Of a stretch of DNA of 64,000 nt, positions 1-64,000 are shown piece by piece; the first letter of the stretch is position 1, and the number at the start of each line of letters is the position of its first letter. The DNA is from Pseudohoeflea suaedae. GTDB lineage: Bacteria > Pseudomonadota > Alphaproteobacteria > Rhizobiales > Rhizobiaceae. Location: assembly GCF_004354915.1 (NCBI RefSeq), contig NZ_SMSI01000001.1:1178001-1242000 (forward strand), given 5' to 3'. Under the pieces are notes generated by a model, which had not been told where the DNA came from, searched no databases, and saw nothing but the letters and a program-made list of their open reading frames with translations. The position numbers and the translations under genes are program-made.

Positions 1-3
1 GGA

Positions 4-20
4 AAACCGGTAACCGGTTT
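4..20. repeat. short palindrome at 3' end of the Fur-family gene
   Basis: Two 8-base inverted arms (AAACCGGT / ACCGGTTT on one strand) around a single base lie just past the stop of the Fur-family gene. Read on the minus strand it can fold as a short hairpin and could be a weak terminator, but there is no long T-run, so it may equally be a protein site. Confidence 0.3.
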
Positions 21-23
21 CGG

Positions 24-461
24 CTAGGCCTTGCCGTTGGATCTGCGGCGAACATAGAGCTCCATCCGGTGGTGGACGATGTCGTAGCCCATCTCGCGCG
101 CGATTTCCGCCTGCAGTCGTTCAATCCTGTCCGAACAGAATTCGATGACGTCCCCGGTTTCCACATCGATCATGTGGTCGTGGTGCTCGCCGTCGGCATG
201 CTCAAACCGCGCAGAGGCGCCTTCGAACTGGTGACGCTGAATGACGCCCTGTTCCTCCAGCGCGGTGAGCGTCCGGTAAACCGTGGAAAGCGAGATGCCG
301 GGCGCGCGGTCCTTGCTGCGCCGGTGCAGCTCGACGGCATCCGGATGATCCTCTGCCTCGGCGAGAACGTCCAGAAGTGCCGCCCGCTGGCGCGTGATGC
401 GCACACCCGCAGCGCGGAGAGCCTGTGTGAAATGCTCGGCACGTTGTTGGGCATTGGTCAT
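24..461 (-). CDS. mur: Fur-family metal-responsive repressor (Mur-like)
   Basis: A 145-aa Fur-family winged-helix repressor. Residues about 10-85 form the DNA-binding domain (ISLSTVYRTLTALEEQG is the recognition helix region). The C-terminal dimer/metal domain keeps the HHDHMI metal motif, but the CxxC zinc motif of E. coli Fur is absent (DVETGD in its place). That is typical of rhizobial Mur/Fur proteins, which sense manganese. It is divergent from sitABCD, with about 120 bp between them holding candidate operators, so it probably represses that importer when metal is replete. Fur or Zur assignments are less likely because of the SitA-type binding protein next door. The start ATG at 461 gives a family-typical length. 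Confidence 0.85.
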   Translation of the reverse strand: MTNAQQRAEHFTQALRAAGVRITRQRAALLDVLAEAEDHPDAVELHRRSKDRAPGISLSTVYRTLTALEEQGVIQRHQFEGASARFEHADGEHHDHMIDVETGDVIEFCSDRIERLQAEIAREMGYDIVHHRMELYVRRRSNGKA

Positions 462-502
462 GGCCCGTCATGCCACGAAGCAACGAAATGGCGCAAGGCT
501 TT

Positions 503-544
503 TTGCAAACCATTCGCAACAGGATTGACAATTGCAAATCATTC
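503..544 (+). promoter_or_regulatory. tandem Fur/Mur-type operator in divergent promoter
   Basis: The 13-mer TTGCAAAYCATTC occurs twice in the same orientation, at 503-515 and 532-544. The first copy also sits in a 17-bp dyad (503-519, half-sites TTGCNAA / TTNGCAA). The position between the Fur-family gene and sitA, and the AT-rich dyad, fit a Fur-superfamily operator that would control both genes. The binding protein is inferred, not shown. Confidence 0.55.
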
Positions 545-579
545 CTAGAAGCATTTAATGGTCAAGATCGGAGATTTGA

Positions 580-1482
580 ATGTTCTCGAAACTCGCCGCA
601 TCGGGTGTCGTCGCCGCAGTCCTCGCGCTCACCTGCGCAACCGCCACTGCCGCCGAACGCCTGAAGGTCGTCACCACTTTCACCGTGCTCGCCGATATGG
701 CCCGGCACGTTGCCGGCGATGCCGCCGAGGTGGTGTCGATCACGAAGCCGGGCGCGGAAATTCATGGTTACGAGCCGACACCCCACGATATCGTGCGGGC
801 CCATGACGCCGATCTCATCCTCTGGAACGGATTGAATCTGGAGTTGTGGTTCGAGCAGTTCCTCTCAAACCTCAGGGACGTGCCTGCGGCGACTTTGACC
901 GAGGGCATCGACCCGATCTCGATCGCCTCCGGCGCCTATGAGGGCAAGCCCAATCCCCATGCGTGGATGGGGCTCGAGAACGCGGTCATCTACATCGACA
1001 ACATCCGGAAGGCGCTGTCCGAACAGGACCCGGCGAATGCCGAGATCTATGCTCGCAACGCCGAAGCCTACAAGACCGAACTGCGCGCGACGCTGCAGCC
1101 GTTGCGCGACCGGATTGCCGCAATTCCCGAACAGCAGCGCTGGCTCGTCACCTGCGAGGGCGCGTTCAGCTATCTTGCGCGCGATTTCGGGATGAAGGAG
1201 CTTTATCTCTGGCCGATGAACGCAGACCAGATGGGCACGCCGCAACAGGTGCGCGCCGTCATCGACGGTGTCAGGAACAACGACATTCCGGTGGTCTTCT
1301 GCGAGAGCACGGTCAATACCGCCCCGGCCGAGCAGGTCGCGCGGGAGACCGGAAGCCACTATGGCGGCGTTCTCTATGTCGACAGCCTCTCGGAGGCGGA
1401 TGGTCCGGTGCCGAGCTATCTCGACCTGCTGAAGGTCACCTCCCAGACCATTGCGGACGGCCTTGGCGCAGGCGTGAAGTGA
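580..1482 (+). CDS. sitA: manganese/iron ABC transporter substrate-binding protein SitA
   Basis: A 300-aa periplasmic cluster A-I metal-binding protein with a signal peptide ending near residue 25. Metal ligands can be placed at His62, His127 (NPHAWMG), Glu193 (CEGAFSY) and an Asp in LYVDSLS near residue 268. The His-His-Glu-Asp set and the lack of a His-rich loop fit SitA/YfeA/MntC (Mn/Fe) rather than ZnuA. The ATG at 580 has CGGAGA a few bases upstream. It is the first gene of a four-gene operon (sitB follows after 6 nt) and is probably repressed by the divergent Mur-like protein. Confidence 0.92.
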   Translation: MFSKLAASGVVAAVLALTCATATAAERLKVVTTFTVLADMARHVAGDAAEVVSITKPGAEIHGYEPTPHDIVRAHDADLILWNGLNLELWFEQFLSNLRDVPAATLTEGIDPISIASGAYEGKPNPHAWMGLENAVIYIDNIRKALSEQDPANAEIYARNAEAYKTELRATLQPLRDRIAAIPEQQRWLVTCEGAFSYLARDFGMKELYLWPMNADQMGTPQQVRAVIDGVRNNDIPVVFCESTVNTAPAEQVARETGSHYGGVLYVDSLSEADGPVPSYLDLLKVTSQTIADGLGAGVK

Positions 1483-1488
1483 ACGGAC

Positions 1489-2394
1489 ATGATCAAGAGC
1501 GATAGCCACTCACCGGACACGCCGCAGGGCAACGAGACTACCAGAGGGGAAGGCATTTCCTGCAGGGATGTTTCGGTCATCTATCGCAATGGCCACACGG
1601 CCTTGCGTGAGGCCACGTTCGAAATTCCCCGCGGGACTGTCACGGCGCTGGTCGGCGTGAACGGGGCAGGAAAATCCACTCTGTTCAAGGCGATCATGGG
1701 TTTTGTCCCGGTGGCCAGGGGCGAGATCAGGCTTCTCGGACACAGCGTCAGGAAAGCGCTCGAGAAAAATCTCGTGGCCTATGTGCCGCAGTCGGAGGAA
1801 GTCGACTGGTCGTTCCCGGTGCTCGTCGAGGACGTGGTCATGATGGGACGTTACGGCCATATGGGTTTCCTGCGGCGGCCCGCGAAGCGGGATCGGGACG
1901 CCGTGGACGAGGCGCTCACGCGTGTCGGCATGCAGGCTTACCGCCACCGCCAGATCGGCGAACTCTCCGGCGGCCAGAAGAAACGGGTATTTCTCGCCCG
2001 CGCGCTCGCGCAGGACGGCCAGGTCATCCTGCTCGACGAGCCGTTCACCGGCGTCGACGTCAAGACCGAAGAACAGATCGTGGCGCTGTTGGGCGAATTG
2101 CGGGACGAGGGGAGGGTGATGCTGGTTTCGACCCACAATCTCGGCTCTGTCCCCGAATTCTGTGACCGCGTGGTTCTGGTCAAGGGTACGGTTCTCGATT
2201 ACGGACCGACCGAGACCACCTTTACCCGCGCCAATCTCGAAAAGGCCTTCGGCGGCGTCCTGCGTCAGGTTACTCTGGGGGGAGCGGATCTTCACGATGA
2301 CGACGATCCCCGCCGGATCTCGATCGTGACGGATGACGAGCGGCCCTTCATCCAGTATGGCGGCAAGACGCGCGTGACCGAGAAGCCGCGATGA
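1489..2394 (+). CDS. sitB: manganese/iron ABC transporter ATPase SitB
   Basis: A 301-aa ABC ATPase that powers metal import. It has Walker [10 protein letters not shown] (about residues 57-65), Q-loop [10 protein letters not shown], signature LSGGQKKR and Walker [13 protein letters not shown]. The 3' end overlaps the start of sitC by 4 nt, consistent with translational coupling. The C-terminal extension after residue about 250 is hydrophilic, as in many SitB proteins. Confidence 0.92.
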
Positions 2395-3260
2395 ATGTGC
2401 TTCTCGAGCCTTTCACCTATGGCTACATGACCAATGCGATGTGGGTCTCGGCGCTCGTCGGCGGGGTGTGCGCCTTCCTCTCCTCCTATCTCATGCTCAA
2501 GGGCTGGTCGCTGATCGGCGACGCCCTGTCGCACTCGGTCGTTCCGGGGGTGGCGGGCGCCTTTCTCCTCGGTCTGCCTTTCGCGCTTGGCGCATTCATC
2601 TCCGGCGGGCTTGCTGCCGCCGCCATGCTCTTTCTCTCCGACCGGTCCGGCCTCAAGGCGGATGTGATCATAGGGATCATATTCACCTCCTTTTTCGGGC
2701 TCGGCCTGTTCATGGCCTCGGTCAATCCCATGTCGGTCTCCATCCAGACCATCACGATGGGCAATATTCTCGCCATCACGCCCGAGGATACACTGCAACT
2801 TGCCATTATCGGCTTCGTCTCGCTGGCGGTCCTGCTCGCGAAATGGAAGGATCTGGTCGTCGTCTTCTTCGATGAAGGTCACGCGCGATCGATCGGTCTC
2901 AGACCGCGATTGCTGAAGGCGGTGTTCTTCATGCTGCTCTCGGCCTGCGTCGTTGCCGCCATGCAGACGGTGGGCGCATTTCTGGTCGTTGCCATGGTGG
3001 TCACGCCCGGCGCGACCGCCTACCTGCTGTGCGACCGCTTCCCGCGGTTGATCGCGACCTCGGTCCTGATCGGTACCGGAACCAGTTTTGCTGGCGCCTA
3101 TGCGAGCTATTTCCTCGATGGTGCCACCGGCGGGATCATCGTGGTGCTGCAGACTTTGATCTTCCTGGTGACGTTCATCTGCGCGCCCAAACACGGCCTT
3201 CTCGCCGCGCGGGCACGGGCAAGGGGCGCTGCGGGCCGTGATGGCGGAGCGGCGGTATGA
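2391..3260 (+). CDS. sitC: manganese/iron ABC transporter permease SitC
   Basis: A 289-aa ABC-3 family inner-membrane permease with 8-9 hydrophobic helices; [19 protein letters not shown] is the conserved family motif near the N-terminus. It overlaps sitB upstream and sitD downstream by 4 nt each. With SitD it forms the heterodimeric channel, which is the arrangement that distinguishes SitABCD from single-permease Znu systems. Confidence 0.92.
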
Positions 3261-4090
3261 TCGACCAGCTGCTCATGCCGCTCCAGTTTCCGTTCATGCA
3301 GAATGCATTCTGGATCGCCGTCATCGTCTCCGTTCCCACGGCTCTCCTGTCCTGCTTTCTCGTCCTCAAGGGGTGGGCGCTGATGGGGGACGCGATCAGC
3401 CATGCCATCCTGCCCGGGGTCGTTCTGGCCTATATCGCCGGCCTGCCCCTGATCGTCGGTGCCTTCGGAGCCGGTATGCTGACCGCGGTTGCCACCGGCT
3501 ACCTGTCGGCGAACAGTCGTGTCAAGCAGGATACGGTCATGGGCGTGGTCTTCTCGGGCATGTTCGGTCTGGGAATTGTGCTCTACGTCTCGATCCACAC
3601 CAATGTGCATCTCGACCATATTCTGTTCGGCAACATGCTGGGTGTTGGCCCGGAAGACCTGTGGACCGCGGCGTTGATCTCGCTTCCGGTTTCCGCAGCG
3701 CTGCTGCTCAAGTGGAAGGATCTGTTGTTGCATGCCTTCGATCCGGTACAGGCGCGGGCGTCCGGACTGCGCGTCGGATTTCTGCACTACGGGCTCTTGA
3801 CGATCCTGTCGCTGACCATCGTCGCGACGCTGACCGCAACAGGGCTCATCCTCGCCGTCGGCCTCCTGATCTCGCCGGGCGCCATCGCATTCCTGCTCGT
3901 GCGAAGCTTCGGCAGGATGCTGATCGTTGCGGTCGCGGTCTGTCTCTCCGCCATGCTCGCCGGCGTCTATCTCAGCTTCTTTCTCGACAGCGCGCCCGCG
4001 CCGACCATCATCCTGATTTTGACGCTCTTCTTCCTCATGGCTCTTTCCTTCAGAAGCCTCAGGGAAAGGGGCGGGCAACAAGGCGCTTGA
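3257..4090 (+). CDS. sitD: manganese/iron ABC transporter permease SitD
   Basis: A 277-aa second ABC-3 family permease, paralogous to SitC (LKGWALMGDAISHAILPGV near residue 40). About eight transmembrane segments are visible. It is the last gene of the sit operon; the following 100 bp hold no gene before a cobalamin riboswitch starts. Confidence 0.92.
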   Translation: MIDQLLMPLQFPFMQNAFWIAVIVSVPTALLSCFLVLKGWALMGDAISHAILPGVVLAYIAGLPLIVGAFGAGMLTAVATGYLSANSRVKQDTVMGVVFSGMFGLGIVLYVSIHTNVHLDHILFGNMLGVGPEDLWTAALISLPVSAALLLKWKDLLLHAFDPVQARASGLRVGFLHYGLLTILSLTIVATLTATGLILAVGLLISPGAIAFLLVRSFGRMLIVAVAVCLSAMLAGVYLSFFLDSAPAPTIILILTLFFLMALSFRSLRERGGQQGA

Positions 4091-4194
4091 ATCTGGCGAC
4101 GAATTCCGGCGAAGCCGTCCGCTTGGGCGGTATCATCGGTTTGATCTGCAGGACGGTCGAATGTGGCTTGCCACGAGGGTGTGAGTTGGTTACG

Positions 4195-4375
4195 CAAACC
4201 GTGTCGGTTTCCAGAAGGAATTGAAAGGGAATCCGTCGCCGAATGATCGGTGAAACGGAACTGCCCCCGCAACTGTAGGCGGCGAGTGTCGAACCGGAAA
4301 GCCACTGTGATCCTTGGGGTCATGGGAAGGCGGTGAGACACAGCGACCCGTCAGTCAGGAGACCTGCCGGCACAC
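4195..4375 (+). ncRNA. cobalamin (B12) riboswitch
   Basis: The conserved blocks of the adenosylcobalamin riboswitch occur in order: AAGGGAATCCG, GGTGAAACGGAACTGCCCCC, CGCAACTGTA, GCCACTG (4301-4307), GGGAAGGCGG, and the B12-box end CAGTCAGGAGACCTGCCGG (from 4352). It lies about 180 nt upstream of an ABC importer gene and should lower its expression when cobalamin is abundant. Outer boundaries are approximate. Confidence 0.93.
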
Positions 4376-4420
4376 AACAGCAACGCGGCCCGGGCGGGGT
4401 GTCCGGGGAGGTGTCGGACC

Positions 4421-4576
4421 ATGTATTTAAATCAGATGCCCGAAAGGGCGGCTTCGGCCAATCCGGTCATGCCCGACCTGAAGTCATTCGCCGGTCATGG
4501 CCGTCCGAACGACTGCTCCTTTCTGTGTCCGGTCGCATCTCGAACCGGAGACTATTCATGTCAGTCAAATCATTGA
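4421..4576 (+). CDS. possible 51-aa small protein or leader ORF after the riboswitch
   Basis: An ATG at 4421 is preceded by a strong Shine-Dalgarno (GGGGAGG, 4405-4411, 9-nt spacing). The frame stays open for 51 codons and ends 19 nt inside the binding-protein gene. The product is Cys/Pro-containing (NDCSFLCPVASRTGD) and not recognised. It could be a leader peptide that couples riboswitch state to translation of the next gene, or a chance frame. No signal peptide is seen. Confidence 0.4.
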   Translation: MYLNQMPERAASANPVMPDLKSFAGHGRPNDCSFLCPVASRTGDYSCQSNH

Positions 4577-5571
4577 TCGCGGCGGCGCTCGGTGCCGCTT
4601 CTCTTGCGCTGCCTGCACTCGCGGAAACGACCTATCCGCTCACGCTCAAAAACTGCGGCGTGGAAACCACCATCGAAGCCGAACCCGAGAGCACGGTGAC
4701 GGTGGGGCAGGCGGCCACCGAAATCCTCTTCTCGCTGGGACTTGGCGACCGGCTGAAGGGAACCTCGGTGTGGTTCACCGATGTCCTGCCCGAATTTGCC
4801 GAACTCGACAGCGGCATCGAGCGTCTGTCGGACAACGACCCGAGCTTTGAAAGCGTCGTCACCAGGCACCCCGATCTGGTGACGGTGCAATATGAATGGC
4901 ATGTCGGACCGCAGGGTCTCGTCGCCACCCGCGAGCAGTTTGCCGATGTCGGCATTGCGGTCTACACCCTGCCGTCGGATTGCCTCGGAAAGGACAATTC
5001 CGTCGGCGTCGATGGCACCCGCCTCGAACTCTACAAGATGGACAACGTCTACAAGGGTATTTCGGAACTGGCCGAGATATTCAACGTCGCCGAGCGCGGT
5101 GAGGCGCTGGTCTCCGATCTCAAGGCGCGCGAAGCCGCGGCGATCGGGAAGGCCGCCGCACTCGACCTCCCCGACGATGTCTCCGCCGTATTCTGGTTCT
5201 CCTCGGCCGAAATGGATATCGATCCCTATGTCGCCGGCCAGGGCGGCGCGCCCGCTTACATGATGAATGCGCTCGGCCTCGAGAACGTGGTCAAGAGCAA
5301 CGAGGAATGGCCCACCGTCAGCTGGGAGACCATCGCCCGGGCCAATCCGACGGTGATCGTCGCCGCGCGCATGGATCGCCGCCGCTTTCCTGCCGACGAC
5401 ATCGAGAAGAAGCTCGAGTTTCTCCACTCAGATCCGGTCGCAAGCCAGATGGATGCGGTCAGGAACAACCGGATCGTGATCCTCGATGCACACGGAATGG
5501 ACCCGTCGATCCGCAACATCTCGGCACTGGAAACTCTGGCCGACGGTCTGGCCGGGTTCGACCTGAAGTGA
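4558..5571 (+). CDS. cobalamin-type ABC transporter substrate-binding protein
   Basis: A 337-aa cluster A-II periplasmic binding protein (BtuF/FecB superfamily) with a signal peptide ending at LPALA-ET near residue 22. The start at 4558 is chosen because CCGGAG precedes it and the signal peptide follows at once; an in-frame start at 4333 would fall inside the riboswitch. The B12 riboswitch upstream points to cobalamin, cobinamide or another corrinoid as substrate; a metal chelate cannot be excluded from sequence alone. It overlaps the permease start (GTGA). Confidence 0.88.
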   Translation: MSVKSLIAAALGAASLALPALAETTYPLTLKNCGVETTIEAEPESTVTVGQAATEILFSLGLGDRLKGTSVWFTDVLPEFAELDSGIERLSDNDPSFESVVTRHPDLVTVQYEWHVGPQGLVATREQFADVGIAVYTLPSDCLGKDNSVGVDGTRLELYKMDNVYKGISELAEIFNVAERGEALVSDLKAREAAAIGKAAALDLPDDVSAVFWFSSAEMDIDPYVAGQGGAPAYMMNALGLENVVKSNEEWPTVSWETIARANPTVIVAARMDRRRFPADDIEKKLEFLHSDPVASQMDAVRNNRIVILDAHGMDPSIRNISALETLADGLAGFDLK

Positions 5572-6611
5572 GCCGTCTTTTCGCCCCCGCCGCCAGCGCT
5601 CTGCGACCCGTTGTGCTCTGGGGCCTTGCGGGGGCGAGCCTGCTGGTGCTGTCGATCGTCTTCGGCATCACGGTCGGCGAGACACCCTTGCCCCTTTCCA
5701 GGGTGCTTGCGGTGCTCGCCAACAATCTGTGGAACGCCGGCCATGCCGTCGACCCCATCGACGCCGGTATCATCTGGAGTTACCGGGTGCCCCGCACGCT
5801 GGTCGCTGCGGCCTGCGGGGCAGGTCTGGCGCTCTCCGGCGTGGTCTTGCAGGCGATCGTGCGCAACCCCTTGGCCGACCCCTATCTGCTGGGCGTTTCC
5901 GCCGGCGCGGGAACGGGTGCGGTGGCGGTGACGATCCTGGGTCTCGGCAGCGGGCTGGTCGGCATGTCCGCCGGAGCCTTTGCCGGCGCTTCGCTCTCCT
6001 TCCTCCTCGTGGTCCTGCTCGCCCGCGCCGCCGGCGGCGGTTCGCCGCAACTGGTGCTCGCGGGTATCGCTGGATCGCAGCTCTTCAATGCGCTGACCTC
6101 GTTCCTGATCACCAAGTCCGCGAATGCCGAACAGGCGAGGGGGATCACATATTGGCTGTTGGGAAACCTGTCCGGCATCCGCTGGCCCGATGTTTCTCTT
6201 GCCATACCCGCAGCTCTTGCCGGGCTGGTCGCGTGTCTGTGGTTCGCCCGCGCACTTGATGCGTTCTCCTTCGGGGCTTCCTCCGCCGCATCGCTCGGAA
6301 TTGCGGTGCGCAGGGTGCAGGTCATCCTCATCGGAGCGACGACGCTGATGACGGCCACGATGGTCAGCCTTGTCGGTTCGATCGGGTTCGTCGGCCTGGT
6401 CATTCCGCACGCCATGCGCTTCATGGTCGGCCCGCGTCATTATCGCCTCGTCCCGGCCGCTGCCCTTGCCGGTGCTGTCTTTCTCATTGCCGCCGATGTC
6501 ACCTCGCGGGTCCTGATCCCGAGCCAGGTCGTCCCGATCGGCGTGGTGACGGCCCTGGTGGGTGCGCCGGGCTTCGCCCTCATCCTGATACGCAACCGGA
6601 GACGGGCATGA
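5568..6611 (+). CDS. FecCD/BtuC-family ABC permease (cobalamin-type)
   Basis: A 347-aa FecCD-family inner-membrane permease with about ten transmembrane helices; RNPLADPYLLGVSAGAG is the family hallmark. The start is a GTG at 5568 that overlaps the preceding stop (GTGA). Upstream in-frame starts would run through the binding-protein gene. With the neighbouring ATPase it makes a BtuCD-type type II importer. Confidence 0.9.
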   Translation: MSRLFAPAASALRPVVLWGLAGASLLVLSIVFGITVGETPLPLSRVLAVLANNLWNAGHAVDPIDAGIIWSYRVPRTLVAAACGAGLALSGVVLQAIVRNPLADPYLLGVSAGAGTGAVAVTILGLGSGLVGMSAGAFAGASLSFLLVVLLARAAGGGSPQLVLAGIAGSQLFNALTSFLITKSANAEQARGITYWLLGNLSGIRWPDVSLAIPAALAGLVACLWFARALDAFSFGASSAASLGIAVRRVQVILIGATTLMTATMVSLVGSIGFVGLVIPHAMRFMVGPRHYRLVPAAALAGAVFLIAADVTSRVLIPSQVVPIGVVTALVGAPGFALILIRNRRRA

Positions 6612-7381
6612 AACTGAGTGCATCCGACCTTGGATGGTGCGCCGGTGGCAGGGCGATCGTTGACGGTGTTTCGCTCGACATCGTGCCGGGCGAGACCTTC
6701 GGGCTCGTCGGGCCGAACGGGTCCGGGAAATCCACCTTGCTCCGCCTTCTCGCCGGTCTCATGCCACGCGCGCGAGGGCGGGTGCTCCTCGACGATGTGC
6801 CGATGGAGGGCATGAGCCGGCGCGACATCGCCCGGCGCGTCGCCTTCGTGGAACAGATGGCCGACACGTCCGAGGCGCTGACCGTGCGTGACGCCGTTGA
6901 ACTCGGCCGGACGCCCTGGCTGTCTGCGCTGTCGCCGTTCGGTTACGAGGACCGGCGTATCGTGACCGAAGCGATGGACGCGGCAGGCATGGGGCATATG
7001 GAGGATCACGCCTGGGCGACCTTGTCGGGAGGCGAACGCCAGCGGGTGCATATCGCTCGCGCCCTGGCGCAGCGACCCCGCCTGCTGATGCTCGACGAGC
7101 CGACCAACCACCTCGATATTCATCACCAGCTGTCGCTATTGCGCCTGGTCAGCAAATTGCGCGTCACCGTCATCATGGCGCTGCACGACCTCAATCAGGC
7201 GATGAACTGCGACCGCCTGGGCGTCATGGAGCAGGGACGTCTTGTCGCCTGTGGCGCGCCCGGAGACGTGCTGAGCCCGGAGCTCGTGGCGTCGATCTTC
7301 CGGGTTCACGTTACCGCGCTGACAGATCCCGCTGATAATTCGACAGTATTCCGCTTTCACAGTCTGGAGGACCGCCGATGA
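6608..7381 (+). CDS. ABC transporter ATPase, FecE/BtuD type
   Basis: A 257-aa ATPase with Walker A GPNGSGKST (about residues 38-46), signature LSGGERQR, Walker B LLMLDEPTNHLD and switch His in MALHDLNQ. It starts with an ATGA overlap on the permease. It is the last intact gene of the riboswitch-controlled operon. Confidence 0.92.
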   Translation: MKLSASDLGWCAGGRAIVDGVSLDIVPGETFGLVGPNGSGKSTLLRLLAGLMPRARGRVLLDDVPMEGMSRRDIARRVAFVEQMADTSEALTVRDAVELGRTPWLSALSPFGYEDRRIVTEAMDAAGMGHMEDHAWATLSGGERQRVHIARALAQRPRLLMLDEPTNHLDIHHQLSLLRLVSKLRVTVIMALHDLNQAMNCDRLGVMEQGRLVACGAPGDVLSPELVASIFRVHVTALTDPADNSTVFRFHSLEDRR

Positions 7382-7469
7382 GGCGCTTTCCTCATGGGTG
7401 CCCGTCCTGCAGGCCGATGGTGTGCCTGCGCTGAACGTCGAACGAAGCAATCAGGCGTTCGGTATCTGA
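7378..7469 (+). pseudogene. possible remnant of a fourth gene of the B12 operon
   Basis: An ATG at 7378 overlaps the ATPase stop and has GGAGG at 7365-7369, as if a further coupled gene began here, but its frame stops after 18 codons (MRRFPHGCPSCRPMVCLR). A neighbouring frame reads ALSSWVPVLQADGVPALNV up to a stop at 7467-7469 and looks more protein-like. A decayed short gene with a frameshift would explain both; chance is also possible. Confidence 0.2.
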
Positions 7470-7520
7470 TCCAGCTCCCTGAAATTCCAGCATGTTACGA
7501 ACATATTCGGAATCCTTTTC

Positions 7521-8876
7521 TCACCGCGGATCATGCGGCGGGAACGAGAGGGCGCATTCGAAGCGCTTGTCCGCACCCGGCGTTTCCACCACCCGCAGCG
7601 TCATCGTTCCTTTCATCTGCTCCATCAGCTTGTCGACGATCGTCAGCCCGAGACCCGAACCTCTCTCCGTCGTCTGGCCGCGCTTGAAGCGTGCGCGATA
7701 GACATCGGCATCGGGGTCGATCGGACCTTCGACGGCGTTGGCAATGACGATGCATCCATCCGCTGCGATGGAGACGGTGATCGGCCTGTCAGGCATGCCG
7801 TAGCGCCGGGCGTTTTCCAGAAGATTGTTCACGACGATCGCAAAGGCGTCCGGATCGACCGTGCGTGGCAGCGTGCTGACGCCGGGCGCCAGTTCCACAT
7901 TCACGGCCGTCGCCATATGGGAACGCTGGAAACCTTCGACCAGCAGTCCCACGAGGCTGACGAGATCCGTCGGGGTTTGCGACAGGCCGATGCCTGCTTC
8001 GGCGCGCGAGAGCTGCAACAGCTTCTCGAGGATCACCGACAGGCGTCGTAGCGCCGTGAGCACCTGATCCGCACGCGCCTTGTCCTCGGCCCTTGTCAGT
8101 TGCCCGCTCAGGATCTCCATCTGGGCGAGCGCACCGGCAATCGGCGTCCGGAGTTCATGCGCGCTGTTGGCCGCGAGATCCCGTTCGGCGTGAAGCGCGT
8201 GCTTCAGCCGGCCGAGAAGCCTGTTGACGGAACTGGTGATGGTGGCAATTTCGGTCGGCAGGCTGCCCGGCGCGATCGGTTCGAGATTGCTCCCGTCCCG
8301 GGTGCTGATTGCATCACGCAATTTGTTGACCGGCCTTGTCGCACGCATGACGACCAGGCGTGTGGCGACCATGCCGAGCGGCAGGAGAAGAAGGATCGGC
8401 ACCAGCAGCGTGAAGGCGCTTTCGAGCGTTGCCTCGCGGCGATGGGCCAGCGAATCCGCGACCTGTATGAAGACGGTGTCGCTCACCGTTGCGATTGTGT
8501 AGATGCGCAGGTCTTCGCCGCTCCAGAAGCCTGGTCGCAACGGTGCGGGATAGGGTTCGGCGCCATTGTTGTGCGAATGCAGGACGACTTGCCCGGCCGC
8601 ATCGCGCACCTGATAGGTCAGGTATTCGTCTCTCTTGCCGGGATTGAGGGCCGAGACTTCGCTCGGTCCCGTGTCATCGCTGCGGCGGAAATAATCGTCG
8701 ACGACGAGCGGGGCCAGACGTTCTGCAGTTTCCTGCAACGCGCTGTCGAAGACCTCGTCGAACTCCTCGCGCATGACGTGGATGGAAAGGGCCACGCCGA
8801 TCGTCCAGAACAGGCCGAGCAGCACCGACATGGACAGGACAAGACGTCCGGCAAGGCTGCGAGGTTTAAGCCGCAT
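7521..8876 (-). CDS. sensor histidine kinase (QseC/PmrB-like)
   Basis: A 451-aa membrane sensor kinase: TM1 near residues 13-35, a periplasmic region of about 130 residues, TM2 near 165-185, HAMP-like linker, HisKA box (NSAHELRTPIAGAL) and HATPase with N-box NNLLENARRYG and G-box GSGLGLTIVDKLM. It overlaps the response regulator gene by 11 nt, and the order is regulator first, kinase second. The genes around it (PepSY, cytochrome b561, EptA, DgkA) suggest a PmrAB/QseBC-like envelope-stress role; the ligand is unknown. Confidence 0.88.
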   Translation of the reverse strand: MRLKPRSLAGRLVLSMSVLLGLFWTIGVALSIHVMREEFDEVFDSALQETAERLAPLVVDDYFRRSDDTGPSEVSALNPGKRDEYLTYQVRDAAGQVVLHSHNNGAEPYPAPLRPGFWSGEDLRIYTIATVSDTVFIQVADSLAHRREATLESAFTLLVPILLLLPLGMVATRLVVMRATRPVNKLRDAISTRDGSNLEPIAPGSLPTEIATITSSVNRLLGRLKHALHAERDLAANSAHELRTPIAGALAQMEILSGQLTRAEDKARADQVLTALRRLSVILEKLLQLSRAEAGIGLSQTPTDLVSLVGLLVEGFQRSHMATAVNVELAPGVSTLPRTVDPDAFAIVVNNLLENARRYGMPDRPITVSIAADGCIVIANAVEGPIDPDADVYRARFKRGQTTERGSGLGLTIVDKLMEQMKGTMTLRVVETPGADKRFECALSFPPHDPR

Positions 8877-9534
8877 CGGTCGAAATCCTGTAGCCTACGC
8901 CGCGGACCGTCTCTATCGCTTCCTTGCCCAGTTTCCGGCGCAGGCGGCTGACATAGACTTCGACCGTATTGCTCTCCACTTCCGCGCCGAAGGCATAGAG
9001 CGCTTCCTCTATCTGCGCCTTGGAGATGATCGCCCGTTTCCGTGCAACCAGGCGATCGAGCACCGCCCATTCGCGCGAGGAGAGAAGGATTTCCGCGCCG
9101 TCGCCCGCCACGATCCGGCGCTCCGACGGATAGACCGAGATCCCGTTGATGACGAGAGCGGGAAGAGTGTGCGTGCCGTAGCGCCGCGAAACGGCGTGGA
9201 TGCGTGCCTGCAGTTCGCCGAGATCGACCGGCTTCACGAGATAGTCGTCGGCCCCGGCATTCAGTCCGGCGATCCGGTCCGAGACCTGATCATGGGCTGT
9301 CATGATGATGACGGGGGTTTCGTCACGGCGGTCGCGAAGCGATTTGAGGATGTCGAGCCCGCTGCCGTCCGGCAGCCGCAGATCGAGAAGAACGAGATCG
9401 TAGGCGACGGCTTCGAGACTGGCTTCGGCATCGTCGCGCGACTGTGCCCAATCGACGGCATGCCCCTGGCGGTGGACGTGGGTCTTGACCGCGTCTCCCA
9501 GCATCTCGTCGTCTTCAACCAAGAGCACGCGCAT
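8866..9534 (-). CDS. OmpR-family response regulator
   Basis: A 222-aa two-domain regulator. The receiver domain has the acidic pocket VEDDE, phospho-acceptor Asp in LLDLRLPDG (near residue 51), and Lys in LVKPVDL. The C-terminal winged helix ends in VYVSRLRRKLG...VRGVGYRIS. It is the partner of the overlapping histidine kinase. OmpR-type regulators bind direct half-sites 11 bp apart; such an element lies in the divergent promoter (9622-9638) and again before eptA. Confidence 0.9.
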   Translation of the reverse strand: MRVLLVEDDEMLGDAVKTHVHRQGHAVDWAQSRDDAEASLEAVAYDLVLLDLRLPDGSGLDILKSLRDRRDETPVIIMTAHDQVSDRIAGLNAGADDYLVKPVDLGELQARIHAVSRRYGTHTLPALVINGISVYPSERRIVAGDGAEILLSSREWAVLDRLVARKRAIISKAQIEEALYAFGAEVESNTVEVYVSRLRRKLGKEAIETVRGVGYRISTDAA

Positions 9535-9621
9535 TCAATTGCTCCAATTCGAGGGATCCGCGCTTCGTCGGGCCTGAAAGTGACAGGCTGCCGAGCGACC
9601 CGCAAGGCCGCCGAAACGTCT

Positions 9622-9638
9622 TCAGGTGGCTGTCAGCT
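9622..9638 (+). promoter_or_regulatory. tandem 11-bp-spaced element before the PepSY gene
   Basis: TCAGGTGGCTGTCAGCT contains half-sites TCAGGT and TCAGCT with starts 11 bp apart, the geometry of an OmpR/PhoB-family site. It lies 50 nt upstream of the PepSY start codon and 88 nt from the response regulator start. The same 17-mer, with 15 of 17 bases identical, lies before eptA on the other strand. Confidence 0.6.
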
Positions 9639-9688
9639 TGGTCGCCGACATTCCGGTCCATGCCCAACACAGGAAAGGAGCATACATC

Positions 9689-9955
9689 GTGCAAAAGATC
9701 ATCATTGCCCTCGTTGTCGCAACTGCCTTCAGCGGTCCCGCCCTCGCATCCGAGAAATGCAGTGTGGCGATGGCCGATTGGCAGCCGCGCGAAGCCTTGC
9801 AGGCCAAGCTCGAAGGCGAAGGCTGGAAGGTCCGCTCGATCAAGACCGAGGATGGTTGCTATGAGGCCTATGCCATCAACGCCGATGGCAAGAAGGTCGA
9901 AGCCTACTTCAACCCCCAGACCTTCCAGTCGGTCGCCTCGAAGGTCGAGGACTGA
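9689..9955 (+). CDS. periplasmic PepSY-domain protein
   Basis: An 88-aa secreted protein: signal peptide ending near ALA-SE (residue 19), then one PepSY-like domain (EALQAKLEGEGWKVRSIKTE...CYEAYAINADGKKVEAYFNP). The GTG start at 9689 is chosen because AGGAAAGGAG sits 8 nt upstream and it is followed directly by the signal peptide. It is separated by 3 nt from a cytochrome b561 gene, a common pairing (PepSY plus b561 next to a two-component system). Confidence 0.8.
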   Translation: MQKIIIALVVATAFSGPALASEKCSVAMADWQPREALQAKLEGEGWKVRSIKTEDGCYEAYAINADGKKVEAYFNPQTFQSVASKVED

Positions 9956-9958
9956 TCG

Positions 9959-10498
9959 GTGAACAAGACGGTCAGGGTTTGGGATCGTCCGGTCAGGCTC
10001 TTTCACTGGAGCCTCGCCGCCAGCGTCGCCCTGTGCTGGGTGACGGCGGACGAACTGCAGCGCGTCCACGAGGTGGCAGGCTATACGGCAGCGGGCCTCG
10101 TCGGATTGCGGCTCATCCTTGGACTTGCCGGAACGCGTTACGCTCGCTTCAGCCAGTTCATGCGCTCTCCCGGACGCACGTTGAGCTATGCCCGCGATAT
10201 GCTTGGCCACAGGGAACCCCGCTATCTGGGGCACAATCCGCTCGGAGCCGCGATGGTGGTCACGCTGCTTGTCATGGTGGCCGCGATCGGCCTTACCGGC
10301 TGGATGCAGACCACCGATGCCTATTGGGGGGTGGAATGGGTTCAGGAGACCCATGAAGTCCTGGCGGAACTGCTTCTGGTGGCGATCGCGCTGCATGTCG
10401 CCGGCGTCGTTCATGCAAGCTTCCGTCACCGCGAAAACCTGGTTGGCGCCATGATCACGGGCCGCAAGCGCGCACCCGCGAGCGGCGATATTCTCTGA
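9959..10498 (+). CDS. cytochrome b561-family membrane protein
   Basis: A 179-aa four-helix di-haem b-type cytochrome. VWDRPVRLFHWSL at the N-terminus holds the first His ligand; further His in LQRVHEVAG, WVQETHEVLAE and IALHVAGVVHA. The GTG start lies 3 nt after the PepSY stop. A strong terminator follows. It probably passes electrons across the inner membrane; the donor and acceptor are unknown. Confidence 0.85.
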   Translation: MNKTVRVWDRPVRLFHWSLAASVALCWVTADELQRVHEVAGYTAAGLVGLRLILGLAGTRYARFSQFMRSPGRTLSYARDMLGHREPRYLGHNPLGAAMVVTLLVMVAAIGLTGWMQTTDAYWGVEWVQETHEVLAELLLVAIALHVAGVVHASFRHRENLVGAMITGRKRAPASGDIL

Positions 10499-10520
10499 AC
10501 TCGCATCACGCCGAATGGAA

Positions 10521-10549
10521 AGGACGCCGCCGCCCGCGGCGTCCTTTTT
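10521..10549 (+). terminator. intrinsic terminator after cytochrome b561
   Basis: A perfect stem of GGACGCCGC (10522-10530) and GCGGCGTCC (10536-10544), extendable by A-T pairs, around a CGCCC loop, followed by five T. It ends the PepSY-b561 transcript 22 nt after its stop codon. Confidence 0.9.
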
Positions 10550-10604
10550 CGTGCGCGGACCAGCATCATGGATAGTGCTTTCCCTGGCGGTGTTGGCCGG
10601 CTCG

Positions 10605-10994
10605 TCACGCCCAGAACTGAACGGCAAGGGCATAGAAGAACAGGATGGAGTTGGCTGCGACCAGGCAGAGCACGGCGAGCGAACCGAGATCCTTGGCGTG
10701 TTTCCCGGTCTCCGATATTTCAGGCGAAATCCGGTCGATGATCTCCTCGATCGCGGTGTTGACCGCTTCGATGGCAATCAGCAGGAGAAACAGGATGGCG
10801 GCGGACAGGCGCACCGCTGCAGTGACGTCCATGACCGCGTAGACTGCCGCCAGGCCTGCGCCGGCCATGGCCTCGTGCCTGAAAGCGGCCTCCCTTGCCA
10901 GGCGCACCAGGCCGCCGGCCGAATAGCAGGTTGCGGCCCACAGATGGGCAAGGCCCGTCTGTTTGGGCGGCGCGGATCCGGCATGAGGCGTCAT
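10605..10994 (-). CDS. dgkA: diacylglycerol kinase
   Basis: A 129-aa three-helix membrane kinase that phosphorylates diacylglycerol to phosphatidic acid. Family motifs AAFRHEA near the N-terminus and EAVNTAIEEIIDR (active site) are present. The start at 10994 overlaps the eptA stop (ATGA); longer in-frame starts fall within eptA. Coupling to eptA is functionally sensible, because phosphoethanolamine transfer from phosphatidylethanolamine leaves diacylglycerol to be recycled. Confidence 0.93.
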   Translation of the reverse strand: MTPHAGSAPPKQTGLAHLWAATCYSAGGLVRLAREAAFRHEAMAGAGLAAVYAVMDVTAAVRLSAAILFLLLIAIEAVNTAIEEIIDRISPEISETGKHAKDLGSLAVLCLVAANSILFFYALAVQFWA

Positions 10995-12643
10995 GAGGAA
11001 ACGCCGTCGCGGCAGGAGGCGAAGATGTCGAGCGAAGGGTCGTAGACCTTGGTCTCCACCCGCATCAGGCCGAGGACGCTGTGAAAGAGTTCGTCTTGCG
11101 ATTGATGCGCGTCCGTCTTCGCCGACAGGCAGGACGTGTCGATGCCGGTCGACTGCCTGAGGCCGGGTGAGGTCCATAGCACGAAGGGGACATGCGTCTG
11201 CTCGTCCGGCGCGAACATGTAGGGCGCCCCGTGCAGGTAGAGCCCCTTTTCGCCGAGCGACTCCCCGTGATCGGACATGTAGATCATTGCCGTATCGAGC
11301 CGGTCGGCATGAGCGCCGAGCTTGTCGATCACCTCGGAGAGGATGTGATCGGTGTAGAGCAGGGCGTTGTCGTAGGCGTTGGTGATGGTTTCCGGCGTGC
11401 AGGCGTCGAAGTCCACGGTACGGCAATCGGGCGTGAATGTCCTAAATTCCTCCGGATAGCGGAGATAATAGGCCGGCCCGTGGTTTCCGAGCTGGTGAAG
11501 CACCAGAACCGCGTCGCCGTCGACCTTGTCCAGCCAGGCGTCGAGCCCGTCTACCAGGATCTGGTCGAGGCATTCGCCGCCGGAACAGAAGCGCGGGTCG
11601 CCGGACCTGAAGAATTCGATCTTCTTGATCCTGTCGGCCACCTGCTTGTCGCCGGTATTGTTGTCCCACCATTCGGTCTTGACGCCGGCATGGGTGAGCA
11701 CGTCCATCAGGTCCTCCGATGCCAGCGCCTTGGAATGCGAATAGTCCTGGCGGCCATAGACCGAGAACATGCACGGCACCGATACGGCGGTCGCCGTGCC
11801 GCAGCTCGATGTGTTCTTGAAGTAGAGAATATCGCGCTTGGACAGTTCGGGATTGGTTTCGCGTCCGTAGCCGCCGAGCTGGAAATTCGCGGCGCGTGCC
11901 GTCTCGCCGACGACCACGACGGTCACCCTCGGCTTGCGATCGACGCTTTTCCTGTCGTCGGCGACCTTCGCATCCGTGCCGAGCGGCTGGGCAATGATGG
12001 TTTGCTCCTCGCCTTTGCGGATGAAGAGCTTGACGGCACTTCCCATCGGGAAAAGCGGATTGAGCGTATGGAACCAATCACGATGCTGGCGGATGTTGAA
12101 CATGAAGGTGCCGCTGTGCGAGTACCCGGCGAGTGCGAATACGGCCAGGCAGGGAATGATGATCAGCAGATTGACGCCCACCTTCTTCAGGATCGGGCGG
12201 TGCACGATTTCCACCGTCGCGATGAGCAGCGACGGCAGGAGGCCGAAGATCACCATGTGCATGATGAAGGCGCTCGTGATGAGATGGCCGGCTTCCGCCT
12301 GGTTGGTCTCCACGACATTGCGGACCATCTCGCTGTCGATGATCACCCCGAAGCGGTCCATGAACCAGGCGCCCGAGACGCTGGCCAGAACGAACAGGAT
12401 GAGGACGGGCTTGGTGAGATACTTGACCGACAGCGAGACGAACAGGGCGACAAAGATCGCCAATATTCCGACCCCGAGCGCGAGCAGCGCCATGGCGTCG
12501 CCATTGAGATAGGCGAACGACTTGTTCCAGAAGGTCGCGTTCAGGAACGAGAGGACGTAAACTGCGGTGAGGATGGACAGCCATTCGCTGCGCATCCGTG
12601 GCCTGAAACCAAAAAGCGATTTGAACAAGCCGCTTCCTTCCAT
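10991..12643 (-). CDS. eptA: lipid A phosphoethanolamine transferase (EptA-like)
   Basis: A 550-aa inner-membrane transferase: five N-terminal TM helices (about residues 20-165) and a periplasmic alkaline-phosphatase-fold domain. The catalytic Thr is in SCGTATAVSVPCMFS, metal ligands in VVVVGETARAANF, MIYMSDHGESLGE and the His of THVPF. Such enzymes modify lipid A (or core) and reduce polymyxin binding. The ATG at 12643 is preferred; a GTG at 12691 would place the candidate operator inside the gene. It is coupled to dgkA and probably controlled by the nearby two-component system. Confidence 0.88.
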   Translation of the reverse strand: MEGSGLFKSLFGFRPRMRSEWLSILTAVYVLSFLNATFWNKSFAYLNGDAMALLALGVGILAIFVALFVSLSVKYLTKPVLILFVLASVSGAWFMDRFGVIIDSEMVRNVVETNQAEAGHLITSAFIMHMVIFGLLPSLLIATVEIVHRPILKKVGVNLLIIIPCLAVFALAGYSHSGTFMFNIRQHRDWFHTLNPLFPMGSAVKLFIRKGEEQTIIAQPLGTDAKVADDRKSVDRKPRVTVVVVGETARAANFQLGGYGRETNPELSKRDILYFKNTSSCGTATAVSVPCMFSVYGRQDYSHSKALASEDLMDVLTHAGVKTEWWDNNTGDKQVADRIKKIEFFRSGDPRFCSGGECLDQILVDGLDAWLDKVDGDAVLVLHQLGNHGPAYYLRYPEEFRTFTPDCRTVDFDACTPETITNAYDNALLYTDHILSEVIDKLGAHADRLDTAMIYMSDHGESLGEKGLYLHGAPYMFAPDEQTHVPFVLWTSPGLRQSTGIDTSCLSAKTDAHQSQDELFHSVLGLMRVETKVYDPSLDIFASCRDGVSS

Positions 12644-12678
12644 GCAACGACGACGGGAGCCGCTGCAATGGCTGCCAA

Positions 12679-12695
12679 ACCTGACAGACACCTGA
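12679..12695 (-). promoter_or_regulatory. tandem 11-bp-spaced element before eptA
   Basis: On the minus strand it reads TCAGGTGTCTGTCAGGT: two TCAGGT half-sites with starts 11 bp apart, 35 nt upstream of the eptA ATG. It matches the element before the PepSY gene at 15 of 17 positions. A further TCAGGT on the plus strand (12702-12707) makes a dyad with one half-site. Confidence 0.6.
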
Positions 12696-12972
12696 ACGGG
12701 GTCAGGTAACCGGCGCGAGGAGACCGGTCTGGTGCTCGTCTGTCGTCGGGAGGCTGTGGATGGAGGCTGTCATGCGTCTCGGGCTTACCCCGGACACGCG
12801 TCGTCAACGGCCGGGTGCCTGTGTCGCCGTTACGGTCTCGGAGATTTTGCAGCGGGGGGCTTCAGGGGAATGCCGGCCGTGCACCCGGCACGGTGGGGCG
12901 GGGCATAGTGCGGGCATTGGCACGTATCGCACGACGCGAGGGAAGGGCTGCTGCCGTCCCTTTGTCCGTATG
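12696..12972. other. intergenic stretch between eptA and AraC-family gene
   Basis: Besides the third half-site at 12702-12707, nothing is recognised here. It is GC-rich and contains open frames without plausible start signals. It includes the 3' flank of the AraC-family gene, without a clear terminator. Confidence 0.4.
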
Positions 12973-14049
12973 TCAGGGCTCGACCAGCCGGTTCAGCCAG
13001 TCGACGAATGTGGTTTCTCTCTTGTGCGAGGGAAACTCGCCGCTGCGCGCGGCCGCGCGGGCCTCACCCGGCCCGAAACCGTAGCGCGCGGTGAACTGGC
13101 GGTAGAAGGAGCTGATGGTGGTGAAGCCGTATTCATAGGCAACCGTACTGATCTGCTTTCCGTTCTCCGCATTGACCAGGGCCGAATAGCAGGCGGCAAG
13201 GCGCCGATTGCGTATGTAAGTCGCCACGCCTCCCTGCCGTTCGAAGAGGTAGAACAATTGCCGGCGCGATACACCGATACTGGCGCAGACCGCATCGGGG
13301 GTCAGGCCCGGCATTTTCAGGTTGGCATTGATGAAGCGTCGCGCCCTGTCGAACTGCGCGGCGGCTATCGGCGCCTTGGCCGCCTCGATCTCGGTCGGAT
13401 TGTTGGTCACGAGCGCGCGCACCAGGCTGCCGAAGGCATCGTTGAGCGCCGCTGCGTCCATCTGGGTCAGTCCGTCCGCCCGGGAAATCGCGGACAGCAT
13501 GAAATCCCGCAGGATCTGCGCCATCGGGCCCTGCGCAAGCTGGTGCGCGCCCCTTTCGAGGTGCTCGGCAACGTCCCAGAAGTCGTCGCGCGCGAAGAAA
13601 AGGCTGCTGTACTGGGTGTTGTCCATCACCCCTGAAAAGGGGTCCGCATAGGAATGCAGAAGCAGGCGCCCGGGGGACACCGCGACCTGGCTGCTATTGC
13701 TTTCATAGCCGACCGGTCCCTTCGTCACCACGCTCATGCACCAGTGATCCATACCCAGCCGGCGTTGCGCGGCAGGCGTGTAGTCCAGGTGCATGGGGGC
13801 GAGCTGGAAGGACGTCAGTTGCAGCCGACCCAGCTGATGGGACGACGAACTGGCCTTGAAACCATCCGTTCGGGACCCGATCGGCTTTAACTCCGCCATG
13901 GAGTTGAACGCCGCCCAGGCATCAAACTGTTCTTCCTTGCGAATGGTGTCAGTAGAGAATTTCAGGCTTGGCACCAACCTGAGTTCGTTTTCCACAGAGC
14001 CGCCGACTGTCATGCGTCCTATCCGGAATGCTTCTCGATTCTGCATCAT
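12973..14049 (-). CDS. AraC-family transcriptional regulator
   Basis: A 358-aa regulator. Residues about 30-210 form an AraC-binding-like sensory domain of the FeaR/NphR type (LGMDHWCMSVVTKG). Residues about 240-345 are the double helix-turn-helix (LTPDAVCASIGVSRRQLFYLFERQG and ISTVAYEYGFTTISSFYRQFTARYG). It lies 194 bp downstream of a same-strand BASS transporter gene and may control it or an unlinked catabolic gene. Two adjacent ATGs at the start make the exact start uncertain. Confidence 0.82.
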   Translation of the reverse strand: MMQNREAFRIGRMTVGGSVENELRLVPSLKFSTDTIRKEEQFDAWAAFNSMAELKPIGSRTDGFKASSSSHQLGRLQLTSFQLAPMHLDYTPAAQRRLGMDHWCMSVVTKGPVGYESNSSQVAVSPGRLLLHSYADPFSGVMDNTQYSSLFFARDDFWDVAEHLERGAHQLAQGPMAQILRDFMLSAISRADGLTQMDAAALNDAFGSLVRALVTNNPTEIEAAKAPIAAAQFDRARRFINANLKMPGLTPDAVCASIGVSRRQLFYLFERQGGVATYIRNRRLAACYSALVNAENGKQISTVAYEYGFTTISSFYRQFTARYGFGPGEARAAARSGEFPSHKRETTFVDWLNRLVEP

Positions 14050-14243
14050 TGCGGCTCGGATTCGATGGTCCGAACCGCTTATACATTAACTTCTGCAGAA
14101 ATAACTGCAGTGGGTCAACGCCACGAAATACCCCGGAAGTTGGCCGTTGCGGGGCGCTTGCGCCGCCTGGAACGTCCTTTTCCTGGTCTGGCTGGCCAGT
14201 GTCCCGGCCAATCGATCTTCCCTAACGTAATGCGGCCCCTGTT

Positions 14244-15140
14244 TCAACTGCCTTGGAGGCCGGGCTGGTGGACCCTTTCCTCCCGGGTCTTCAACCTGCG
14301 GCGCCACAGAACGAAGGGCGTGGTCAGGAACCAGGCGGTAATCGAATAGATCACGGCCGGCAGGGTCGTGTCGGGCAATCCCGTGCTGGCGCCATGGACC
14401 AGGAGCCCCGCGGCGATGGCCAGCGACCCGTTCTGCGTGCCCGATTCTATGGCGATGGTGGTGATGTCGCGGGGCTGGAGGCCGAACAGGGGGCCGCTGA
14501 CGAGCCCGAACAGCAGCAGCGCGGCGTTCATGGCGATCAGTGCCGGCCCCAGCGTCCAGAAGTTGGATGAAAACGCATCCCAGTTGCTGATCAGCGCCGC
14601 CACGATCAACAGCATGAAGAGCGCGAAGGCAAACTTCGAAATGAAGGGTGACGCGGTCGCCACAAATCGCGGCGCGAGTTTGGTCACCAGCATGCCCAAT
14701 GCCACCGGAGCCGCAGTCAGCACGAAAACCTGGGCGCCCAGTGCGGTGACGTTGACGGCCGGCGCATCCTGTCGAACGAAGTAGCTTGCGCTCAGCGCCA
14801 CGAGGATCGGCAGCGTGATCGTAGCCACGAGCGAAATGACCGCGGTCAGGGAAATGGACAAGGGCACATTGCCCTCCGCATACCGCGAAGCGGAGTTGGA
14901 CAGCACCCCGCCGGGACACGCCGCGAGTATCATGACGCCGAAAGCCAATTCCGGGGGCAGCGAGAACAGTATGGCCACGCAGAAAGCCACGATCGGGACG
15001 ATGAGCAATTGATTGAAGGCGCCGACCGCGAAGGCCTTGGGCTGTTTGGCAATCCGCCAGAAATCGGCGGGACGCAAACCAAGGCCGAGCGAAAACATGA
15101 TGACGGCCAGGGCTACGGGTAAAATGACTTGGACGATCAT
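14244..15140 (-). CDS. bile acid:sodium symporter (BASS) family transporter
   Basis: A 298-aa membrane protein with nine to ten helices of the BASS/SBF family; the motif AACPGGVLSNSASRYAEGN and the IAIESGTQNGSLA helix-break region bind sodium in this family. The ATG at 15140 has GGAG upstream. The substrate could be an organic anion or a steroid-like acid; the neighbours do not settle it. Confidence 0.82.
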   Translation of the reverse strand: MIVQVILPVALAVIMFSLGLGLRPADFWRIAKQPKAFAVGAFNQLLIVPIVAFCVAILFSLPPELAFGVMILAACPGGVLSNSASRYAEGNVPLSISLTAVISLVATITLPILVALSASYFVRQDAPAVNVTALGAQVFVLTAAPVALGMLVTKLAPRFVATASPFISKFAFALFMLLIVAALISNWDAFSSNFWTLGPALIAMNAALLLFGLVSGPLFGLQPRDITTIAIESGTQNGSLAIAAGLLVHGASTGLPDTTLPAVIYSITAWFLTTPFVLWRRRLKTREERVHQPGLQGS

Positions 15141-15420
15141 CGTCGCTCCACGGGTATGCACTTTGCTTGCGGGCGTTTAGCCCAAAGGTATCGCCGCAAC
15201 AAGCCGGGCTGCAGCGGACTTCAAGAAGCAACGTTTATGAGCTTCTTGTCAATTGTTATATCCGAAAATGCCGATGCGATTGTGGATGAATTGGCTTGGG
15301 GAGCTATGGCGTACCGGGGCGAAATGCGTTCGCACGGCTCTCATCGCCTGTTCCAAACGATTGCCGCCTAAAACCCCAAGGAAGACGTCCTCGATATTTC
15401 GCTTCGGAATTGACGTGAAA
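15141..15420. other. chromosomal flank left of the island
   Basis: It holds the promoter region of the BASS gene and then 200 bp without a convincing gene. It abuts the left attachment repeat, so before integration it would have followed the 3' end of tRNA-Arg. Confidence 0.4.
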
Positions 15421-15470
15421 TGGCGCACCCGACAGGATTCGAACCTGTGACCTCTGCCTTCGGAGGGCAG
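15421..15470. repeat. left attachment site (partial tRNA-Arg copy)
   Basis: Fifty bases identical to 25806-25855, covering the CCA end, acceptor 3' strand, T-arm, variable loop and anticodon 3' strand of tRNA-Arg. After GGGCAG the two copies diverge. It is the displaced tRNA 3' end left by site-specific integration. Confidence 0.93.
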
Positions 15471-15596
15471 ATCGATAGTCGTTTCCAGAGTTATCCGCAG
15501 ATTTCCGATGCTGGATTATCGCATATAGCTCAATGGCTTGATGGCGGATAATAATTTCCTGACGTTTCCCGAGGCTTCCCAACTTTCCTGTTTTGT

Positions 15597-15615
15597 GGTG
15601 ACACTTCGGTGACAC
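15597..15615 (+). repeat. left arm-type integrase repeat
   Basis: GGTGACACTTCGGTGACAC is two 8-base GGTGACAC copies separated by three bases, 19 nt before the integrase start. The same pattern, GGTGACANNNCGGTGACAC, recurs at 25740-25758 by the other end in the same orientation. It resembles arm-type sites of tyrosine integrases and may also allow self-regulation of the integrase. Confidence 0.55.
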
Positions 15616-15634
15616 CAAGTCATGGGAAGCCGAT

Positions 15635-16906
15635 ATGCCGAAGATCACGAAGACCTTTCTCGACAAGCAAGAGCCGCGGGACCAACCCTATATCGTGTGG
15701 TGTTCGGATCTGGTCGGGTTCGGCGTTCGGGTGTTCCCCTCCGGCCGGAAGGTATTCTATTGCGATTACCGGACCCGTGACACGCTGCAGCGCCGGCGGA
15801 TGTCGATCGGCGCCTATGGGAAGCTCACGGTCGAGGAAGCCCGCAACCAGGCGCGCATTGTGCTCGGAGATGCGGTGAAGGGTGAAGACCCGGCGAACGA
15901 GCGCCGGACACGCCGGAAGTCGCTCACGGTCAACCAGCTTTGCGACGACTATCTCGACGCTGCCGAGAAGGGTTTGATCCTGGGAAAAGGCCGGCGCCCG
16001 AAAAAGCCCTCGACGCTCTATATCGATCGCGGCCGGATAGAGAGGCACATTCGCCCGTTGCTTGGCGGGAAGCTGGTGGTCGATCTGTCCCGGGCAGACA
16101 TCAACAAATTCGTGGCGGACGTCACCACTGGCAAGACGGCCAAGGTGGAGAAGACCGGCCGGCTCCGCGGCAAGTCGGTGGTGCAGGGTGGAGCAGGGAC
16201 TGCATCCCGAACCACTGGCCTCCTGTCGGGCATCCTTGCCTATGCGGTCAAGAACGGGGTGATCGATGCCAATCCAGTGCATGGTGTCGAGCGGCCGGCG
16301 GACGGGACGCGGGAACGTCGTTTGTCCGAAGAGGAATATCGGGCGATCGGCAAGGCGTTGGACGCGGTAGAAACGGAGCCTTGGCAGGCGGTGGCCGCTA
16401 TCCGGCTTCTGGCATTGACTGGATGCCGGCGAGGGGAGATCGAAAGCCTGAAGTGGTCGGAGGTGGATTTCACCGGCAATGCGCTGCGGTTCGGAGATAC
16501 CAAAACCGGCGCTTCTACCCGTCCACTCTCTGCCGATGCTGCAAGGGTGCTTTCCGGGCTACAGCGAGCCGCTGACGCGGTTTATGTGTTCCCCGGCACT
16601 CGACAGCCCGACAAGCCTTTCGGCGCTCTACAGGCAGCTATGGGGCGAATAATGGCGTCCGCGGAATTAGAGGGCGTCACGGCTCACACGCTCCGGCACT
16701 CTTTTGCGTCCGTCGCCGCCGATCTCAACTTCACCGAAAACACCATCGGCGCCCTTCTCGGGCACAAGTCCGGCACGATCACCAGCCGATATGTTCACCG
16801 GCTCGATTCGGTCTTGCTCGAGGTCGCCAACGAAGTGAGCGGTAAGATCTGGCGGATGATGACGGCCGAGCCGGGCAAGGTGGTGGAGTTGCCGCGGCGG
16901 GCTTAG
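15635..16906 (+). CDS. int: tyrosine-type site-specific integrase (P4 family)
   Basis: A 423-aa integrase with an N-terminal DUF4102 arm-binding domain (residues about 1-90), a SAM-like core-binding domain (about 100-210) and a catalytic domain. The catalytic residues are Arg in ALTGCRRGEIESLKW, the HTLRHSF box, His of LGHKSG and Tyr of SRYVHR. It reads inward from the left att copy. The enzyme integrates the element at the 3' end of tRNA-Arg(CCG). Confidence 0.95.
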   Translation: MPKITKTFLDKQEPRDQPYIVWCSDLVGFGVRVFPSGRKVFYCDYRTRDTLQRRRMSIGAYGKLTVEEARNQARIVLGDAVKGEDPANERRTRRKSLTVNQLCDDYLDAAEKGLILGKGRRPKKPSTLYIDRGRIERHIRPLLGGKLVVDLSRADINKFVADVTTGKTAKVEKTGRLRGKSVVQGGAGTASRTTGLLSGILAYAVKNGVIDANPVHGVERPADGTRERRLSEEEYRAIGKALDAVETEPWQAVAAIRLLALTGCRRGEIESLKWSEVDFTGNALRFGDTKTGASTRPLSADAARVLSGLQRAADAVYVFPGTRQPDKPFGALQAAMGRIMASAELEGVTAHTLRHSFASVAADLNFTENTIGALLGHKSGTITSRYVHRLDSVLLEVANEVSGKIWRMMTAEPGKVVELPRRA

Positions 16907-17310
16907 GTGTCGCTCGTCCGAAGTGAAGAAAGCTGCGTTCTAACCGCGTCGTCCAAGACTGCCTTCGCTCGCTCAGTTTCTCCCTTTTCAAGGGCATCTT
17001 GCAACTGTTCAAATGCCATCGCCGGGATCTCAACAGCACCGCTATTCGGCTCTTTCCCCTCTAGGGCGCGAATCTGGTCTCGAAGCCGAAGGAACAGAAC
17101 GTCGGACGTTTCGACTGTCGCTTCAAGCCGTTTGATAAGAGCGCCAAATCCCTCGCTAGAAAGATCCACGAAGGCGCCCGTCAACGACTGTTGAAGCCTG
17201 ATAACGACCTCAGCCGTGAATGAGCGACCGCTTTCGGCCGCAGCCATCTCAATTCGCTGTTTCAAACTCGCCGGAAGCCGGACGTTTACCTGGGGGTCTT
17301 TTCTCGCCAT
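16903..17310 (-). CDS. Arc-family ribbon-helix-helix DNA-binding protein
   Basis: A 135-aa protein with an Arc/MetJ-type ribbon-helix-helix domain at residues about 6-46 (QVNVRLPASLKQRIEMAAAESG), followed by a helical tail of unknown role. It converges on the integrase (4-nt overlap) and is divergent from an excisionase-like gene. Two identical palindromes lie 10 and 58 nt upstream of its start, so it is probably the repressor that controls both itself and the forward operon. Confidence 0.78.
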   Translation of the reverse strand: MARKDPQVNVRLPASLKQRIEMAAAESGRSFTAEVVIRLQQSLTGAFVDLSSEGFGALIKRLEATVETSDVLFLRLRDQIRALEGKEPNSGAVEIPAMAFEQLQDALEKGETERAKAVLDDAVRTQLSSLRTSDT

Positions 17311-17319
17311 GCGCGCGAT

Positions 17320-17382
17320 TAAGCACGGTGCTTATTGACAAATCAATAACACTCCAGATAAAAAATCTAAGCACGGTGCTTA
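17320..17382. promoter_or_regulatory. pair of identical palindromic operators
   Basis: TAAGCACGGTGCTTA, with perfect 7-bp arms around one base, occurs at 17320-17334 and 17368-17382. The two copies are 48 bp apart in the divergent promoter between the RHH gene and the excisionase-like gene. The intervening AT-rich DNA holds likely promoter elements. It is almost surely the repressor-binding region of the element. Confidence 0.82.
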
Positions 17383-17415
17383 CGCCGGGCGTTTCGATAA
17401 AACGGGAGAAAAGTC

Positions 17416-17646
17416 TTGACCCATAGACCGCGCATGCGCCGGACCGAAGTTCCGGCTTACATGATGGAGAAACACGGGATCCCTCTTGCCGTCGCGACCT
17501 TGAACAAGCTCGCGAGCATCGGCGGCGGTCCCGTCATGCAGTACGCCGGACGCATTCCGCTTTACCGGCCGGAAGACCTCGACACCTGGGCAAATGAGTA
17601 CCTGTCCAAGCCTGTCCACTCGACGGCCGAAAGGCATGCGTCATGA
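17416..17646 (+). CDS. small excisionase-like/AlpA-type DNA-binding protein
   Basis: A 76-aa protein resembling MerR-like winged-helix excisionases (MEKHGIPLAVATLNKLASIGG...YRPEDLDTWANEYL). The TTG at 17416 has GGGAGA 6 nt upstream; an ATG at 17434 is an alternative start. It is the first gene of the forward operon and lies directly beyond the RHH operators, as expected for a recombination directionality factor or a transcription switch. Confidence 0.68.
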   Translation: MTHRPRMRRTEVPAYMMEKHGIPLAVATLNKLASIGGGPVMQYAGRIPLYRPEDLDTWANEYLSKPVHSTAERHAS

Positions 17647-17732
17647 CGGCAGCCCAGAAAAAGAAAAGGCCCGGCGAGCGTTGCAGCGCTGCCGAGCCGG
17701 TATCGATCCTACCCCACGAAAGGAAGAATGAC

Positions 17733-18017
17733 ATGCGAGTGCATATCACAAATCAGCTCAAGGCGGCAATCTCTCGTCGTACAATGCTCGCCGGAATGGC
17801 CGTTGCGGCGGTCCCGGTGACGGCAGCGGCCAAACCTGATCTGTCGATCGACTGCTTCCTGGCGACAGCGACGGACGCAGATAAGGCCCGCTATCACGCC
17901 AACGCCCTGGCGGAAGCGATGGGCGCCATGCATCCCGATCACGATTATGTTGCGACCGTGCGGCATGACCTGCACGTCGCCTTCGTCGTCGGCCATCGGC
18001 GGGAGGCGCGCTCATGA
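17733..18017 (+). CDS. hypothetical protein with Tat-like N-terminus
   Basis: A 94-aa protein of unknown function. The N-terminus has SRRTMLAGMAVAAVPVTAAA, which looks like a twin-arginine signal followed by a hydrophobic stretch and an Ala-rich cleavage region; the remainder is short and His-containing. The ATG at 17733 has a good AAGGAAGA. An in-frame ATG at 17643, overlapping the previous stop, would add 30 residues before the signal. The 3' end overlaps the next gene by 4 nt. Confidence 0.5.
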   Translation: MRVHITNQLKAAISRRTMLAGMAVAAVPVTAAAKPDLSIDCFLATATDADKARYHANALAEAMGAMHPDHDYVATVRHDLHVAFVVGHRREARS

Positions 18018-18256
18018 ACCCCTCCATCAAGCGCCAGATGATCGAAGACCAGATCGAACAGCTGATCGCCGCCCTCGATTTCTTCGATGGTGATCCGGAT
18101 CTTGAAGACAATGGCGACACAGAGCCGACGCTGATCTGTCCGCCTCGCTATATCAATGGCCGGCTTGAGTACGACCTTGAGCTTGACGACGCCGACAACG
18201 AGGACGCCGGAGAAGATGACCTACCAGGCTTCATCTGGGGAGGGCAGGGCGCATGA
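18014..18256 (+). CDS. small acidic hypothetical protein
   Basis: An 80-aa, very acidic protein (a run of Asp/Glu around LELDDADNEDAGEDDLPGF), not recognised. It overlaps both neighbours by 4 nt, so it is translated as part of the early operon. Acidic small proteins in phage operons may mimic DNA or bind host proteins, but nothing here shows it. Confidence 0.6.
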   Translation: MNPSIKRQMIEDQIEQLIAALDFFDGDPDLEDNGDTEPTLICPPRYINGRLEYDLELDDADNEDAGEDDLPGFIWGGQGA

Positions 18257-18453
18257 CGGTTCAAAAGCTGAAGCCTGCCAATCTAAACGCCTGTGACGAA
18301 ATCCACTTGGCCAAAAGCATCGTGCTCACGGTCTGGATGGCGCTCAAGTCACCGGACGCCTGCGATACCGATCTCGAGGCGATCGCGGACGTGCTCTATG
18401 AGGCTCACGAACGGCTCCTGCTCGCTCAGATCGACATGGGGGTGATCAAGTGA
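18253..18453 (+). CDS. hypothetical protein
   Basis: A 66-aa mostly helical protein (IHLAKSIVLTVWMALKS and DVLYEAHERLLLAQ) with no family recognised. It is embedded in the overlapping early operon, with 4-nt overlaps on both sides. Confidence 0.55.
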   Translation: MTVQKLKPANLNACDEIHLAKSIVLTVWMALKSPDACDTDLEAIADVLYEAHERLLLAQIDMGVIK

Positions 18454-18638
18454 CCGGCACCGATCACCAGCACTCAGCCGCGGTGGAAGAGGCCGCACAG
18501 TGGCTTTCACAACAGCAGGAGGTGCCGCGTCCAGCGGTGCCTCACCTGCGCAACATGTTCGGGCTGCACGCGGTCGAAGCCGTCGAGGCGATCCGCCTTG
18601 CCGATCAGTACCGGGCGAAGGGGAGGGCAACCGGATGA
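18450..18638 (+). CDS. hypothetical protein
   Basis: A 62-aa protein beginning with a GTG that overlaps the preceding stop. The C-terminal half (AVEAVEAIRLADQYRAKG) is a short basic helix. No family is recognised; small phage genes of this kind often precede a replication gene. Its stop overlaps the next start (ATGA). Confidence 0.5.
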   Translation: MTGTDHQHSAAVEEAAQWLSQQQEVPRPAVPHLRNMFGLHAVEAVEAIRLADQYRAKGRATG

Positions 18639-19345
18639 CAGAAGAGATCAGCGAAGCCGAACGCCAAAGCTTCACCTCATGGAAGCTGGACGTCCTGGAC
18701 GCCATGTCGTGCGATCCGAATGTTCGGGATATCGACTATCGGGTCGCGTTCCGGCTGATGCAGCACGTCAACGCTCGCGCCAAAGAGGCTCGGCCCTCGA
18801 TCGAAAGGCTCGCCGCTCAGATCGGCGTTTCGCGGGATACCGTGAGGCGCAGCCTGACCCGGTTGAGCGAGCCAGATGGCGGCTGTCACTGGCTCCATCG
18901 CATCCGCATCGATCGAACCCAGCCGTATTTCTACACGTTCGTCACCGAGCGTGTTGGCGTCATCCTTGATGCGAAGGCGGATCGCGAGGATCGGGCCCGG
19001 GAAGCGGCTCGGCAGAGGCGTCAAAACCAGTCCGAGGTTGCACCGCTGCTACCTCGCGAGGTTGCAAATGATACCGGTGTCGAGGTTGCAAATGGTGATG
19101 ATTTCGAGGTTGCAACGCTGCCACCTAAACACCTACGTGAGAACTACCTGAATAGAACACCTGTAGATTCTTCTCTCTCTGAAAGGGAAGACCTCTCTTG
19201 TGGCACTGTCTTCCCGACCGAAGAAACCGAGTTCGCAGTCTGGATATTCCAGCACATCCCCGATCGCGCTCACCATCGCGAGGCGTTGAGGCTGTTGCGG
19301 GCTGGGCAGATGACAACCGAAATCTACCGGAGGATGGCAGCATGA
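18635..19345 (+). CDS. helix-turn-helix protein, possible replication or regulatory protein
   Basis: A 236-aa protein. Residues about 25-85 contain a winged helix-turn-helix (SIERLAAQIGVSRDTVRRSL) like phage and plasmid replication-initiator N-termini. The middle is basic; the C-terminus (EFAVWIFQHIPDRAHHREALRLL) is helical. In the segment around 19030-19120 'GAGGTTGCAA' recurs four times in the DNA, giving repeated EVA residues. The role in replication is inferred from operon position only. Confidence 0.6.
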   Translation: MTEEISEAERQSFTSWKLDVLDAMSCDPNVRDIDYRVAFRLMQHVNARAKEARPSIERLAAQIGVSRDTVRRSLTRLSEPDGGCHWLHRIRIDRTQPYFYTFVTERVGVILDAKADREDRAREAARQRRQNQSEVAPLLPREVANDTGVEVANGDDFEVATLPPKHLRENYLNRTPVDSSLSEREDLSCGTVFPTEETEFAVWIFQHIPDRAHHREALRLLRAGQMTTEIYRRMAA

Positions 19346-19515
19346 GCACCGACCAACCGACGCTGTTCGAGTGGGCTGAGAAGCGGCCCACTGCTGAGAT
19401 CATCGACCTGACGCCGATCATCGTGCGGACGATGCCCGATTTCGATCCTCAGTATCCCGAGCCCGCGAAGGTGTACCGGCCGGCCTTCGGAGAACAGAAA
19501 CGGGGCGCCGCCTGA
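19342..19515 (+). CDS. hypothetical protein
   Basis: A 57-aa protein (MSTDQPTLFEWAEKRP...) with GGAGGA upstream and a 4-nt overlap with the preceding gene. Not recognised. It is the last clear gene of the early operon. Confidence 0.5.
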   Translation: MSTDQPTLFEWAEKRPTAEIIDLTPIIVRTMPDFDPQYPEPAKVYRPAFGEQKRGAA

Positions 19516-19829
19516 TGATGACGACGCCCCGCGGCTACATGGCTGGGAGGACCGGAAACTTGCCTCGAGATTTGTACCATCGCGGACGCCAGTAGGGAAG
19601 CCTAGGGGCGGGGAGGTGGCATGCATGAAGGCAGCCGATCTGTCCCCGGTGGTCGCTGGAAAAAGCGCGAAAAGCCACATTGATGTTCTCGATCGCCCAA
19701 TCTGGCGGGGGGCTTCCGAGGATACGGGCCAAGCGAAATGACACCGGCGGACGGTCTTCACGTGCGCTAAATCGTAAGAATTTCAGTTTTTTGTAACAAT
19801 CGAGCAGAATTGTTCAATGAGGATGAACG
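19516..19829. other. gap between the two forward gene blocks of the island
   Basis: No convincing gene. A 26-codon frame overlaps the preceding stop (19515-19595), and a 20-codon frame starts at 19621; neither is recognised. Toward the end the DNA becomes AT-rich and holds an inverted repeat and probable promoter for the next block. A phage would be expected to carry terminase, portal or replication genes about here, so it may be a deletion scar. Confidence 0.35.
19791..19817. promoter_or_regulatory. inverted repeat before the late-type gene block
   Basis: TTGTAACAAT (19791-19800) and ATTGTTCAA (19809-19817) form a near-perfect dyad with an 8-nt spacer, ending 12 nt before the start codon at 19830. 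It could be an operator or an attenuator for the second block. Confidence 0.45.
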
Positions 19830-20105
19830 ATGGCAAAAGACCCCACGGCAGCTGAGAGAATGCGCCGGCTCCGCGAGCGGCAGCGGTCCGGGAAGATGCC
19901 GGTGCTCGTCGATGTCGACGAGGTGCAGGCCGTGGAATTCCTGATCGCGGTCGGATGGCTGCCCGAAGAATTGGCCGACGACAAGCGGGTGTTCGCCCTG
20001 GCGCTCAGCTTCTGGCTCAAAGACGCAATGTCACCGGAACAGTACGATTTCGTTACGGCGTCACGCCGCGAGGAACTTCGGAGGGCTATGATCGGGGAGA
20101 ACTGA
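19830..20105 (+). CDS. hypothetical phage-type protein
   Basis: A 91-aa protein with a basic N-terminus (ERMRRLRERQRSGKMPVLV) followed by helices. Small Arg-rich proteins of this type are frequent in alphaproteobacterial prophages, but no function is known to me. TGAGGA precedes the ATG. It is 14 nt upstream of the prohead protease gene. Confidence 0.55.
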   Translation: MAKDPTAAERMRRLRERQRSGKMPVLVDVDEVQAVEFLIAVGWLPEELADDKRVFALALSFWLKDAMSPEQYDFVTASRREELRRAMIGEN

Positions 20106-20119
20106 AAACAGAGCCGCCG

Positions 20120-21358
20120 ATGACGATCCAGATCCTCAATACCCGATCCGCCAAACTCAACGCAGTTGATGACACCGAACGCGTCATCGAAGGCATCTGC
20201 TCTTCGGGTCGCAAGGACAATCAGGGCGAAATTCTCGAACCCGAGGGGGCAACCTGGAAAACCCCGCTGCCGCTCCTGAGTGATCATAGCCATGACTTGC
20301 AGATCGGGGAAGTCCAAGAGATCTGGCGCGACGGCGACAAGGTCAGGTTTCGCGCTTCGGTCACTTCGGCGGATTTGTATTCCCGCATCACCTCCCGGCA
20401 AAAGGTTGGCGTCTCGGTCGGCTTCGAACCCAAATCCAACGAGGTTGCAGCGGACGGTACAAGGCACATCACGGACTGGCGGATTGCCGAGGTCAGCATC
20501 GTAGGCTTTCCATGCAATCCCGACGGACGAGTCGAGACAGCCCGAAGCCGTCGCAGTCAGAAAGCCGCGCCGCGATCGGCACCGACCGCGCCAGCCAAGA
20601 AGACGCCTGTGGTCCATTACGATCCAGCGCCCGAGCCGGGAAAGGATTCCGCAAAATCAGGTGTCGACAAACAGAGCGATATTCAGTCCCGCCTCGATGA
20701 TATCCAGCGAGAGATCGATCGTGCCGAGCGACGGCTCTATTCGGATGGGATTCCCTATCACGAAGCCGATGCCCTCACTGCCGAGGTGAAAGAACTCAAG
20801 ACGGAGTTCGAAAGCCTCTATCGCCGCAAGTTCGCGATCGAAAGCGGTCGGCCCGATCCTGGAGAAGAACAGCCGAAAGCTGCCCGGTCCAAGGCTACCG
20901 GCCGGGACAGAGATTTGTGGGAGATCAAGCGCGGCTTGCCGGAACCCGAATATCCGAAAGGCGCACGCAAAGCCGGCGAGCACGATCGCCTTAAAGCCGC
21001 GATCGGCGCCTTCGAAGAATTCCACCTCGCTGAAATGTACATGACCGGCGAGAAGATGGGTTCGCCCGACGATCCCGCAACCCTGGACCTAGTCATGCTT
21101 CTCGCCGGCGTGTTGAAAGCGCACCAGAAATGGACCGGCCATCGGATGGAAGAAGCCGAAGAGCGCATCGCGGAGCTTGAAGCCCGATCGCAGCATTTCG
21201 CGGGCGTCCACCAGCGGGCGCTTTCCTACCGCAAAGGCGCACTCGTCACGTATGCGGGTGCACTCTGGGCTGCCGTTGTCGATGTGCCCGAAGGCGCTAC
21301 CCCTGGCTCGTCGGATCACTGGCAGCTTGCCGTGAAGCGGGGTGACCTCAATGGCTGA
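20120..21358 (+). CDS. HK97-type prohead protease with coiled-coil and carbohydrate-binding-like tail
   Basis: A 412-aa protein. Residues about 1-150 match phage prohead proteases (LPLLSDHSHDLQIGEV, VGVSVGFEP and WRIAEVSIVGFPCNPDG hold the His/Ser/Glu-type active site). Residues about 185-260 form a charged coiled coil (SRLDDIQREIDRAERRLY). The last 40 residues (YAGALWAAVVDVPEGATPGS, then SDHWQLAV) look like a CBM5/12-type aromatic module seen on phage structural proteins. A protease that is not followed by a capsid gene is odd. Usual proteases are about 200 aa. Confidence 0.68.
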   Translation: MTIQILNTRSAKLNAVDDTERVIEGICSSGRKDNQGEILEPEGATWKTPLPLLSDHSHDLQIGEVQEIWRDGDKVRFRASVTSADLYSRITSRQKVGVSVGFEPKSNEVAADGTRHITDWRIAEVSIVGFPCNPDGRVETARSRRSQKAAPRSAPTAPAKKTPVVHYDPAPEPGKDSAKSGVDKQSDIQSRLDDIQREIDRAERRLYSDGIPYHEADALTAEVKELKTEFESLYRRKFAIESGRPDPGEEQPKAARSKATGRDRDLWEIKRGLPEPEYPKGARKAGEHDRLKAAIGAFEEFHLAEMYMTGEKMGSPDDPATLDLVMLLAGVLKAHQKWTGHRMEEAEERIAELEARSQHFAGVHQRALSYRKGALVTYAGALWAAVVDVPEGATPGSSDHWQLAVKRGDLNG

Positions 21359-21569
21359 CCTCGAACATCGCAACCGAAAGCCGCTCGTCTCTGACGAGGC
21401 AGGAGTCAAGATCTACGGCCAAGCCCGCTGGGATGAACACAAGGCCCGCCGCGCGCGACTGGCCGAAAAGCTCGGTGCCGGGCGGGTGGGTATGCCCTCC
21501 ATCCATGACGCGGGCCCGCTCGGCGCCGTTCTCAAACTCGGAAGAAGGATCACCACCAATGAACGTTGA
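21351..21569 (+). CDS. hypothetical protein
   Basis: A 72-aa basic protein (RNRKPLVSDEAGVKIYGQAR). Its ATG overlaps the end of the protease gene; a GTG at 21342 is an alternative. Not recognised. Confidence 0.45.
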   Translation: MADLEHRNRKPLVSDEAGVKIYGQARWDEHKARRARLAEKLGAGRVGMPSIHDAGPLGAVLKLGRRITTNER

Positions 21570-21783
21570 AAACGACAACGACAACCGCCGCACCATCGAT
21601 TCCCGTGCGCTTCGCCCGGACATGAAGGCAGCGATCGCCGCCACCTATCGGAGCGTCGGCGAGTTCGAGAAGGAACACGGCCGGCTTCCCGATCAGGCGG
21701 AGTTCGAGCACCTTTTCGCATCCGCGGCACGGGACAATGGTGTGCCCGACAGCGATCTCGAGCCGCATCTTCGGAAACAGTGA
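21559..21783 (+). CDS. hypothetical protein
   Basis: A 74-aa acidic protein with GAAGGA before the ATG at 21559; it overlaps the upstream gene by 11 nt. Sequence such as SVGEFEKEHGRLPDQAEFEH suggests two short helices. Not recognised. Confidence 0.5.
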   Translation: MNVENDNDNRRTIDSRALRPDMKAAIAATYRSVGEFEKEHGRLPDQAEFEHLFASAARDNGVPDSDLEPHLRKQ

Positions 21784-21796
21784 CAGGGGGGGGCGG

Positions 21797-22051
21797 ATGC
21801 GTCTGGGACGGAAAAGCACCATGGGACCGGCGGTCGGAGTGCAGAACAGAATTAGTTTCGCGCCGAAGGACGCGGATGCCGCCGCGAAGGTGTTTGCAAA
21901 CGCTACGGCCCTGGCGAGGGAATTGGGCATATCCGAGCGCCAGATCGGCCTGACAGCCCTCACAGTGGCGTTGACGATCGCCGAGGCCGAAAGTGACCCG
22001 GACGGCTATCTGGCCTCGCTGGTGGCTCTCTCACGAAAGGATAAACCATGA
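21797..22051 (+). CDS. hypothetical protein before the tape-measure gene
   Basis: An 84-aa helical protein ending LVALSRKDKP that overlaps the tape-measure gene by 4 nt. Position just before a tape-measure gene is where tail-assembly chaperones lie in siphophages, so that role is possible; the sequence gives no direct support. Confidence 0.5.
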   Translation: MRLGRKSTMGPAVGVQNRISFAPKDADAAAKVFANATALARELGISERQIGLTALTVALTIAEAESDPDGYLASLVALSRKDKP

Positions 22052-23556
22052 CCTCCGCCGTGATAGGAGCCTTGAGGGTCACTTTAGGCGCTGATACCGC
22101 CGCATTCTCTCAGGGCTTGTCCAAAGCCGAGATGCGCATGCAGAAATTCGCCAGTGCTGCGAAGGCGGGAGCACTCGCCGCTGTTGGTGCACTGGCGGGC
22201 CTTACCGCCGCCCTGGGCGCATCCATCTTCAAAACGGCGAGCTTGGCCGACGAGACACTGAAAGCCGCGCAATCGCTTGGTCTGACGACCGAGGAGCTTT
22301 CGAAAATGAAGCACGCCGCCGACATGAGCGGCGCAAGCTTCGAAACGCTGTCCACTGGTCTCCGTAAATTCTCGCAGGGCATCGCCGACGTTGCGGCCGG
22401 GGCGAAATCGGGAGCGACGGAGGCATTCCAGAGCCTGGGGATCTCGGTGCGCAATGCTCAAGGCCAGTTGAAGCCGACAGGCGATCTCATGCTCGAAGTC
22501 GCCGACAAGCTGTCCCGGCTACAGGATGGTGCGGCCAAAACCGACCTGGCAATGGCGCTGTTCGGCCGATCGGGTGCGGCCCTCATTCCCATGCTCAATT
22601 CCGGCGCCGAGGGCATGCGCAACATGTACGCCGAAGCGGAACGGCTGGGCATCGTCATCGACACTCAGACGGCCAAGGCTTCCGAGCGGTTCAACGACAA
22701 CCTTGCCCGGCTGCAGAAAACCTTCTCCGGTGTCGTGGTGCAGATCGGCGAGGCGCTGATTCCGTACATGGCGGACCTGTCCGACTTGCTGGTCTCCATG
22801 CAGACCGATGCGAGCAATCTGAAATCCGCGTTCGAGCCGGTCATCATGACCTTGAAGCATCTCGCCGCCGGCGTCGTGCGGGTGGGGGCAGCGTTCAAAG
22901 GCGTGGCGATGGACATCACCGCGGCGACAAAGGCCGCGTTCTATTTCCAGACCGGCAACTATGTGAAAGGCGCGAAAGAGCTCTTCAGTGGGCTTTCCGA
23001 AACCCAGCGTTATCTCGATGGCGTCGAGGAGACGATCGCCAAGATCTACTCCTTCGGCACCGGCAGCGGATCGATCCGGCAGGCCACCACGGACCGCGTT
23101 CGGCAGGTGTTCGACGGCGCCCGGCTGGGTGACGTGCCGCAGCAAATGGAAGTCTTCTGGGGCGGTCTCCTGGACGAAACCGAGGAAGCCGTGCAGAAGG
23201 TCAAAAAGGTTGCCGGAGATGGTGGCCGGAGCGCGGCTGCAGCCTTCAAGGAAGGGGCGAACAGCGCCGTTGACGCATGGGCCGGCCTGCGCACCGTGAC
23301 CGAACAGACGTTCGAAGGCATGCAGCGTTTCGGCGAGGGTGTTGGGCAGTCTCTCCGGGGCCTGATCGACGGCACAAAGAAGTGGAAGGATGTGCTCGCC
23401 GATGTGCTGATGAGTCTCGCTCAAATCGCCCTTTCGAAAGTGAGCTTCGGCGGTGGAGCGGGTGGCAGCTTGCTTTCGGGTATTTTCAGTGGGCTATTCG
23501 GCTCAATGCCGCGGTTTGCCAACGGCGGCGCGATGGTCATCGGAGGGACGATATGA
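22048..23556 (+). CDS. phage tail tape-measure-like protein, short
   Basis: A 502-aa protein with an Ala-rich N-terminal helix, hydrophobic segments (ALAAVGALAGLTAALGAS), a central DLAMALFGRSGAALIPMLN segment typical of tape-measure proteins, and a C-terminal KKWKDVLADVLMSLAQIAL repeat-like helix. It ends just after PRFANGGAMVIGG, where longer tape-measure proteins continue. It is short for a siphophage, which would correspond to a very short tail or to truncation. It overlaps the next gene by 4 nt. Confidence 0.75.
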   Translation: MTSAVIGALRVTLGADTAAFSQGLSKAEMRMQKFASAAKAGALAAVGALAGLTAALGASIFKTASLADETLKAAQSLGLTTEELSKMKHAADMSGASFETLSTGLRKFSQGIADVAAGAKSGATEAFQSLGISVRNAQGQLKPTGDLMLEVADKLSRLQDGAAKTDLAMALFGRSGAALIPMLNSGAEGMRNMYAEAERLGIVIDTQTAKASERFNDNLARLQKTFSGVVVQIGEALIPYMADLSDLLVSMQTDASNLKSAFEPVIMTLKHLAAGVVRVGAAFKGVAMDITAATKAAFYFQTGNYVKGAKELFSGLSETQRYLDGVEETIAKIYSFGTGSGSIRQATTDRVRQVFDGARLGDVPQQMEVFWGGLLDETEEAVQKVKKVAGDGGRSAAAAFKEGANSAVDAWAGLRTVTEQTFEGMQRFGEGVGQSLRGLIDGTKKWKDVLADVLMSLAQIALSKVSFGGGAGGSLLSGIFSGLFGSMPRFANGGAMVIGGTI

Positions 23557-24266
23557 CAGCCGCAAACATCATCCTCACGCCGTCCTGGGGCGCTCTCCTC
23601 TCCGATACAGCCTTCTATGACGGCACGGGCATCATCCGACGCCTGAGTAGAAAAATCGCCGTGCTCGATCGCTGCAATGCCGTCACTGTCATCCGGGGCA
23701 TCGGCAACGTGCCGGCGCAGGTCGAGAAGGACTTCGGCGAGGTCGAAAAGCTGTCTGACCTTCTCGAAGCTTTGCCCGACTACTGCAGGGAGATCTATCG
23801 CAGCGCAAGACCGAGTTCCCGTTTCTTTGGCCTTCATGATGGGGCCGCGAAAGTCGAAATGTCGGTGGTTGCTTGGGATGAATGGCACGGCAAGCCGGTG
23901 TTCTTTTGCCTGTCGTCGCATCCGGATGAGGATGGCCCGCTCGAAGGGGCAGGCGCCGAGCCGTACGAGGTCAGGGAGTGCGGAATTTGCAGTTTGTCGC
24001 CTCTGCCTTCCGAACAGATGGAAACCGTGCTTGGTAAGCCCCTGGCGAGCCGTGAGGACGTGTTTGCGCTCGATCCGGAAATTGATGGCCTGAAGATCAT
24101 GGAAGCGCAGCGGCGCACTCTGGTGACCGTGCCCGGTATTCAAGAGCCGATCCCTACCGTGGGCGGCTCCTGCGATTTGGCCATGGTGTCGGCGGCCGGC
24201 ATATCGGTGAAGACGCTCAAGACCTGGCCCGACGAGATCGGAAGTCATGCCGGAGTGAAGCCCTGA
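23553..24266 (+). CDS. hypothetical phage protein, possible Ntn-hydrolase-like fold
   Basis: A 237-aa protein of unrecognised family. The N-terminal strand pattern (IILTPSWGALLSDTAFYDGTG, then SRKIAVL and AVTVIRGIGN) resembles the beta-sandwich start of proteasome-like Ntn hydrolases, and the middle (MSVVAWDEWHGKPVFFCLS) could be further strands. No N-terminal Thr/Ser/Cys follows Met directly except Thr2. It is coupled to the tape-measure gene, so a tail or assembly role is likely; the fold is speculative. Confidence 0.5.
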   Translation: MTAANIILTPSWGALLSDTAFYDGTGIIRRLSRKIAVLDRCNAVTVIRGIGNVPAQVEKDFGEVEKLSDLLEALPDYCREIYRSARPSSRFFGLHDGAAKVEMSVVAWDEWHGKPVFFCLSSHPDEDGPLEGAGAEPYEVRECGICSLSPLPSEQMETVLGKPLASREDVFALDPEIDGLKIMEAQRRTLVTVPGIQEPIPTVGGSCDLAMVSAAGISVKTLKTWPDEIGSHAGVKP

Positions 24267-24298
24267 TCGAGCGGATCGAAATCCCCGGCGTCGGAACC

Positions 24299-24502
24299 AT
24301 GCGACCGCTCACTGACGTAGATCACTGGCGATTGCGGAAGATGCGCGGCCCGAACCGTGCAATCGCCCCTATAGCCTTCGGCCTGGGCATGTCGATCAAG
24401 CAATATCGCCGGCTGACACCCGAGCAACAGGCCGATGCCCGCCATGCATACGCCGTGCTGACTTCACCGGGAAATGTGCCGGCGGCGCGATCGCTTGGGT
24501 GA
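24299..24502 (+). CDS. hypothetical protein
   Basis: A 67-aa basic protein (WRLRKMRGPNRAIAPIAFGLGMSIKQYRRLTPEQQ). The frame is open further upstream to a Leu-Ile-Glu run without a standard start codon, so the true start may differ. Not recognised. Confidence 0.45.
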   Translation: MRPLTDVDHWRLRKMRGPNRAIAPIAFGLGMSIKQYRRLTPEQQADARHAYAVLTSPGNVPAARSLG

Positions 24503-24568
24503 TTGCGGTTCGATCTCTGGTCGCTATAGTCGCGCCGGGGACGGTGATTCCAACGGTGGGAGTTACCG

Positions 24569-24811
24569 ATGACACGACGACACATGCGCAGGTCCGAACT
24601 CAGAGACCGCGAGATCGCTCAATTGCTCTCAGAGGCGCAGAGAGCGCACGATCAGATCACCGAGACGCTGAGACACCTCAAGCCGCAAGATAGCCACTAC
24701 AGGGGCCTCCTTGCGCTTCACGATGCGATCGGCGTTGCCTTGCTCGAAATAACCGGGGAAGAGGCGCCGTGGGTTCGGATAGGGCCGGGGCGGATGCCGG
24801 GGCCGGTATAG
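24569..24811 (+). CDS. hypothetical protein
   Basis: An 80-aa protein with a GGGAG about 6 nt before the ATG. It is helical with charged repeats (RDREIAQLLSEAQRAHDQI). Not recognised. It converges with the reverse operon at the right end of the island. Confidence 0.5.
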   Translation: MTRRHMRRSELRDREIAQLLSEAQRAHDQITETLRHLKPQDSHYRGLLALHDAIGVALLEITGEEAPWVRIGPGRMPGPV

Positions 24812-24818
24812 ATTCCCG

Positions 24819-25040
24819 TTAGGTTAGTCCCCGCGCTAAACGCCTTTTCCTCCAACCTTCTAGAGTAACCGGTGGTTCGTTGTGGTCCCTGTCGAGGATG
24901 GCGGATTGCTGGCTGTGACCATCGGGAATGATCGTGATCGTATCTTCACCGCTCTTCACCACGATCGCGCAGCCGGAAGCCTTGGCGGCTTCGGTCAACC
25001 TGCGGGCATCGGCGGCTGTTAGAAGGGCTTTCCTGGTCAC
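24819..25040 (-). CDS. hypothetical protein, paralogue of the gene two upstream
   Basis: A 73-aa protein starting with a GTG that overlaps the excisionase-like stop (GTGA). The core (ADARRLTEAAKASG...VVKSGEDTITIIPDG) matches in pattern the product of 25231-25434 (ADIERLIRAAMK...VVQVDLRTHVATIIPG). Such small proteins commonly accompany excisionase/integrase genes in rhizobial phages, but the role is unknown. Confidence 0.55.
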   Translation of the reverse strand: MTRKALLTAADARRLTEAAKASGCAIVVKSGEDTITIIPDGHSQQSAILDRDHNEPPVTLEGWRKRRLARGLT

Positions 25041-25225
25041 TGCTGAATTCCCATCTCGTATTCGTCCAGATGCTCCACGCGCACCCGCCACAGCTTTTGG
25101 CCGACGCGGAAGCCTTTCAGTTCGCCATCGTTGAGCATGTTGCGCACGGTCTTTGCGTGACATCCCCAACGTTCGGCGATCATCTCGGGGGTCCAGACGA
25201 GGGGTCGGCCTCGCTCATCGAGCAT
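25037..25225 (-). CDS. excisionase-family helix-turn-helix protein
   Basis: A 62-aa single-domain protein with a MerR-like excisionase helix-turn-helix (WTPEMIAERWGCHAKTVRNM, then LKGFRVGQKLWRV). This is the second such protein in the element; the first begins at 17416. It lies near the right attachment end, where a recombination directionality factor would be useful. Confidence 0.75.
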   Translation of the reverse strand: MLDERGRPLVWTPEMIAERWGCHAKTVRNMLNDGELKGFRVGQKLWRVRVEHLDEYEMGIQQ

Positions 25226-25230
25226 TGAGC

Positions 25231-25434
25231 TTAATCCCAGTTCTCCAGATGCGGTCCATCGTTTTCGGCATTCCGGATTAGCTCAAGGGACGTTCCTTCC
25301 CGCCAGTGTGGTGCGGCGCCGGGAATGATCGTGGCGACGTGGGTGCGGAGATCGACCTGAACAACCGAGTTGTATTTCATGGCCGCCCTGATCAGGCGCT
25401 CGATATCGGCCTGTCGGATTCCGTCTCTCGCCAA
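25231..25434 (-). CDS. hypothetical protein
   Basis: A 67-aa protein with a helix followed by two predicted strands, similar in pattern to the 24819-25040 product. It ends 5 nt before the excisionase-like gene. Function unknown. Confidence 0.55.
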   Translation of the reverse strand: MARDGIRQADIERLIRAAMKYNSVVQVDLRTHVATIIPGAAPHWREGTSLELIRNAENDGPHLENWD

Positions 25435-25452
25435 TTTCTCAAATCCTTTGTG

Positions 25453-25668
25453 CTAGTCGAGGACGTAGAGGTAACCAATAGCATGGGCGCCCTTAACAGC
25501 CTCTGCCTTGCTGATGACCCCCCGGTCGCGCATGTCGGAAAGTTCTTTCTGAGCGTCATCGTGCAGGGTCTCAACGTCTTGCCGGCTGATGAGCCCCTTG
25601 CTTACCAAGAGCTTCAACAAGTGCTTGGTGGCTATCACGCTGCCTTCGGCCCGACCTTCTTCAATCAT
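25453..25668 (-). CDS. hypothetical helical protein
   Basis: A 71-aa helical protein (TKHLLKLLVSKGLISRQDVETL). The ATG at 25668 has GAGGG nearby; an in-frame start at 25716 adds 16 residues. It is the first gene of the reverse operon at the right end. Not recognised. Confidence 0.5.
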   Translation of the reverse strand: MIEEGRAEGSVIATKHLLKLLVSKGLISRQDVETLHDDAQKELSDMRDRGVISKAEAVKGAHAIGYLYVLD

Positions 25669-25739
25669 TTTCCCACCCTCTCTGTGTGTAGAAGGGAGCA
25701 TGACCGATCCCGCCAAAATTGCAATCTAGCAACGCTGCT

Positions 25740-25758
25740 GGTGACAGAGCGGTGACAC
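25740..25758 (+). repeat. right arm-type integrase repeat
   Basis: GGTGACAGAGCGGTGACAC, the same pattern and orientation as 15597-15615, 48 bp inside the right att copy. The two ends therefore share an element besides the 50-bp repeat. Confidence 0.55.
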
Positions 25759-25805
25759 AGCTTTTGAAGCTGTTGGGCGACTGTGTCGTAAGTTTTTGAT
25801 TTTAT

Positions 25806-25882
<77 letters not shown>

Positions 25883-26081
25883 ATCCGGTCGAGAACGGAA
25901 GATCGTTTCCCGCCCTCGGCAAATCATGCAAGCGGGTTCTTAGCTCATGTGGCACGGCGCTTCAATGCTTTCCTTGCCCCAGTTTCGATTGCTGCAAAAT
26001 GCTTCGGGCGGAGACCGGATTCCGATCTCCGCCCGAAGCGTCAGAACAGGCCTGCCCGCAGGGGCGGGCGCGGCCCGGCGA

Positions 26082-27785
26082 TCAGAACTCTTCCCAGTCG
26101 TCGGCTTTCAGCGCCGCATTGCCTTGCATGGCATGGATCTTGGCGACGGGGGCCGCGGGCCGCGGCTCTGGCTGCGGTGCCGCCGCTTCCACCGGCCCGG
26201 TGCGCGGCGCGGCCGAGGTGGCTCCCGCGCCGAGGCGGAACTGGGCCAGCAGCTGCGAGAGCGAGGCGGCTTCCCCGGCCAGGCCGTGGCTGGCTGCCGT
26301 CGACTCCTCGACCATGGCCGCATTTTGCTGCGTGCCCTTGTCGACCTCGTTGATCGCCTGGTTGATGCCCTGCAGCGTGGTCGACTGTTCCTTCACCGCG
26401 CCGACGATCGCCAGCACGTTGACATTGACGTCCTGAACCTCGGCGACGATCGTCTCGAGCGCCCGCCCGATCTCCCCGACGAGGCCGGAGCCGGTGCTCA
26501 CCTGCCGCGCGGAGGTCTCGATCAGCGTCTTGATCTCCTTGGCGGCGTCCGCCGAGCGCTGCGCCAGTTCGCGCACTTCCTGCGCGACGACGGCGAAGCC
26601 CTTTCCGGCCTCACCGGCACGCGCAGCCTCGACGCCGGCATTGAGCGCCAGAAGGTTGGTCTGGAAGGCGATCTCGTCGATCATGCCGATGATGTTGCCG
26701 ATCTGCTTCGACGAGCCCTCGATCGCCTGCATGGCCTCGACGGCGCGTTTTGCCACTTCGCCGGAGCTTTCGGCGGAGCTCTTGGTCCGCGTGACGGAAG
26801 CGCCGGCCTCGTCGGCACGGATTGCCGATTCCTTGACCGACGCGGTCAGTTCGTCGACGGCGGCAGCCGTCTGTTCCACCGATGCCGCCTGCTGCTCGGT
26901 GCGGCGGGCCAGATCGTCGGCGGCCGAGCGGATCTCGTCGGACGCGCCCCTGATGGCAGAGGCATTCTCGCTGACCGAGAACATGGCGCCGCGGAGCTTG
27001 TCGACCGAGGTGTTGAAATCCACGCGCAGCTGCTCGAATTCCTGGCTGAACGCGTCGGTGATGCTCACCGTCAGATCGCCGCGCGACATGCCCTCGAGGC
27101 TCTTGGCGAGACGCTGGACGACATCACGGACGGCGGCGGCTTCTTTTTCCTTGGCCAGTTCGCGCGAGCGGCGCTCGCTGTCTGCCGTGTGGCGGGCCTC
27201 GTCGGCGGCGGCGTGGCTGCGCTCGGCGTCCTCGCGTGCCTGGTTCGATTCCGACAGTGCCGTCTCGGTTTCGACGAAGGAACGGCTCATGATCCGCGTC
27301 ATCTGGAACAGGACGCCCGCCTCCATCACCAGGATGACCGCATGCAGCAGCACGCGGCTGAAGTCGGATTCGCCAGGAAAGACCGCGTGCGGCAGCACGA
27401 CGTAGAGAACGAGGTGGTGAACCGCGGTCGTCGCGGTGAAGGAGAGCATCGGGCGCCAGTCGACCCAGAATGCCGTCACCGCGAGCGCGGCGAAGAAATA
27501 CATGTGAATGTCGATCTGCAGCGTCGATTCGGTGAAGGCATAGACCAGCAGTGCCACAAGGCCGGCCTGCGCCACGCCCGAGGCAATGCGGGTCTGCGTG
27601 CCCGTCCGGTCCATGTACCACAGCAGCGTGGTGGTGCCGGCAAGCGCCAGCGCGCCGGCGATGAGCACCAGGGTGTTTGCATCCGTGCCCCAGATGGCCC
27701 GCGCGATCACGAGAACCACATTCAGCCAGATAAGGGCGAGTGAGAGATCAGAGGCCATCTTACGGATGGCAGACAATCCAGTCAT
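26082..27785 (-). CDS. methyl-accepting chemotaxis protein with six-TM N-terminus
   Basis: A 567-aa receptor. Residues about 10-185 hold six hydrophobic helices with little periplasmic sequence, so it may sense membrane or internal cues. A coiled linker and HAMP (about 215-270) precede the MA signalling domain (tip [23 protein letters not shown]). The C-terminus is Pro/Ala-rich and ends DDWEEF, matching the xWxxF CheR/CheB tether. The start at 27785 overlaps the upstream gene stop (ATGA), so the two are co-translated. Confidence 0.92.
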
Positions 27786-28033
27786 GTTGCTGTTCCGATA
27801 CATGCCGAGGCGAGCTTTCCGTCAAGGACGAGCAGCGCGCCGGATTTGATTAGGTTTGTTGCAAAATCCGCCGAGCTTCCTTCGGCAATGGCGATCCAGT
27901 TCGTCGCCCCTCCGTTGACGATCCGACCGTCCGCTTTCGCGATGATCGAGGCCAGATGGCCCGCATCCGCCCAGGGCGCGCCGATGACGACGAGGCGCGG
28001 GCCCGTGGGCACGATCGCAACCGCGGCAATCAC
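27782..28033 (-). CDS. membrane-anchored hypothetical protein upstream of the chemoreceptor
   Basis: At least 83 residues from a GTG at 28033. The open frame continues upstream to a TAA at 28148-28150 and there encodes a hydrophobic segment ([20 protein letters not shown]) that together makes one TM helix, so the real protein is probably about 120 aa with an unusual start codon, or the gene has lost its start. The soluble part ([13 protein letters not shown]...[14 protein letters not shown]) is not recognised. It is coupled to the chemoreceptor. Confidence 0.5.
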
Positions 28034-28157
28034 CAGGAATGCTGCGGCCAGATTGCTCGCCAGGAGCCAGTTCGCCAGCGCCCTGCGCCGCCCGGGCAGA
28101 ATGGATGTGTCGACGGAAGGAATGATGTCTGGTTCCCACGCATGTGATTATCGAAGC

Positions 28158-28172
28158 ACGACATCATGTCGT
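28158..28172. promoter_or_regulatory. 15-bp palindrome upstream of the chemoreceptor operon
   Basis: ACGACATCATGTCGT is a perfect dyad (7-bp arms, one central base) just before the open frame of the membrane protein. A regulator-binding site is the simplest reading. The region from here to 28542 contains no convincing gene. Confidence 0.45.
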
Positions 28173-28333
28173 AGGGTGGCCGTCATGGTTGGCTCTACCA
28201 ATCGCAGTTTTCGCCTAAGGCGTGGTTAAGAATACTGGAAGATTTTGGGGGGTATCCAATCGCAACGGATCGTTAGGGATCGCGGATCCGCCGGCCGTTC
28301 GCGCCACCTCGAGAGGGCGCTCGGTTGAGCAAA

Positions 28334-28370
28334 CCACAGTCGGGGCCACAGTCGGGGCCTCAGTCCGGGG
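28334..28370 (+). repeat. 12-bp tandem repeat, three units
   Basis: CCACAGTCGGGG occurs twice head to tail (28334-28345, 28346-28357), followed by a diverged third unit (CCTCAGTCCGGGG). It lies in the 28173-28542 gene-free stretch. A plus-strand open frame spans it but lacks a ribosome site. Confidence 0.7.
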
Positions 28371-28542
28371 CCCGTCCCGTCCCCTCCGGAAACATCCGTT
28401 CAAGGTGCCGGCGAGCCTGAGTATCGACTTCTCGTCGAAGGCGAAGGTGTATGGAGACGAAGGTGGTCAAGGCGCCTTGGATGTCGGCGGAAGCCAGGCC
28501 CCGCCCACATGGGAGGGCTGCCGGCTTGGAAGGGGAGGCCAT

Positions 28543-28581
28543 CCCAAAAGAAAACGGCCGGTGCGATCACGCACCAGCCGT
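28543..28581 (-). terminator. intrinsic terminator of the glycine-zipper lipoprotein gene
   Basis: On the minus strand a stem with one mismatch (ACGGCTGGTGCG / CGCACCGGCCGT arms around a 4-nt loop, 28554-28581) is followed by TTTTCTTTT. It lies 27 nt after the stop codon. Confidence 0.85.
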
Positions 28582-28608
28582 CTTGTCCAACCGTTCAGAA
28601 CGGTCTGA

Positions 28609-28878
28609 TCAGGGGCAATCAGCCGTGTAGACATTGCCGTAGCGGTCACGGTAGCGGCACTGGCCGGGAGTGGTGGCCGCGCCGAGCAGGGCACCTGCGG
28701 CACCGCCGATGAGTGCGCCGGTGGCAACACCCGCGCCGCCCGAACCGGTTGCCGCGGCAACGAGAGCGCCAGTGCCGGCGCCGACTGCAGCGCCTCCAGC
28801 GGCGCGCTTTTCGGTCGTGGTGCAACCAGCAACTGCGATCAGGGCAACTGCACAGATAGCCGAAGTGACAATACGCAT
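28609..28878 (-). CDS. glycine-zipper outer-membrane lipoprotein
   Basis: An 89-aa lipoprotein: signal peptide with lipobox VAGC (Cys19), then a Gly/Ala-rich double glycine zipper (residues about 27-68), and a C-terminal CRYRDRYGNVYTADCP with two Cys. Resembles the small 17-kDa-antigen/OsmB-like lipoproteins. It probably sits in the outer membrane as a stress or envelope protein. Confidence 0.82.
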   Translation of the reverse strand: MRIVTSAICAVALIAVAGCTTTEKRAAGGAAVGAGTGALVAAATGSGGAGVATGALIGGAAGALLGAATTPGQCRYRDRYGNVYTADCP

Positions 28879-28910
28879 TATGAAATCCCTCCTTGGATTA
28901 ACGGCGTTAA

Positions 28911-29036
28911 TCAGTTTGCGCGAAATGCGACTTTTTTCTGGTCGGCTTCACGAGTTTGGCCTTCCATATGGATGATGACGAGGGCGGACGCCATTAGGGC
29001 CAGGCTCATCGTCAACGCTACCAGGGCTATCAGCAT
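28911..29036 (-). CDS. small single-helix membrane protein
   Basis: A 41-aa protein: hydrophobic residues 2-22 (LIALVALTMSLALMASALVI) then a charged tail. GGAAAGGAA precedes the ATG. It is too short for family assignment; it looks like a small inner-membrane protein. Confidence 0.55.
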   Translation of the reverse strand: MLIALVALTMSLALMASALVIIHMEGQTREADQKKVAFRAN

Positions 29037-29114
29037 TTTCGTGTTCCTTTCCGGGCGGCATGCCCGCTTTCGTCTTTGATAAGAACGTATATGCAAGAAA
29101 ATGGTTGCATCCGC

Positions 29115-29130
29115 TGTGCGCAATTGCACA
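29115..29130. promoter_or_regulatory. dyad in the urease promoter region
   Basis: TGTGC-GCAATT-GCACA, 5-bp arms with a 6-bp spacer, 122 nt upstream of ureD. Its form recalls an NtrC-type upstream site, which would suit urease, but no sigma-54 promoter was found, so the assignment is weak. Confidence 0.25.
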
Positions 29131-29251
29131 TGGCGGTCTCGCGACGGTGCGGAAGCAGGGAAATGTTTCAGTGGAGCGGGTGAAGCGAAAACGCTCTTGC
29201 GCCGCGGCACGGCATTTCCCATGATCGCCGAAACAGGACGGGGACCGGAAC

Positions 29252-30124
29252 ATGAACCTGCGCGCTATCATTGCGGCGAGCGACGAGGTGGAAGCCAGCC
29301 GGCTTGAGGTTCCCCCGATGCAGCGCGCCCGCGGCGAGGGGCGCATTCTGGTCAAGCGGGCAGGCGGACGCACCCGCATCGATCGGCTCTTCCAGGACGG
29401 TGCGGCCAAGATCCGTGTTCCCCGCCCGGTCACGCCGGGGCTTGAAGCAGTCCTCATCAACACGGCCGGCGGACTGACCGGCGGCGATCGCATGACATGG
29501 GCATGCGAGGCCGCGCCCGGCACGCAACTCACCCTGACCACCCAGGCTTGCGAGAAGACCTACAAGGCCGCGGATGCGACCTGCGCCGAAGTCGGCGTGT
29601 CGTTGACTGCCGGCGCCGGCGCGAGCCTGTGCTGGCTGCCTCAGGAAACGATCCTTTTCGATCAGGCGCGACTGGTGCGCGAACTCGATATCGAACTGGC
29701 CGCCGATGCGCGCGCCCTGATCGTCGAACCGGTCATATTCGGTCGCAAGGCCATGGGCGAAGCGGTGCGGAGCGGGGTCTTCCGCGACCGCTGGCGTGTC
29801 CGCGTCCAGGGCCGGCTCGTCCACGCCGAGGATTTTTCGATCGGTCCCGGGATTGAAGACGGGCTGGCGCATGCTGCCGCTGCCGGTCATGCGCGCGCCT
29901 TCGCCACCCTGCTTCTCGTCGGACCCGATGCCGAAGACCGGCTGGCGCCGGCCCGGCGCGTCATCAACGACAATGGCGGCGTTTCGGCCTGGACCGTCGG
30001 CCAGACTGGCAAGCTTCTTGCGAGGGTCGTGGCAGAGGACGGTTATTCATTGCGCAAGACCCTCACACCGCTGATAGGGCTGCTCAATCCCGGAGCAGGA
30101 TTGCCTAAAATATGGTCAATCTAA
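29252..30124 (+). CDS. ureD: urease accessory protein UreD
   Basis: A 290-aa UreD/UreH. Motifs LINTAGGLTGGDRM, EKTYKA, WLPQETILFD and the C-terminal LRKTLTPLIGLL are typical. UreD forms the scaffold that, with UreF and UreG, delivers nickel to the UreABC apoenzyme. It is the first gene of the urease cluster. ATG start at 29252. Confidence 0.95.
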   Translation: MNLRAIIAASDEVEASRLEVPPMQRARGEGRILVKRAGGRTRIDRLFQDGAAKIRVPRPVTPGLEAVLINTAGGLTGGDRMTWACEAAPGTQLTLTTQACEKTYKAADATCAEVGVSLTAGAGASLCWLPQETILFDQARLVRELDIELAADARALIVEPVIFGRKAMGEAVRSGVFRDRWRVRVQGRLVHAEDFSIGPGIEDGLAHAAAAGHARAFATLLLVGPDAEDRLAPARRVINDNGGVSAWTVGQTGKLLARVVAEDGYSLRKTLTPLIGLLNPGAGLPKIWSI

Positions 30125-30178
30125 GGTACTGACCCCAGGCCGCGTCGCGGCAAGACGACAAAGAGACGAGAGACAAGA

Positions 30179-30481
30179 ATGAACCTGACCCCAAGGGAAA
30201 AAGACAAGCTGATGGTGGCCATGGCGGCTGTGGTGGCACGGCGTCGGCTCGAGCGCGGCGTCAAGCTCAATCATCCCGAGGCCGTTGCACTGGTGACGGA
30301 TTTCGTCGTCGAGGGCGCGCGCGACGGCCGCCCGGTCTCCGAGCTGATGGAGGCCGGTGCCCATGTCATTACCCGCGACCAGGTGATGGAAGGTGTCGCC
30401 GAGATGATCCATGACATCCAGGTCGAGGCTACCTTTCCCGACGGAACCAAGCTGGTCACCGTCCACGAACCCATCCGTTGA
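30179..30481 (+). CDS. ureA: urease gamma subunit
   Basis: A 100-aa UreA of usual length ([20 protein letters not shown] at the N-terminus, KLVTVHEPI at the end). It is the smallest structural subunit of the cytoplasmic nickel urease, which turns urea into ammonia and CO2. Separate ureA and ureB genes are the normal rhizobial form. Confidence 0.97.
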
Positions 30482-30607
30482 GGAAAAGGCGATGCCGGAC
30501 CGCGGGCCCGATCGGCCTCCGACATGCCCGCCGGCCACGCCACACGCATTCATTTTGACGGCGCGACCAATCGCGGGCGCCGTATCGACCAAAGAAGGAA
30601 CTTCAAA

Positions 30608-31186
30608 ATGATCAGACGTATCGCTATCGCTGCCGCCGCGCTTGCCGCAGCCACCGCTCCGGCCTTCGCGCACCTCAATCCAGCCGAGCACGGCTCGTTC
30701 GCCGCCGGTTTCTCCCATCCGCTTTTCGGGCTCGACCACATTCTGGTGATGGTTGCCGTCGGCCTGTGGGCCGCTTCGCTGGGCAAGACGGCGATGTTTT
30801 CCGTTCCGGCAGCATTCGTCGGCGCAATGGCAATCGGTTTCGCGGCCGCCATTCTGGGAATGCCGCTCCCCTTCGTCGAGCCGGTGGTCCTCTCATCGGT
30901 GATCTTCATCGGCCTGATGATCGCGCTGGCGCTGCCGTTCTCGACTGCGGGCATGGCGGCAAGCGTTGCCTTCTTCGCGGTCTTCCACGGCCATGCCCAT
31001 GGCGGCGAGCTTGGTTCGGCAGGCGCGGTAAGCTTTGCGCTGGGCTTCATCGCAGCGACTGCCGCGCTTCATGCGGCCGGTATCGCCCTCGGTCTGGGAC
31101 TTGGCCGTTTCGGCAACGCCGCCTTGACCCGCACCGCCGGTCTCGCCACCGCGGCCGCCGGCGTAGCGCTCGCGCTCGCCGCATGA
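30608..31186 (+). CDS. ureJ: HupE/UreJ-family nickel transporter
   Basis: A 192-aa membrane protein with a signal-like N-terminus (ATAPAFA-HLNP) and about six helices. The family motif HPLFGLDHILVMVAVG lies near residue 37, and a second histidine cluster FHGHAHGGELG near 120. HupE/UreJ proteins import nickel and are commonly placed with urease or hydrogenase genes. The start at 30608 follows AAGGAA. Confidence 0.92.
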   Translation: MIRRIAIAAAALAAATAPAFAHLNPAEHGSFAAGFSHPLFGLDHILVMVAVGLWAASLGKTAMFSVPAAFVGAMAIGFAAAILGMPLPFVEPVVLSSVIFIGLMIALALPFSTAGMAASVAFFAVFHGHAHGGELGSAGAVSFALGFIAATAALHAAGIALGLGLGRFGNAALTRTAGLATAAAGVALALAA

Positions 31187-31215
31187 TGATTTGAATGAAA
31201 CGAAGGGATGCGCCC

Positions 31216-31521
31216 ATGATACCCGGTGAAGTTATCGTCAAGGACGGCGAAATCGAACTGAATGCGGGCGCGTCTCCCGTAACGCTCAAGGTCGCCAATA
31301 CCGGGGATCGTCCGGTACAGGTCGGCAGCCACTATCATTTCTTCGAGACCAATGAAGCACTGTCGTTCGACCGCGAGAGCGCCAGGGGCATGCGGCTCGA
31401 TATCGCGGCCGGCACGGCAGTGCGTTTCGAGCCGGGCCAGGAACGTGACGTCACGCTCGTTCCACTCGCCGGCAAGCGCGCGGTCTACGGTTTCCAGCAG
31501 AAAGTCATGGGCGCTCTCTGA
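31216..31521 (+). CDS. ureB: urease beta subunit
   Basis: A 101-aa UreB ([16 protein letters not shown]..., [37 protein letters not shown]). The ATG at 31216 is preferred over 31195 since AAGGGA lies 8 nt upstream and the standard N-terminus is MIPGE. Confidence 0.96.
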
Positions 31522-31578
31522 ATCCACCGGAGCCCTTTGGATTCCAGCAACGGTTCAAACGAAGAAGGAGAATATGGA

Positions 31579-32394
31579 ATGTGCCACGTCTGCGTCATCA
31601 ACAACGTGAAATCCTCGATGCTCTCGCGTCGTGACTTCTTCCGCAAATCGGCCGCTGCGGGCTTTGCCGCAACTGCGGCGGGCGCGGTCTCGGCGCGTCC
31701 GGCGCTGGCTCGGGCGAGCGGCAAGGTCGTCGATCTGACCCATGTCTTCGACGGCGATTTTCCCACTTTCGACGGCAAGCCCGGCATCCTCTACACCGAA
31801 AACGTCAATTTCGACCAATCAGGCTACCAGCTCTGGGAACTGACGATCTTCGAACATTCCGGCACGCATATCGACGCGCCGCTGCATTTTTCCAAGGACA
31901 ACACCTCGGTCGCCGAGCTCGATCCGCAGAACCTCGTTTGCCCGCTCTGCATCGTCGACATCAAGGCGAAGGCCGCCGACGATGCGAATGCAATGGTCGA
32001 GCCTCAGGATATCGAGGCCTATGTGAGCGCCAATGGCGACATCCCCCAAGGCGCTTGCGTGGCGATGAATTCCGGTTGGGAAGCGAAGCTCGGGACGGAG
32101 TCCTATCGCACTGACGCGGAGGGCAATTTTGCCTTTCCGGGTTTCTCGAAGGCTGCGACCGATATGCTCATGGAGATGGGTGCGGGGTCGATCGGCGTCG
32201 ACACGCTGTCGCTCGATCCGGGCAATTCGGCCGATTTCGCGGTCCACAATTCCTGGCTGCCCGCGGGACGTTTCGGCATCGAGAACCTCGCGAGCCTCGA
32301 TGAGTTACCGGCCTCCGGCGCCACCCTTTTCGTGGGCGCGCCCAAGCATCGCGACGGCACCGGCGGGCCTGCCCGCGTCATGGCGGTGATCTAG
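31579..32394 (+). CDS. Tat-exported cyclase-family (KynB-like) hydrolase
   Basis: A 271-aa protein. N-terminal MCHVCVINNVKSSMLSRRDF carries a Tat motif (SRRDFFRKS) and a hydrophobic segment ending in ARPALA; the mature part is a cyclase/kynurenine-formamidase-like metal hydrolase with the signature EHSGTHIDAPLHF. It would act in the periplasm on an unknown amide or lactone. The presence inside a urease operon is unusual. GAAGGAG precedes the start; the stop overlaps the next gene by one base. Confidence 0.8.
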   Translation: MCHVCVINNVKSSMLSRRDFFRKSAAAGFAATAAGAVSARPALARASGKVVDLTHVFDGDFPTFDGKPGILYTENVNFDQSGYQLWELTIFEHSGTHIDAPLHFSKDNTSVAELDPQNLVCPLCIVDIKAKAADDANAMVEPQDIEAYVSANGDIPQGACVAMNSGWEAKLGTESYRTDAEGNFAFPGFSKAATDMLMEMGAGSIGVDTLSLDPGNSADFAVHNSWLPAGRFGIENLASLDELPASGATLFVGAPKHRDGTGGPARVMAVI

Positions 32395-32717
32395 TGGCGC
32401 GCCGGCAGAAGAGCCTCGCGTCATCGATGGTCCGTGCGAGTTTCGACATGGCCCGCATGGCGGCCGATGCGCAGTTCGTCATAGCCGCCAGGATGCTGGG
32501 AATGGCAACCGGTGTGGCGGCAAAGGGCGAGAACACCCGCATGGTCGCCGAAAAGCAGGCGGCCCTCGTCGAGGGCGCGATGAAAGCCGGAATGGCGGCG
32601 GCGACAGGCAAGTCGCAGAGGCAGATAGCCGATGCGGCCGTGGCCCCGGCCAAGCGAACGCTCGCCGCCAACAAGAAGCGCCTTGGTGGCGCCAAACGCA
32701 AGAGGACATCCAAATGA
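32394..32717 (+). CDS. Ala/Lys-rich helical protein of unknown function
   Basis: A 107-aa protein starting with GTG. It is Ala- and Met-rich and amphipathic, ending in a Lys/Arg cluster ([14 protein letters not shown]), somewhat like phasins or DNA-binding tails. No family is recognised. It overlaps the LprI-like gene by 4 nt and sits between ureB and ureC. Confidence 0.55.
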   Translation: MARRQKSLASSMVRASFDMARMAADAQFVIAARMLGMATGVAAKGENTRMVAEKQAALVEGAMKAGMAAATGKSQRQIADAAVAPAKRTLAANKKRLGGAKRKRTSK

Positions 32718-33160
32718 TCCACCGTCTCGCCCACACCGTTCTGATTCCGGGCATCCTGGCCTTTCTGGTGATAGGCGCTGCCGCCGAGGAGGCGGACCAG
32801 GAACCGGAGGTCGACTGCGAAAACGCGGTGGCACAGGTCGAAATAAACTATTGCGCCGGCGAGGACCTTGCGAAGGCGGACGCGACCTTGAACGCGCTCT
32901 GGCCGGAGGTTGTCGCCAAGGCAAAGGCCTTCGACGCCGATCAGGGCACGATATATGCCGATCGCGGCGTGCCGAGTTCGTTTGAAGCGCTGCGCACGGC
33001 CCAGCGTGCCTGGATCGATTTTCGTGACCGGCAGTGCGAATACGAGGCTTACGAATATTTCGGCGGCACCATGCAGCCTGTTGCCGGCGTCATCTGCCAG
33101 ACGCGACTGACCGAAGAGCGAAACGCCTATTTCCGCGAAATTCTGAGCGGCTCGAACTGA
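32714..33160 (+). CDS. LprI-like (DUF1311) secreted protein
   Basis: A 148-aa protein with a signal peptide (residues about 1-24) and an LprI domain: [18 protein letters not shown]...[17 protein letters not shown]...[13 protein letters not shown] with paired Cys. LprI proteins include lysozyme inhibitors in other bacteria. It ends 16 nt before ureC. Its connection to urease is not understood. Confidence 0.8.
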
Positions 33161-33176
33161 CCAGGGGACCAACAAG

Positions 33177-34889
<1,713 letters not shown>

Positions 34890-34917
34890 GTGATGGGTTC
34901 ATGACCGGCGGCCGGAT

Positions 34918-35179
34918 ATGACCGATCTCGTCTACCGGTTCCCCGACCGTGAATTCGCGGACTGGAAGGAGATAGCCCGGGGGTGGTTTGCCACGGACGC
35001 GCAAACTCTCGCCAGGACATTCCTGCCCGGGGCTTCTGGCGCCCGCGGAATGGCGCGTGCAGGAACGCGATGCCTGTCTGCGGAACCCATGTGCGATCCG
35101 CATGGCGGATGTTCGCGAAATGCGCTTGTTGCAGTGCAGCATGAGCGCCAGATTGAAGTGCAAGCTTCCAAAGGGATGA
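34918..35179 (+). pseudogene. probable frameshifted gene, LprI-like C-terminal part
   Basis: From 34918 one frame reads MTDLVYRFPDREFADWKE with GC-rich third positions up to about 35025; thereafter the good codon pattern passes to the next frame, which reads EWRVQERDACLRNPCAIRM ADVREMRLLQC, similar in layout to LprI-type domains (QxxWxxxRDxC...C...R...L). A one-base change in the GGGG run near 35030 would join them. It may be a decayed second copy of the LprI-like gene before ureC. Confidence 0.35.
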
Positions 35180-35183
35180 AGAC

Positions 35184-35366
35184 ATGACCAAGACGACTGC
35201 CAGAGCGGGCACTTTCGCCGGCGTACGACGTTTCTTCGATCACGCCGCCGATACGATCGCTTTCACCAAGGGCGCCATGGACATTTACCACACTCCGGAT
35301 CACATATTCCGCGAGCGCGGCACCACCCGCGATCAGGCCATGCGCGATTACATCTCCCGCTTCTGA
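35184..35366 (+). CDS. small hypothetical protein
   Basis: A 60-aa basic protein (MTKTTARAGTFAGVRRFFDH, then YHTPDHIFRERGTT) with a ribosome site AAGGGA. Not recognised; short proteins of this kind with DxIF-like centres are widespread in Rhizobiales. Confidence 0.55.
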   Translation: MTKTTARAGTFAGVRRFFDHAADTIAFTKGAMDIYHTPDHIFRERGTTRDQAMRDYISRF

Positions 35367-35425
35367 GACTGCAACCACGGCCAGGGCTCCGCGTTCTCCT
35401 TTTGTAATCTGAAAGGAGAATGAAA

Positions 35426-35884
35426 ATGTCCGATATCCGCCTGAAACATGATGGATGGGTCGTCGTCGCAGATGGCTCGAAGGCCCTTTTCCTGCGCAAC
35501 GAAGGGGATGAGAAGTTTCCTCATCTCGAGGTGTTTCGCGAGGAAGAGCAGGACAATCCTCCGACCCATGAACAGGGCACCCACAAGCCGGGGCGCATGC
35601 CGGGCGGCGGCAAGGGGCACCGTTCCGCCGTTGCCGATACGGACTGGCACCAGCTGGCCGAAGACCGCTTCGCCAAAGATCTCTCAAACATCCTCTATCG
35701 CCAGGCGCACAAGCAGAAGTTCAAGGATCTCGTTCTGATCGCCGCGCCTGCCGTGCTTGGCGAGATGCGTAAGGAACTTCACAAGGAAGTCTCCGACAGG
35801 ATCATCGCCGAGATCGACAAGGATCTCACCAATCACCCGGTCGACAAGATCGAGCAGCTCGTTCTCGCCGACGACGCGGCATAG
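35426..35884 (+). CDS. host attachment family protein (baeRF12-type)
   Basis: A 152-aa protein of the 'host attachment' family, related to bacterial archaeo-eukaryotic release factor domains (HDGWVVVADGSKALFLRNEGD, then LSNILYRQAHKQKFKDLVLIAAPAVLGEMRK). AAGGAG lies 7 nt before ATG 35426; the ATG at 35420 would be too close. The true function is unclear; plant-associated and other alphaproteobacteria carry several. It ends at a strong terminator within the urease cluster. Confidence 0.85.
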   Translation: MSDIRLKHDGWVVVADGSKALFLRNEGDEKFPHLEVFREEEQDNPPTHEQGTHKPGRMPGGGKGHRSAVADTDWHQLAEDRFAKDLSNILYRQAHKQKFKDLVLIAAPAVLGEMRKELHKEVSDRIIAEIDKDLTNHPVDKIEQLVLADDAA

Positions 35885-35899
35885 CGCGCAGCCGCAACC

Positions 35900-35937
35900 G
35901 CTCTCCCGGTCCTGCAACACCGGGAGAGCAGATTTTT
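35900..35937 (+). terminator. intrinsic terminator between the baeRF12 gene and ureE
   Basis: GCTCTCCCGGT (35900-35910) and ACCGGGAGAGC (35919-35929) form a perfect 11-bp stem with an 8-nt loop, followed by AGATTTTT. ureEFG therefore likely depend on readthrough or on a promoter at 35940-36024. Confidence 0.92.
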
Positions 35938-36024
35938 CCCTTGCCCTGCCGAAACACTGTTGCCGCCCGGTCGATTGGCGGTAACATCGCATCCACGGTC
36001 AGTCGCAACAGCAGTGCGTTCAAA

Positions 36025-36618
36025 ATGCTCCTCAAGGTTTCCGAAGTCCGCGCAAGCGCGGAAGGTCGTTTCGCCACCATCACGCTCGATGAAACCTCGC
36101 GTCACAGAAGGCGCATGCGCATGGTCACCGACCGGCTGGCGGATGGATCCTCGGTCGAGTTTCTGCTGGACCTTCCGGAAGCGCGGCTTCTGAAACAGGG
36201 GGAGGGGCTTGTTCTCTCCGATGGCCGCGTCATCGAGGTTCGCGCCGCGCCGGAACAACTGATGGAGGTTACCGCAAATGATGCGCGTCACCTGCTCGTG
36301 CTCGCCTGGCAGATCGGCAACCGGCACCTTCCCGCCGAGATAACGGCAACGACGATCCGCCTGCGCCGCGATCATGTGATCCGCACCATGCTCGAAGGTC
36401 TCGGCGCGACCGTTGCCGAGGTGACGGCAGCCTTCGATCCGGAGGGCGGCGCCTATGAGGCGCATGGGCACAGCCATGATCACGGCGGCCATGGCCGTCC
36501 GCACGGCGCCGGGCACGACCACGATCATCTCGGTATGTACGGGCGCCATGAGAGCGGCCACCGCCACGGCCACTCCGCCACGCACAGCGATTACGATGGC
36601 GATGGCCATGACGATTGA
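36025..36618 (+). CDS. ureE: urease accessory protein UreE with His-rich tail
   Basis: A 197-aa nickel chaperone. The peptide-binding and metal domains (LRRDHVIRTMLEGLGATVAEV) are followed by a tail of about 45 residues with 15 or so His (HGHSHDHGGHGRPHGAGHDH). Such tails store or buffer nickel. The ATG at 36025 is used; longer in-frame starts run into the terminator. It overlaps ureF. Confidence 0.93.
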   Translation: MLLKVSEVRASAEGRFATITLDETSRHRRRMRMVTDRLADGSSVEFLLDLPEARLLKQGEGLVLSDGRVIEVRAAPEQLMEVTANDARHLLVLAWQIGNRHLPAEITATTIRLRRDHVIRTMLEGLGATVAEVTAAFDPEGGAYEAHGHSHDHGGHGRPHGAGHDHDHLGMYGRHESGHRHGHSATHSDYDGDGHDD

Positions 36619-37273
36619 CACGGCGGCGCTCGTCCGCCTGATGAGCTGGCTGTCACCCGCCTTCCCGGTCGGCGGCTTCAATTATTCGCATGGGCTGGAA
36701 CAGGCTGTCGCCGCCGAACTCGTTTCGGACCGCGAGACGCTGAAATCGTGGCTCGATGCCCTGACGACGCGCGGTTCAGCGTGGAACGACCTCGTCCTGC
36801 TTGCCGAAGCCTGGCGACAGGCAGGTGAGGGCGGCGATCTCGCCGAAACGGCGCAGCTCGCCGAGGCGCTGGCCGGCTCCTCCGAGCGCCATCTCGAAAC
36901 GATGAACCAGGGCAGCGCCTTTCTGGCCGCAGCCTCGGCATGGGGGCAGGGGATCGCCGCGGGGCTGGGACCGCGCGCTGCTCTGCCCGTCGCCGTGGGC
37001 GCCTGCGCCGCCCGTTCCGGACTGCCGCTCGAAGCCACACTGGCGGCCTATCTGCAGGCCTTTCTCTCCAATCAGGTTCAGGCAGCGCAGCGCCTCATGC
37101 CGATCGGGCAGACGGGCGGGATCGACGTGCTCTCGACGCTCGAACCGCTGATCGGCGAAATCGCTGCCCGCGCGAGCCGTTCGACCCTTGACGATCTCGG
37201 CTCCAGCACGCTCAATGCGGACATAGCCGCAATGCGGCACGAGACGATGCCGTCGCGGATTTTCGTTTCCTGA
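36602..37273 (+). CDS. ureF: urease accessory protein UreF
   Basis: A 223-aa UreF ([21 protein letters not shown] near the N-terminus; [16 protein letters not shown] and [17 protein letters not shown] later). It binds UreD and UreG in the nickel-insertion complex. The gene overlaps ureE by 17 nt; an alternative ATG at 36608 removes two residues. Confidence 0.94.
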
Positions 37274-37307
37274 GCGCCGTCTCTCTGCCAGTCGAAGGAG
37301 TTTCCTC

Positions 37308-37940
37308 ATGAGCGTGTCCAACGGTCCCCTGCGCGTCGGAATCGGAGGCCCGGTGGGATCGGGCAAGACGCACCTGACGGAGAAGCTCTGCAAGGCGATG
37401 AGCGGACGCTATTCGATCGCCGTCATCACCAACGACATCTATACGGAAGAAGATGCCGAGGCGCTGGTGCGCATGCAGGCGCTGCCGTCCGACCGGGTAA
37501 AGGGGGTGGAGACCGGCGGTTGCCCGCATACCGCCATCCGGGAGGATGCCTCGCTCAATCTTGCCGCGATCGCCGAAATGAATGCCCGGCATCCCGATCT
37601 CGACGTGATTTTCATCGAGTCCGGAGGCGACAATCTGGCCGCGACTTTCTCACCCGATCTCGCCGACATCACCCTCTACGTGATTTCCGTCTGCCAGGGC
37701 GAGGAAATCCCCCGCAAGGGCGGACCCGGCATCACGCGTTCGGATCTGCTGGTCATCAACAAGGCCGATCTCGCGCCCCATGTCGGCGTCGATCTGGCGG
37801 TGATGGATGGTGACGCCACGCGCCAGCGTGCCGGCCGGCCGCATCTCTTCACCGACATGCGCCGTGGTCACGGGGTGGAGGACGTCGTTGATTTTCTCGA
37901 AAGGAACGGTGGCCTGACCCCGCGCCTGGCGGCGGAATAG
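37308..37940 (+). CDS. ureG: urease accessory GTPase UreG
   Basis: A 210-aa GTPase with P-loop [31 protein letters not shown] (Cys-Pro-His nickel site), [17 protein letters not shown] and [13 protein letters not shown] hydrolysis drives nickel delivery. It is the last urease gene and converges on the Anbu gene 3 nt away. Confidence 0.97.
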
Positions 37941-37943
37941 CGC

Positions 37944-38678
37944 TCAGTTCATCTGGAAGTCGGGAAGGCTCTCGAAGGCGAGCCTTAAGGCATCCGACCA
38001 GCCCTCGGAAATTCTCCGGTAATAGGTGTCGTCAGCCAGGAAGCGCTTTTCGAAGCCGCGTTTCAGCGTATCGCGCTCATACATCTGCATGTCGAGAGGC
38101 AGGCCGACGGAGAGGTTCGATTTCAGCGTGGAATCGAACGAGACGATCATCAGCTTGGTGGCTTCCTCGAAGCTCATGTCCTCGTTATAGGCGCGCACCA
38201 GGATCGGCTTGCCGTATTTGTGTTCGCCGATCTGGAAGAACGGATTGTCGCTCGTCGCCTCGATGAAGTTGCCTTCGGGGTAGATCAGGAACATGCGCGG
38301 CTGGCCCCCGGCGACCTGGCCGCCGAGTATGAATGTCGCCGAAAAGGTCGCCTCGCTCTGCAGTCCGCCGTCGGACGCCGTCTTGATGACGTCGCGCACC
38401 GTCTCGCCGATCAGCTGGGCGGCGGCAAACATCGAGGGCACTTCCATGATCGACGGATTGCGCTCGTTGGCGGCCTTCATGTGTTCCTCGATGAGGCTCA
38501 CGACCGTCTGTGTGGTGGCGAGATTGCCGGCTGAAAGAAGCGTGATAAGCCGGTCGCCCGGCTTTTCCCACGTATACATCTTGCGAACGCTCGAGACGTT
38601 GTCGACACCTGCATTGGTCCGGGTGTCGGACATGAACATCAAACCGCTCTTGAGCCTGAGCCCCACGCAATAGGTCAT
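37944..38678 (-). CDS. anbu: Anbu proteasome-type protease
   Basis: A 244-aa Ntn hydrolase of the Anbu (ancestral beta-subunit) family. The mature Thr2 after Met (MTYCVGLRLKSGLMFMSDTR) is the presumed nucleophile, with Asp18 and Lys33 (SSVRKMYTW) nearby; YYRRISEGWSDALRLAF is typical of the C-terminus. Anbu assembles into a helical or ring-like complex rather than a four-ring proteasome. It belongs to the four-gene reverse operon, with 164 bp separating it from the transglutaminase gene. Confidence 0.93.
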   Translation of the reverse strand: MTYCVGLRLKSGLMFMSDTRTNAGVDNVSSVRKMYTWEKPGDRLITLLSAGNLATTQTVVSLIEEHMKAANERNPSIMEVPSMFAAAQLIGETVRDVIKTASDGGLQSEATFSATFILGGQVAGGQPRMFLIYPEGNFIEATSDNPFFQIGEHKYGKPILVRAYNEDMSFEEATKLMIVSFDSTLKSNLSVGLPLDMQMYERDTLKRGFEKRFLADDTYYRRISEGWSDALRLAFESLPDFQMN

Positions 38679-38842
38679 TTCCCGCCAGTCCCCAGTAATG
38701 CGGATTCATCCTGCCGCCGGACGCCCACCACGAAATCACCCCACATGATCGGGCATGGACATTGCGCGTAGCTGATCGGCGTATCTGTACCGATTCCGCT
38801 ATTTTTGGCTACAGAAATTGTCGGTGAGGCGAGGCGGCTGCC

Positions 38843-39637
38843 CTATTGCTCCACAGTGATGGAGACCGACAGGTTTTCGTTGGCCGCCCCCCAGCTGATG
38901 CCCGAAACCGGCGAAGCATCTGTGTAGTCGAACCCGTAGGCGACCTGCACGTAATTTTCGTCCGGCGACTTGTCGTTGGCCGGATCGAAACCCACCCAGC
39001 CAAGTCCGTCCACGAAGGCTTCCGCCCAGGCATGGCTTGCCACCTGCTCGCCGGTATCCTCCATGTGCAGGTAACCCGAAACGTAGCGTGCCGGGCAGCC
39101 GAGAAGCCGCGCGACGGCTATGAAGGCGTGGGAATGATCCTGGCAGACGCCGACACCTGCGGTGAAAGCATCCTCGGCCGTGGTCTGCGCAGTGGTCTGG
39201 CCCGGCTCGAACTTCATTTTCTGGTTGAGCGCGGACTTCGCCGCATGCAGCATGTCGAGCGTCGAGGCCTTCTCGAGCGAGCGCGCGAAATCCCTCAGCG
39301 ACTTGCCGGGCTTGGTCAGCTGCGTCTCGCGCTCATACATCCACAACGGCATGTAAGCCGCGTGCGGACCCGAAATGCCGGATGTATCATAGGTTTCCAC
39401 CGTGCCGCTTGCCACGATCCTGATCTTGTCCGGGCGTCCCGTGATCGAGACCAGCTCGACGAAATTGTCGAACTGGTCGGTATAGCTCGCCTCCACGTTC
39501 GCGCCTTCCACCTGCGACTGCCATTGCAGGACCTTCTGCATGCGACCGCTATGCGGCCGCAGCCGCAAGCGCTGGAGGGCGTAATTGACGGGGCTCGTAT
39601 AGGTGTACTCCGTCACGTGGGAGATTTTCAGCAGCAT
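38843..39637 (-). CDS. transglutaminase-like cysteine protease of the Anbu operon
   Basis: A 264-aa protein with an N-terminal bacterial transglutaminase-like domain (LLKISHVTEYTYTSPVNYAL) and a papain-fold catalytic core: Cys in GVGVCQDHSHAF, His in ASHAWAEAFVDGLGW and Asp in FDPANDKSPDE. The start at 39637 is 5 nt beyond the alpha-E stop. It is a standard member of the Anbu cluster, perhaps cutting or cross-linking peptides made by the ATP-grasp enzyme. Confidence 0.92.
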   Translation of the reverse strand: MLLKISHVTEYTYTSPVNYALQRLRLRPHSGRMQKVLQWQSQVEGANVEASYTDQFDNFVELVSITGRPDKIRIVASGTVETYDTSGISGPHAAYMPLWMYERETQLTKPGKSLRDFARSLEKASTLDMLHAAKSALNQKMKFEPGQTTAQTTAEDAFTAGVGVCQDHSHAFIAVARLLGCPARYVSGYLHMEDTGEQVASHAWAEAFVDGLGWVGFDPANDKSPDENYVQVAYGFDYTDASPVSGISWGAANENLSVSITVEQ

Positions 39638-39642
39638 GGCGA

Positions 39643-40587
39643 TCAGGTCTGGTAAAACTGGTAGGCTTCCGAAATCTCGTTGCCTAGCCTGTTGTTCTGG
39701 CCGATGAAATCCTCGAGAAACTCGTGCAGGCCGTTGTCGACGATCTGCTGGATTTCGCGGCGATGTAGCATCGATTTGATGCCGGCGGCGGTATCGTGGG
39801 CATTGTGGCGGTCGCCGTATTCCCGCTCCAGATAGCCCAGATTGGAGACGATCTTCTCGTAGCAATAGGCGAGCGATCGCGGCATCTGGCCGTTGAGGAT
39901 CAGGAAGTCCGCAATGTTCACCGGATTGTAGTCGGTATCATAGGCCCACGTATAGGACCGGTGGGCTGACACCGAACGAAGGATGGATTCCCACTGCACG
40001 TTGTCGAGCGAGGTGCCGACATAGGATGCGGCCGGCAGAAGCACGTAATATTTCACGTCGAGAATGCGCGCCGTGTTGTCCGCGCGTTCGATGAACGTGC
40101 CGATACGCGCGAAATTGTAGATCTCGTTTCTGAGCATCGTGCCGTGGAACGCCCCTCGGATGAGCCCGCAGCGCTGCTTGATGGAATCGATGATATTGGG
40201 AAGTTCAGCGGCCGGAACCTTGCGGCGCAACTGTTCCTTCATTTCCAGATAGCACTCGTTGGTCGCTTCCCAGGCTTCGCGGGTGAGACCCGTTCTGACC
40301 ATGCGGCCGTTGTTGCGCGCCTGCTCGATCGTCTGCATGACGCTCGACGGATTGTCGCGGTCGCGCAGCAGGTAGTTCACCACGTCCGCCGACGTCACCT
40401 CGTCATAATTCGCCATGTAATGGGAAAACACCCCCGCGCTCTGCAGCACGGAACCCCATTCGTCGTCCTGACCCTGCATGCTCGTCAGCGACATGCGCAG
40501 ACCCGCATCGATCAGGCGTGCGGTGTTCTCGGCCCGCTCGATAAAGCGGAACATCCAGTATAGCCCGTTGGCTGTCCGTCCCAGCAT
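39643..40587 (-). CDS. alpha-E domain protein of the Anbu operon
   Basis: A 314-aa all-helical alpha-E protein (LGRTANGLYWMFRFIERAEN at the start, HEFLEDFIGQNNRLGNEISEA at the end). The conserved Glu/Arg helices repeat. These proteins always accompany circularly permuted ATP-grasp enzymes; the biochemical role is unknown. It starts 3 nt after the ATP-grasp stop. Confidence 0.93.
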   Translation of the reverse strand: MLGRTANGLYWMFRFIERAENTARLIDAGLRMSLTSMQGQDDEWGSVLQSAGVFSHYMANYDEVTSADVVNYLLRDRDNPSSVMQTIEQARNNGRMVRTGLTREAWEATNECYLEMKEQLRRKVPAAELPNIIDSIKQRCGLIRGAFHGTMLRNEIYNFARIGTFIERADNTARILDVKYYVLLPAASYVGTSLDNVQWESILRSVSAHRSYTWAYDTDYNPVNIADFLILNGQMPRSLAYCYEKIVSNLGYLEREYGDRHNAHDTAAGIKSMLHRREIQQIVDNGLHEFLEDFIGQNNRLGNEISEAYQFYQT

Positions 40588-40590
40588 CTA

Positions 40591-42000
40591 TCAGTCCTCC
40601 AGCACCCAGGTGTCTTTGGTGCCACCGCCCTGGCTCGAATTGACCACCAGCGACCCTTCCTTCAGCGCAACGCGCGTCAGTCCGCCCGGAATGATGCGGA
40701 TCTCGTTGGAAACCAGGACGAACGGACGGAGGTCGACGTGCCGCGGCGCGATCCCCTTGTTGACGAGGATCGGAACGGTGGAGAGCGAAAGCGTCGGCTG
40801 GGCGATGTAATTGCCGGGCCTTGCTTCGAGCTTCTTGGCGAATTCCGCGCGTTCCTTCTTCGACGCCGCCGGGCCGACCAGCATGCCGTAGCCGCCAGAG
40901 CCGTGGACTTCCTTGACGACCAGTTCACCGAGATGTTCGAGCACATAGGCCAGGCTGTCGGGCTCCGAGCAGCGCCAGGTAGGCACGTTTTCCAGGATCG
41001 CCTTGCGGCCCGTATAGAATTCAACGATTTCCGGCATGTAGGAGTAGATCGCCTTGTCATCGGCAATGCCGGTGCCGGGAGCGTTCGCGATCGTGATGTT
41101 GCCGGCCCGGTAGACATCCATGATGCCCGGTACGCCGAGCGCGGAATCCGGGCGGAAGGTCAGCGGATCGAGGAAGTCGTCATCGACGCGGCGATAAAGC
41201 ACGTCGATGGCCTCGTAGCCCTGTGTCGTGCGCATCGACACCTTGCCGTTGATCACTCTGAGATCGGATCCTTCGACGAGTTCGACACCCATCTGGTCGG
41301 CGAGATAGGCATGTTCGTAATAGGCGGAATTGTAGATGCCCGGCGTCATCACCGCGATCCTCGGCTTGCCCGTGCATCCTGGAGGGGCGAGCGCCTGCAG
41401 CGACTTGCGCAACAGCTTCGGGTAGTTTTCCACCGGCCGGACCCGGTTCTGGTAAAACAGCTCCGGGAACATCTGCATCATCGTTTCCCGGTTTTCCAGC
41501 ATGTAGGAAACGCCCGAGGGAGTGCGCGCATTGTCCTCGAGAACATAGAACTGGTTCTCGCCGGTACGCACGATATCCGTGCCGATGATATGGGTATAAA
41601 CCCCGCCCGGCGGACGCACGCCGATCATCTCGGGCAGGAAGGCTTCGTTCTTCTCGATCAGGTGACGGGGAATACGGCCGGCCTTGATGATTTCCTGCTT
41701 GTGATAGATGTCTTCGAGAAAGGCGTTGAGGGCCGCGACGCGCTGCTCGATCCCCTGCGCCAGCCGGCGCCATTCCGCACCGGAAATGATCCGCGGCACG
41801 ATGTCGAACGGGATCAGCCGCTCGGCGGAATCTTCCTGGCCGTAGACAGCGAAGGTGATACCCGTCCGCCTGAAAATGCGTTCCGCGTCGCGCGATTTCT
41901 TGATGAGTTCGGATGATTCCTGGTTCGCGTACCAGTCGAAATATTTCTTGTATGGATCGCGCGGCTCACTGTCTGAAATCAGCATCTCATCGAATGGCAA
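40591..42000 (-). CDS. circularly permuted ATP-grasp enzyme of the Anbu operon
   Basis: A 469-aa ATP-grasp (CP type 2) likely to form amide or peptide bonds. Recognisable parts are DIYHKQEIIKAGRIP, FYVLEDNARTPSGVSYMLEN, IALE-like segments and ELVVKEVHGSGGYGMLVGP. It starts with TTG at 42000 preceded by AAGGGGA; an in-frame ATG lies five codons later. It is the first gene of the Anbu operon. Confidence 0.92.
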   Translation of the reverse strand: MPFDEMLISDSEPRDPYKKYFDWYANQESSELIKKSRDAERIFRRTGITFAVYGQEDSAERLIPFDIVPRIISGAEWRRLAQGIEQRVAALNAFLEDIYHKQEIIKAGRIPRHLIEKNEAFLPEMIGVRPPGGVYTHIIGTDIVRTGENQFYVLEDNARTPSGVSYMLENRETMMQMFPELFYQNRVRPVENYPKLLRKSLQALAPPGCTGKPRIAVMTPGIYNSAYYEHAYLADQMGVELVEGSDLRVINGKVSMRTTQGYEAIDVLYRRVDDDFLDPLTFRPDSALGVPGIMDVYRAGNITIANAPGTGIADDKAIYSYMPEIVEFYTGRKAILENVPTWRCSEPDSLAYVLEHLGELVVKEVHGSGGYGMLVGPAASKKERAEFAKKLEARPGNYIAQPTLSLSTVPILVNKGIAPRHVDLRPFVLVSNEIRIIPGGLTRVALKEGSLVVNSSQGGGTKDTWVLED

Positions 42001-42221
42001 AGTGTGTCCCCTTGTTTTTCTTCATATGAACGTACGGCAAGAAATAAAGCAAGCATGGCATGGCAATTGCTACTGGAGGCGTTTCTGTGGCGCCTTGGTC
42101 GCCAATCGCCGGAAAACTGGGAGAATCGCGATGCTGAACGCGCAGGCTGCCCTTGCTTGTCCGCCGCGCCGGCTTTAACGGGACAGTAAAACAACGACGC
42201 ATTTCCCTTAAGGTTCCTCCC

Positions 42222-43109
42222 ATGCGGCTAGAACGCCTTGCGCCCGCCCTGTTCGTGCTGCTCTGGTCAACGGGTTGGATCGTTGCGAAATACGCGGCGC
42301 CCCATGCCGATCCGCTGACGTTTCTCGATATTCGCTTCGCTTCCGCCGCCCTTGTGCTCCTGGTTTTCGTAGCGCTCAGCGGTGCCTCGCTGCCGAAGAC
42401 GCCGGCCGGTTGGTGTCATGCGATCATTTCGGGCGTCTTTCTTCACGGGATCTATCTCGGCGGTGTGTGGTGGGCGATCTCGCAGGGCCTGCCGTCCTCG
42501 GTTTCCGGCCTCATCGCCGCGCTCCAGCCATTGCTGACTGCCGCCATCGCGCCGATTGCGATCGGCGAGCGTTTGCGGGGTAGTCAGTTTCTGGGTATCG
42601 CTCTCGGGTTCGGCGGTCTGGCGATAGCCATCCTGCCGGGATTGCTGGCGCTCGATGCGGACGAATTGCGCAGCGAGATCCTGCCCCTCTTCATCAACGT
42701 CGCGGCGATGTTCTCGGTGGTCATCGGCACGCTCTACCAGAAGCGGCACTTGCAGGAGGGCGACCTGCGCTCGATTGCCATGCTGCAATATGTCGGCGCG
42801 CTTCTCTTTACCGTGCCGCTGACGTTCCTCATCGAGGACATGCGCGTCGACTTCAATCTCGAATTCGTCATTGCGCTCGCCTGGTCGGTTTTCGGCCTCT
42901 CGATCGTTTCGATCGCGCTGCTTCTCTACCTGATCCGTCGAGGTCAGGTCAGCCGCGCCGCTTCGCTGATCTATCTCGTCCCGCCGGCCGTCGCGATCCA
43001 GAGCTGGCTCTATTTCGACGAACCGCTTACCGCGCCCATGATGGCAGGTACTGTCGTGGTCGTGATCGGCGTGTGGCTGACCAACCGGCCTACGCGGCTC
43101 GTCACGTGA
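42222..43109 (+). CDS. EamA-family (DMT) membrane transporter
   Basis: A 295-aa transporter with ten helices in two EamA repeats (LFVLLWSTGWIVAKYAAP... and AWSVFGLSIVSIALLLYLI...). DMT/EamA members export metabolites such as amino acids; the substrate is unknown. The ATG at 42222 is chosen; the preceding open frame includes no ribosome site. Confidence 0.87.
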   Translation: MRLERLAPALFVLLWSTGWIVAKYAAPHADPLTFLDIRFASAALVLLVFVALSGASLPKTPAGWCHAIISGVFLHGIYLGGVWWAISQGLPSSVSGLIAALQPLLTAAIAPIAIGERLRGSQFLGIALGFGGLAIAILPGLLALDADELRSEILPLFINVAAMFSVVIGTLYQKRHLQEGDLRSIAMLQYVGALLFTVPLTFLIEDMRVDFNLEFVIALAWSVFGLSIVSIALLLYLIRRGQVSRAASLIYLVPPAVAIQSWLYFDEPLTAPMMAGTVVVVIGVWLTNRPTRLVT

Positions 43110-43219
43110 ACGGCAGTGCATATCTGGAATTCTCGAAATATTTTGCCCGCCACAATCATGGTTAACGCTTTCTTGATTCTTGGCTGTCACCTTCGGGGCA
43201 AATCGACGCGGAACAGGGC

Positions 43220-46200
43220 GTGGAGAAGAGGGTGTCCGACGGTTACGAAAGCAATAATGCGCTAGACGAGGCATGTGCAGCTATCGGGCGTGATCCCAAT
43301 CCAGCTTACGTAAAAGACTCCGAACTGCGATATGTCGCGGTAAACGATGCCTATGCCGCCCTGTGGGATATCTCGCCTGCCGCGCTTGTCGGCCAGCAGA
43401 GCCACCAGCATTTCGAAGCCAGCGAACATGCCGATCGCGACGAGAAGGAGCGCCGCAGCCTCGTCTTCGGCAAGGAGCAAGTCGCCCTTTTCACCCACCC
43501 GCTGAACAACCAGTGCTACCGCATTCTGATCGAAAGACTTCGTGACCCGGACGGCAAACCCTTTGTTTGCGGGCATTTCGAGCCTGTCTCTGGCGCACGT
43601 CACGACGATACTTCCGTTCAGGCCGGCACGCGGTCACGCCCCGCACAGGTGTCGGTTCAAGCCGACGATCCGGATGCGGCGGCGGGCAATGATCATCTCT
43701 TGCTGAAATCCGCCATCGAACAGGCCGGTATCCCGATGGCGGTCGAGGATGACAGGGGCAGGCTGGTTGCGGCCAGCGCCTCCTATCTGGGATATCGCGG
43801 TACCTTCACCGAAACGGACCTCCCGCTGGGCGGGCGGCTGCTTAAAGGCAAGGCATCCGCGGAAGAAGGCGACGGCAAGCCGGCCACGCTCGCTTCCGTC
43901 GCGCGCGCGGTCGAGGGCGTGAATGCGCGTCTGCACGAGGCGCTCGACAAGATCGATGTCGGTATCGTGCTCTACGGGCCGGACGACAAGTACATCTATG
44001 CCAACCCGGCATTGCTCAAGCTGATCGGCGATACCTACGAAATGAAGCCGGGCATGAGCCGCAGGGAAATACTGCAGGCGGCCTGGGAAAGCCAGAACAT
44101 CCCCGAGGATCGCGACGAGTGGGTGAAGTCGCGCATGGGCAGCCACCATGCCTATGGCGAGGTCTTCATCGACAAGCTCGGCAATGGCCGCTGGCTCAGG
44201 ATGGTCAACCAGAAGCTCGCCGACGGATCGACACTCGGCCTTCGCCTGGATGTCACGGAGCTCGTTGAGCGTGAGCAGGCACTGACCCGAAAGGAAACGG
44301 AAAACGGCTTGTATCGCGCGGTTCTCGAAGAACTGCCGATCCCGTCCTTCATCAAGGACGAGGACAGCAAGTTCGTTTTCGTCAACCGTGCTTTCGCCGA
44401 ATTCGCCAAGACCCCGGCGGAAACGCTGATCGGCGATGACGGCGCCAAGGTTCTGGCCAAGCCGCGAGAGCCGGTCATGGAGACCGATATCGAGGTGCTC
44501 GAGACCGGTGAGCCGATGGAACTCGAGGTTCACATCCCGGACGACGAAGGTCGCGAACTGACCTATCTGACCCGCAAGGCGCGCTTTACCGCCGTGAGCG
44601 GTGAGAAGTACCTTTTGTGCTCGACGGTCAACGTCACCAACATGAAGGATCGCGAGAACGAGCTTCGTCTGGCGCGCGAGACGGCTGAATCCGCTGCGGG
44701 CATGCTCGGTCTGGCGACCGGCGCCATGGTGCAGGGCATGGTCATCGTGGTCGATGGCAAGGTATCTTTCACCAATGCCAAGTTCCGTGAGCTTCTCGAC
44801 GTTCCCGGAGAGGTCGTGAAGCCGGGGCTCGAGTACCGCGACTTCGTCCAATATTGCGCCGATCGGGGCGATTTCGATTCCATGGGCCGCGAAGCGACGA
44901 CGAAGATGATCATCGAGGCGGCGGAAGACCGCCGCTCCTACGAGACCGAACGGTGTCTGCCCAACGGCACCTGGGTCAAGATCCATTCGCAGGCGACCGA
45001 GAACAACACGCTTGTGATCACCTACACCGATATCACGGACGCCAAGAACCGTGAGGCCCGTCTGGGCGAACTGCTTGTGAAGGCGGAAGCCGCCGACCGC
45101 GCCAAATCCGAGTTCCTGGCAAACATGAGCCACGAGATACGCACGCCGATGAACGGTGTCCTGGGCATGGCCGAACTGCTGGCGCGCACCCAGCTCGACA
45201 GCCGCCAGAAGACGTTTACCGACATCATCGCCAAATCCGGCAATGCGCTGCTGACGATCATCAACGACATTCTGGATTTCTCCAAGATCGATGCAGGCCA
45301 GCTCGTTCTCGAAAACGCCCCCTTCGATCTGCGCGAGACCGTCGAGGACGTTGCGGCCCTCGTCTCCGCCCGCGCAATGGAGAAGGATGTCGAGCTCATC
45401 GTTCGTGCCGATCCCGTACTCGATGCGCGCGTTGCAGGCGATGTCGGCCGCATGCGCCAGGTGCTGACCAATATCGTCGGCAATGCCGTGAAGTTTACGG
45501 AAAGCGGCCACGTCCTCGTCGAGCTCGACGGCAAACCGGTATCTGCCGACCGCCTGGCCCTGACCATTCGTGTCGAAGACACCGGTATCGGTATTCCCGA
45601 GGATAAGCTCGATACGGTGTTCGAGAAATTCTCGCAGGTCGACGCCTCGTCCACCCGCCGCCACGAGGGAACCGGGCTGGGACTTGCGATCACCGCGCGC
45701 CTGCTCGACATGATGGGCGGTTCAATCAGTGTCGAAAGCACGCACGGCGAGGGCTCGGTTTTCACGGTGCGTCTGGAGATGTCGCGCGATACCGATTACG
45801 TCCCCGTCGACCGGCCGCAGATCGACATCAAGGGCGCACGGATTCTCGTCATCGACGACAACGCGGTCAATCGCGAGATCCTGACCGAACAGCTCGCGGC
45901 ATGGGGCCTTGATGGCTGCGCGGCCAGCTCCGGCGACGAAGGTGAGCACGTGCTCGAGGTTGCCCGCCGTTTCGGCATGCATGTCGATGCCCTGATCCTC
46001 GATTACCAGATGCCGGAGCGCAATGGCGCCGAAGTTGCCCGTTCGATCCGTGCAAAATATCCGGCCGACGAACTGCCCATATTGATGCTCACCTCGATGG
46101 ACATCCGCAGTGCCGAGCCGGATTTTGCCGCTCTCGACGTCCAGGCCACCTTGATGAAGCCGGCGCGCTCCGCCTTGCTTCTGGAGACCCTTGTCGACGC

Positions 46201-46891
46201 CATCCGGACGGGCGCTTCAAGCGGCAAGTTCAGCGTGACGGCCAAGGCGGATGGCGCCGCCGCTGAAATGACCGGGGAACTCTCCGCGCTTGTCGAGATA
46301 GAAGCGCCTTCGCTCGTGCCAGAAGATGACTTCGTGGGTGAGGTCGATCAGCCCCGCCCGGAGGAAGCCGCGCCCGCGTCGCCGCAAGACTGGCTCGATG
46401 AGATGAATGCAGGGCAGGGCGCTGAAGACGAGATCGAGGCGCCCCTCCGGAAGATCGTGGCGAAACCGTCCTCGGGCAATGGAACAGTCGATATCCTGGT
46501 CGCGGAGGACAACGAGGTGAACCAGATCGTCTTCACCCAGATCCTCGAGCAGATGGGGGCCAACTATCTTCTGGTCTCCGACGGTGCGCAGGCAGTCGCC
46601 GCATGGCGCGAGCACCGCCCGTCGATCGTCCTGATGGACGTATCGATGCCGGTGATGAACGGCTACCGCGCGACCGGGACTATCCGTGAGATCGAGCAGG
46701 CCGACCGGTCACTGGGCCATACCCCGATCATCGGCGTGACTGCGCATGCGCTTCCCGGTGACCGCGAACGCTGCATCGATGCAGGAATGGACGACTATCT
46801 TTCCAAGCCGATCAGCCCGGAAAAGCTGGACACCAAGGTTCGCCAATGGCTGCCGCTGGCAATTTCAGAGCGGCTCATCTCCGAAGGCTAG
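43220..46891 (+). CDS. large PAS-domain hybrid histidine kinase with two receiver domains
   Basis: A 1223-aa cytoplasmic hybrid kinase without TM segments. Four PAS-like domains (about residues 8-115, 235-355, 362-480 and 490-615) precede HisKA (NMSHEIRTPMNGVLG, phospho-His near 638), HATPase (NIVGNAVKFT; GTGLGLAITARLL) and two receivers: RILVIDDNAVN...LDYQMPERNG and DILVAEDNEVN...LMDVSMPVMNG, both with Asp and Lys kept. The GTG at 43220 may instead be 43232, which has GGAG upstream. No HPt domain is attached, so it likely passes phosphate to a separate protein. Confidence 0.9.
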   Translation: MEKRVSDGYESNNALDEACAAIGRDPNPAYVKDSELRYVAVNDAYAALWDISPAALVGQQSHQHFEASEHADRDEKERRSLVFGKEQVALFTHPLNNQCYRILIERLRDPDGKPFVCGHFEPVSGARHDDTSVQAGTRSRPAQVSVQADDPDAAAGNDHLLLKSAIEQAGIPMAVEDDRGRLVAASASYLGYRGTFTETDLPLGGRLLKGKASAEEGDGKPATLASVARAVEGVNARLHEALDKIDVGIVLYGPDDKYIYANPALLKLIGDTYEMKPGMSRREILQAAWESQNIPEDRDEWVKSRMGSHHAYGEVFIDKLGNGRWLRMVNQKLADGSTLGLRLDVTELVEREQALTRKETENGLYRAVLEELPIPSFIKDEDSKFVFVNRAFAEFAKTPAETLIGDDGAKVLAKPREPVMETDIEVLETGEPMELEVHIPDDEGRELTYLTRKARFTAVSGEKYLLCSTVNVTNMKDRENELRLARETAESAAGMLGLATGAMVQGMVIVVDGKVSFTNAKFRELLDVPGEVVKPGLEYRDFVQYCADRGDFDSMGREATTKMIIEAAEDRRSYETERCLPNGTWVKIHSQATENNTLVITYTDITDAKNREARLGELLVKAEAADRAKSEFLANMSHEIRTPMNGVLGMAELLARTQLDSRQKTFTDIIAKSGNALLTIINDILDFSKIDAGQLVLENAPFDLRETVEDVAALVSARAMEKDVELIVRADPVLDARVAGDVGRMRQVLTNIVGNAVKFTESGHVLVELDGKPVSADRLALTIRVEDTGIGIPEDKLDTVFEKFSQVDASSTRRHEGTGLGLAITARLLDMMGGSISVESTHGEGSVFTVRLEMSRDTDYVPVDRPQIDIKGARILVIDDNAVNREILTEQLAAWGLDGCAASSGDEGEHVLEVARRFGMHVDALILDYQMPERNGAEVARSIRAKYPADELPILMLTSMDIRSAEPDFAALDVQATLMKPARSALLLETLVDAIRTGASSGKFSVTAKADGAAAEMTGELSALVEIEAPSLVPEDDFVGEVDQPRPEEAAPASPQDWLDEMNAGQGAEDEIEAPLRKIVAKPSSGNGTVDILVAEDNEVNQIVFTQILEQMGANYLLVSDGAQAVAAWREHRPSIVLMDVSMPVMNGYRATGTIREIEQADRSLGHTPIIGVTAHALPGDRERCIDAGMDDYLSKPISPEKLDTKVRQWLPLAISERLISEG

Positions 46892-46894
46892 GTT

Positions 46895-47608
46895 TCAGCC
46901 GAGACGACCCGCGCACATTTCCCGCTTGCCGGAGAAGCCGGGCTGCTTGGTCACGATGAAACCCGCGGCAGCGAGATTGCGGCGCACCCAGCCGGCGGAG
47001 GTGTAGGTCGCAAAGGTGCCGCCCGGCTGCGTGTGCCGTGCGATCTCCGCCATCAATTCCGCCGACCACATGTCAGGATTGCGCGATGGCGCGAAGCCGT
47101 CGAGATACCAGGCATCCGCCAGTCCGGTCCAATCGGCTATCCTGTCTTCTGCAGCGCCGACGCAGATGGTGAGCGAAACGGTTCCGAATACGAGCGTGAT
47201 ATCGGCCTCGGGGCCCGTTTCCGGCCAGGCCCGCGCAAGCGCGTCGGCTTCCCCGGCGACTTCCGGCCAGACTGACAGTGCACGCGTGATATCCGTCCGC
47301 GTCATCGGATAACGCTCGAAACTGACGAAACGAAGCGATGCCGGGGCGTCAAGCAGCTTCCAATGCCGCCATGTCTCGACGAAGTTCAGACCGGTCCCGA
47401 AACCTGTCTCGCCGATCGTGAATTCGCTTGTGTCCGGCCAGCGGTCAGGCAGGCGGTTTCCCGCGATGAAGACGTGGGCGCATTCCTGCCGCCCGTCGGC
47501 CCGGGAGTAAAAATGGTCGCCAAAAAGCGGCGAATAGGGCATATCGCCCTCATGCCATTCGATGCCGAACGGGGCAGCCCCGTCCTTCTTTCCGGAATTC
47601 TCGCTCAT
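46895..47608 (-). CDS. mnmD: tRNA 5-methylaminomethyl-2-thiouridine methyltransferase MnmD
   Basis: A 237-aa protein homologous to the methyltransferase half of MnmC. Motif GETGFGTGLNFVETW is the SAM-binding site, and YLDGFAPSRNPDMW is the family signature. It completes mnm5s2U34 in the wobble position of certain tRNAs. The gene converges 3 nt from the hybrid kinase, and its start codon overlaps head to head with an FAD oxidoreductase. Confidence 0.93.
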   Translation of the reverse strand: MSENSGKKDGAAPFGIEWHEGDMPYSPLFGDHFYSRADGRQECAHVFIAGNRLPDRWPDTSEFTIGETGFGTGLNFVETWRHWKLLDAPASLRFVSFERYPMTRTDITRALSVWPEVAGEADALARAWPETGPEADITLVFGTVSLTICVGAAEDRIADWTGLADAWYLDGFAPSRNPDMWSAELMAEIARHTQPGGTFATYTSAGWVRRNLAAAGFIVTKQPGFSGKREMCAGRLG

Positions 47609-48806
47609 GCCGCAAGCCGATAACCAGCTTGCGCCCGGCGGTCAATCGACCGCCGACCTCGTCGTCATCGGCGGCGGGGTTGCGGGACTGTGGACGTCAC
47701 TCAAGGCCTTGCGTGCCGGTCTCTCCGTCATCCTCGTCGAAAAGTCGGGGCTGGCGGCGGGCGCCAGCGGTGGTTTCATGGGTGCGCTCATGCCGCACAT
47801 GCCGGAGCGCTGGGATGACAAGAAGCAGTTCCAGTACGAGGCTCTCTGTGCGCTTGAGAGCGAAGCCGCGCGGCTTGAAGACGAAACCGGTCTGCCTGTC
47901 CATTATCGCCGCGTGGGGCGCCTGACCCCCTTGTTCTCGGAGCGCCAGAGGATGCAGGCGGAAGCCCGGATCGAGGCGGCAAGGCCGGTCTGGAACGGGC
48001 GCTTTGCCTACAGTCTCCCGGCGCTCGAGGACCATGCCGCATGGCTCGACCCCGACGCGGCGCCGTTCGGAGCGGTTTATGACGATCTGTCCGCCCGCGT
48101 TTCGCCTTCTCATCTGCTCGGCGCCCTGGACGCGGCATCCTCCGCCAACGCGCAATTCCGGATGGTGAAGGGTGAAGCGGCAGCCATCGATAGCGACGTC
48201 GCATCTCTTGAACTGACTGATGGTTCGGTCGTTTCCTTCGGCAATCTGGTCATCGCCGCGGGCCTCGGCGCATTTCCGTTGATCGAGAGCCTGACAGGCT
48301 GTCCAGGCGGTTCGCTCGGCAATCCGGTCAAGGGGCAGGCGGCGTTGTTCGCAGTCAAATCTCTTCCCGCGCTGGCCGATGACCTGCCGGTCATTTTCGG
48401 CGACGGCACCTATGTGATCGCCCATGGCGATGGAACGCTTGCGGTTGGCGCGACGAGCGAGACGGAATTTCTCGACCCTTTCACGACGGATGAGAAGCTC
48501 GATGCGGTGATGGAAAAGGCCAGACGTCTCTCGCCGGCCTTGGCAAACGCCAGGCTGGTAGAGCGCTGGGCCAATCTCCGGCCCCGTCCGGCAGGGCGTG
48601 ACCCGATGCTCGGCCAAGTGCCCGGCTGCCCGAACGTGTATGCCGTCGCCGGTGGCTACAAGATTACCTTCGGCATCGCCCATTACATGGCGGATGCGGT
48701 ACTGGCTTCGATAACCGGAGGCCATGGGCCTGCCATTCCGCCAACATTCCTGCCCGAGGCCCATATCGCGAAATCGAAATCGCGGCTTGCCAAAAACCAT
48801 GCCTGA
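47607..48806 (+). CDS. FAD-dependent oxidoreductase, possible MnmC oxidase half
   Basis: A 399-aa DAO-family flavoprotein with a GGGVAGLWTSLKALRAGLSV Rossmann motif, GASGGFMGALMPHMPERWDD after it, and a C-terminal AVAGGYKITFGIAHYMAD. The fold and length match the oxidase half of MnmC (cmnm5 to nm5 step) as well as glycine-oxidase-like enzymes. The head-to-head location with mnmD supports the MnmC reading. The start at 47607 shares the CATG with mnmD; a longer frame from 47562 would overlap it by 47 nt. Confidence 0.68.
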   Translation: MPQADNQLAPGGQSTADLVVIGGGVAGLWTSLKALRAGLSVILVEKSGLAAGASGGFMGALMPHMPERWDDKKQFQYEALCALESEAARLEDETGLPVHYRRVGRLTPLFSERQRMQAEARIEAARPVWNGRFAYSLPALEDHAAWLDPDAAPFGAVYDDLSARVSPSHLLGALDAASSANAQFRMVKGEAAAIDSDVASLELTDGSVVSFGNLVIAAGLGAFPLIESLTGCPGGSLGNPVKGQAALFAVKSLPALADDLPVIFGDGTYVIAHGDGTLAVGATSETEFLDPFTTDEKLDAVMEKARRLSPALANARLVERWANLRPRPAGRDPMLGQVPGCPNVYAVAGGYKITFGIAHYMADAVLASITGGHGPAIPPTFLPEAHIAKSKSRLAKNHA

Positions 48807-48876
48807 AGTCATTGGCCGCACTCGACTTTATGCCGTGCGCTGCTAGTCTCGCCTGGTATTGAGGCAGGGACATTTC

Positions 48877-49791
48877 ATGACGAACGACACTTATCCGCGC
48901 GATCTTGTCGGCTATGGCCGCGAGGTCCCCTTCGCAGATTGGCCGAACGGCGCACATCTCGCCGTTCAGTTTGTGCTCAACTACGAGGAAGGCGGCGAAA
49001 GCAATATCCTCGATGGCGACCCCGCATCGGAATCGCTGCTGTCGGAGATCGTCGGCGCGCAGCCATGGCCGGGGCAGCGCAATCTCAACATGGAATCGAT
49101 CTATGAATACGGTTCGCGCGCCGGCTTCTGGCGGCTGTGGCGGATGTTCACCGAGCGCAACATGACGCTGACCGTCTACGGTGTGGCACTCGCCATGGCG
49201 CGCAATCCCGAAGCCGTGGCGGCCATGAAGGAAGCCGACTGGGAAATCGCCAGTCACGGTCTGCGCTGGCTGGAGTACAAGGACTTCGCCGAGGAGGAAG
49301 AGCGCCGTCACATCGCCGAATGCGTGCGCCTCCATACCGAGGCCACCGGCTCGCGTCCGCTCGGCATCTATCAGGGCAAGCCCTCCGCCAATACGCTGAA
49401 ACTGGTGATGGAAGAGGGCGGCTTCGTCTATTCGGCCGATTCCTACGCCGATGAACTGCCCTATTACGTTGACGGTCCAAACGGGCCGCATCTGATCGTG
49501 CCCTATACGCTCGACGCCAACGACATGCGCTTTGCCACTCCACAGGGTTTCAACTCGGGCGACCAGTTCTACGCCTATCTCAAGGACAGTTTCGACGTGC
49601 TGATGGCCGAAGGGGCCGCAGGCAGCCCCAAGATGATGTCGATCGGCCTTCACTGCCGTCTGGTCGGACGTCCCGGCCGCGCGGCTGCCCTTGCGCGTTT
49701 CCTCGATTATGTGGCGTCGCATGACAAGGCATGGGTCTGCCGCCGCATCGATATCGCCAATCACTGGCTCACCCGGCACCCGCCGAAATAG
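48877..49791 (+). CDS. puuE: allantoinase PuuE
   Basis: A 304-aa NodB-like metal-independent allantoinase (VQFVLNYEEGGESNILDGD, RNLNMESIYEYGSRAGFWR, SHGLRWLEYKDF). It hydrolyses allantoin to allantoate. GAGGCAGGGA precedes ATG 48877. It heads a run with the OHCU decarboxylase, ureidoglycolate lyase and HIU hydrolase genes, all of purine breakdown. Confidence 0.93.
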   Translation: MTNDTYPRDLVGYGREVPFADWPNGAHLAVQFVLNYEEGGESNILDGDPASESLLSEIVGAQPWPGQRNLNMESIYEYGSRAGFWRLWRMFTERNMTLTVYGVALAMARNPEAVAAMKEADWEIASHGLRWLEYKDFAEEEERRHIAECVRLHTEATGSRPLGIYQGKPSANTLKLVMEEGGFVYSADSYADELPYYVDGPNGPHLIVPYTLDANDMRFATPQGFNSGDQFYAYLKDSFDVLMAEGAAGSPKMMSIGLHCRLVGRPGRAAALARFLDYVASHDKAWVCRRIDIANHWLTRHPPK

Positions 49792-49894
49792 CCGATCTCG
49801 ATTGTGAACAACCGGAATGCCTGCGTGAATTCGGTAGCCTGATGAGGCTACAGCTTTGCATGTGAAGGTGAAACGGCCCAGACGGAGACCAGCC

Positions 49895-50395
49895 ATGACC
49901 CGAGAGGAATTTGTCGAGCAGTTCGGCGGCGTGTTCGAACACTCGCCCTGGATCGCCGAACGTGCCTGGGATCACGATCGCATCGATGACCCCTTGACGA
50001 GTGTCGGCGTCCACGAAGCCATGTGCGCGGAATTTAGGACCGCAAGCCGCAAGGCGCGTACGGAGGTGCTGCGGGCGCACCCGGACCTGGCCGGACGCCT
50101 GGCGCTCGCAAACCAGCTCACCGCCTCGTCCAGGGCAGAGCAGGCCGGCGCCGGTCTCGACCGGCTGACGCCCGAAGAGCTGGAACGGTTCACCGAGCTC
50201 AATCAGCGCTACATGGAAAAATTCGGATTTCCCTTCATCATCGCGGTCAGGGGGCATGACAAGACCTCCATCCTCGAAGCTTTCGAGGAGCGCGTGACCC
50301 ATTCCGAGGACGACGAGTTCGACGTCGCCTGCGGCCAGGTCGAGCGCATCGCCGGGTTCCGTATCGCCGACATGATCAAGGGAGACGCTGCGTGA
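49895..50395 (+). CDS. uraD: 2-oxo-4-hydroxy-4-carboxy-5-ureidoimidazoline decarboxylase
   Basis: A 166-aa OHCU decarboxylase that forms S-allantoin. Typical motifs FVEQFGGVFEHSPWIAERAW and LRAHPDLAGRLA occur, plus FGFPFIIAVRGHDK. GGAGA precedes the ATG at 49895. Its end overlaps the GTG start of allA. Confidence 0.95.
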   Translation: MTREEFVEQFGGVFEHSPWIAERAWDHDRIDDPLTSVGVHEAMCAEFRTASRKARTEVLRAHPDLAGRLALANQLTASSRAEQAGAGLDRLTPEELERFTELNQRYMEKFGFPFIIAVRGHDKTSILEAFEERVTHSEDDEFDVACGQVERIAGFRIADMIKGDAA

Positions 50396-50883
50396 CGGCC
50401 CTCGTCTGCGAACCCATCGGCAGGGAGGTATTCGCGCCTTTCGGCGAGGTGATGACCATCGAGGGCGCCGAACTGCGCATGATCAATGGCGGCACGACCG
50501 AACGCTTTCATGCACTGGCGACGGCCGATACCGAAACGGAGGACGGCAGGACTATCGTCTCGCTGTTTCGCGGGCAACCACGCCGGTTTCCGTACCGGGT
50601 CGGCATGATGGAGCGACACCCGCTCGGCAGTCAGGCCTTTTTCCCTGTCACGGGCGGGGACTGGATCGCGGTCGTGGCCGGCGACGAGAGCGGCAGACCC
50701 GGCGCGCCGCGCGCCTTTGTCGTCCCGGGCAATGTCGGCCTGCAATATGGTCGGAATGTCTGGCACCATCCGCTGATCGCCGTCGGTAGGGTGAGCGACT
50801 TTCTGGTCGTGGACCGCGAAGGACCGGGCAACAATCTGGAAGAGGCCGATTATCCGGCCCCCTATATTCTGACAGCACCGTGA
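50392..50883 (+). CDS. allA: ureidoglycolate lyase
   Basis: A 163-aa AllA enzyme splitting ureidoglycolate into glyoxylate and urea ([15 protein letters not shown] and [16 protein letters not shown] with metal or substrate His). It overlaps uraD by 4 nt (GTGA). The urea can then be consumed by the urease encoded at 29-38 kb. Confidence 0.94.
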
Positions 50884-50894
50884 GGGAGACTGAC

Positions 50895-51269
50895 ATGACG
50901 AACGTCAAGCAGGGCGAAGGCCGCCTGACCACCCACGTTCTCGACACCGCGAGCGGCCAGCCCGCGTCGGGCATGCAGATCGAGCTTTTTCGTCTGGAGA
51001 ACGGCGAATGGGTCTCGATCCGGTCGGTTGTGACCAACTATGATGGCCGCGTGGACGGCGCATTGCTGCTCGGCATGGAAATGCGTGCGGGCACCTACCG
51101 CCTGGTATTCCATGCTGGCGATTATTTCCGCGAGAACGGCGTAACACTACCGGATCCGGCTTTTCTCGACGTCATCCCGATCCGCTTCGGGATCGCCGAT
51201 TCACAGAGCCACTATCACGTGCCGCTGCTCGTCTCGCCCTACAGCTATTCCACCTATCGTGGCAGCTGA
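50895..51269 (+). CDS. uraH: 5-hydroxyisourate hydrolase
   Basis: A 124-aa transthyretin-like HIU hydrolase. The N-terminal [14 protein letters not shown] and the C-terminal [19 protein letters not shown] signatures are intact. It acts between urate hydroxylation and OHCU decarboxylation. The ATG at 50895 follows AGGGAGA. Confidence 0.96.
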
Positions 51270-51453
51270 GGCAGGTTCGACTGAAATTTCATGGCCAGAA
51301 AAAGCAAAAGCCGCGTGGCAGTACATCCGTGCACACGCGACCCTAAACAATCCGAAGACTGCTGCTGAAGAACAGCTTGCAACAGCTTGGTTAACAAATG
51401 GTTAAGACGGTTTCGTGACAGAAGGTGATTAGTTCGGCTGAAGCTTCGCCGGC

Positions 51454-51861
51454 TCAGGCCGCCCGATGTCCGACCGTCACCTTCACGCCTCGCTGAAGCG
51501 TATTGGCGACCATGCAGGTCTGTTCCGCCCTTGCGACGAGTTCGGCAGTGTCGCCGCCGTCCTTGCGGGTGCAGTGAACGGAAAGATGCGCTTCCTGTGT
51601 GACGAGCGGCTCGCCGCCGAGTTTCACCGTAACCGTGACTTCCAGCGTATCGACCTCGATCCCGAGGGATTCGGCGGCAAAACGCAGGCTGTTGCAGAAG
51701 CAGCCGCCCATGGCGAGGGCGAGCATTTGTGCGCCGCTGAAGCCGAGCCCGGAGCCGCCGGCCTTGCCTTCGTGCCGATCGATGACGACGGTATGGCCGC
51801 CGGCCCAACCCATGGCCGCTCCCGTTCCCGGAACATTGCGCAGCTCGACCGTGGTTTCCAT
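51454..51861 (-). CDS. OsmC-family peroxidase-like protein
   Basis: A 135-aa OsmC/Ohr-family protein with two Cys placed as in the family (MGGCFCNSLRFAAESLG and ARAEQTCMVANTLQRG). It probably reduces organic hydroperoxides. It lies downstream of guaD on the same strand, 27 nt away. Confidence 0.85.
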   Translation of the reverse strand: METTVELRNVPGTGAAMGWAGGHTVVIDRHEGKAGGSGLGFSGAQMLALAMGGCFCNSLRFAAESLGIEVDTLEVTVTVKLGGEPLVTQEAHLSVHCTRKDGGDTAELVARAEQTCMVANTLQRGVKVTVGHRAA

Positions 51862-51888
51862 GATGTGCCTCTCCTGCCTTGCGGTTCG

Positions 51889-53193
51889 TCAGCGCCGGTC
51901 GGGATGCGAGGCGCGGCCCGCGACATAGACCTCGCGGATGGAACGGTCGTCGCCCATGGTCTGCAGGAGGAACAGTTCCTCCTCGAGGGATCCCACCGTT
52001 TCCTTTCGAATGGCCATTGTCGGGGTGGATCCGGAATCCAGGACGATGAGATCGGCATCGGTTCCTGCGGCCAGCGTGCCGATCCGCTTTTCGAGCCCCA
52101 GGGCTTCGGCATTGCCGCGCGTCGCCCACCAGAAGCTTTCGATGGGGGAGAGGCGGTTCTTCTGCAATTGCTGGATCTTGTAGGCTTCGTCGAGCGTGCG
52201 CAGCATGGAATAGCTCGTGCCGCCGCCGATATCCGTGGCGACCGCGACCCGCACATTGTGGGCATCGATCCGCTTGAGGTCGAAAAGCCCGGAACCCAGG
52301 AAGAGGTTCGACGTGGGGCAGTGCACGGCAATCGAACCGGCTTCGGCGATCGCGCCCATTTCACGGTCCGAGAGGTGGATGGCGTGCCCCAGAAGCGTCT
52401 TTCTGCCCAGCAGTCCGTAGTGGGCGTAGATGTCGGTATAGTCCTTCGCCTCGGGATAGAGCTTCATCGTGAGCTCGATCTCGGCATCGTTCTCCGACAG
52501 ATGCGTCTGGATGTGCAGGTCAGGGAATTCCCCGGCCAGCGTCTGCGCCATTTCCAACTGTTCCGGCGTCGAGGTGATCGCGAAGCGTGGCGTGATCGCC
52601 ACCAGCGAACGGCCGCGGCCATGCCAGCGCGAGATGAGCTTCTTGGTGTCCTCGTAGCTGCTCTCGGGCGTGTCGGTGAGCTTGCCCGGCGCATTGCGGT
52701 CCATCATCACCTTGCCGCCGATCATCATCAGCTTGCGCTGGCAGGCGGTTTCGAAGAAGGCGTCCGCAGACGCCGGGTGGACCGAACAGAAGGCCGAGGC
52801 GGTCGTGGTGCCGTGCCGCAGCAATTCGTCGAAGAACAGCCCTGCGAAACGCTCCGCATGTTCCCTGCCGGCGAAGCGTTGCTCCTCGACGAAGGTGTAG
52901 GTGTTGAGCCATTCGAGCAGGCTCGCCGCGTAGGAGGAGACGACCTGCATCTGCGGGAAATGGATATGCGGGTCGATGAAGCCCGGCATGATCAGATGCG
53001 GCCGGTGATCGATGACCTCGATATCGTCAGCCGCTTCGCCCCTGATGTCCTGGAAGGTGCCGCAGGAAGCGATCCGTCCCTCCGCTATCAGCAGCGCGCC
53101 GTCTTCCTCGTAGAAATAGCTTGCGGTGTCGGCCCGGTCGGCGGGACGCGATACGAACGACAGAAGCCGTCCGCGAAGTATCTTGGCCGTCAT
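51889..53193 (-). CDS. guaD: guanine deaminase
   Basis: A 434-aa amidohydrolase that turns guanine into xanthine. Zinc-binding PGFIDPHIHFPQMQ, HLSEND, GHAIHLSDREM and ATDIGGGTSYSML motifs. The start at 53193 overlaps the puuD stop (ATGA). It feeds xanthine dehydrogenase. Confidence 0.94.
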   Translation of the reverse strand: MTAKILRGRLLSFVSRPADRADTASYFYEEDGALLIAEGRIASCGTFQDIRGEAADDIEVIDHRPHLIMPGFIDPHIHFPQMQVVSSYAASLLEWLNTYTFVEEQRFAGREHAERFAGLFFDELLRHGTTTASAFCSVHPASADAFFETACQRKLMMIGGKVMMDRNAPGKLTDTPESSYEDTKKLISRWHGRGRSLVAITPRFAITSTPEQLEMAQTLAGEFPDLHIQTHLSENDAEIELTMKLYPEAKDYTDIYAHYGLLGRKTLLGHAIHLSDREMGAIAEAGSIAVHCPTSNLFLGSGLFDLKRIDAHNVRVAVATDIGGGTSYSMLRTLDEAYKIQQLQKNRLSPIESFWWATRGNAEALGLEKRIGTLAAGTDADLIVLDSGSTPTMAIRKETVGSLEEELFLLQTMGDDRSIREVYVAGRASHPDRR

Positions 53194-54428
53194 TGTGCCT
53201 CGCCCGAAACTGCGGATTCGTACCAGGCGACGATCAGCCGGCGTTCCTCGCCGGAAATCATCGTGATGTTGCCTGGCGGCATGGCGTGGGCGCGGCCGGC
53301 CTGGAGGTAGATTTCTCGGGCATGCATGGCAATCTCGTTCGGCGTTTCCAGTTTCACGTTTTTCGGCGCGCGGTGAATGCCTTCCCAGACGGGTTCTGCG
53401 GCATGACACATCGAGCACCGGCTTGTCACTGTTTCCGTGATGGCATCGAAATGGGCGTTCTCTGCAAAGCGGGTGAACCCCGCGGGCAGTGCTGCCGCCT
53501 CGGCGTCTTCATTGACCGGTGCCTGGATGGTCGACAGCCACATGATGCAGATGAACAGGATCGCGGTCGCAAGCCAGGTCCAGTACGGGCTGCCCCGCCG
53601 CGCGTGCCGCGTGTTGAACCAGTGCCTTATCGTCACGCCCATCAGGAAGACCAGGCTCGCGATCACCCAGTTGTACTGAGACGCGAATGCCAGCGGATAA
53701 TGGTTCGACAGCATCAGGAAGAGGACCGGCAGGGTGAGGTAGTTGTTGTGGGTCGAGCGCTGTTTGGCGATCTTGCCGTATTTGGGGTCCGGTGTGCGTC
53801 CGGCGATCAGGTCGGCGACCACGATCTTCTGGTTCGGTATGATGATATGGGCGACATTGGCGGTCATGATCGTGGCGGTAAAGGCACCCAGATGCAGCAG
53901 CGCGGCGCGACCGGTGAACACCTGATTGTAGCCCCAGGCCATGCCGACCAGGATGGCGAACAGGACCAGCATCAACCCGTTCGTATGCTCGCCGATGGGC
54001 GATTTACAGAGCAGATCGTAGACGACCCAGCCGAGGGCGATCGAGCCGAAGGAGATGGCGATCGCGGCCCAGACCGGCAGTTCCATCTTTTCGGGGTCTA
54101 TGAGAAAGAGCTCCGCTCCGGCGTAATAGACAACACAGAGCATCGCGAAGCCGGACAGCCAGGTGGCATAGGATTCCCATTTGAACCAGGTCAGGTGCTC
54201 GGGCATCTCCTTGGGCGCCACCAGATATTTCTGGATATGGTAGAAGCCGCCGCCATGGACCTGCCATTCCTCGCCATGGGCCCCTTCGGGCAGGTCGGGG
54301 CGCTGTCTCAATCCCAGATCGAGCGCGATGAAATAGAATGACGAGCCGATCCATGCGATCGCGGTGATCACATGCAGCCAACGGACGGCGAAGGCCATCC
54401 ATTCCCAGGCAATCGCAAACTCGTACAT
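53190..54428 (-). CDS. puuD: urate hydroxylase PuuD with C-terminal cytochrome c domain
   Basis: A 412-aa inner-membrane protein: about eight helices (residues 10-310) with several His, and a periplasmic C-terminal cytochrome c domain (CSMCH haem site near 345). PuuD replaces soluble urate oxidase in many Rhizobiales. The start at 54428 is used; it is translationally coupled to guaD. Confidence 0.93.
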   Translation of the reverse strand: MYEFAIAWEWMAFAVRWLHVITAIAWIGSSFYFIALDLGLRQRPDLPEGAHGEEWQVHGGGFYHIQKYLVAPKEMPEHLTWFKWESYATWLSGFAMLCVVYYAGAELFLIDPEKMELPVWAAIAISFGSIALGWVVYDLLCKSPIGEHTNGLMLVLFAILVGMAWGYNQVFTGRAALLHLGAFTATIMTANVAHIIIPNQKIVVADLIAGRTPDPKYGKIAKQRSTHNNYLTLPVLFLMLSNHYPLAFASQYNWVIASLVFLMGVTIRHWFNTRHARRGSPYWTWLATAILFICIMWLSTIQAPVNEDAEAAALPAGFTRFAENAHFDAITETVTSRCSMCHAAEPVWEGIHRAPKNVKLETPNEIAMHAREIYLQAGRAHAMPPGNITMISGEERRLIVAWYESAVSGEAQ

Positions 54429-54700
54429 CCGTAATACCCCCAAAGTCCTTGTCATAATCGAAGTGCGTCCGGACACCCCTCCGACCGCTAATATACACAG
54501 CTGCGCCGCATCATGCGCGAGACGCATGCGCTTGGAAAGACCTTCCTTACCGTGCCTCGCGCATGCGGGCCAGCGCCTCTGTGGAGAGAAGGCGGGTTTC
54601 ATAAAAACGATACAAAAGCGTCACCGAACCGAAACAGGGCGGGCCTAGACGGAACGGGCATTTCGACCCTCACTCCCGAACAAGAAATCGGAGAAGCCCA

Positions 54701-56008
54701 ATGTCTGGACACAAAGTCCTTCTGTCCGTTTCCGTTGCAGCCGGCGTGCTTGCAAGCTCCGCCGCCCAGGCCCAGACCGACATCACCTGGTGGCACGGCA
54801 TGAGTGGCCACAATGGCGACGTGATCAACGAGATCGCCACCAAGTTTAACGATGCCCAGAGCGAATGCAGCCTGACCCCGGTATCCAAGGGCACCTACGA
54901 GGAAGCGCTTGCCGCCGGCATCGCCGCTTTCCGCTCGGGCGAGCAACCCAACATCCTTCAGGTGTTCGATGCGGGCGCCGCCACCATCATCAACGCCAAG
55001 GGCGCAACCATCGCTGCCGAAGACCTGATCAAGAATGCCGGCCACGAGTTCAATCGTGACGCCTTCATCGCGGGTGTGCGCAGTTTCTACGCCGATGCCG
55101 ACGGCAAGTTCATCGGCATGCCGTTCAATTCGTCCGCGCCGATCATGTACATCAACACTCAGGCGCTTGAAAAAGCCGGTGTCGAGGCTCCCAAGACCTG
55201 GGAAGAATTCGAGTCCATCGCACCGAAGCTCAAGGAAGCTGGCTACGTGCCGCTCGTCCAGTCGCAGCTGACCTGGGAGTTCACCGAGAACTTCTTCTCG
55301 CGCAACGACGTCCAGTTCGCCTCCAACAACAACGGCTATGACAGCGTGATCGACACCACGATCAATGTCACCGCGCCCGAGCACGTCATGATGTACGACA
55401 AGCTCAAGGCCTGGGCCGACGAAGGCTATTTCGGCTATTACGGTGCCGGCTGGTCGGATAACCAGAAGGTCTTCGAGGAAAACAAGGCTGCACTCTGGAT
55501 CGGTTCGTCGGGTTCCTTCGGCGGCCTGCAGAAGACGGCTCAGATGCCGTTCGATGCGACCTTCCTTCCCTACTGGAACTCGATCGACGGCGCTGGCGTG
55601 CACTCCTTCATCGGTGGCGCGGCCCTCTTTGCGATGGCCGGCAAGCCGGACGCTGAAAACAACTGCACCGCCGCCTTCTTCCAGTTCCTCACCTCGCCGG
55701 AAATCCAGGTGTTCTACCACAAGTCCACCGGTTACGTGCCTGTCACCGAGGCGGCCTACGGCCTCGCCAAGGAGCAGGGATACTACGACGAAAAGCCGGT
55801 TGCCGAAGTCGGCATCAAGCAGCTTTCCCTGCCGGGTGGCGAGTGGAACAAGGGCTACCGTCTCGGCTTCTACCCGCAGATCCGCGAAGTGATGGAACGT
55901 GAATACGGCCGCATCTTCTCGGGCGAAACCACCCCTGCGGAAGCCATGGAAACCATCAAGAACGAAGCCGACCAGCTGCTGTCGCGCTTTGCCAAGACGT
56001 CCGGCTGA
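54701..56008 (+). CDS. ugpB: glycerol-3-phosphate-type ABC transporter binding protein UgpB
   Basis: A 435-aa periplasmic binding protein with a signal peptide (ASSAAQA-QTD). The sequence ITWWHGMSGHNGDVINEIA and IGSSGSFGGLQK match UgpB. It binds sn-glycerol-3-phosphate and glycerophosphodiesters. It heads ugpBAEC. A Pho box is expected from other species, but I found only a poor match upstream. Confidence 0.92.
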   Translation: MSGHKVLLSVSVAAGVLASSAAQAQTDITWWHGMSGHNGDVINEIATKFNDAQSECSLTPVSKGTYEEALAAGIAAFRSGEQPNILQVFDAGAATIINAKGATIAAEDLIKNAGHEFNRDAFIAGVRSFYADADGKFIGMPFNSSAPIMYINTQALEKAGVEAPKTWEEFESIAPKLKEAGYVPLVQSQLTWEFTENFFSRNDVQFASNNNGYDSVIDTTINVTAPEHVMMYDKLKAWADEGYFGYYGAGWSDNQKVFEENKAALWIGSSGSFGGLQKTAQMPFDATFLPYWNSIDGAGVHSFIGGAALFAMAGKPDAENNCTAAFFQFLTSPEIQVFYHKSTGYVPVTEAAYGLAKEQGYYDEKPVAEVGIKQLSLPGGEWNKGYRLGFYPQIREVMEREYGRIFSGETTPAEAMETIKNEADQLLSRFAKTSG

Positions 56009-56115
56009 TTTCAGTCGCGATCAAACCGGCGCCCGGGGCAGATCACCCCGGGTGCCGCATTGAGCGGTGAGGCGTCTTCCGCCCCGCTCGCTGGAAGATC
56101 CGGATACGGCCGTTC

Positions 56116-56997
56116 ATGAAACGCGTTCAATTCAACCGCCCGCTTTTGCCCTTTCTGCTGATCCTTCCGCAGATGGCGGTGATCGTCATCTTCTTCTACT
56201 GGCCCTCCGCGCAGGCGATCCAGTCGTCCTTCTATATCGAGGATCCCTTCGGTTTCGGCGCCACCTTTGTCGGCCTGTCGAACTACCACGATATCCTGAC
56301 CTCCGCGGAATATCTCAAGATCGTCAATTTCACGGTCATCTTCACGCTGCTGGTGACTGTCCTTTCGCTGTCGATAGGCCTGCTTCTGGCCGTCAAGGCG
56401 GACAAGGTCATCCGCGGATCGAGCGCCTACAAGACGCTCCTGATCTCGGTCTACGCCGTGGCACCGCCGGTCGCCGGTCTGATCGGTGTGATGTTCTTCG
56501 ACCAGCATATCGGCCCGTTCGTCAAACTCGCGGCCTGGTTCGGCTGGGAAATGCGGGTCGGCATCGACTACTGGGATACGGCGATCACCATGATCACCAT
56601 CTCGGTGTGGAAGCAGATCCCCTACAATTTCATCTTCTTCCTCTCTGGCCTCCAGGGAATTTCCCGTTCGGTCGTCGAGGCGGCTGCGATCGACTGCCGC
56701 TCGCCGATACGCCGGTTCTGGACGGTCATCCTGCCGCTCCTGTCGCCCACGGCGTTCTTTCTTCTGATCATCAACATGACCTACGCGCTCTTCGACACCT
56801 TCGGCATCATCGACACGACGGTGAAGGACAAGGCTGCCAACAACCCGATCACGCTCGTCTACAAGGTCTATATGGACGGCTTCCGCGGCAACGATATCGG
56901 CGGATCCTCGGCCCAGTCGGTCATTCTCATGCTGGTGGTCTTCGTGCTCACCGTCTTCCAGTTCCGCTTCATCGAGCGGCGCGTGCACTATAATTGA
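56116..56997 (+). CDS. ugpA: glycerol-3-phosphate ABC permease UgpA
   Basis: A 293-aa MalF-type permease with six helices and an EAA loop (VVEAAAIDCRSPIRRFWTVILPLL). It lies 107 bp after ugpB, a usual gap in ugp operons. Substrate path forms with UgpE. Confidence 0.93.
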   Translation: MKRVQFNRPLLPFLLILPQMAVIVIFFYWPSAQAIQSSFYIEDPFGFGATFVGLSNYHDILTSAEYLKIVNFTVIFTLLVTVLSLSIGLLLAVKADKVIRGSSAYKTLLISVYAVAPPVAGLIGVMFFDQHIGPFVKLAAWFGWEMRVGIDYWDTAITMITISVWKQIPYNFIFFLSGLQGISRSVVEAAAIDCRSPIRRFWTVILPLLSPTAFFLLIINMTYALFDTFGIIDTTVKDKAANNPITLVYKVYMDGFRGNDIGGSSAQSVILMLVVFVLTVFQFRFIERRVHYN

Positions 56998-57008
56998 GGA
57001 CGGCAGCG

Positions 57009-57851
57009 ATGAACCGCACACGTTTCTTCGATCATGTCGTCCTTCTTCTCGGCGTCGCCTTCATGGTCGGTCCGATCCTCGTCGCCTTCCTGACCTCGAC
57101 GCACGATCCCTACGAGATCCACATGAAGGGTTTGATGGCGAGCTGGGGCAATGACTTTGTCCAGACCTATGACAAGGTGCTCTTCGAAAAGGGCGGCTTT
57201 ACCGGCAAGGTCACCGGCCTCGCCATGCTGAAGAACTCCTTCATCCTCGGCATCGGCTTCGCCGTCGGCAAGATCGTCCTTTCGATGCTGGCAGCCTATG
57301 CGATCGTCTATTTCCGCTTCCGCATGGGTGTGGTGTTCTTCTGGATGATCTTCACCACGCTGCTTCTGCCGCTCGAGGTGCGCATCCTGCCGTCCTACGA
57401 GGTGATGACCAAGCTCGGGCTGGTCGACACCTATTCGGGCCTCATCGTTCCGCTTCTGGCCTCGGCCACCGGGACATTCTATTTCCGCCAGTTCTTCAAA
57501 TCCGTGCCCGAAGAGATACTCGAGGCCGCCCGCATCGATGGCGCCGGCCCCTTCAAGTTCTTCGTCGATATTCTGGTCCCGCTGTCGCGCAACATGATGG
57601 CCGCGATCTTCATCATCATGTTCGTCTACGGCTGGAACCAGTATCTCTGGCCCATGCTGATGACCACCGACGAAGGCTTCTTCACGCTCGTGCGCGGCAT
57701 CAAGCAGATCCTCCTCGTCTGGGTCGGTGCCCAGATCCCCGATTACAATCAGGCTTTCGCTCTGGCCGTGCTCGCGATGGTGCCGCCCATTCTGGTCGTC
57801 ATCGTCTTCCAGAGCTGGTTCATCAAGGGCCTGACCGAAAGCGACAAATAG
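57009..57851 (+). CDS. ugpE: glycerol-3-phosphate ABC permease UgpE
   Basis: A 280-aa MalG-type permease with six helices and EAA loop ([25 protein letters not shown]). ATG 57009 has GAGGA 8 nt upstream; a TTG at 56994 overlaps ugpA and is less likely. Confidence 0.93.
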
Positions 57852-57859
57852 GTGCGACG

Positions 57860-58921
57860 ATGAAACAGGTCACGCTCACAAACGTCTCCAAGACCTATCC
57901 GAACGGCGTCACGGCCGTTCGCCCGACGAGTTTCGAGATCGAGAAGGGCGAGTTCCTCGTGCTCGTCGGCCCGTCGGGTTGCGGCAAGTCGACGATCCTC
58001 CGGATGATCGCCGGGCTCGAGGCGATAACCGAAGGCGATCTGGAAATCGCCGGCAAACGCGTCAACGACGTCGAGCCCGCCGAGCGCGACATCGCGATGG
58101 TGTTCCAGAACTATGCGCTCTATCCGCACATGACGGTGTTCAACAACATGGCCTACGGCCTGCGCAATCGTGGCACGTCGAAGGCGGAGATCGACAAGGC
58201 GGTTCGCGATGCGGCGACGATGCTCAATCTCGGGGAGTTCCTCGACCGCAAGCCGAGCCAGCTGTCAGGCGGGCAGCGCCAGCGTGTCGCCATGGGCCGC
58301 GCCATCGTGCGCAACCCGGCCCTGTTCCTCTTCGACGAGCCGCTTTCGAACCTCGACGCGAAATTGCGCGGCCAGATGCGCATCGAGATCCGCGCGCTCC
58401 AGCGCCGTCTCGGCGTGACCTCTGTCTATGTCACGCACGACCAGGTGGAAGCGATGACCATGGCCGATCGCATCGTGGTGCTCAATGCCGGGCGCATCGA
58501 GCAGATCGGCACGCCGTCGGAAATCTATCACCAGCCGCAGAGCACCTTCGTGGCAAGCTTCATGGGCGCGCCGCCGATGAACCTCATCGATGCCGACTAC
58601 AAGGGCAATGGCCGCGTCTACCTCAAGGGCGGGCTCGATATGCCCGCTCCGGTCGAGACGGGCCGTGCCGGGTCGGTGAAGATCGGCGTGCGGCCGGAAA
58701 ATGCGAAAATGCTCGCGACGGAGACCCAGGGCGCGCTGCCGTTTGCCATCAATCACGTGGAAGAGCTGGGCGCCATTCGCCTGTTTCACGGCACGGTCGG
58801 TGGTCAGCCTTTCACCGTGCACACCTCGCACGAACACGCGATCCCCGAAGGAACCGCGTGGCTCGATCTCGAGAAGTCGCCGGTCCTGATGTTCGACGGC
58901 GCGACGGGAGCCCGGCTGTAG
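57860..58921 (+). CDS. ugpC: glycerol-3-phosphate ABC transporter ATPase UgpC
   Basis: A 353-aa CUT1-family ATPase. Walker [10 protein letters not shown], signature LSGGQRQR, Walker [17 protein letters not shown] and a C-terminal TOBE regulatory domain (about 235-350, [11 protein letters not shown]). It ends the ugp operon and converges on the efflux pump gene. Confidence 0.94.
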
Positions 58922-58939
58922 CGGCCGGGCTTGTGGTCG

Positions 58940-60484
58940 CTATTCCATCACCATCGCGCCTTCTTCGTCCTTGGACGGCGCATGGTTCGGCTTGCGCAGA
59001 AAAAGCGTGAGCGGAATGGCGGCGAGCGTGATGATCATCATCAGCTTGAAGTCGTTATTGTAGGAAATCATCGCGGCCTGCTGGTTCACCAGATTGTCCA
59101 TCACCTCCAGCATTTGCGGGTTTTGCTGCGGCATGACGTCGAGCAGTTGCTGGTTGAACGGATTGATGAAGGTCGACAGTTCCGCGTGGTTGATCTGGAT
59201 ATTGCGGGTCAGGAACACGGTCACGACGGAAATCCCGATCGACGAACCGATGTTGCGCGTCAGGCTGAAGAGTGCCGTCGCGTCCGTCCGGAAGACCGGG
59301 GGCAGGGTGGCGAAGGCCACGGTCGACAGCGGCACGAAGACGAGGCCAAGCCCCAGCCCCTGGATGATCCCCGTCTCGATGATCAGCTGACTGTTCATCT
59401 GCGGCGTGAAGCCGGACATGAGGTAGAGCGAATAGGCTGTCAGCCCAAGTCCGGCGGTGACCAGAAGACGCGGATCGACGATACGCACTAGCCGGCCGAC
59501 GAGCAGCATGGAGATCATTGTGCCGACGCCGCGCGGGGCCATGACGAGACCGACAGATATCGTCGAATAGCCGAAGATGTTCGACAGCATCGGCGGCAAG
59601 AGCGCGAGGCTGGCCAGAAGCACGATGCCCACGATGAAGATGAAGATCAGGCCGGTCGCGAAATTGCGGTCGATGAATATCTTCGGATCGATGAAGGCAT
59701 CGTCCGACGTCAGGATATGGACGATGAAGACCCAGAATCCGGTGATGCAGAGGGCGAGTTCGATCCAGATTTCCATTGCCGAAAACCAGTCGACCTCGCC
59801 GCCGCGGTCGAGCATCAGCTGCAGCGCGCCGACACCGAGCGAGAGCATGGCAAAGCCGAAGAAGTCGAACTTGCGCAGTCGCTTGGCGGCCTCGGGGAGA
59901 TAGGCGATGCAGCCCGCGAAGGCGAGAATGCCGACCGGCAGGTTGATGAAGAACACGTAGCGCCAGTTGAAATATTCGGTCAGATAGCCGCCCAGCGTCG
60001 GCCCGACGATCGGCCCGACCATGATGCCCGCACCCCAGATCGCCATGGCCTGGCCGTGCTTTTCCTTGGGGTTGATGTCGAGAAGGAAGGTCTGGGACAG
60101 GGGAACGATGGCCGCGCCGAAGACGCCCTGCAGCAGGCGGAAGCCCACCATGACGTTCAGATTCCAGGCCAGGCCGCATGCCATCGAGGACACGGTGAAC
60201 CCTGCGATCGCAATCAGGAAAAGCTGCTTGCGGCCGAAGCGGTCCGCCAGCCAGCCGGTGACGGGCGTCATGATCGCGGCGGCGACGATATAGGACGTCA
60301 GCACCCAGTTGATCGTGTCACGCGATGCCGACAGGTCGCCGGTCATCGAAGGCAGTGCGACGTTGGCGATCGTGGTGTCGAGCACCTGCATGATCGTCGC
60401 GAGCATGATCGATACGGTGATCAGGCCGCGATTTGGAACGTCGGCATGCGACTGCGCGGAGGCTGAAGCGGCTTGGGCGGACAT
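58940..60484 (-). CDS. emrB: EmrB-type multidrug MFS efflux pump
   Basis: A 514-aa DHA2-family exporter with 14 helices (MLATIMQVLDTTIANVALP, ADRFGRKQLFL, GPTLGGYLTEYFNWRYVFF). It works with the adjacent EmrA adaptor and an outer-membrane channel to expel hydrophobic toxins. It starts 19 nt after emrA. Confidence 0.93.
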   Translation of the reverse strand: MSAQAASASAQSHADVPNRGLITVSIMLATIMQVLDTTIANVALPSMTGDLSASRDTINWVLTSYIVAAAIMTPVTGWLADRFGRKQLFLIAIAGFTVSSMACGLAWNLNVMVGFRLLQGVFGAAIVPLSQTFLLDINPKEKHGQAMAIWGAGIMVGPIVGPTLGGYLTEYFNWRYVFFINLPVGILAFAGCIAYLPEAAKRLRKFDFFGFAMLSLGVGALQLMLDRGGEVDWFSAMEIWIELALCITGFWVFIVHILTSDDAFIDPKIFIDRNFATGLIFIFIVGIVLLASLALLPPMLSNIFGYSTISVGLVMAPRGVGTMISMLLVGRLVRIVDPRLLVTAGLGLTAYSLYLMSGFTPQMNSQLIIETGIIQGLGLGLVFVPLSTVAFATLPPVFRTDATALFSLTRNIGSSIGISVVTVFLTRNIQINHAELSTFINPFNQQLLDVMPQQNPQMLEVMDNLVNQQAAMISYNNDFKLMMIITLAAIPLTLFLRKPNHAPSKDEEGAMVME

Positions 60485-60503
60485 GGCGGGATGCCTTCAG
60501 GCT

Positions 60504-61646
60504 TTACTCGGCAGCGTGGGCGGATTCCAGCAGATCGCCGAAATGACGGCTGTGGCCGGTGTCGACCGTAACCGTTGCGCTCAGTCCCGAGCGCATCAGG
60601 AAATGGGCGTCCTCGTTGTCGAGTTTCAGATGTACGGGAATGCGCTGGGTCACCTTGACCCAGTTGCCGGTCGCGTTCTGCGCCGGCAGCAGCGAGAACT
60701 CCGCACCGGTGCCGGCGCCGATCGACTTGACGGTTGCGCGGAACGTCCTGTCAGGGAAGGCGTCGAAGGAGACTTCGGCCGGCTGGTCCACATCCATGTA
60801 GGTCAGCTGCGTTTCCTTGAAGTTGGCTTCGACCCAGGGCTGCTCGGTCTCGACAAGCGTGAAGAGCGACGTGCCGGCCGCAACGAAGCGGCCCGGCTTG
60901 AAGTCCGCGGCCTCATAGAGCATGCCGTCGGCGGGCGCATGGACAGTCGAAACCTCGAGATTGTACTCGGCCTTCTCCGCGGCTGCCTTGGCCGAGATCA
61001 CGCTCGGATGCTCGTCGATGTCTCCTTCCAGCGCGGGGCCGAGCGCGGCCTTGGCATTGGCGACGGCTTCCTTTGCCGCCGTCAGCGCGTCCTCGGCCTT
61101 GCGTGCGGCATGGGTGGCATCGTCGTAGCTCGACGCGGTCGCCACCCCCTTGTTGGACAGCGTCTTGTAGCGCTTCAGGTTGTCCTGGGAATAGGCCACA
61201 TCGTTTTCCGCGGCATGCTGCTGGGCGAGCGCCTGCTGGTAACCGGCGCGAAGCTGGGTCACGTTCAGCCGCGCGGTCTCGATGGCCGCCTTGGCCTGTT
61301 CGACGGCGATCTTCAAGGGAGCCGGATCCACCTGGAAGAGAACGTCGCCCTTCCTGACCTGCTTGTTGTTGGTCACGTTCGATGTGGTCACGCGACCGGA
61401 AAGTTCCGAAGCGATGGCGATCTTGGAGAAGAGGAGGTTCGCGTTTTCCGTTTCCTCATAGCGGCCGCCGCTCACCCACATGTAACCGCCGACGCCGACC
61501 AGAAGGGCGGGAACGAGGAGCATCAGCCCCAAGCGCCGTCCGCGCTTGCGCTTCGGCTTTTCCGGTGCGGTGGGGGCATCCGCCCTGATATCTGCCGGGG
61601 CTTCCGTGGGAGCGCCTTCGGTCGGCTTCTTTTCCTGAATAGTCAT
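60504..61646 (-). CDS. emrA: EmrA-type HlyD membrane fusion protein
   Basis: A 380-aa periplasmic adaptor: one N-terminal TM (LGLMLLVPALLVGVGGYMW), lipoyl halves (GRVTTSNVTNNKQVRKGDVL...APADGMLYEAADFKPG), and a long coiled coil (about 110-225). The start overlaps the marR stop by 4 nt. Confidence 0.93.
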   Translation of the reverse strand: MTIQEKKPTEGAPTEAPADIRADAPTAPEKPKRKRGRRLGLMLLVPALLVGVGGYMWVSGGRYEETENANLLFSKIAIASELSGRVTTSNVTNNKQVRKGDVLFQVDPAPLKIAVEQAKAAIETARLNVTQLRAGYQQALAQQHAAENDVAYSQDNLKRYKTLSNKGVATASSYDDATHAARKAEDALTAAKEAVANAKAALGPALEGDIDEHPSVISAKAAAEKAEYNLEVSTVHAPADGMLYEAADFKPGRFVAAGTSLFTLVETEQPWVEANFKETQLTYMDVDQPAEVSFDAFPDRTFRATVKSIGAGTGAEFSLLPAQNATGNWVKVTQRIPVHLKLDNEDAHFLMRSGLSATVTVDTGHSRHFGDLLESAHAAE

Positions 61647-62122
61647 CTTGCTACCTGCTTCTTGATAGGTGCGGCCTCATCGGACGCTGTCTCGTCCTTC
61701 GCCAGATTCTCGGTCATCGTCGCCAGCGCCTTGATCAGCGTGCGGCGCTCGTCCTGGCTCAGCCCCTCGAGGGCGGTCTGGTAAATTCCTCCGGCCATCG
61801 ACTTCACCTTGGAAAAGGCGTCGACGGCCAGATCGGTGGGATGGATCACGTTGGCGCGGCGATCGTTCTCGTCGGGCCGGCGAACAGCCCATCCGGCCTG
61901 CTCCATCCGGTCGATCAGCCGGGAGACGCTGATGGGTTCGATTTCGAGCACCTCGGCAAGCTTTGCCTGGCTCATCGGCCCATGCTTGACCAGTCTGACA
62001 GCCGCCCGCCATTGGGCGGCCGACAGGCCGTATTCGCGTCCGCGTGCTTCGAAGCGGCGGCGAAGAAGCCGCGCCACGTCGTGCACCATGAAACCCAGAT
62101 TTTCTATGTTCGCGTCGGTCAT
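61643..62122 (-). CDS. MarR-family repressor of the emr operon
   Basis: A 159-aa winged-helix MarR protein (AQWRAAVRLVKHGPMSQAKLAEVLEIEPISVSRLIDRMEQAG, DENDRRANVIHPTD). It is the first gene of marR-emrA-emrB, an arrangement in which the drug-inducible repressor controls its own operon, probably through the dyad at 62134-62153. Confidence 0.92.
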   Translation of the reverse strand: MTDANIENLGFMVHDVARLLRRRFEARGREYGLSAAQWRAAVRLVKHGPMSQAKLAEVLEIEPISVSRLIDRMEQAGWAVRRPDENDRRANVIHPTDLAVDAFSKVKSMAGGIYQTALEGLSQDERRTLIKALATMTENLAKDETASDEAAPIKKQVAR

Positions 62123-62133
62123 GAGCTGGATAT

Positions 62134-62153
62134 ATAATAAGCATGCTCATCAT
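62134..62153. promoter_or_regulatory. 20-bp dyad before marR-emrAB
   Basis: ATAATAAGCATGCTCATCAT matches its own reverse complement at 8 of each 10 positions and lies 12 nt upstream of the marR start, overlapping an AT-rich promoter. The dyad length and position are typical of MarR operators. Confidence 0.62.
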
Positions 62154-62221
62154 ATCAACGTGGATGACCATACGCGGACGTGCGAAGATTATACGAAAAC
62201 GTGGGTAGGGAGGTTGGCGGC

Positions 62222-63037
62222 TCAGGCAGGCGAGGGGCCGGAGAAAGCGGCCATCAGTTCGGAGGCGATCGTCACGGCGATCACTTCCGGCCGCTTGTCG
62301 TCGAGCTTGCGGCCGATGGGCGAGACGAGTTTCGAAAGACGCGCCGGATCGCCGCCTTCCTTGCGATAACGGCTCTCGAACGTCGCACGCTTGGTTTTCG
62401 AGCCGATCATTCCGATGAAGGCGAGGTCGTCGCGCCCGAGCGCCGCCTCGACGACCAGAAAGTCGATGGCATGGTCATGGGTCAGGACCACGATGGCCGA
62501 GCCGGGCGCGATCGCGGACACCAGACTTTCCGGCATCGCGGCAAGATGGGCGATGACGCCATCAGGCACAGTCGCGATCTCGGCCTCCCGGCTTTCCACC
62601 AGATGGGCCTCGACGGGAAGCGCCATCAGGAAACCCGCCAGCGCCCGCCCCACATGTCCGCCGCCGAAAATCCAGACTTGAGGGTATCGTTCGATCTCGC
62701 CTGCCACGAGCATCTCGACCTGTTCGGTCCGGTCAGCCGGTATCCTGTCGAAGGAGAGTTTCACGCGTCCGCCGCAGCACTGGCCGCTGTCCGGGCCGAG
62801 AACCCAGTCGAGGTCACTCGTCTCGGCGCCGCCAAGCATGGCGCGCGCGCGGTCGATCGCCTCGAATTCGAGGGTGCCGCCGCCGATGGTCTCGAAGGTG
62901 GCATTGGCCGAAACCGCCATGAAGGCCCCAGCCTCGCGCGGCGCCGACCCCCTGGTTTCGGTGATGCGGACCAGGACGAAACCGTCCGCGCCCGCATCCT
63001 CGGCAAACGCCCGGAAGGCCTTCAGGCCGGAGCTCAT
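62222..63037 (-). CDS. xdhC: xanthine dehydrogenase accessory protein XdhC
   Basis: A 271-aa molybdenum cofactor chaperone that inserts the sulfurated cofactor into XdhB (GPDSGQCCGGRVKLSFDR motif; IFGGGHVGRALAGFL Rossmann region; DLAFIGMIGSKTKRATFE). It overlaps xdhB by 4 nt. Confidence 0.95.
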   Translation of the reverse strand: MSSGLKAFRAFAEDAGADGFVLVRITETRGSAPREAGAFMAVSANATFETIGGGTLEFEAIDRARAMLGGAETSDLDWVLGPDSGQCCGGRVKLSFDRIPADRTEQVEMLVAGEIERYPQVWIFGGGHVGRALAGFLMALPVEAHLVESREAEIATVPDGVIAHLAAMPESLVSAIAPGSAIVVLTHDHAIDFLVVEAALGRDDLAFIGMIGSKTKRATFESRYRKEGGDPARLSKLVSPIGRKLDDKRPEVIAVTIASELMAAFSGPSPA

Positions 63038-64000
63038 GCGCCCGCTTTCAGCCTTTCGACCGCCATCAGCACACGCTCGGGCGTGGCCGGGGCATCGAGG
63101 CAGGGGCAGGTGCGGTAATCGCCGATGGAGGCAACCGCCATGGAGATGGCCTCGAGCACCGAAACCGGCAGCATGAACGGCGGTTCGCCGACCGCCTTGG
63201 ACCGGCGGATCGTCATTTCCCGGTTTTCAGACCAGTCCGCGAGCTTCACGTTGAAGATGCGGGGGCGATCGGAGGCAAGAGGGATCTTGTAGGTCGAGGG
63301 TGCGTGCGTGCGCAGCATTCCCTTGTCGTCCCACCAGAGTTCCTCGGTGGTCAGCCACCCCATGCCCTGGATGAAGGCGCCTTCGACCTGTCCCTTGTCG
63401 ATTGCCGGGTTCAGCGACTTGCCCACATCGTGGAGAATGTCGGCGCGGTCGACCTGGTATTCGCCGGTCAGCGTATCGACGGATACTTCGGAGACGGCAG
63501 CGCCATAGGCATAGTAATAGAACGGCCGTCCCTTGCCTGTCGCGCGGTCCCAGTGGATTTTCGGCGTCTTGTAGAAGCCCGCCGCCGATAGCTGGACGCG
63601 CGCCATATAGGCCTGGTCGATGAACTCGGCGAAGGAGAAGACCTGATTGCCGACCCGCACTCGGTTGGGTTCGAAGACGATGGTCTCCTTCGGCACCGAA
63701 TATTTCTCCGAGGCGAAATCGACGAGGCGCTCCTTGATCTGCCGGGCGGCATTGACGGCAGCCATCGCATTCAGGTCGGTGCCGGACGAGGCGGCGGTCG
63801 CCGACGTGTTCGGCACCTTTCCTGTATTGGTCGCGGTGATCTTGATCATCGCGAAATCGACCTGGAATTCCTCGGCAAGGGCCTGGGCGACCTTGGTGTT
63901 CAGGCCTTGGCCCATCTCGGTGCCGCCATGGTTGAGATGCAGCGAACCGTCGCGATAGACATGGACCAGCGCGCCGGCCTGATTGTACCAGGTCGCGGTG
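63034..64000 (-). CDS. xdhB: xanthine dehydrogenase molybdopterin subunit XdhB (partial)
   Basis: The C-terminal 321 residues of the large subunit; the frame stays open to the window end. GTEMGQGLNTKVAQALAEE, TATNTGKVPNTSATAASSGTD and GEPPFMLPVSVLEAI are conserved cofactor and substrate segments. It oxidises hypoxanthine and xanthine to urate, feeding PuuD. The gene continues beyond 64000. Confidence 0.95.
   Translation of the reverse strand, partial: TATWYNQAGALVHVYRDGSLHLNHGGTEMGQGLNTKVAQALAEEFQVDFAMIKITATNTGKVPNTSATAASSGTDLNAMAAVNAARQIKERLVDFASEKYSVPKETIVFEPNRVRVGNQVFSFAEFIDQAYMARVQLSAAGFYKTPKIHWDRATGKGRPFYYYAYGAAVSEVSVDTLTGEYQVDRADILHDVGKSLNPAIDKGQVEGAFIQGMGWLTTEELWWDDKGMLRTHAPSTYKIPLASDRPRIFNVKLADWSENREMTIRRSKAVGEPPFMLPVSVLEAISMAVASIGDYRTCPCLDAPATPERVLMAVERLKAGA

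Follow-up and report, generated by a model that had tools for sequence, protein, structure and literature searches.

A stand-alone tRNA methyltransferase gene, mnmD, and the gene of a FAD-dependent oxidoreductase (FAD gene and FAD protein in the following) start divergently from a common CATG in the Pseudohoeflea suaedae DNA analysed here, and this arrangement is real and conserved. As read from the sequence, the shared start also carries a promoter-like dual code for mnmD. The locus as a whole is best explained as a two-gene module for mnm5(s2)U34 formation with a distinct oxidase and with the mnmD promoter embedded in the FAD gene, a reading that we consider likely.

Organization of the locus

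The following features were assigned; positions refer to the window, i.e. the whole stretch of 64,000 nt that was analysed, and the basis of each assignment is given in parentheses.

46895..47608, minus strand: mnmD, stand-alone MnmC2-type tRNA nm5(s2)U34 methyltransferase, 237 aa (matches to NF033855, PF05430 and the MnmC N-domain)
47607..48806, plus strand: gene of the FAD-dependent oxidoreductase with DAO/glycine-oxidase fold, 399 aa from ATG 47607 (PF01266, trees, co-occurrence)
47606..47609, no strand assigned: CATG common to both divergent start codons (ORF coordinates, comparison of loci)
47640..47645, minus strand: −35-like hexamer TTGACC of the proposed mnmD promoter, corresponding to FAD codons 12–13, GGT CAA (conservation)
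47617..47622, minus strand: −10-like hexamer TATCGG of the proposed mnmD promoter, within FAD codons 4–6 (conservation)
47607..47645, plus strand: N-terminal tail of the FAD protein, codons 1–13, coding and promoter-like (low pLDDT, three synonymously fixed codons)

A preliminary description of this DNA had stated that the two genes diverge from a shared CATG and that no intergenic DNA separates them. Divergence and common start are borne out by the ORF coordinates and by the loci of relatives, and there is indeed no DNA between the genes, their starts overlapping at CATG 47606–47609. In the ORF list of the window, the in-frame ATG 47562 is an alternative start of the FAD ORF; the next start in this frame after ATG 47607 is TTG 47709, which is located beyond the FAD-binding motif. 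Within the first 50 codons of mnmD, the sole other start is an ATG 22 codons downstream, in the part that aligns to E. coli MnmC. The genome containing the window has a size of 3.77 Mb.

Conservation of the shared start codons

For comparison, 101 loci with an orthologue of the FAD gene were collected, 21 of them from the own genome and 60 relatives, together with 80 further named loci; as the latter are the best 80 of 373 relatives, the sample favours close kin. The mnmD gene was adjacent and divergent in 100 of the 101 loci. A CATG with ATG on both sides was present in 69 of the 101, before exclusion of one locus (L011) because of an in-frame stop in its FAD frame, which leaves 68 CATG loci of 100 divergent ones. 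Four genomes were counted twice, all of them among the CATG loci. The distinct set therefore comprises 64 loci with the common CATG out of 96 divergent loci, mostly from Rhizobiaceae, with the best relatives being favoured. Sharing of the CATG is not due to chance. Also, the choice of the start codons is not always forced in the loci of relatives, since an alternative FAD start was missing on either side in just 12 of the 69 CATG loci, and an alternative mnmD start was missing in 41 of the 69.

On a quick tree of the FAD proteins, the shared start required 5 changes compared to a mean of 26.6 after shuffling, and still 5 with L011 relabelled, which indicates that the shared start is inherited. 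The Sinorhizobium/Ensifer group and its near relatives lack it, and among the outer loci it is patchy or missing. Three genomes of a distant family (G082, G214, G312) have the divergent gene pair without a shared start. The junctions of the two same-genus genomes G001 and G002 are identical to those of loci L056 and L058.

The methyltransferase and its co-occurrence with the FAD protein

In a profile search, residues 24–235 of MnmD matched NF033855 with 257.6 bits (cut-off 136); PF05430 gave 126 bits (cut-off 22). By sequence, MnmC of Y. pestis and of E. coli gave the best PDB matches, in both cases with the N-domain. Judged from these matches, the methyltransferase is an ordinary one of unambiguous identity, and its earlier assignment as the methyltransferase half of MnmC stands.

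The distribution of both proteins was analysed in 61 genomes, i.e. the own genome and 60 relatives, in which FAD orthologues scored at least 221 bits and the best match elsewhere 59 bits. Both proteins were found in 21 genomes, MnmD alone in two (G036, G042), the FAD protein alone in none and neither of them in 38 (Fisher p 2e-14, phylogeny ignored). MnmD thus exceeded its cut-off in 23 of the 61 genomes, and one of the 38 (G030) was just under it. In one genome (G043), the FAD and MnmD genes are located on different contigs.

A class sample of 289 genomes was used for a broader view. A strong MnmD domain (E below 1e-16) was detected in 49 genomes, 33 with a fused and 16 with a stand-alone form; fused MnmC was called by an open frame of at least 500 aa, and the 13 of the 33 that were fetched each had one ORF of at least 622 aa. 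Matches to the FAD alignment (E≤1e-40) occurred in five class genomes, all with stand-alone MnmD, and in none of the 33 genomes with the fused form. In one of these five (G143), the protein falls outside the FAD clade and the genes are on different contigs; in the three matched genomes of the distant family mentioned above, the pair is divergent. Inspection of seven stand-alone MnmD loci without a FAD match revealed a MnmC(o) match adjoining MnmD in four. From its co-occurrence with MnmD, we infer that the FAD protein may oxidize cmnm5U34.

With respect to pathway partners, the own genome encodes MnmG and MnmE in adjacent genes, and no match to the MnmM model PF06962 was obtained there. TIGR01212, which we take to be the MnmL model, had no match over its cut-off in any of the 61 genomes. 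In other alphaproteobacteria, MnmC is fused, or MnmD is accompanied by a tandem MnmC(o). Non-fused orthologues of MnmC1 and MnmC2 have been noted in print (PMC3648344), so that the separation as such is already known.

Identity of the FAD protein

The FAD protein matched the DAO family domain PF01266 with 148.4 bits (cut-off 27.9). Scores below the respective cut-offs were obtained with the ThiO model TIGR02352 (118.4 bits, cut-off 250.8), which was the best NCBIfam score, with the MnmC(o)/MnmC1 model TIGR03197 (70.4 bits, cut-off 174.2) and with the DadA model NF001933 (22 bits, cut-off 383). No protein of the own genome exceeds the ThiO cut-off, the highest ThiO score in this genome being that of the FAD protein. 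An assignment as glycine oxidase by score was rejected, since many DAO paralogues reach 100–160 bits with the ThiO model and 118 bits therefore represent the background level. Several relatives with the FAD protein also carry a true ThiO.

In a tree with 63 rows, separate groups were formed by the FAD clade (24 rows, 100/100), by ThiO/GOX (15 rows, 98/91) and by MnmC(o), which included fused and tandem forms and the E. coli protein (17 rows, 99/99). A second tree, from which three long or short rows had been removed, supported these groups with 100/100 for FAD, 94/84 for ThiO and 100/100 for MnmC(o). Nearest to the FAD clade in both trees were one other row (L139, from G143) and E. coli DadA (95/81 and 96/87), which makes an affinity to D-amino-acid dehydrogenases possible, DadA being represented by this single row with a long branch of 2.4. 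The phylogeny of the FAD protein versus MnmC(o) and glycine oxidases, which had been proposed as a check, hence sets it apart from both and beside L139 and the long-branched E. coli DadA. The preliminary description had regarded the pair as a split MnmC. This is clear for the MnmD half, but is not supported for the FAD protein as the other half, which is outside the MnmC(o) clade and reaches 70 bits with TIGR03197 where 174 are needed. An AU test did not reject a single clade of FAD protein and MnmC(o) (p 0.205), and because of this non-significant result we do not claim an independent origin as shown. Probably, the FAD protein is a candidate cmnm5U34 oxidase that replaces MnmC(o), either non-orthologous to it or long separated from it.

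One alternative is a true orthologue of MnmC(o) whose gene was separated from a fused MnmC and inverted. The FAD protein shares the fold with MnmC(o) and presumably the reaction, the AU test leaves the joint clade unrejected, and MnmD is followed by a tandem MnmC(o) in some other alphaproteobacteria. With MnmC(o) as a clade of its own in both trees, the FAD protein in another, and the TIGR03197 score below the cut-off, we regard this origin as decidedly improbable.

For the comparison of active-site residues, R302 and Y246 of GOX served as reference sites in the alignment. The equivalent of R302 is R325 in 24/24 FAD rows, and that of Y246 is Y269 in 22/24. A second GOX arginine, R329, is replaced by Lys352 in 24/24 FAD rows and by Ser or Ala in MnmC(o). 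Gln244 is common to the FAD clade and MnmC(o) (15/16), and ThiO has Glu at this position in 12/12. Nearly invariant in the FAD clade are His64, Lys72, Lys73, Gln76, Arg102, Arg105, and His273; a contact of these residues with tRNA is a guess.

The predicted structure of the FAD protein has a mean pLDDT of 85.9, and residues 1–11 are disordered with a pLDDT <50. In a fold comparison with this model, glycine oxidase was nearest (1ng3; Z 41.8, 355 residues, rmsd 2.0), and MnmC had rank 20 (Z 35.1), behind other amine oxidases. For MnmC1 itself, glycine oxidase has been reported as the closest structure and the reaction as analogous (PMC3648344).

This nearest fold is one argument for a further alternative, namely an oxidase or dehydrogenase of free amino acids or amines (acting on glycine or sarcosine, of DadA type, or in purine/ureide breakdown) whose gene has mnmD as neighbour by chance. 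The ThiO model as best NCBIfam match of the FAD protein, its rank as best ThiO match of the own genome and its grouping with E. coli DadA point in the same direction, and so do the purine-catabolism genes located after the FAD gene in core Rhizobiaceae, of which PuuE lies no more than 3 kb away in 68 of 80 loci and UraD in 60 of 80. Nevertheless, a free oxidase appears unlikely to us: the protein neither reaches the ThiO cut-off nor falls into the ThiO clade, ThiO scores in its range are common among DAO paralogues and a true ThiO exists besides it in several genomes, DadA is a long branch, and MnmD is present in 21/21 genomes with the FAD protein. Moreover, among 20 distant genomes, chosen with exclusion of the own genus, purine genes are near the FAD gene in just seven (eight with a weak PuuE match), and MnmD is near it in 19. 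A role of the FAD protein in the purine pathway was rejected, as this neighbourhood is missing in 12 or 13 of the 20.

Promoter-like sequence for mnmD within the FAD codons

On the minus strand, the sequence TTGACC-N17-TATCGG is located inside FAD codons 4–13 and ends 8 nt before the mnmD ATG. The pattern TTGAC-N18-TA[TA]C[GC][GC]-N8-ATG was found in 65 of the 68 secure CATG loci (61 of 64 distinct), and 20 of the 28 other scored loci had a similar layout with N6–7 to the ATG. Three of the 100 divergent loci (L008, L018, L019) were omitted from this scoring. At 69,020 control positions in other parts of the FAD genes, read on the minus strand, TTGAC-N18-TA[TA]C was not found once.

Among 41 non-redundant FAD genes, a single codon is used throughout at codon 5 (GAT, 38/38), codon 12 (GGT, 37/37) and codon 13 (CAA, 40/40); none of the other conserved amino-acid columns, which number 146 in total, is fixed synonymously. 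In the rest of the FAD gene, GGT makes up 17% of the Gly codons and CAA 23% of the Gln codons. A preference for low GC near gene starts may add to this fixation. The Sinorhizobium-type loci have kept the element although their FAD start follows after it, so that a constraint on the protein is no explanation. The element is thus under constraint at the DNA level.

Both hexamers resemble promoters of the rhizobial primary sigma factor (PMC4943231, PMC4696191), for which CTTGAC-N16-23-TATNNT and CTTGAC-N~17-cTATat are given as consensus sequences (PMC4943231). Compared to the rhizobial sigma70 consensus, TTGAC, the 17-nt spacer and TAT fit, and the −10 hexamer TATCGG lacks the last T. A strict scan for E. 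coli-type promoters found none between 46600 and 49000. This negative scan would suit a function of the conserved element as regulator site or as aid to FAD translation instead of as mnmD promoter, and so would the location of its GGTCAA end just before the FAD start in Sinorhizobium-type loci. Given the fixed 17-nt spacing, a distance to the mnmD ATG that hardly varies in either layout and the match of TTGAC to rhizobial promoters, we have little belief in such a function.

Judging from the position of the −10 hexamer, the putative mnmD promoter would let transcription start at the AUG or not more than about 2 nt from it, and the mnmD mRNA would thus probably be leaderless. For S. meliloti, 171 leaderless mRNAs are reported, all of them with AUG (PMC3616915). 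The unstructured N-terminal tail of the FAD protein is then probably putative promoter DNA that gets translated.

Transcription of the FAD gene

The preliminary description had placed each promoter inside the other gene, with mutual control as a possible consequence. Support was obtained in one direction: the proposal agrees with the promoter-like element of mnmD in the FAD gene, but not with the reverse case, as no conserved FAD promoter was detected in the 120 nt upstream inside mnmD, with a TC beside the ATG as sole exception. A plus-strand GATAAT was tried as −10 region of the FAD gene and rejected, because in CATG loci the transcript would then begin beyond the FAD ATG. A hairpin is present at 47569–47583. 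As the FAD mRNA has to begin at the shared CATG or to its left, the RNA polymerase transcribing the FAD gene would cross the putative mnmD promoter, and a one-way interference with mnmD is possible.

Upstream of the FAD gene, a histidine-kinase gene is convergent with mnmD, and the stops of both are 3 nt apart in the window. Because of this proximity, read-through from the kinase gene, antisense through mnmD, is a possible route to the FAD gene in the manner of a noncontiguous operon. Such a route would be compatible with the two-gene module and would account for the missing conserved FAD promoter in mnmD. A kinase match was found in just 53 of 80 loci, with its stop ≤30 nt from that of mnmD in 33 of the 53 and further off in 20, and we therefore consider this route doubtful as the source of the FAD transcript.

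Proposed function and comparison with known systems

In the module that we favour, the FAD protein would convert cmnm5(s2)U34 to nm5(s2)U34 by removal of the carboxymethyl group, and MnmD would then methylate this product to mnm5(s2)U34. Glycine and N-substituted glycines are the substrates oxidized in this fold family, and cmnm5U is an N-substituted glycine, so that cmnm5(s2)U34 itself would fit as a substrate. A sigma70-like promoter on the minus strand within the first 13 FAD codons is proposed to drive mnmD. We also put forward, as a tentative idea, that Rhizobiaceae and at least one distant alphaproteobacterial family have independently recruited a glycine-oxidase-like cmnm5(s2)U34 oxidase, and that in Rhizobiaceae its first 13 codons may also serve as the promoter of a divergent mnmD with leaderless mRNA, this promoter being tuned by transcription of the oxidase gene across it, thereby setting order or ratio of the two tRNA-modification steps. 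If true, a candidate gene would be named for the missing wobble-uridine oxidase step in a large plant-associated group, from a family distinct from MnmC(o). The locus would also be a clear natural case of promoter-like DNA that is read as protein, with three synonymous sites fixed amid drifting codons.

Among the papers listed for MnmC, MnmD and mnm5s2U enzymes, no title or abstract opening contained a description of this pair. The locus resembles an excludon or noncontiguous operon (PMC7154746) in that opposing transcripts would overlap; it differs by the dual-coding promoter-like element at the shared start codon. With bifunctional MnmC of E. coli and Y. pestis it has in common the methyltransferase family, the FAD fold of the oxidase and, presumably, both reactions, whereas here two divergent genes are present and the oxidase, which scores below the MnmC(o) cut-off, forms a clade apart and has Lys352 instead of the Ser or Ala of MnmC(o). 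The stand-alone MnmD/MnmC2 of Aquifex (DUF752, 3vyw) likewise is a methyltransferase without a fused oxidase; in contrast to it, the MnmD described here has a conserved neighbouring oxidase gene and is nearer in sequence to the N-domain of proteobacterial MnmC. ThiO and the sarcosine, iminodiacetate and dimethylglycine oxidases share the fold, FAD and the equivalents of R302 and Y246 with the FAD protein, which differs from ThiO by its separate clade, by the exchange of R329 for Lys and by its tie to MnmD. Separate genes for the two steps also occur as the tandem MnmD-MnmC(o) of other alphaproteobacteria (L155, L157, L160), but these genes are co-directional and the oxidase is of the E. coli type. 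In Bacillus, MnmL is reported to be a radical-SAM protein (Jaroch et al. 2024). The idea that it is a DAO protein, YurR, was dropped, and YurR did not occur in the papers listed for it. MnmL and MnmM are two separate enzymes for these steps (PMC12548931), MnmM being another methylase than MnmD (PMC9976899), and the Bacillus system thus resembles the pair described here in assigning the same steps to separate enzymes.

Genomic context of the mnmD/FAD gene pair

On the mnmD side, the stop codon of mnmD is separated by 3 nt from that of the gene at 43220-46891, which we take from its sequence to encode a hybrid PAS histidine kinase. A kinase match was found at a distance of at most 3 kb in 53 of the 80 related loci (the best 80 of 373 relatives). 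Downstream of the FAD gene lies what is presumably a purine-catabolism cluster (48859-53418), whose members we assume to be a PuuE-like allantoinase, a UraD-like protein, further ring-opening enzymes and a deaminase.

In Sinorhizobium meliloti, the FAD orthologue is located on replicons of 1.6-2.0 Mb filed as plasmids (records H3-H7, H9 and H10), which is the size of pSymB. One compared locus, L080, is Ciceribacter-like; its contig is assigned to an Arenimonas MAG, probably due to a binning error.

Sequence elements near the start codons

Upstream of the FAD start codon, the following feature was detected:

47569-47583, + strand, GC-rich hairpin with a C/T run after it; distance to the FAD ATG, 23 nt

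For the promoter-like element on the opposite strand, the gap between the -10 motif and the chosen mnmD ATG is 23 nt instead of 8 nt in two loci (L068 and L075).

Other arrangements of MnmD and its proposed oxidase

Within about 5 kb of mnmD, no FAD, MnmC(o) or ThiO match was found at two loci (L185 in genome G036, L186 in G042). Genome G143 encodes a related DAO protein (L139), placed by the tree just outside the FAD clade as its neighbor, and a stand-alone MnmD on a different contig. At L159, MnmC(o) is encoded beside a stand-alone MnmD, in another frame. In three loci of other alphaproteobacteria (L155, L157 and L160), an E. coli-type MnmC(o) directly follows a stand-alone MnmD in the same direction.
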